In this document: in pieces, positions 1 through 13,770 of the stretch
Layout of the letters: each line of letters begins with the position of its first letter
Position numbering within the stretch: position 1 is the stretch's first letter
Source of the DNA: Solirubrobacteraceae bacterium
Lineage (GTDB): Bacteria > Actinomycetota > Thermoleophilia > Solirubrobacterales > Solirubrobacteraceae
NCBI GenBank assembly: GCA_024710825.1
Contig: JANJUA010000379.1
Coordinates: forward strand, 1 to 13,770
DNA: 13,770 bases
Reading direction: 5' to 3'
Notes under the pieces: generated by a model
Told to the model about the DNA's origin: nothing
Database searches by the model: none
The model's input: only the letters and a program-made list of their open reading frames with translations
Position numbers and translations under genes: made by a program

Positions 1-603
1 CTGGCGCCGCTCGTCGACGCGCGCCTCGCGCGCGGCGACGTCGCCGGCGCGGCGGCCGCCGCCGAGCGGCTCGCCGCCCTCGCCGACGCCATCGGCATCC
101 GCTTCGTCCAGGCGCGCGCCGATCTGGCGGGCGCGCGCGTCGCGGTCGAAGCCTACAGGCCCGCCGACGCCGCCGAGTCGGCGCGGCGGGCGATGACGGG
201 GTTCGGCGCGCTCGCGATGCCGTTCGACGTCGCCGAGGCGCGGCTCGTCCTCGCGCGCGCCCTGGCGGCCTCGGAGCCGGCGCTCGCGCGCGACGAGGCG
301 CAGACCGCGCTCTCGGCGTTCCGCGAGCTCGGCGCGGTGCGGGCGATGGACGCCGCCGCGGGGCTGCTGCGCGAGCTCGGCGGCAGCGGCGGCCCGCGCC
401 GCCGCGCCGCGGGGGGCGAGCTGACCGCCCGCGAGCGGGAGGTGCTCGACCTGCTGGCGCTGGGGATGTCCAACGCGCGGATCGCGGAGACGCTCGTGAT
501 AACCGAGAAGACGGCGGGCCACCACGTGAGCGCCATCCTGCTGAAGCTCGGCGTGCGCAACCGGGCCGAGGCGGCGGCGCACGCCGCCCGCGCCTCCGGC
601 TGA
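1..603 (+). CDS. LuxR-family transcriptional regulator, C-terminal part (5' end outside window)
   Basis: The frame is open from the first base to the TGA at 601-603, so only the last 200 residues of a longer protein are visible. The final ~60 residues form a LuxR/FixJ-type helix-turn-helix. They show the TAREREVLDLLALGMSN start, the IAETLVITEKT recognition segment and the HH..AILLKLGVRNRAEA end typical of the family. The Ala-rich helical stretch before it resembles the TPR-like region of large LAL/MalT-type ATP-binding regulators or BTAD-like proteins, but too little is present to decide. It probably binds DNA as a dimer in the cytoplasm; the signal it senses is not visible. It ends one base before the stop of the convergent stress-protein gene, and no terminator hairpin separates them. 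The HTH call is firm; the type of the missing N-terminal part is inferred. Confidence 0.85.
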   Translation: MAPLVDARLARGDVAGAAAAAERLAALADAIGIRFVQARADLAGARVAVEAYRPADAAESARRAMTGFGALAMPFDVAEARLVLARALAASEPALARDEAQTALSAFRELGAVRAMDAAAGLLRELGGSGGPRRRAAGGELTAREREVLDLLALGMSNARIAETLVITEKTAGHHVSAILLKLGVRNRAEAAAHAARASG

Positions 604-604
604 G

Positions 605-1477
605 CTACGAGGCGCGCACGGCGAGCACGGGACACGGCGCGAGGTTGGCCAGGTGCCGCGCGGTGCTGCCCAGGAGCCGGTCGGCGACGCCGCGCCGGGC
701 GCTGGCGCCGACCACGGTCAGCAGCGGCCGGCGCTCCTCGCACTCCGACAGCAGCTCGTAGCGGGCCGTCCCCTCGCGCACGACCCCCTCGAGCTCGAGC
801 GGTCCGTCGATCCGGCCGGCGGCGGCCCGCAGCGCGCGCTCCGCCTGCGCGCGCGTCCAGTCGCGCACGCCGGGGTGCGTCTCGATCTCGATCCGGGAGG
901 GCACCAGCGGCTCCGCGACGGCCGCCAGCACCAGCTTCGCCGCGAGCGCCGCGGCGATGCCCTGGGCCTCCTCCACGACCTCCGGCATCAGCTCCGTCTC
1001 GTCGACGCCCACGAGGACGCTGCGCTCGGCGGCGGTCGGCTGCTCGCGGACGAGCAGCACCGAGCACGGCGCCTCGGCCAGCAGGCGCTGCGAGACGCTG
1101 CCCAGCAGGCGGCGCTTGAGCCCGCCCGCGCCGCGGGTCCCGGTGACGAGGAGGTCCACGCCGCCGCCGGACGCGAGCTCCAGCAGCGCGGGCGCCACCT
1201 TCTCGGCGACGAGCACCTCGCCGCGCACCGCCGCTGCCACCGGCAGCGTCGCGGCCAGCTCCGCCAGCCGCTCCGTCCAGCTCTCCTCCTCGCGCTCGAT
1301 CAGCCACTCCAGCCCGGCGGCCGCCTCCGGCAGCTCGGGTCCGAACGCGGGGGCCTCGACCACGTGCGCCAGGGTGATCTCGCGCCCGACCGCCGGTCCG
1401 AGCGCGAACGCGAGCTCGACGGCCAGGCGCGACTGCTCTTCGTCGTCGACGGCGACGAGGGTCTTCGAGAAGGCCAT
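605..1477 (-). CDS. Universal stress protein with two tandem Usp domains
   Basis: A 290-residue protein starting at the ATG at 1475-1477 (MAFSKTLVAVDDEEQS), a classic Usp opening with the ATP-binding Asp in VAVDD. An upstream in-frame Met at 1615 lies inside the divergent amidase gene and is rejected. Domain 1 covers about residues 1-145 and carries the complete nucleotide-binding motif G-2X-G-9X-G-S (GTRG...GS). Domain 2 covers about 150-290, begins SVLVGVDETE, and has the same motif with Ala in place of the second Gly (GASA...GST), so its ATP binding may be weaker. The length is normal for tandem actinobacterial Usp proteins such as those of the dormancy and hypoxia responses. It is a soluble cytoplasmic protein. 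There is no Shine-Dalgarno sequence; a TATGGT box ends 6 bases before the ATG, suggesting a leaderless transcript. The physiological trigger cannot be told from sequence. Confidence 0.93.
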   Translation of the reverse strand: MAFSKTLVAVDDEEQSRLAVELAFALGPAVGREITLAHVVEAPAFGPELPEAAAGLEWLIEREEESWTERLAELAATLPVAAAVRGEVLVAEKVAPALLELASGGGVDLLVTGTRGAGGLKRRLLGSVSQRLLAEAPCSVLLVREQPTAAERSVLVGVDETELMPEVVEEAQGIAAALAAKLVLAAVAEPLVPSRIEIETHPGVRDWTRAQAERALRAAAGRIDGPLELEGVVREGTARYELLSECEERRPLLTVVGASARRGVADRLLGSTARHLANLAPCPVLAVRAS

Positions 1478-1483
1478 GCCGTG

Positions 1484-1491
1484 ACCATAAT
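1484..1491. promoter_or_regulatory. Overlapping divergent -10 boxes between stress protein and amidase
   Basis: Only 41 bases separate the two divergent ATGs. On the minus strand TATGGT (complement of 1484-1489, a TANNNT box) lies 6 bases before the stress-protein ATG. On the plus strand CATAAT (1486-1491) lies 27 bases before the amidase ATG, with a weak TTCGAG at about -35 (1464-1469, spacer 16) and a GGTGAG ribosome-site-like sequence at 1507-1512. Because the boxes overlap, the two promoters could compete. Assigned by eye only. Confidence 0.3.
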
Positions 1492-1518
1492 GAGGCACCC
1501 GGGTACGGTGAGCCGTCG

Positions 1519-2934
1519 ATGTCGCAGCCGCACGACCTGTCCGCGCTCCACCAGGCCGCCGCCATCCGGCGCGGGGAGCTGTCGGCCGTCGAGCTCGCCG
1601 AGCACTACCTCGCACGCGCGCAGCGACGCAACGACGAGGTCGGCGCCTACGTGACGCTCGCGCCCGAGCTGGCGCTCGCGCAGGCGCGCGCGGCCGACCA
1701 CGCGCTGCGGGAGGCGGACCCGGCGACGCTGGGGCCGCTGCACGGCGTCCCCGTGCCGATCAAGGACCTCACGCCGGTCGCCGGCGTGCGCTGCACCTTC
1801 GGATCGGCCGCGTTCGCGGACTTCGTCCCGACCGCCGACGACCGGATCGCGACCGTGCTGCGGGAGGCCGGAACCACGATGCTCGGCAAGACGCACACGC
1901 CCGAGTTCGGGCTGACCGCTCATACGGAGAGCGACGTCGCGCCCCCGGCGCGCACGCCCCACGACCTCACCCGCTCGGCCTCGGGCTCCAGCGGCGGCGC
2001 CGCGGCGGCCGTCGCGGCGGGACTCGCCCCGCTCGCCCACGGCAACGACGGCGGCGGGTCCGTGCGCACCCCCGCGTCGGCCTGCGGAGTGGTGGGCCTC
2101 AAGCCCGGTCGCGGCATCGTCAGCGGCGGCGCCTCCATCGACCCGACCGGGCTGGTGACGAGCGGCGCGCTGGCCCGCAGCGTGCGGGACGCCGCCGCCC
2201 TGCTCGACGTGCTCGCGACGCCCGAGACCGGCGACCCGTTCCCCGCGCCACCACCGGCCGGCGGCTATCTCGCCGCCGCCGAGCGCGATCCCGGCCGCCT
2301 GCGGATCGGCCGCTTCCACACCCCCGCGCTCGCGGACGTCCCCGTCCACCCGGACGTGGTCGCCGGCTACGAGGCGACGAGCGAGCTGCTGGTCGAGCTG
2401 GGGCACGAGGTGGTGGACGTCGAGCCGCCGTACCGCGTACGGGACGCGGCCGGCTTCGACGCGGTGTGGGGGGTGCTCGGCGGCCTCGCGCCCGTGCCGC
2501 CCGAGCTGTCCGGGCGACTGGCCGCGATCACGAGGTGGCACCGCGAGCGGGCGGCGCGGATCGACGGCGTCGCGTATGCCCGGGCGGTCGCCGAGCTGCA
2601 CGCGGTCGCCCGCGCCGCGCTCGTGCGGCTGGCGCCGCTGCACGCCCTCCTGTCGCCGACGCTGGCGCAGCCGCCGCTGCCGGTCGGCGCGCTGCGCGAC
2701 GACGAGAATCCCGCCGCCGGCTTCGCCGCCGAGAAGGCGTTCAGCCCGTTCGCCGCGACCTTCAACGTCCTCGGCGTGCCCGCCGTCTCGCTCCCGCTGC
2801 ACTGGACGGAGGCCGCCCTGCCGATCGGCATGACGCTGTCGGGCCGCCGCGGCGAGGACGGCCGGCTCGTGGCGCTCGCCGCGCAGCTCGAGGCCGCTCG
2901 CCCGTGGAGCCGTCGCCTGCCACCGACGTGGTGA
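1519..2934 (+). CDS. Amidase-signature family hydrolase
   Basis: A 471-residue protein of normal length for the amidase-signature (AS) family, which hydrolyses C-N bonds in amides and releases ammonia or an amine. The Ser-cisSer-Lys triad is intact: Lys82 in VPIKDL, cis-Ser157 in the GSSGG motif, and the nucleophile Ser181 in GNDGGGS. The 24-residue spacing between the two serines is the same as in fatty acid amide hydrolase. The front (RRGELSAVELAEHYLAR) and LHGVPVPIKD are also standard. The protein has no signal peptide and is presumably cytoplasmic. It lacks clear GatA-specific context (no gatB or gatC nearby), so it is more likely a catabolic amidase or amide/ester hydrolase of unknown substrate than the Glu-tRNA amidotransferase subunit. 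It lies 90 bases upstream of, and co-directional with, the asparagine synthetase-glutaminase fusion, so an operon handling amide nitrogen is possible. Confidence 0.92.
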   Translation: MSQPHDLSALHQAAAIRRGELSAVELAEHYLARAQRRNDEVGAYVTLAPELALAQARAADHALREADPATLGPLHGVPVPIKDLTPVAGVRCTFGSAAFADFVPTADDRIATVLREAGTTMLGKTHTPEFGLTAHTESDVAPPARTPHDLTRSASGSSGGAAAAVAAGLAPLAHGNDGGGSVRTPASACGVVGLKPGRGIVSGGASIDPTGLVTSGALARSVRDAAALLDVLATPETGDPFPAPPPAGGYLAAAERDPGRLRIGRFHTPALADVPVHPDVVAGYEATSELLVELGHEVVDVEPPYRVRDAAGFDAVWGVLGGLAPVPPELSGRLAAITRWHRERAARIDGVAYARAVAELHAVARAALVRLAPLHALLSPTLAQPPLPVGALRDDENPAAGFAAEKAFSPFAATFNVLGVPAVSLPLHWTEAALPIGMTLSGRRGEDGRLVALAAQLEAARPWSRRLPPTW

Positions 2935-3010
2935 CCGCCGGCCGATCCGTGCTTGACTGCCTCGCGATGTCGCGGGGGCGCGCAGATCGAGTGCCTGGAC
3001 CGGCACGAAC

Positions 3011-3016
3011 GGGAGG
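3011..3016 (+). promoter_or_regulatory. Ribosome binding site fixing the start of the AsnB-glutaminase fusion
   Basis: GGGAGG lies 8 bases before the ATG at 3025. It selects the start MSGIV, which aligns with the Met-Cys-Gly-Ile-Val opening of class II amidotransferases, over the TTG at 2953, which would add 24 residues unlike any family member. This choice matters because it places Ser, not Cys, at the position of the catalytic N-terminal residue. Confidence 0.75.
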
Positions 3017-3024
3017 CGGCTGAC

Positions 3025-5571
3025 ATGTCGGGGATCGTGGCCGCCCACGGGCCGTTCGACCCGCGGATGGGCCTGCGGATGCTCGAGCGGATCGCGCACC
3101 GCGGGCCCGACGGCAGCGGCAGCCGGACGGTCGGGGACGCCTGGCTGGGGCATCGGCGCCTGGCGATCGTCGATCCCGAGGGCGGCGCGCAGCCGCTGTG
3201 CGGCGTCCGGCGGGACCTGTGGATCGTGGGCGACGGCGAGATCTACAACCACGAGCGGCTGCGGGAGCGGCTCGGCGAGAGCCGCTTCCGCACGCGCTCC
3301 GACCACGAGGCCGCGCTGCTCGCCTACGACGAGCACGGCATCGACGCGTTCGACCGCCTGTGGGGCATGTTCGCGCTGGTCATCGCCGGTACCGACGGGC
3401 GCTTCGTCGCCACGCGCGACGACTTCGGCGTCGCGCCGCTGTACTACGCCCGGCGCGACGACACGACGATCTTCGCCTCCGAGCTCAAGGCGTTCGACCC
3501 GGAGTGGCGCCCCGTCGCCCACCCCCTCCCCGCCGGCCATGCGTGGAGCCCCGTCGAGGGGCTGCGGCCTTGGCGGTCGAACGCGGTCGCCAGGCCGGTG
3601 CTGATGCGCACCCGAGGCGCCGGCGAGGCGCCGCCGGACTGGGTCTTCGACGCGGTGCGCGACAGCTTGACGAGAGCCGTCGAGCGGGCGCTCGTGGCCG
3701 ACGTGCCCATCGGCGTGTTCCTGTCGGGCGGACTGGACTCGAGCCTCATCACCGCGATCGCCGCGCGGGTCGCCCGGCGGCAGGGGTGGACGCTGCCCAC
3801 GTTCGCCGCCGGCCTCCCCGGCAGCCCGGACCTCGTCGCCGCGCGCCGCGTGGCCGAGCACCTCGGCACCGACCATCACGAGCGCGAGTTCTCGCTGGAC
3901 GAGGCGATCGCGCTGGTCCCCGAGGTGATCGGCATGCTCGAGTCCTTCGAGCCGAGCCTGGTGCACAGCGCGGTCCCGAACCACCTCGTCGCCCGGCTGG
4001 CCCGCGAGCACGTGAAGGTGGTGCTGATCGGCGAGGGCGCCGACGAGCTCTTCGCCGGCTACGCGCACTACGCGCAGATCGAGACGGCCGACGAGCTGCA
4101 CGCCGAGCTGGTCGACACCATCGGCGGCATGCACAACCTCGGCCTCCAGCGCGTCGACCGCGTGACGAGCGCGAACGGCATCGAGCCGCGGATCCCCTTC
4201 CTCGACCTCGACGTCGTCGAGCTGGCGCTCGCCCTGCCGCCGGGCTGGAAGCTCACCGACGAGGGCCGTCCGGAGAAGTGGCTGCTGCGGCGCGCCTTCG
4301 ACGGCTGGCTGCCCGACGACCTCCTGTGGCGCCCGAAGGAGCAGTTCGGCGAGGGGACCGGGATGAACGAGGTGCTGGAGGAGCACTTCGGCGCCCAGGT
4401 GACGACGGCGGAGCTCGAGTCCGAGCGAGACGTCGTCGTGCCGCCGTTGCGGACGCGCGAGGAGGTCGCCTTCCACCGCATCTTCGCCCAGCGGCTCCCG
4501 GGCGTGGCCGACAGCGAGGTCATCGGACGCTTCCTCGAGGATCCGACGTCGGACTCGCCGACGATCCGCCGGCTCATGCCTCGACTCCAGGCGCTCTACG
4601 AGCGGCATCTCGCGATCGACTCCTCCGCGATCTCGACCTACTACGAGCCGGGCAAGGGCTACTGCTCGCTGGCGGAGACCACCTCCAGCCACGACGAGTT
4701 CGCCATCAGCGTCGCGACGATCGGCGGGGAGGTGATGAGCGTGGGCGACGCCGAGCTGCCGTTCGCGCTGCAGTCGGTCTCCAAGGTGTTCGCCTACGCG
4801 CTCGCGCTGGAGGACCTCGGCCGCGAACGGCTGCTGGAGCATGTCGGCGTGGAGCCGAGCGGGGACCGGTTCAACTCGATCGTCTTCGACGAGCGCCACA
4901 ACCGGCCGTACAACGCGATGGTCAACGCCGGGGCGATCGTGACCAGCAACCTGGTGCGCGGAGCCGACGTCGACGAGAAGCTCGAGCGGATCGTCGGCAG
5001 CCTCCGCGAGTACGCGGGCAACGCGACGCTCGACGTGGACCAGGAGACGTTCGAGGGCGAGCTGCGCTCGGCCGACCACAACCGGGCGACCGCCTACCTG
5101 ATGCGCGCGCAGGGCATGGTCGAGGGAGACGTCGAGGCCGGCCTGGCGCTCTACCTCCGGCAGTGCTCGGTGAAGGTCACCTGCCCCGACCTCGCGATCA
5201 TGGGGGCCACGCTCGCCAACGGCGGCGTCAACCCCATCACCGGCGCCGCGTGCCTGCCCCGCGACCGCGTGCGCGACGTCCTCAGCGTGATGTACACGTG
5301 CGGGATGTACGACTTCGCCGGGCAATGGGCCTACGAGGTCGGAGTGCCGGCGAAGAGCGGCGTCAGCGGCGCGATCCTCTGCGTGATCCCGGGCAAGATG
5401 GGCATCGCCGTCTTCTCCCCCGGCCTGGACCCGTACGGCAACAGCGTCCGCGGGACCCGCGTGTGCCGGGAGATCTCCGCACGGCTCGGGCTCCACGTCT
5501 TCGCCACGGAGGAGGAGGACGCGATGCTCGGTCAGGCCGGCCCGGCGGCGGTGCCGGCGCGGCTGCCCTGA
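3025..5571 (+). CDS. Asparagine synthetase (AsnB-like) fused to serine-type glutaminase (GlsA-like)
   Basis: An 848-residue fusion. Residues 1-~195 are a class II glutamine amidotransferase fold (HRGPD at 25-29, RRLAIVD, GEIYNH, SDHEA). Residues ~205-510 are the ATP-pyrophosphatase synthetase domain, with P-loop SGGLDSS at 234-240, GEGADELFAGY at 336-346, RIPFLD, and Lys438 in PKEQFGEG, the lysine conserved in asparagine synthetases. From ~515 to the end is a full glutaminase of the beta-lactamase-like GlsA family: SxxK catalytic pair Ser584/Lys587 (QSVSKVF), NAGAI with Asn634, Tyr710, Tyr762, and PAKSGVSGAI near 775. The predicted chemistry is Gln to Glu + NH3 in the C-terminal part and Asp + ATP + NH3 to Asn + AMP + PPi in the synthetase part. 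The usual catalytic Cys is Ser2 and the oxyanion Asn is Asp70, so the N-terminal glutaminase is probably dead. His314 stands where an Arg is usual. No frameshift or internal stop is visible. The domain calls are firm; channelling between them is inferred. Confidence 0.93.
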   Translation: MSGIVAAHGPFDPRMGLRMLERIAHRGPDGSGSRTVGDAWLGHRRLAIVDPEGGAQPLCGVRRDLWIVGDGEIYNHERLRERLGESRFRTRSDHEAALLAYDEHGIDAFDRLWGMFALVIAGTDGRFVATRDDFGVAPLYYARRDDTTIFASELKAFDPEWRPVAHPLPAGHAWSPVEGLRPWRSNAVARPVLMRTRGAGEAPPDWVFDAVRDSLTRAVERALVADVPIGVFLSGGLDSSLITAIAARVARRQGWTLPTFAAGLPGSPDLVAARRVAEHLGTDHHEREFSLDEAIALVPEVIGMLESFEPSLVHSAVPNHLVARLAREHVKVVLIGEGADELFAGYAHYAQIETADELHAELVDTIGGMHNLGLQRVDRVTSANGIEPRIPFLDLDVVELALALPPGWKLTDEGRPEKWLLRRAFDGWLPDDLLWRPKEQFGEGTGMNEVLEEHFGAQVTTAELESERDVVVPPLRTREEVAFHRIFAQRLPGVADSEVIGRFLEDPTSDSPTIRRLMPRLQALYERHLAIDSSAISTYYEPGKGYCSLAETTSSHDEFAISVATIGGEVMSVGDAELPFALQSVSKVFAYALALEDLGRERLLEHVGVEPSGDRFNSIVFDERHNRPYNAMVNAGAIVTSNLVRGADVDEKLERIVGSLREYAGNATLDVDQETFEGELRSADHNRATAYLMRAQGMVEGDVEAGLALYLRQCSVKVTCPDLAIMGATLANGGVNPITGAACLPRDRVRDVLSVMYTCGMYDFAGQWAYEVGVPAKSGVSGAILCVIPGKMGIAVFSPGLDPYGNSVRGTRVCREISARLGLHVFATEEEDAMLGQAGPAAVPARLP

Positions 5572-5708
5572 GCCGCATCGCGCGTGAGCTCGACACTTCC
5601 TCGAGGAGCTGCATGGCCGCCCTGATCCCGTCGCGCACCGACCCGGTGGTCAACGACCGCGCGATGAGCTCCTGACTCTCCTCGCGTACGAGCCGCTGGA
5701 CGCGGAAG
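5572..5708 (-). other. Intergenic stretch with a coding-like minus-strand remnant (uncertain)
   Basis: Between the fusion stop and the yceI promoter, one minus-strand frame is open from about 5720 down past 5575. It encodes a plausible, helix-rich peptide (reading VREESQELIARSL, then RDGIRAAMQLLEEV) with nearly all codons ending in G or C. No ribosome site or start codon precedes it, the only Met lies inside it, and upstream it would run antisense through yceI. It may be the decayed tail of a lost gene or just chance in GC-rich DNA. I recognise no family. Confidence 0.2.
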
Positions 5709-5750
5709 TAGTTGCGACGACAACTTCTTGCTATAGTTGTTGACGCAATC
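5709..5750. promoter_or_regulatory. Two MarR-type operator palindromes flanking the yceI -10 box
   Basis: Two copies of TAGTTG start at 5709 and 5734, 25 bp apart. The first continues as AGTTG-N6-CAACT (5710-5725, perfect arms), the second as AGTTG-N6-CAATC (5735-5750, arms partly matched). Together they also form a larger inverted repeat, TTGCGACGACAAC (5712-5724) against GTTGTTGACGCAA (5736-5748), 11 of 13 pairs. MarR-family dimers commonly bind AGTTG/CAACT-type palindromes, and the second copy overlaps the -10 hexamer, as expected for a repressor. The marR gene at 6377 is the natural candidate ligand. The repeats are seen; the binding protein is inferred. Confidence 0.55.
5729..5737 (+). 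promoter_or_regulatory. Extended -10 promoter of the YceI gene
   Basis: TGCTATAGT is an extended -10 element (TG-N-TATAGT) in the most AT-rich spot of this part of the window, about 35 bases before the ATG. A -35 at the usual spacing is not evident; TTGCGA at 5712 is only 14 bases upstream. Extended -10 promoters often need no -35. The predicted transcript start is near 5744. Confidence 0.5.
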
Positions 5751-5771
5751 GCTTCCTCAAGGAGAGACACC

Positions 5772-6323
5772 ATGGCAAACGCAACGCTCGCCCCCACCGG
5801 AACCTGGGTCGTCGACGCCGGCCATTCCAAGGTCGGCTTCGCCGTCAAGCACATGGGCATCGCCACCGTCCGCGGCGAGTTCACCGAGTTCGAGGGCACG
5901 CTGGAGATCGGCGACGACCTCTCGAGCGCCAAGGCGCGCGGCACGGTGAAGGCCGCCTCGGTCGACACCAACGAGTCCCAGCGCGACGAGCACCTGCGCT
6001 CGGCGGACTTCTTCAACGCCGAGGTCCACCCCGACCTGGAGTTCGAGTCGACCGCGATCGAGCCGATCGACGACGAGACCTTCCGCATCACCGGCGACCT
6101 GACGATGAACGGCGTGACCAACGAGGTCGTCCTCACGGCTGAGATCAACGGCACCGACGTCGATCCCTGGGGCAACGAGCGGATCGGGCTCGAGGTCACC
6201 GGCCAGATCAACCGCGGCGACTACGGCATGAAGTTCAACCAGGCCCTCGGCAGCGGCAACATGCTCGTCGCCGACAAGGTCAAGCTCGCCCTCGACATCT
6301 CCGCCGCCAAGCAGGCCGCGTAG
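5772..6323 (+). CDS. YceI-family (lipocalin-like, polyisoprenoid-binding fold) protein
   Basis: A 183-residue protein. The start at 5772 is supported by AAGGAG at 5759-5764, seven bases before the ATG; an in-frame Met at 5712 lies in the promoter region and is rejected. The opening TWVVDAGHSKVGFAVKHMG is the characteristic YceI signature (W-x-x-D-x-x-H-S, then F-x-V-K-H). It is followed by the family's alternating beta strands, including a segment on Asn/Glu-rich exclusion (DTNESQRDEHLRSADFF) and GDLTMNGVT. YceI proteins form a lipocalin-like barrel, shown for a bacterial homologue to hold a polyisoprenoid quinone-like chain, and are often induced by stress. This copy has no signal peptide, unlike the periplasmic E. 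coli protein, so it is probably cytoplasmic. It is likely controlled by the two palindromes at 5709-5750 and by the MarR encoded just downstream. The substrate is unknown. Confidence 0.92.
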   Translation: MANATLAPTGTWVVDAGHSKVGFAVKHMGIATVRGEFTEFEGTLEIGDDLSSAKARGTVKAASVDTNESQRDEHLRSADFFNAEVHPDLEFESTAIEPIDDETFRITGDLTMNGVTNEVVLTAEINGTDVDPWGNERIGLEVTGQINRGDYGMKFNQALGSGNMLVADKVKLALDISAAKQAA

Positions 6324-6333
6324 ATCTCCACGG

Positions 6334-6362
6334 GCCGGCCGGCGCCGCGAGCGCCGGCCGGC
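6334..6362 (+). terminator. Strong GC hairpin between yceI and marR
   Basis: GCCGGCCGGCGC (6334-6345) and GCGCCGGCCGGC (6351-6362) are perfect 12-bp complements around the 5-base loop CGCGA, starting 11 bases after the yceI stop. No T tract follows, so it is not a canonical intrinsic terminator, though T-poor hairpins are common in high-GC actinobacteria. It could end the yceI transcript, stabilise its 3' end, or attenuate read-through into marR. Confidence 0.55.
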
Positions 6363-6376
6363 GCGTCGATCCCCCG

Positions 6377-6847
6377 ATGCCCTCACTGCTCAACAGCCAC
6401 GAGCTGGCGGCCTGGCGCGGGCTGCTCCAGGTCCACGCCCGCACCACGCACGCGCTCGACGCGGAGATGCGCCGCGAGCACGGGCTCTCGCTCTCCGCCT
6501 ACGAGGTGCTCATGTTCCTCGGCGACGCCCCCGGGCAGCGCCTGCGCATGGCGGAGATCGCCGACCGCGTCCTGATCAGCCGCAGCGGCTGCACCCGCGT
6601 CGTCGACCGCCTCGTCGAGCTCGGCCTCGTCATCCGCTGCGCCGCCGAGGACGACGGCCGCGGCGCCTTCGCCCAGCTCACCGCCGCCGGCGCCGAGCGG
6701 CTCCGGGCCGCCCGCCGCACGCACCACGAAGGCGTCCGCCGGTGCTTCCTCGACCGCCTCGACGCCTCGGACCAGCTGGCGCTGGGCGACGCCTGGGCGC
6801 GCATCCTCGCCGATCCCGCGCCGAAAGCGGCGGAGCGGGCGGCCTGA
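6377..6847 (+). CDS. MarR-family winged-helix transcriptional regulator
   Basis: A 156-residue protein of standard MarR length. The N-terminal helix region (LAAWRGLLQVHARTTHALD) and LSLSAYEVLMFLGDAPGQ lead into the winged HTH (LRMAEIADRVLISRSGCTRVVDRLVELGLV). The wing follows (around AAEDDGRGAFAQLT) and then a C-terminal dimerisation helix. MarR proteins are dimeric repressors released by small phenolic ligands or by cysteine oxidation. Cysteines here are at about 73 (SGCT), 94 and 121, so redox sensing is possible but not shown. It lies 53 bases after yceI, beyond a hairpin, and has no ribosome binding site before its ATG. The two AGTTG-type palindromes at the yceI promoter are its likely operators, which would make yceI-marR an autoregulated pair. 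The 3' end meets the convergent padR with a 6-base gap. Confidence 0.93.
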   Translation: MPSLLNSHELAAWRGLLQVHARTTHALDAEMRREHGLSLSAYEVLMFLGDAPGQRLRMAEIADRVLISRSGCTRVVDRLVELGLVIRCAAEDDGRGAFAQLTAAGAERLRAARRTHHEGVRRCFLDRLDASDQLALGDAWARILADPAPKAAERAA

Positions 6848-6857
6848 CGGCCGTCAG
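6844..6857. repeat. 14-bp perfect palindrome containing both convergent stop codons
   Basis: CTGACGGCCGTCAG is its own reverse complement. Its left TGA is the marR stop (6845-6847) and its right TCA is the padR stop on the minus strand (6854-6856). As RNA it could fold into a 5-bp stem with a GGCC loop in either direction, a weak candidate for a shared two-way terminator. No T tracts are present. Confidence 0.4.
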
Positions 6858-7393
6858 CCCAGCTCGCGCTCGACCTCGTCGAGCCATTCGAGGAACGCCT
6901 CGAGGAGCCGCCGGCTGAGACGGTGGTTGAGCCGTAGGTAGCGCTCACGGTGCGGCAGCGTCGAGGCGACCTCGTCAGCCTGGTCCAGCCACGCCAGCTG
7001 GGACTCGATCTCGGGCCGGATGGCCCGCAGGCTGCGGACGACCGTGGCCTCGTCGTCGGCGAGGTCGGCCGCGTTCAGGCGCGCCGCCGGCTCGTTCTGG
7101 ATGCGGACGAACCCGGACGGCTCGGCCAGCCACGCGGCCACGGCGCGCCGGCCGGCGTCGGTCAGCGTGTACCACGTGCGCTCATGCGTCTGCCCCGGCT
7201 CGCTGCGGGCCGCGAGCAGGCCGAGCTCGGCCAGGCGCTTGGGCTCGGAGTAGTAGCGGCTCGTCGCGGCCGACCAGTAGACCTGGCCCTGCCGGCTCAT
7301 GCGCGCGAGATCGTGCGGCGCCGCGCCGCGATCGCCGACGAGCATGAGGATCACGTACGAGAACGGACGCAGCTGGGGTCCGGCCGAGGACAT
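6854..7393 (-). CDS. PadR-family transcriptional regulator
   Basis: A 179-residue protein starting at the ATG at 7391-7393. The N-terminal half is a PadR winged helix (PFSYVILMLVGDRGAAPHDL at the start, SRYYSEPKRLAELGLLAA as recognition helix and turn, TWYTLTDAGRRAVAAWL as wing). The C-terminal half is the long helical dimerisation region of the PadR/Vir-act-alpha type (around residues 95-179). PadR proteins repress genes for detoxification or membrane functions, and many repress themselves. A longer version starting at the in-frame ATG at 7462 would add 23 residues and has a GAGGGG sequence upstream. It would read through the AT-rich promoter region and is less likely. It is divergent from the SGNH hydrolase gene, which is its most likely target. 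No effector-binding residue can be named. Confidence 0.9.
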   Translation of the reverse strand: MSSAGPQLRPFSYVILMLVGDRGAAPHDLARMSRQGQVYWSAATSRYYSEPKRLAELGLLAARSEPGQTHERTWYTLTDAGRRAVAAWLAEPSGFVRIQNEPAARLNAADLADDEATVVRSLRAIRPEIESQLAWLDQADEVASTLPHRERYLRLNHRLSRRLLEAFLEWLDEVERELG

Positions 7394-7415
7394 CGGAGCT
7401 GGCAAGGCTACAGCC

Positions 7416-7434
7416 TGGAGCTTTATAACCTCCA
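7416..7434. promoter_or_regulatory. Divergent promoter/operator between padR and the SGNH hydrolase
   Basis: TGGAG (7416-7420) and CTCCA (7430-7434) form an inverted repeat around CTTTATAAC. Seven of the nine base pairs around the central base match. TATAAC (7424-7429, plus strand) and TATAAA (complement of 7422-7427, minus strand) are overlapping -10 boxes for the two divergent genes. A dimeric PadR bound here would cover both. No good -35 is visible. Inferred from position and symmetry. Confidence 0.4.
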
Positions 7435-7450
7435 ACTTAGAGCTATCTCG

Positions 7451-7493
7451 GGAGGAAGCCATGTCCGCCCCCTCGTCCCGCCGCGCGCCATGA
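7451..7493 (+). other. Strong ribosome site and 10-codon ORF overlapping the hydrolase start
   Basis: GGAGG at 7451-7455 sits 5 bases before an ATG at 7461 that opens a 10-codon ORF ([10 protein letters not shown], stop 7491-7493). Its end overlaps the hydrolase ATG at 7490 in the sequence ATGA, one frame away. Either it is a leader peptide giving translational coupling, or a one-base error or shift hides the true N-terminus. If joined by a -1 step, the SSRR segment would supply the basic n-region and [15 protein letters not shown] the hydrophobic core of a Sec signal peptide. Confidence 0.5.
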
Positions 7494-9298
7494 TCGCGGC
7501 GGCAGCCGCGACCGCCGCCGCCGTGCTCGGCGGCCCCCAGGTCCCCGAGCCGCCCGTCGAGGCCAAGCCCGTGCGGCCGCCCGTCATCCGCATGTCGTGG
7601 AGCGTTCCACGGCGCTACGAGCGGGCGTGGTCCGCATGGCGGCCCTCGGCGCGCAGCTACGCGCGCTCCTCTGTGCAGCCTTCGCGCGGGTGGGTCGACA
7701 TCGCCCTGTGCCGGTCGAGCGGCGGCGACCGCAGCATCCGCCGCTACGGGGTGCGGATCCAGGCAGTCGGGTCGGGGTACCGGCGCGGCGTGCGCACCCC
7801 ACGCTGCAGGATCGCCTTCCGCGACCTGCCGCGCCTGGGCGCCTACGACCTGACGCTGTCGCTGTACGACGGCGATGGCGCCATCGCGGAGACCACCGAG
7901 CGGATCGCGCCGCGCGACCGGCTCGTCGTGTCGCTGGGCGACTCGATGGCGTCCGGCGAGGGCAACCCGGACCGGCCGGGCAGGTACTCGGTAGACGTCG
8001 GCTCGCGCCGGCGGGTCGATTGGATCTGGAACGCCAAGGTGGGCATCGAGGAGCACCGGCGCGTGCGCTGGAACGACCGTCGCTGCCATCGCTCGGCGCG
8101 CAACGGGCACGCTCTCTTCGCTCGCGATCTCGAGGCGTCGGACCCCCATACGTCGGTCACGTTCGTCAGCCTGGCGTGCTCGGGAGCGAAGCTCGTCGAG
8201 GGCCTGCTCGCCCCGTACGACGGCATCGAGCCGCCCTCGCGAAGCGGACGGGCGCGCGACCACCGCCGGCTGCCCGCCCAGGTCGATGCGCTGGCGGCCA
8301 TGGTCGGGCACCCGGTGCGGAGCGGCGGTCGGACGATCGACGCGCTGCTGCTGAGCGCCGGCATCAACGACATCCACTTCTCCGACGTCGTCGAGGGCTG
8401 TGCGACCAACCTTCGCGGGCCCGGGCGCACCGGGAGCGCCTGCGTGGACGAGGCGATCGGCGCCGGGCTGCAGACCCTCGGCCCACGATACGACCGCCTC
8501 GGCCGGGCGCTGCGCGACCGGGTGGACGTCGCGGAGACCTACATCACCGACTACCCGTCCAACGCGTTCGACGGTGGTGGATGCGGGCTGCTCGGCGCGC
8601 CGCGATTCGGCATCAACCGCTGGGAGGCGCGCCGGATGGCCGATGTGGGCGGCCGGCTCAACGCCCAGATCCGGCTCGCGGCCGCCCGCAACGGCTGGAG
8701 CTACCTGGCGGGGATGACCGACGGCTTCGCCGGGCACCCGTACTGCGCTCGTGACGGCTTCCTCGTCTCGCTGGAGGCGTCGTTCGCGCGGCAGGGCAAC
8801 CGCGACGGCGCCGTGCACCCCAATCGCAGCGGGCACCGCGTGCTCAGGAACCTCCTCGACAGGGGAGTCGTGCTGGACCGCCCCGCGTATCCGCACCGGC
8901 GGGTGACGATCACCGTCGAGCGGTTGCGCATCGGCGAGGGCTTCCCGCCGCGCGCCAGGCTCGATCTGACCGCGCTGTCGGGCGAGCCGGTGCCGACGCG
9001 CCATGTGCCGGTCATCAGGTCGCTCGCCGCTCCCCCCACGGGTGCGTGGGTCGACGTGCCGCCGGAGGCGGGGAGATTCGAGATTGACGTCTACGACGCG
9101 CCTCAGCCGCAGCGGCGGGCCACGGCGTACTCCCTGCTGCTACGCGTCGGCGGCGCCACCGCCGGCGCGACGCACACGGCGGCCGACGAGCTAGGGGCGG
9201 GCACGCACGAGCTGACCGACGTCCAGGGCCGGTTCGCGCTCCGCTACCGGGTCGACGTCCGGACGGTCCCGCCGCCGCCGGAGGCCTCGTCAGGCTGA
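7490..9298 (+). CDS. Secreted SGNH/GDSL-type hydrolase (esterase/lipase family)
   Basis: As read, a 602-residue protein beginning [15 protein letters not shown], a hydrophobic stretch that looks like the core of an export signal. The n-region may lie in the overlapping ORF at 7461. Residues ~30-145 are a beta-rich, Ig-like region. The SGNH hydrolase follows: block [12 protein letters not shown] with the nucleophile in GDS at Ser152, SLACSGAK with the oxyanion Gly, GIND with Asn293, and AVHPN with His443, with Asp439 nearby. Residues ~455-602 form a second beta-rich domain. The family cleaves ester bonds in lipids or acylated polysaccharides. A large secreted two-domain form suggests a cell-wall or extracellular substrate, which is not identifiable here. 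It is probably regulated by the divergent PadR. The last nine bases overlap the end of the convergent nhaA gene. Confidence 0.9.
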
Positions 9299-11170
9299 CC
9301 GCAGCGCCTCGAGCTCGCGCGCGAGCGTCTCGCCGTCGTAGGCGCCCACGTGGCGCCGGGTGGCGACGAAGAACGTCGGGGTGCCGCGCGCGCCGCTCGC
9401 CTCCGCGCCGGCGACGTCCTCCCGGATGCGCGCGGCGAGCCGCTCGTCGTCGAGGTCGCGCGCGAACCGCTCGACATCGAGGCCGAGCTCGGCGGCGTAG
9501 CCGAGCAGGTCCTCCACCTCGAGCTCGTCCTGGTGCGCGAACAGCACGTCGTGCATCTCCCAGAAGCGGCCCTGCTCGGCGGCCGCCTCCGCCGCGCGCG
9601 CCGCCAGCTCGGCGTGAGGGTGCACGTCGGTCAGGGGAAGGTGGCGGAAGACGTAGCGCAGCTCGTCGCCCAGCCGCTCGCGCAGATAGCGCACGACGCC
9701 CGTCGCGCGCCCGCAGAAGGGGCACTCGAAGTCGGCGTACTCGACGAGGGTCAGCGGCGCGTCGGCCGGCCCGCGGATGTGGTCGCGCCCGCCGTCGACC
9801 GGGCGGTCGAGCACCATCGGCAGGCCGGCGGTGCGCTCCCCGCGCAGCACGGCGGCCAGCCGGAACACGGCAAACGCCACCGCCGTCGCCAGGACCGCCG
9901 CGAGCAGCACGCCGACCGTCGCCTGGTCGCGCAGCTCGGCGTCCTCGAAGGCCAGATGCGCGATCAGCAGCGACACGGTGAAGCCGATGCCCGACAACGC
10001 GGCGCCGCCGAGCACCTGCCCCTCGCCGACGCCCTGCGGCAGCGAGCCGAGCCGCAGCCGCAGCGCTCCGAGGGCGCCGCCGCCGATGCCGACGAGCTTG
10101 CCGACCACGAGCGCTACGACGACGCCCCACGTCACGGGCGAGCCGAGGGCGTCGGCCAGCACGCCGCCGCCCAGGGCCACCCCGGCGTTGGCCAGCGCGA
10201 AGATCGGCACCACCACGTAGCTCGTCCACGGATGCAGGACCGTCTGGAGGCGCTCGTTGACCGACACGGCCCGGCGCAGCCCCCGCGCGGCGGAGTTGCC
10301 GACGTCCGGCAGCGGCGACTGGCGGAAGGCGCGAAACAGCGACGCCGCGTGCTCGACCTCGTGGCGCCGCGGGAGCCGAGCGGCGATCGCCAGGCCCGCC
10401 GCCATCCCGGCGATCGACGGATGCAGCCCCGACTCCAACGTGGCGACCCACAGCACGACGGCCAGCAGCACGTAGACCGACGCGCGCCACTCGCCGAGCC
10501 GGCCCAGCAGCGCCAGCGCGGCGAGGCAGGCCGCCGCCACCGCCAGGGCGAGCGGGTCGAGGGCGTCGGAGTACGCGGCGCCGATGACGGTCACGGCGAC
10601 GGCGTCGTCGAACACGGTGATCGACAGGAGGAAGACGCGAAGCTGCGTCGGGCAGGCCGGGCCGACGAGCGCGAGCGCCCCGAGCAGGAACGCCGTGTCG
10701 GTGCCGATGACGATGCCCCAGCCGTTGGACGCCTCGCCCGACGGATTGAGCGACAGGTACAGGGCGATCGGGACCAGCATCCCGGCGAGCGCCGCCGTCG
10801 CGGGCAGGACGATGCGGCGGCGGTCGGTCAACTCGCCCACCGACAGCTCGCGCCGCACCTCCAGGCCGATCACGAAGAAGAACAGCGCCATCAGGCCGTC
10901 GTTGACCCAGTCGCGGAGATCGAGCGCGATCTCGCTCGCGCCCACGCGGATCGCCGCCTCGGTGCCCCACAGCGACTCGTAGGAATCCGACCACGGCGAG
11001 TTCGCCCACAAGAGCGCCGCCACCGTCGCGGCCAGCAGCAGCCCCGCGCTGCCCGCCTCGTTGAGCAGGAACGCCCGCAGCGGGGAGGCGAGCTGCGCCG
11101 TCAGAGCCGCACGCCGCGACCGCGTCTGGTCGGCGGCCTGCTCCGTCACCTCCTCCGTCGGCGGTCGCAT
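9290..11170 (-). CDS. nhaA: Na+/H+ antiporter NhaA with C-terminal DsbA/thioredoxin-like domain
   Basis: A 626-residue membrane protein. Residues ~28-445 are a full NhaA with about 12 membrane helices. It keeps the key acidic and basic residues: Asp158 in GTDTAF (E. coli Asp133), Asp188-Asp189 in VFDDAV (the sodium/proton-binding pair, Asp163-Asp164) and Lys358 in VGKLVGI (Lys300). After a short linker, residues ~460-626 are a DsbA-like thioredoxin fold with [12 protein letters not shown] (Cys483-Pro-Phe-Cys486) and the cis-proline loop GTPTFF (Pro598). This NhaA-thioredoxin arrangement is known as a domain architecture in actinobacteria and some other bacteria; its redox role has not been shown, as far as I know. 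The antiporter exchanges H+ for Na+ and controls pH and salt. It follows the FAD oxidoreductase by 15 bases, so the two are probably co-transcribed. The start lacks a clear ribosome site. Confidence 0.95.
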
Positions 11171-11185
11171 CGGCTGCGGCCGCGG

Positions 11186-12325
11186 TCAGCGCCCGAACCA
11201 GCGCGCGCGGCGTGTCGCGCCGAACTCGGCCTTCTCGGCGGCGTACGCCGCGGAGGGCTCGTGACGCTCGGCGGCCGGCGCGTCGCCGCGCAGGAAGTTG
11301 ACCTGCACCTTGCTGACGAGCCCGTCGCCGAACTCGGCGTAGCAGACCCCCGATCCCTCGTACGGCTCGGGGGCGGCCGCCCCGGTGACCGCCGCCGCGA
11401 TGTCGTCGGCCACCACCCGCGCGGCGGACTCGGCGAAGATGCCCGCCTTGGGGACGGTCCGCGGGCCGGTGCAGACGTCGCCCAGCGCGTACACCTGCGG
11501 GAACCGCGTGCGCAGGTTCGCCTGGTCGACGGGCACCCAGCCGTTCACCGCCAGGCCGGACGCCGCGAGCGGCTCGGGCGCCCGGTGCACGGGGATCCCG
11601 ACGAACAGGTCGTACGGAAGCGACTCGCCGCTCGCCAGCCGGGCCTCGCGGACGGCCGGGTCTATGCCGGTGACGAGCTGCTGGGGCAGCGACTCGATCC
11701 CGCGGGCGGCAAGGGCGTCGGCGAACATCTCCGACACCGGCCCGGTCACCGGGACCGGGCGCTGCATGGGGAACGTCGTCGTCATCCGCACGGCGTCGCG
11801 GATTCCGCGGCGGGTGAAGTGCTCGTGCAGGAGGAACGAGCCCTCGAACGGCGCCGGCGGGCACTTGAACGGCTGGCCGAGCACCGACACCAGGACGCGC
11901 CCGCCGTCGAAGTCGGCCAGCGCGTCACGCAGGCGCTCGGCCCCGGCCAGCGTGTAGTACTCGTGACCGCCCTCCTCGAAGCCGGGGGTGGCGGCCATGT
12001 CGTAGTCCGCGCCCATCGCCACGACGAGGAAGTCGGCGTCGTGGGCTCCGGCGTCGGTCGTGACCCGCCGGGCGGCCGGGTCGATGCCCACCACCGTCTC
12101 CCGGCGGAACGTCACCCCGTCCTTCGCGATGTCGGCGTACGGCAGGAGGACGTCATCAGGCGACTGGCGTCCCAGCATGACCTCCAGCTTGGAGAAGCCG
12201 AAGTAGAACGCGTCGTTGCGGTCGAGCAGGGTGACGTCGACCGAGTCGGAGACCGTCTCCGACAGCCGCGTCGCCAGCTCGAGACCGGCGAAGCCGGCGC
12301 CGAGGATCAGGACGTGTCGCTTCAT
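11186..12325 (-). CDS. FAD-dependent pyridine nucleotide-disulfide oxidoreductase, SQR/FCSD-like
   Basis: A 379-residue protein with a dinucleotide-binding fold at the start (ILGAGFAGLE, residues 7-15, FAD), a second FAD contact at YALGDVC (279-285) and a C-terminal substrate-binding extension. Cys155 in FKCPPAP and Cys328 in GVCYAEFGDG occupy positions like the two redox cysteines of sulfide:quinone oxidoreductase and flavocytochrome c sulfide dehydrogenase. A persulfide-handling or quinone-reducing activity is therefore plausible. An NDH-2-like role is less likely because the usual quinone/NADH motifs are not clear. Soluble or peripherally membrane-bound; no signal peptide is visible. It lies between the DHA2 exporter and nhaA on the same strand. 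There is no ribosome site, but TAGCAT, a TANNNT-type -10 box, ends 7 bases before the ATG, suggesting its own leaderless promoter. The substrate is not proven. Confidence 0.82.
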   Translation of the reverse strand: MKRHVLILGAGFAGLELATRLSETVSDSVDVTLLDRNDAFYFGFSKLEVMLGRQSPDDVLLPYADIAKDGVTFRRETVVGIDPAARRVTTDAGAHDADFLVVAMGADYDMAATPGFEEGGHEYYTLAGAERLRDALADFDGGRVLVSVLGQPFKCPPAPFEGSFLLHEHFTRRGIRDAVRMTTTFPMQRPVPVTGPVSEMFADALAARGIESLPQQLVTGIDPAVREARLASGESLPYDLFVGIPVHRAPEPLAASGLAVNGWVPVDQANLRTRFPQVYALGDVCTGPRTVPKAGIFAESAARVVADDIAAAVTGAAAPEPYEGSGVCYAEFGDGLVSKVQVNFLRGDAPAAERHEPSAAYAAEKAEFGATRRARWFGR

Positions 12326-12332
12326 CTTCGCG

Positions 12333-12338
12333 ATGCTA
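12333..12338 (-). promoter_or_regulatory. Possible leaderless promoter box for the FAD oxidoreductase
   Basis: On the minus strand TAGCAT ends 7 bases before the ATG (12325), the spacing expected when transcription begins at the start codon. The short gap has no Shine-Dalgarno sequence. It would give the oxidoreductase and nhaA expression apart from the upstream exporter. By eye only. Confidence 0.3.
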
Positions 12339-12371
12339 TGGAGGACCCGAGGTCCCGCGCCACCCCGGACG

Positions 12372-13770
12372 TCAGGTCGTCACGCGCGACGCCGCGAGCC
12401 GGGCGCCCTCGACGCAGCTCTCGCGCGACCGGCGCCGCGGGATGAGCGGCGCGACCGCGACGCTGGCGACGAACGCGAGCGCCGACATGCCGAACGCCAG
12501 GCCGTAGCCGCTCGACGCCGGCGATCCCCCGGCGCCGACGTCGGTCAGGAGCAGCGTCGCGGAGAGCTGGACGCCGACCGCCCCGCCGATCGTGCGCATC
12601 ACGGTGTTCATGCCGGTCGCCACGCCGGTCTGGTCCTGGCGCACGTACTCGACGATCAGGTTGGGCAGCGCGGCGAAGGTGAGCCCGATCCCGATCCCCA
12701 GCAGCGCCGAGGCGACGTAGACCTCCCAGGGAGAGGAGTGGGCGACGACCAGCAGGAGGAACGCGGCCGCGCCCACGGTGCCGCCCACGAGCAGCGGCAG
12801 CTTCGAGCCGACCCGCCGCTCGATCGCGCCGGCGAACTGCCCGAGCAGCACCTGCATGAAGGTCGCCGGGAGCAGGAACACGCCGGCGGCGAGCACCGAG
12901 GCGCCGAAGCCGTAGCCCGTGCTCTCCGGCTCCTGCACGAATCGGGGCAGGAGGATGAACGCCGAGTACATGCCGGCGCCGACGAAGAAGGCGACGAGGT
13001 TCGTCGACCAGACGCCCCGGATCCGCATCATGCGCATGTCGACCAGCGGCTCGCGCGAGCGCATCTCGACGGCGACCCAGCCGACGAGCACCGCGAGCCC
13101 CGCCGCCAACCCCCCGAGCGTCCGCGGAGACCCCCAGCCCCAGTCGGTGGCCCAGGTGATGACGAGCAGGACGATCACCAGCCCGAGCGACAGCAGCGCG
13201 GCCGCCGTCAGGTTGACCCGGCCCGGCGCCCGGATCGGGGACTCGGGCACGAGCACGTGGGTGGCGACGAGCGCGACGAGCGTCGCGACCAGCGGCAGCC
13301 AGAACAGCCAGTGGTAGGAGAGGTTGTCGACGATCGGCCCCGCGAGCACCACGCCGAGCCCGCCGCCCACGCCGAGCAGCGACGACATGAGCCCGATGCC
13401 GTGCGACACGCGCCGGGGCGGGAACTCGTCACGGATGATGGCGAACGCCAGCGGGAAGATCCCACCGCCGACGCCCTGCACGACGCGACCGGCGATCATC
13501 ATCTCCGTCGAGGACGACAGCGCCCCGAGCAGGGTGCCCACCGCGACCACGCACAGCGTGATCATGAGCAGCCGCTTCTTGCCGTACATGTCGCCGAGCC
13601 GGCCGAGGATCGGGGTGGCGACCGACGCGCTCAGCAGAAAGGCGGTGAGCATCCAGCTCAGCGCGCCCTCCGACGCGCCGAGCGAGTCCCTGATGTCGGG
13701 CAGCGCCGGGATCACCAGCGACTGCATCAGCGAGTACGCCGTGCCCGCCGCCACGAGCACCGCAAGGGTG
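12372..13770 (-). CDS. MFS transporter, DHA2 (EmrB/QacA) type drug exporter; 5' end outside window
   Basis: The frame is open to the right edge (the last three visible codons upstream of the GTG at 13760 read Thr-Leu-Ala), so the N-terminal residues are probably missing. The visible 465 residues contain about 14 hydrophobic segments, the number typical of DHA2 proteins. The MFS motif A GRLGDMYGKKR lies between TM2 and TM3 (13572-13604). The DHA antiporter motif C appears in the TM5 region as GGGLGVVLAGPIVD. The C-terminus is basic (RRRSRESC). It is a proton-driven exporter of toxic compounds or drugs at the cytoplasmic membrane; the substrate cannot be named. It is co-directional with the FAD oxidoreductase, which follows after 46 bases. 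A GTG start at 13760 is possible but would cut into TM1. Confidence 0.9.
   Translation of the reverse strand, partial: TLAVLVAAGTAYSLMQSLVIPALPDIRDSLGASEGALSWMLTAFLLSASVATPILGRLGDMYGKKRLLMITLCVVAVGTLLGALSSSTEMMIAGRVVQGVGGGIFPLAFAIIRDEFPPRRVSHGIGLMSSLLGVGGGLGVVLAGPIVDNLSYHWLFWLPLVATLVALVATHVLVPESPIRAPGRVNLTAAALLSLGLVIVLLVITWATDWGWGSPRTLGGLAAGLAVLVGWVAVEMRSREPLVDMRMMRIRGVWSTNLVAFFVGAGMYSAFILLPRFVQEPESTGYGFGASVLAAGVFLLPATFMQVLLGQFAGAIERRVGSKLPLLVGGTVGAAAFLLLVVAHSSPWEVYVASALLGIGIGLTFAALPNLIVEYVRQDQTGVATGMNTVMRTIGGAVGVQLSATLLLTDVGAGGSPASSGYGLAFGMSALAFVASVAVAPLIPRRRSRESCVEGARLAASRVTT

Follow-up and report, generated by a model that had tools for sequence, protein, structure and literature searches.

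The window analyzed here, a 13,770-nucleotide stretch of a Solirubrobacteraceae contig, encodes on its forward strand one chain of 848 amino acids (3025..5571) in which an AsnB-like protein, of a kind that we call Ser-type, runs into a complete GlsA glutaminase. The synthetase motifs and the GlsA catalytic residues are intact and the class II amidotransferase site is degenerate; across the clade of the AsnB half the ammonia channel residues are changed, and Ser-type asnB is recurrently linked with separate glsA genes. We lean toward reading the protein as a two-enzyme, one-chain ATP-dependent amide synthetase, in which GlsA would take the place of the dead amidotransferase and its NH3 would attack the acyl-adenylate. 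No description of an AsnB-GlsA fusion or of the Ser-type clade was recognized among the titles and abstract openings returned by searches of open-licence PMC papers.

Architecture of the fusion protein

The translation from 3025 to 5571 is uninterrupted by stops, and the region 4560-4620, checked for a stop codon or frameshift, contains neither in the reading frame. The mechanically called ORF opens upstream at TTG 2953; homologues start at ATG 3025 (MSGIVAAHGPFD), and a GGGAGG stretch lies just 5' of this codon. Pfam places a class II amidotransferase fold (PF13537, residues 43-158; PF13522, residues 29-153), an Asn_synthase domain (PF00733, 247.7 bits over two stretches) and a complete GlsA domain (PF04960, residues 555-826, 360.6 bits against a cut-off of 27, model positions 14-286 of 286) in this order. 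The motifs listed in the initial annotation are all present, namely, SGGLDSS at 234-240, GEGADE at 336-341, Lys438, Ser584-xx-Lys587, NAGA, and AKSG. A domain architecture check returned two further protein clusters with the same four Pfam domains, P0001 (848 aa, 98% identical, 5 member sequences) and P0002 (859 aa, 83% identical, 14 member sequences, on a 98-kb contig), and together with the single frame these bear out the claim that the one-chain fusion is real.

The GlsA half (residues 515-848, 4567..5568) follows a linker of about nine residues (4540..4566) between the end of the AsnB homology and the start of the GlsA homology. It scores 319.3 bits against TIGR03814 (glutaminase A, cut-off 255.4), and Ser584, Lys587, Asn634, Glu679, Asn686, Tyr710, Tyr762, and Val780 match human glutaminase (3czd) in the alignment. 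Tyr546 falls outside this alignment and agrees with the GlsA of G690, an unfused Ser-type locus. Among these residues are the Ser-xx-Lys pair and the Tyr, Asn, and Glu residues of the pocket. The fused glsA is the sole PF04960 copy found in the source draft genome, and a PF04960 gene is present in all 24 Ser-type genomes. A second candidate GlsA fusion (G799:C31, open frame of 1327 aa) was rejected, as the long frame overlaps another of 739 aa that looks by eye like a molybdopterin oxidoreductase, with the GlsA homology starting right behind it.

Directly upstream, 90 bp before the fusion and on the same strand, lies an amidase signature gene (PF01425, 1519..2934). No relative of it was found at the 22 other Ser-type loci searched, which makes its membership in the system doubtful.

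The Ser-type clade and its amidotransferase site

The N-terminal class II (Ntn) fold spans residues 1-165 (3025..3519). The initial annotation took this amidotransferase to be complete, which is correct for the fold but not for the active site: residue 2 (3028..3030), at the position of the AsnB catalytic Cys1, is a serine and not the nucleophilic cysteine, and Asp70 (3232..3234) occupies the position of Asn74, part of the glutaminase hydrogen bond network of human ASNS. Among 155 aligned rows, position 2 is Ser in 120, Cys in 23, and Ala in 1, with the end missing in 11; the residue at this position defines the Ser-type (120 rows) and Cys-type (23 rows) groups compared below. The AsnB half falls within a distinct clade of actinobacteria, the Ser-type clade. 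Since the loss of Cys1 is common to the entire clade, the fusion is ruled out as its cause and arose later, in one lineage. Many unfused relatives are named "asparagine synthase (glutamine-hydrolysing)" despite missing the hydrolyzing Cys. Going by its name, one carrier of the Ser-type gene is the culturable Ruania albidiflava.

The two groups are separated by 14 of 503 columns. The oxyanion Asn at position 70 is Asp in 120/120 Ser-type rows versus Asn in 23/23 Cys-type rows. The tunnel gate, Ala137 in the fusion (3433..3435; Arg142 in human ASNS, Ile143 in Escherichia coli), is A94 V11 S8 T7 in the Ser-type versus Lys in all 23 Cys-type rows. Ile335 (4027..4029) corresponds to human Ser362, a conserved ribose contact that also belongs to the tunnel; the Ser-type has I67 V26 A26 T1 here (I, V, or A in 119/120) and the Cys-type T22 C1. 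The segment Gly373-Val377 (4141..4155) covers human Asp400 in the amino group pocket, Arg403, which is kept, and Ala404 in the tunnel, with G119 A1 versus N22 D1 at position 373 and V117 A3 versus C17 G3 A2 T1 at position 377. His314 (3964..3966), at human Arg340 in Met numbering or Arg339 in Cys-1 numbering, is conserved in 120/120 Ser-type rows versus Arg in 23/23 Cys-type rows. With position 2 left out, 5 of the 16 mapped literature positions fall among the 13 of 502 separating columns (p = 1.9e-5), for a list that was compiled after seeing the columns and with R339 and three unmapped tunnel residues uncounted.

SGGxDS, GEGxDE, and the catalytic Lys are present in the fusion and in 120/120 Ser-type rows, bar one G-E-G-S in place of the A, and the positions of human E364, D367, E368, R403, and K466 are likewise retained. 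In this clade the built-in glutaminase and its ammonia channel thus appear to have been taken apart, whereas the ATP/PPi motifs and the catalytic lysine persist. In a study of human ASNS (PMC11615228), the R142A and R142I variants retain their kinetics with ammonia, but their kcat with glutamine drops several-fold, an effect in the same direction as the change fixed in the Ser-type clade.

Linkage to glsA and the source of ammonia

In the reading that we favor, the AsnB half would have lost its own glutamine hydrolysis (Cys1 to Ser, Asn74 to Asp), with the matching channel altered at the human R142, S362, and A404 positions and the adenylating core retained. The C-terminal GlsA would convert glutamine to glutamate and NH3, and the NH3 set free beside the synthetase would attack the acyl-adenylate formed by the AsnB half, with local release instead of a tunnel as the means of delivery. 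The human ASNS study (PMC11615228) discusses how free NH3 could reach the synthetase site directly, so that a channel linking Ser584 with the ATP site would not be required. We infer that both active sites work and that the partner uses the ammonia of GlsA, not the glutamate.

Across the loci compared, glsA is fused to asnB, next to it, or no more than 8 kb away in 13/24 Ser-type loci, a count that includes the fusion itself, versus 1/23 Cys-type loci (Fisher p = 2.6e-4); these loci are nonindependent, and when collapsed by eye to lineages the counts become 6/15 versus 1/20 (p = 0.027). The Ser-type genes show at least four arrangements. Besides the fusion in the window, glsA is divergent from asnB at G690 (47 bp apart, GlsA 69% identical) and at G795 and G796; it lies 4.6-4.9 kb away in 7/7 carriers from the order of G803 and 7 kb away at G607. 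At G232 a decayed glsA abuts asnB, the synthetase gene being intact while the adjacent glsA is broken, and another glsA is found elsewhere in that genome. The remaining 11/24 loci have no glsA within the available stretch, several of these contigs being short. The proposal of a replacement ammonia source of a different fold stands as regards the degenerate N-terminal site and the recurrence of glsA as a neighboring gene, while the product is unproven.

Several observations count against GlsA as the replacement source, among them the loci without glsA, the nonindependence of the loci, the distant and convergent glsA of the G803 order, and the broken glsA at G232. Linked and unlinked GlsA proteins intermingle on a quick tree, on which the fused GlsA groups most closely with an unlinked GlsA of G232, and in E. 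coli AsnB, a glutamine-dependent enzyme, the R142 position is occupied by Ile. Cells contain free ammonia anyway, and we know of no ammonia delivery tunnel in GlsA.

Linkage could also reflect co-regulation only, with the Ser-type enzyme using bulk NH3, GlsA supplying glutamate in the same stress response, and the fusion acting as a co-expression device without substrate transfer. The seven G803-order loci fit this explanation, as glsA is 4.6-4.9 kb from asnB and convergent with it and, in the six examined, sits on the strand of the importer and not that of asnB. So do the ProV/OsmF-like importer genes beside 11/23 Ser-type loci, although their presence at 2/23 Cys-type loci weakens them as a Ser-type-only mark, the MscL gene immediately upstream in two loci, and the distribution of the GlsA partners over two subfamilies on the quick tree. 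However, it is the replacement of a lost activity that predicts glutaminase linkage to the glutaminase-less AsnB clade and its rarity with the Cys-type, and the linker in the fusion is merely about nine residues long. We regard co-regulation alone as possible but somewhat doubtful.

The product and the relation to known systems

The AMP-forming synthetase domain (residues about 200-505, 3622..4539) retains SGGLDSS, GEGADE, and Lys438. The initial designation as an asparagine synthetase is unproven: the fusion falls below the cut-off of NF006949 (asparagine synthase B; 455.7 versus 499 bits), and the R339/R340, D400, and S362 positions are altered, with Gly at D400 in 119/120 Ser-type rows and His at R339 in 120/120. 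It does, however, exceed the cut-off of TIGR01536 (asparagine synthase; 366.5 versus 267.1 bits), which counts against a wholly different product. With the acyl site altered and OsmF/ProV-like importer and MscL neighbors suggesting osmoadaptation, asparagine appears doubtful as the product. Aspartate may be the acyl substrate, but the changes at three conserved synthetase positions make a different (amino) acid, perhaps with an osmolyte amide as its product, at least as likely. The source genome has four other AsnB-family loci, all with the Cys. In this 90% complete draft no AsnRS match was found above the cut-off, but GatB too is matched solely by a 109-position piece, and the idea that free Asn is needless for want of AsnRS was dropped.

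AsnO, an AsnB-family enzyme like the fusion, amidates the osmolyte N-acetylglutaminylglutamine amide (NAGGN), has been proposed in the actinobacterium Frankia too and, unlike the route suggested here, draws the amide from glutamine (PMC5563000). The fusion is below the cut-off of the corresponding model, TIGR03104 (233.8 versus 570.1 bits).

Beta-lactam synthetase, CarA, and lasso-peptide cyclase are AsnB relatives with a dead Ntn domain, and the fusion resembles them in joining a degenerate Ntn domain to an adenylating domain. The Ser-type AsnB half might thus be an amine ligase, with an amino group and not NH3 as the nucleophile and GlsA providing the glutamate substrate; its degenerate site and altered S362, D400, and R339 positions recall neofunctionalized AsnB relatives, and 1jgt and 1q15 are among its 8 PDB matches. 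The overall similarity is nevertheless to AsnB (1ct9, 289.5 bits) and far less to beta-lactam synthetase and CarA (1jgt, 78.6 bits; 1q15, 67.1 bits), which also lack the extra glutaminase, and TIGR01536 is above its cut-off. Abundant cellular glutamate would moreover make a dedicated glutaminase hard to explain, and we consider an amine ligase unlikely.

Some other enzymes use serine as an effective Ntn nucleophile, and Ser2 could in principle still allow the N-terminal domain to hydrolyze glutamine, with GlsA as an accessory. Asp93 (Asp98 of E. coli AsnB) is unchanged in 120/120 Ser-type rows and the start MS is retained in most, but Asn74 has become Asp in 120/120, the glutamine-binding Arg (position 45) is kept in just 75/120, and the channel residues are altered, leaving this a highly improbable explanation. 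N-terminal extensions were withdrawn as proof of a dead N terminus: an Ile precedes the Ser in P0061 and P0066, which may equally be the start codon, an ATC start being seen in 5/23 loci. An assembly or annotation artefact merging two genes is, despite a draft source genome of 444 contigs, so unlikely that it can be set aside, given the identical architecture of P0001 and P0002.

Compared with AsnB/ASNS (TIGR01536, 1ct9, 6gq3), the fusion shares the GATase-Asn_synthase order, SGGLDSS, GEGADE, and the catalytic Lys but differs in Cys1 to Ser, Asn74 to Asp, the R142/S362/A404 tunnel positions, D400 to Gly, and R339 to His and bears an additional C-terminal glutaminase. The latter matches GlsA (TIGR03814, PF04960; salt-tolerant glutaminase 3agd and human kidney glutaminase 3czd) over the whole domain and in its Ser-Lys pair and pocket residues, yet is fused behind an amide synthetase; to our knowledge, no characterized GlsA is the ammonia donor of a synthetase. 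NAD synthetase with its nitrilase domain, GatCAB, HisH/HisF, and MurT/GatD likewise combine a synthetase with an interchangeable glutaminase module. Their glutaminases are of the triad, Ntn, nitrilase, and amidase signature classes, unlike the serine-type, GlsA-family glutaminase of the fusion. PMC3376133 and PMC5871853 concern this modular logic.

Glutamine-fed synthetases swap their ammonia-making modules, and the known modules span few folds. If our reading is true, the Ser-type system would capture a swap of this sort under way, with the built-in glutaminase and channel dismantled, a partner from a family usually regarded as strictly catabolic, and relatives in which glsA is divergent, decayed, nearby, or fused. 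Tentatively, GlsA might even define a new amidotransferase class, as the dedicated ammonia donor of a neofunctionalized AsnB clade in at least two Actinomycetota classes, making an amide probably for osmoadaptation, with glsA genes of two subfamilies recruited and one fused in, as far as seen, a single Solirubrobacterales-like lineage. Caution is warranted in applying the name "asparagine synthase (glutamine-hydrolysing)" to proteins without the hydrolyzing Cys, and the Ser-type system is a naturally occurring case in which the importance of an ammonia tunnel can be gauged.

The fused protein and its distribution

The initial annotation had proposed that an AsnB-like protein and a GlsA-type glutaminase share one chain, and 848 uninterrupted codons do span 3025-5571 on the forward strand. 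The Pfam domains run from a class II amidotransferase fold through Asn_synthase to a nearly full Glutaminase. In sequence comparisons, AsnB homology ends at GRFLED (about residue 505) and GlsA homology starts at RRLMPRLQ (residue 515), leaving a gap of about nine residues. The architecture also proved recoverable elsewhere, since the same fusion topped a protein search with the whole chain (7999 of 8000 scored candidates significant, best 120 examined) as the clusters P0001 (98% identity, 848 aa) and P0002 (83% identity, 859 aa, 14 members, on a 98-kb contig). The precomputed Pfam column listed no glutaminase domain for the other 118 of the best 120 of these 7999 matches, and when the GlsA part alone was the query (1775 significant among 8000 candidates), P0001 and P0002 were again the only ones of the best 120 to carry Asn_synthase. 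Because both searches recover the same architecture, the fusion is genuine rather than an artefact. As far as seen among the matches listed, it is confined to one lineage; fusions of more distant halves could escape both best-120 lists.

The GlsA half exceeds the cut-offs of Pfam and NCBIfam TIGR03814 and retains Ser584, Lys587, and the compared pocket residues, so it looks catalytically alive. The draft genome (3.04 Mb, 444 contigs, 90% complete) yielded no PF04960 gene other than the fused copy.

A serine-type AsnB clade

At the catalytic Cys1 position (residue 2), the best 120 of the 7999 matches carry Ser in 108 cases and Ala in one (P0102), the predicted end being missing in 11. Adding the window and 34 loci from genomes gave an alignment of 155 rows, which are the best matches of the present searches and have common ancestry, with Ser in 120, Cys in 23, Ala in 1, and the position missing in 11. 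In a quick tree of 59 rows, one branch parts the Ser-type (32) from the Cys-type (23) proteins with an SH-aLRT of 100; the AsnB half of the fusion belongs to a distinct clade. The homologous start codon is ATC in 5 of 23 Ser-type loci (L075 8900, L076 2872, L077 511, L112 10766, and L114 10813), and since three of them have an in-frame stop just upstream, translation seems to begin at this rare initiator.

Fourteen of 503 columns (2, 70, 94, 113, 137, 224, 314, 335, 348, 373, 377, 382, 419, and 443) part the two types nearly perfectly, while E337, D340, E341, R376, K438, the SGG triplet, D238, and S239 are invariant in all 143 rows; at position 45, which matches Arg49 of E. coli AsnB, only 75/120 Ser-type rows retain Arg. 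Column 2 is the nucleophile position and column 70 that of Asn74, which in human ASNS is described as part of a network for substrate recognition and thioester stabilization (PMC6748925). Column 137 matches human Arg142, a proposed ammonia-tunnel gate whose R142A and R142I variants are reported to retain ammonia-dependent kinetics with a lower kcat for glutamine (PMC11615228); it is Lys in 23/23 Cys-type rows and Ala, Val, Ser, or Thr in Ser-type ones. However, E. coli AsnB has Ile there and still uses glutamine, so this column is only suggestive. Column 335 (human Ser362, described as within the tunnel near the ribose) is Ile, Val, or Ala in 119/120 Ser-type rows and Thr or Cys in Cys-type ones, and column 377 (tunnel residue Ala404) is Val in 117/120 Ser-type rows. 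Column 373 (Asp400, modelled in the amino-group pocket) is Gly in 119/120 Ser-type rows and Asn or Asp in 23/23 Cys-type ones. Column 314, the Arg339/Arg340 position, is His in 120/120 Ser-type and Arg in 23/23 Cys-type rows, the same change as p.R340H, which a table of variants in asparagine synthetase deficiency gives as homozygous (PMC7284041); according to the structure paper, however, no residue altered in patients appears to lie next to aspartate or ATP (PMC6748925). With position 2 left aside, 5 of 16 mapped literature positions fall among 13 separating columns of 502 (p = 1.9e-5), a value that is indicative only because the 16 positions were compiled after the columns were seen and three tunnel residues were unmapped.

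An AsnB without Cys1 is expected to work with ammonia, and in beta-lactam synthetase and its kin the Ntn domain is dead. In the fusion, glutamine would be cleaved to glutamate and NH3 at Ser584, and the NH3 would then attack the acyl-AMP in the AsnB half. The AsnB tunnel is probably not used; human ASNS kinetics have been explained by free ammonia getting directly to the synthetase site (PMC11615228). We consider asparagine a possible product, though less likely than not: the E364, D367, and E368 positions are kept and TIGR01536 is passed, whereas the residues at D400, S362, and R339 differ and four other AsnB-family loci, all with MCG, are present in the genome. No AsnRS match exceeded the cut-off and GatB was matched only as a piece in this 90% complete draft, so neither result decides the matter.

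Linkage of glsA to Ser-type loci

Ser-type carriers comprised 3/232 genomes of the window's order (its own included), 9 more in a phylum sample of 396 genomes (5 further matches turned out Cys-type), 5 more among 35 genomes of the family of genome G607, and 7/297 in the order of genome G803. These make 24 loci, with Ser in all 23 whose start is readable; at thresholds of 1e-175 to 1e-185, further loci may be missed. A glsA gene is fused, adjacent, or nearby in 13/24. Besides the fused window copy, it is divergent from asnB in G690, of the same order (47 bp away, 69% identical to the fused domain), and in G795 and G796. In G232 an intact Ser-type asnB (L030) abuts a decayed remnant at 6641-7012, its frame broken and its C-terminal part alone recognizable. 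The distance is 7 kb in G607 and 4.6-4.9 kb in 7/7 carriers of the G803 order, with an importer in between in 6/6 whose surroundings were fetched; P0071 (Ruania albidiflava) matches one of these carriers, G978.

Only 1 of 23 Cys-type loci (18 from one search and 5 from the phylum sample, G081 left out) has glsA near, 3.4 kb away (Fisher p = 2.6e-4 against 13/24); collapsed by eye to lineages, the contrast is 6/15 versus 1/20 (p = 0.027). PF04960 genes occur anywhere in the genome in 24/24 carriers and in 13/18 hand-picked noncarriers of the G607 family. A quick tree of GlsA (48 rows) split linked copies into two subfamilies, the G803-order copies (cNMP-domain type, one member scanned) and all others. 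In the latter, linked and unlinked copies intermix and the closest sister of the fused domain is an unlinked copy from G232; GlsA clades are therefore not defined by linkage.

Other neighbors

An Amidase-signature gene (1519-2934, forward strand) lies 90 bp upstream of the fusion on the same strand, and no relative of it was found by the 22 other Ser-type loci searched. On the reverse strand, 9290-11170 encodes a 626-aa protein that by eye appears to combine an NhaA-type Na+/H+ antiporter with a DsbA-like thioredoxin domain. A glutamine-type NAD synthetase gene stands beside 4/23 Ser-type loci (L075, L078, L082, and L114), that of L082 with CN_hydrolase and NAD_synthase domains.

A ProV/OsmF-like importer, scoring just above the cut-off of the ProV model and far below that of the OsmF model, lies beside 11/23 Ser-type versus 2/23 Cys-type loci. 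As the latter two, L084 and L088, have it within about 5 kb, the association with the importer may be older than the Cys loss. Directly upstream of the Ser-type asnB in two loci is an MscL mechanosensitive channel gene (L076 2114-2752 and L077 4-393). AsnO, of the AsnB family, is described as making the osmolyte amide NAGGN, proposed in Frankia too (PMC5563000); the window protein, however, scores far under the AsnO model's cut-off. The neighbors of Ser-type loci point to osmoadaptation, without naming a substrate.
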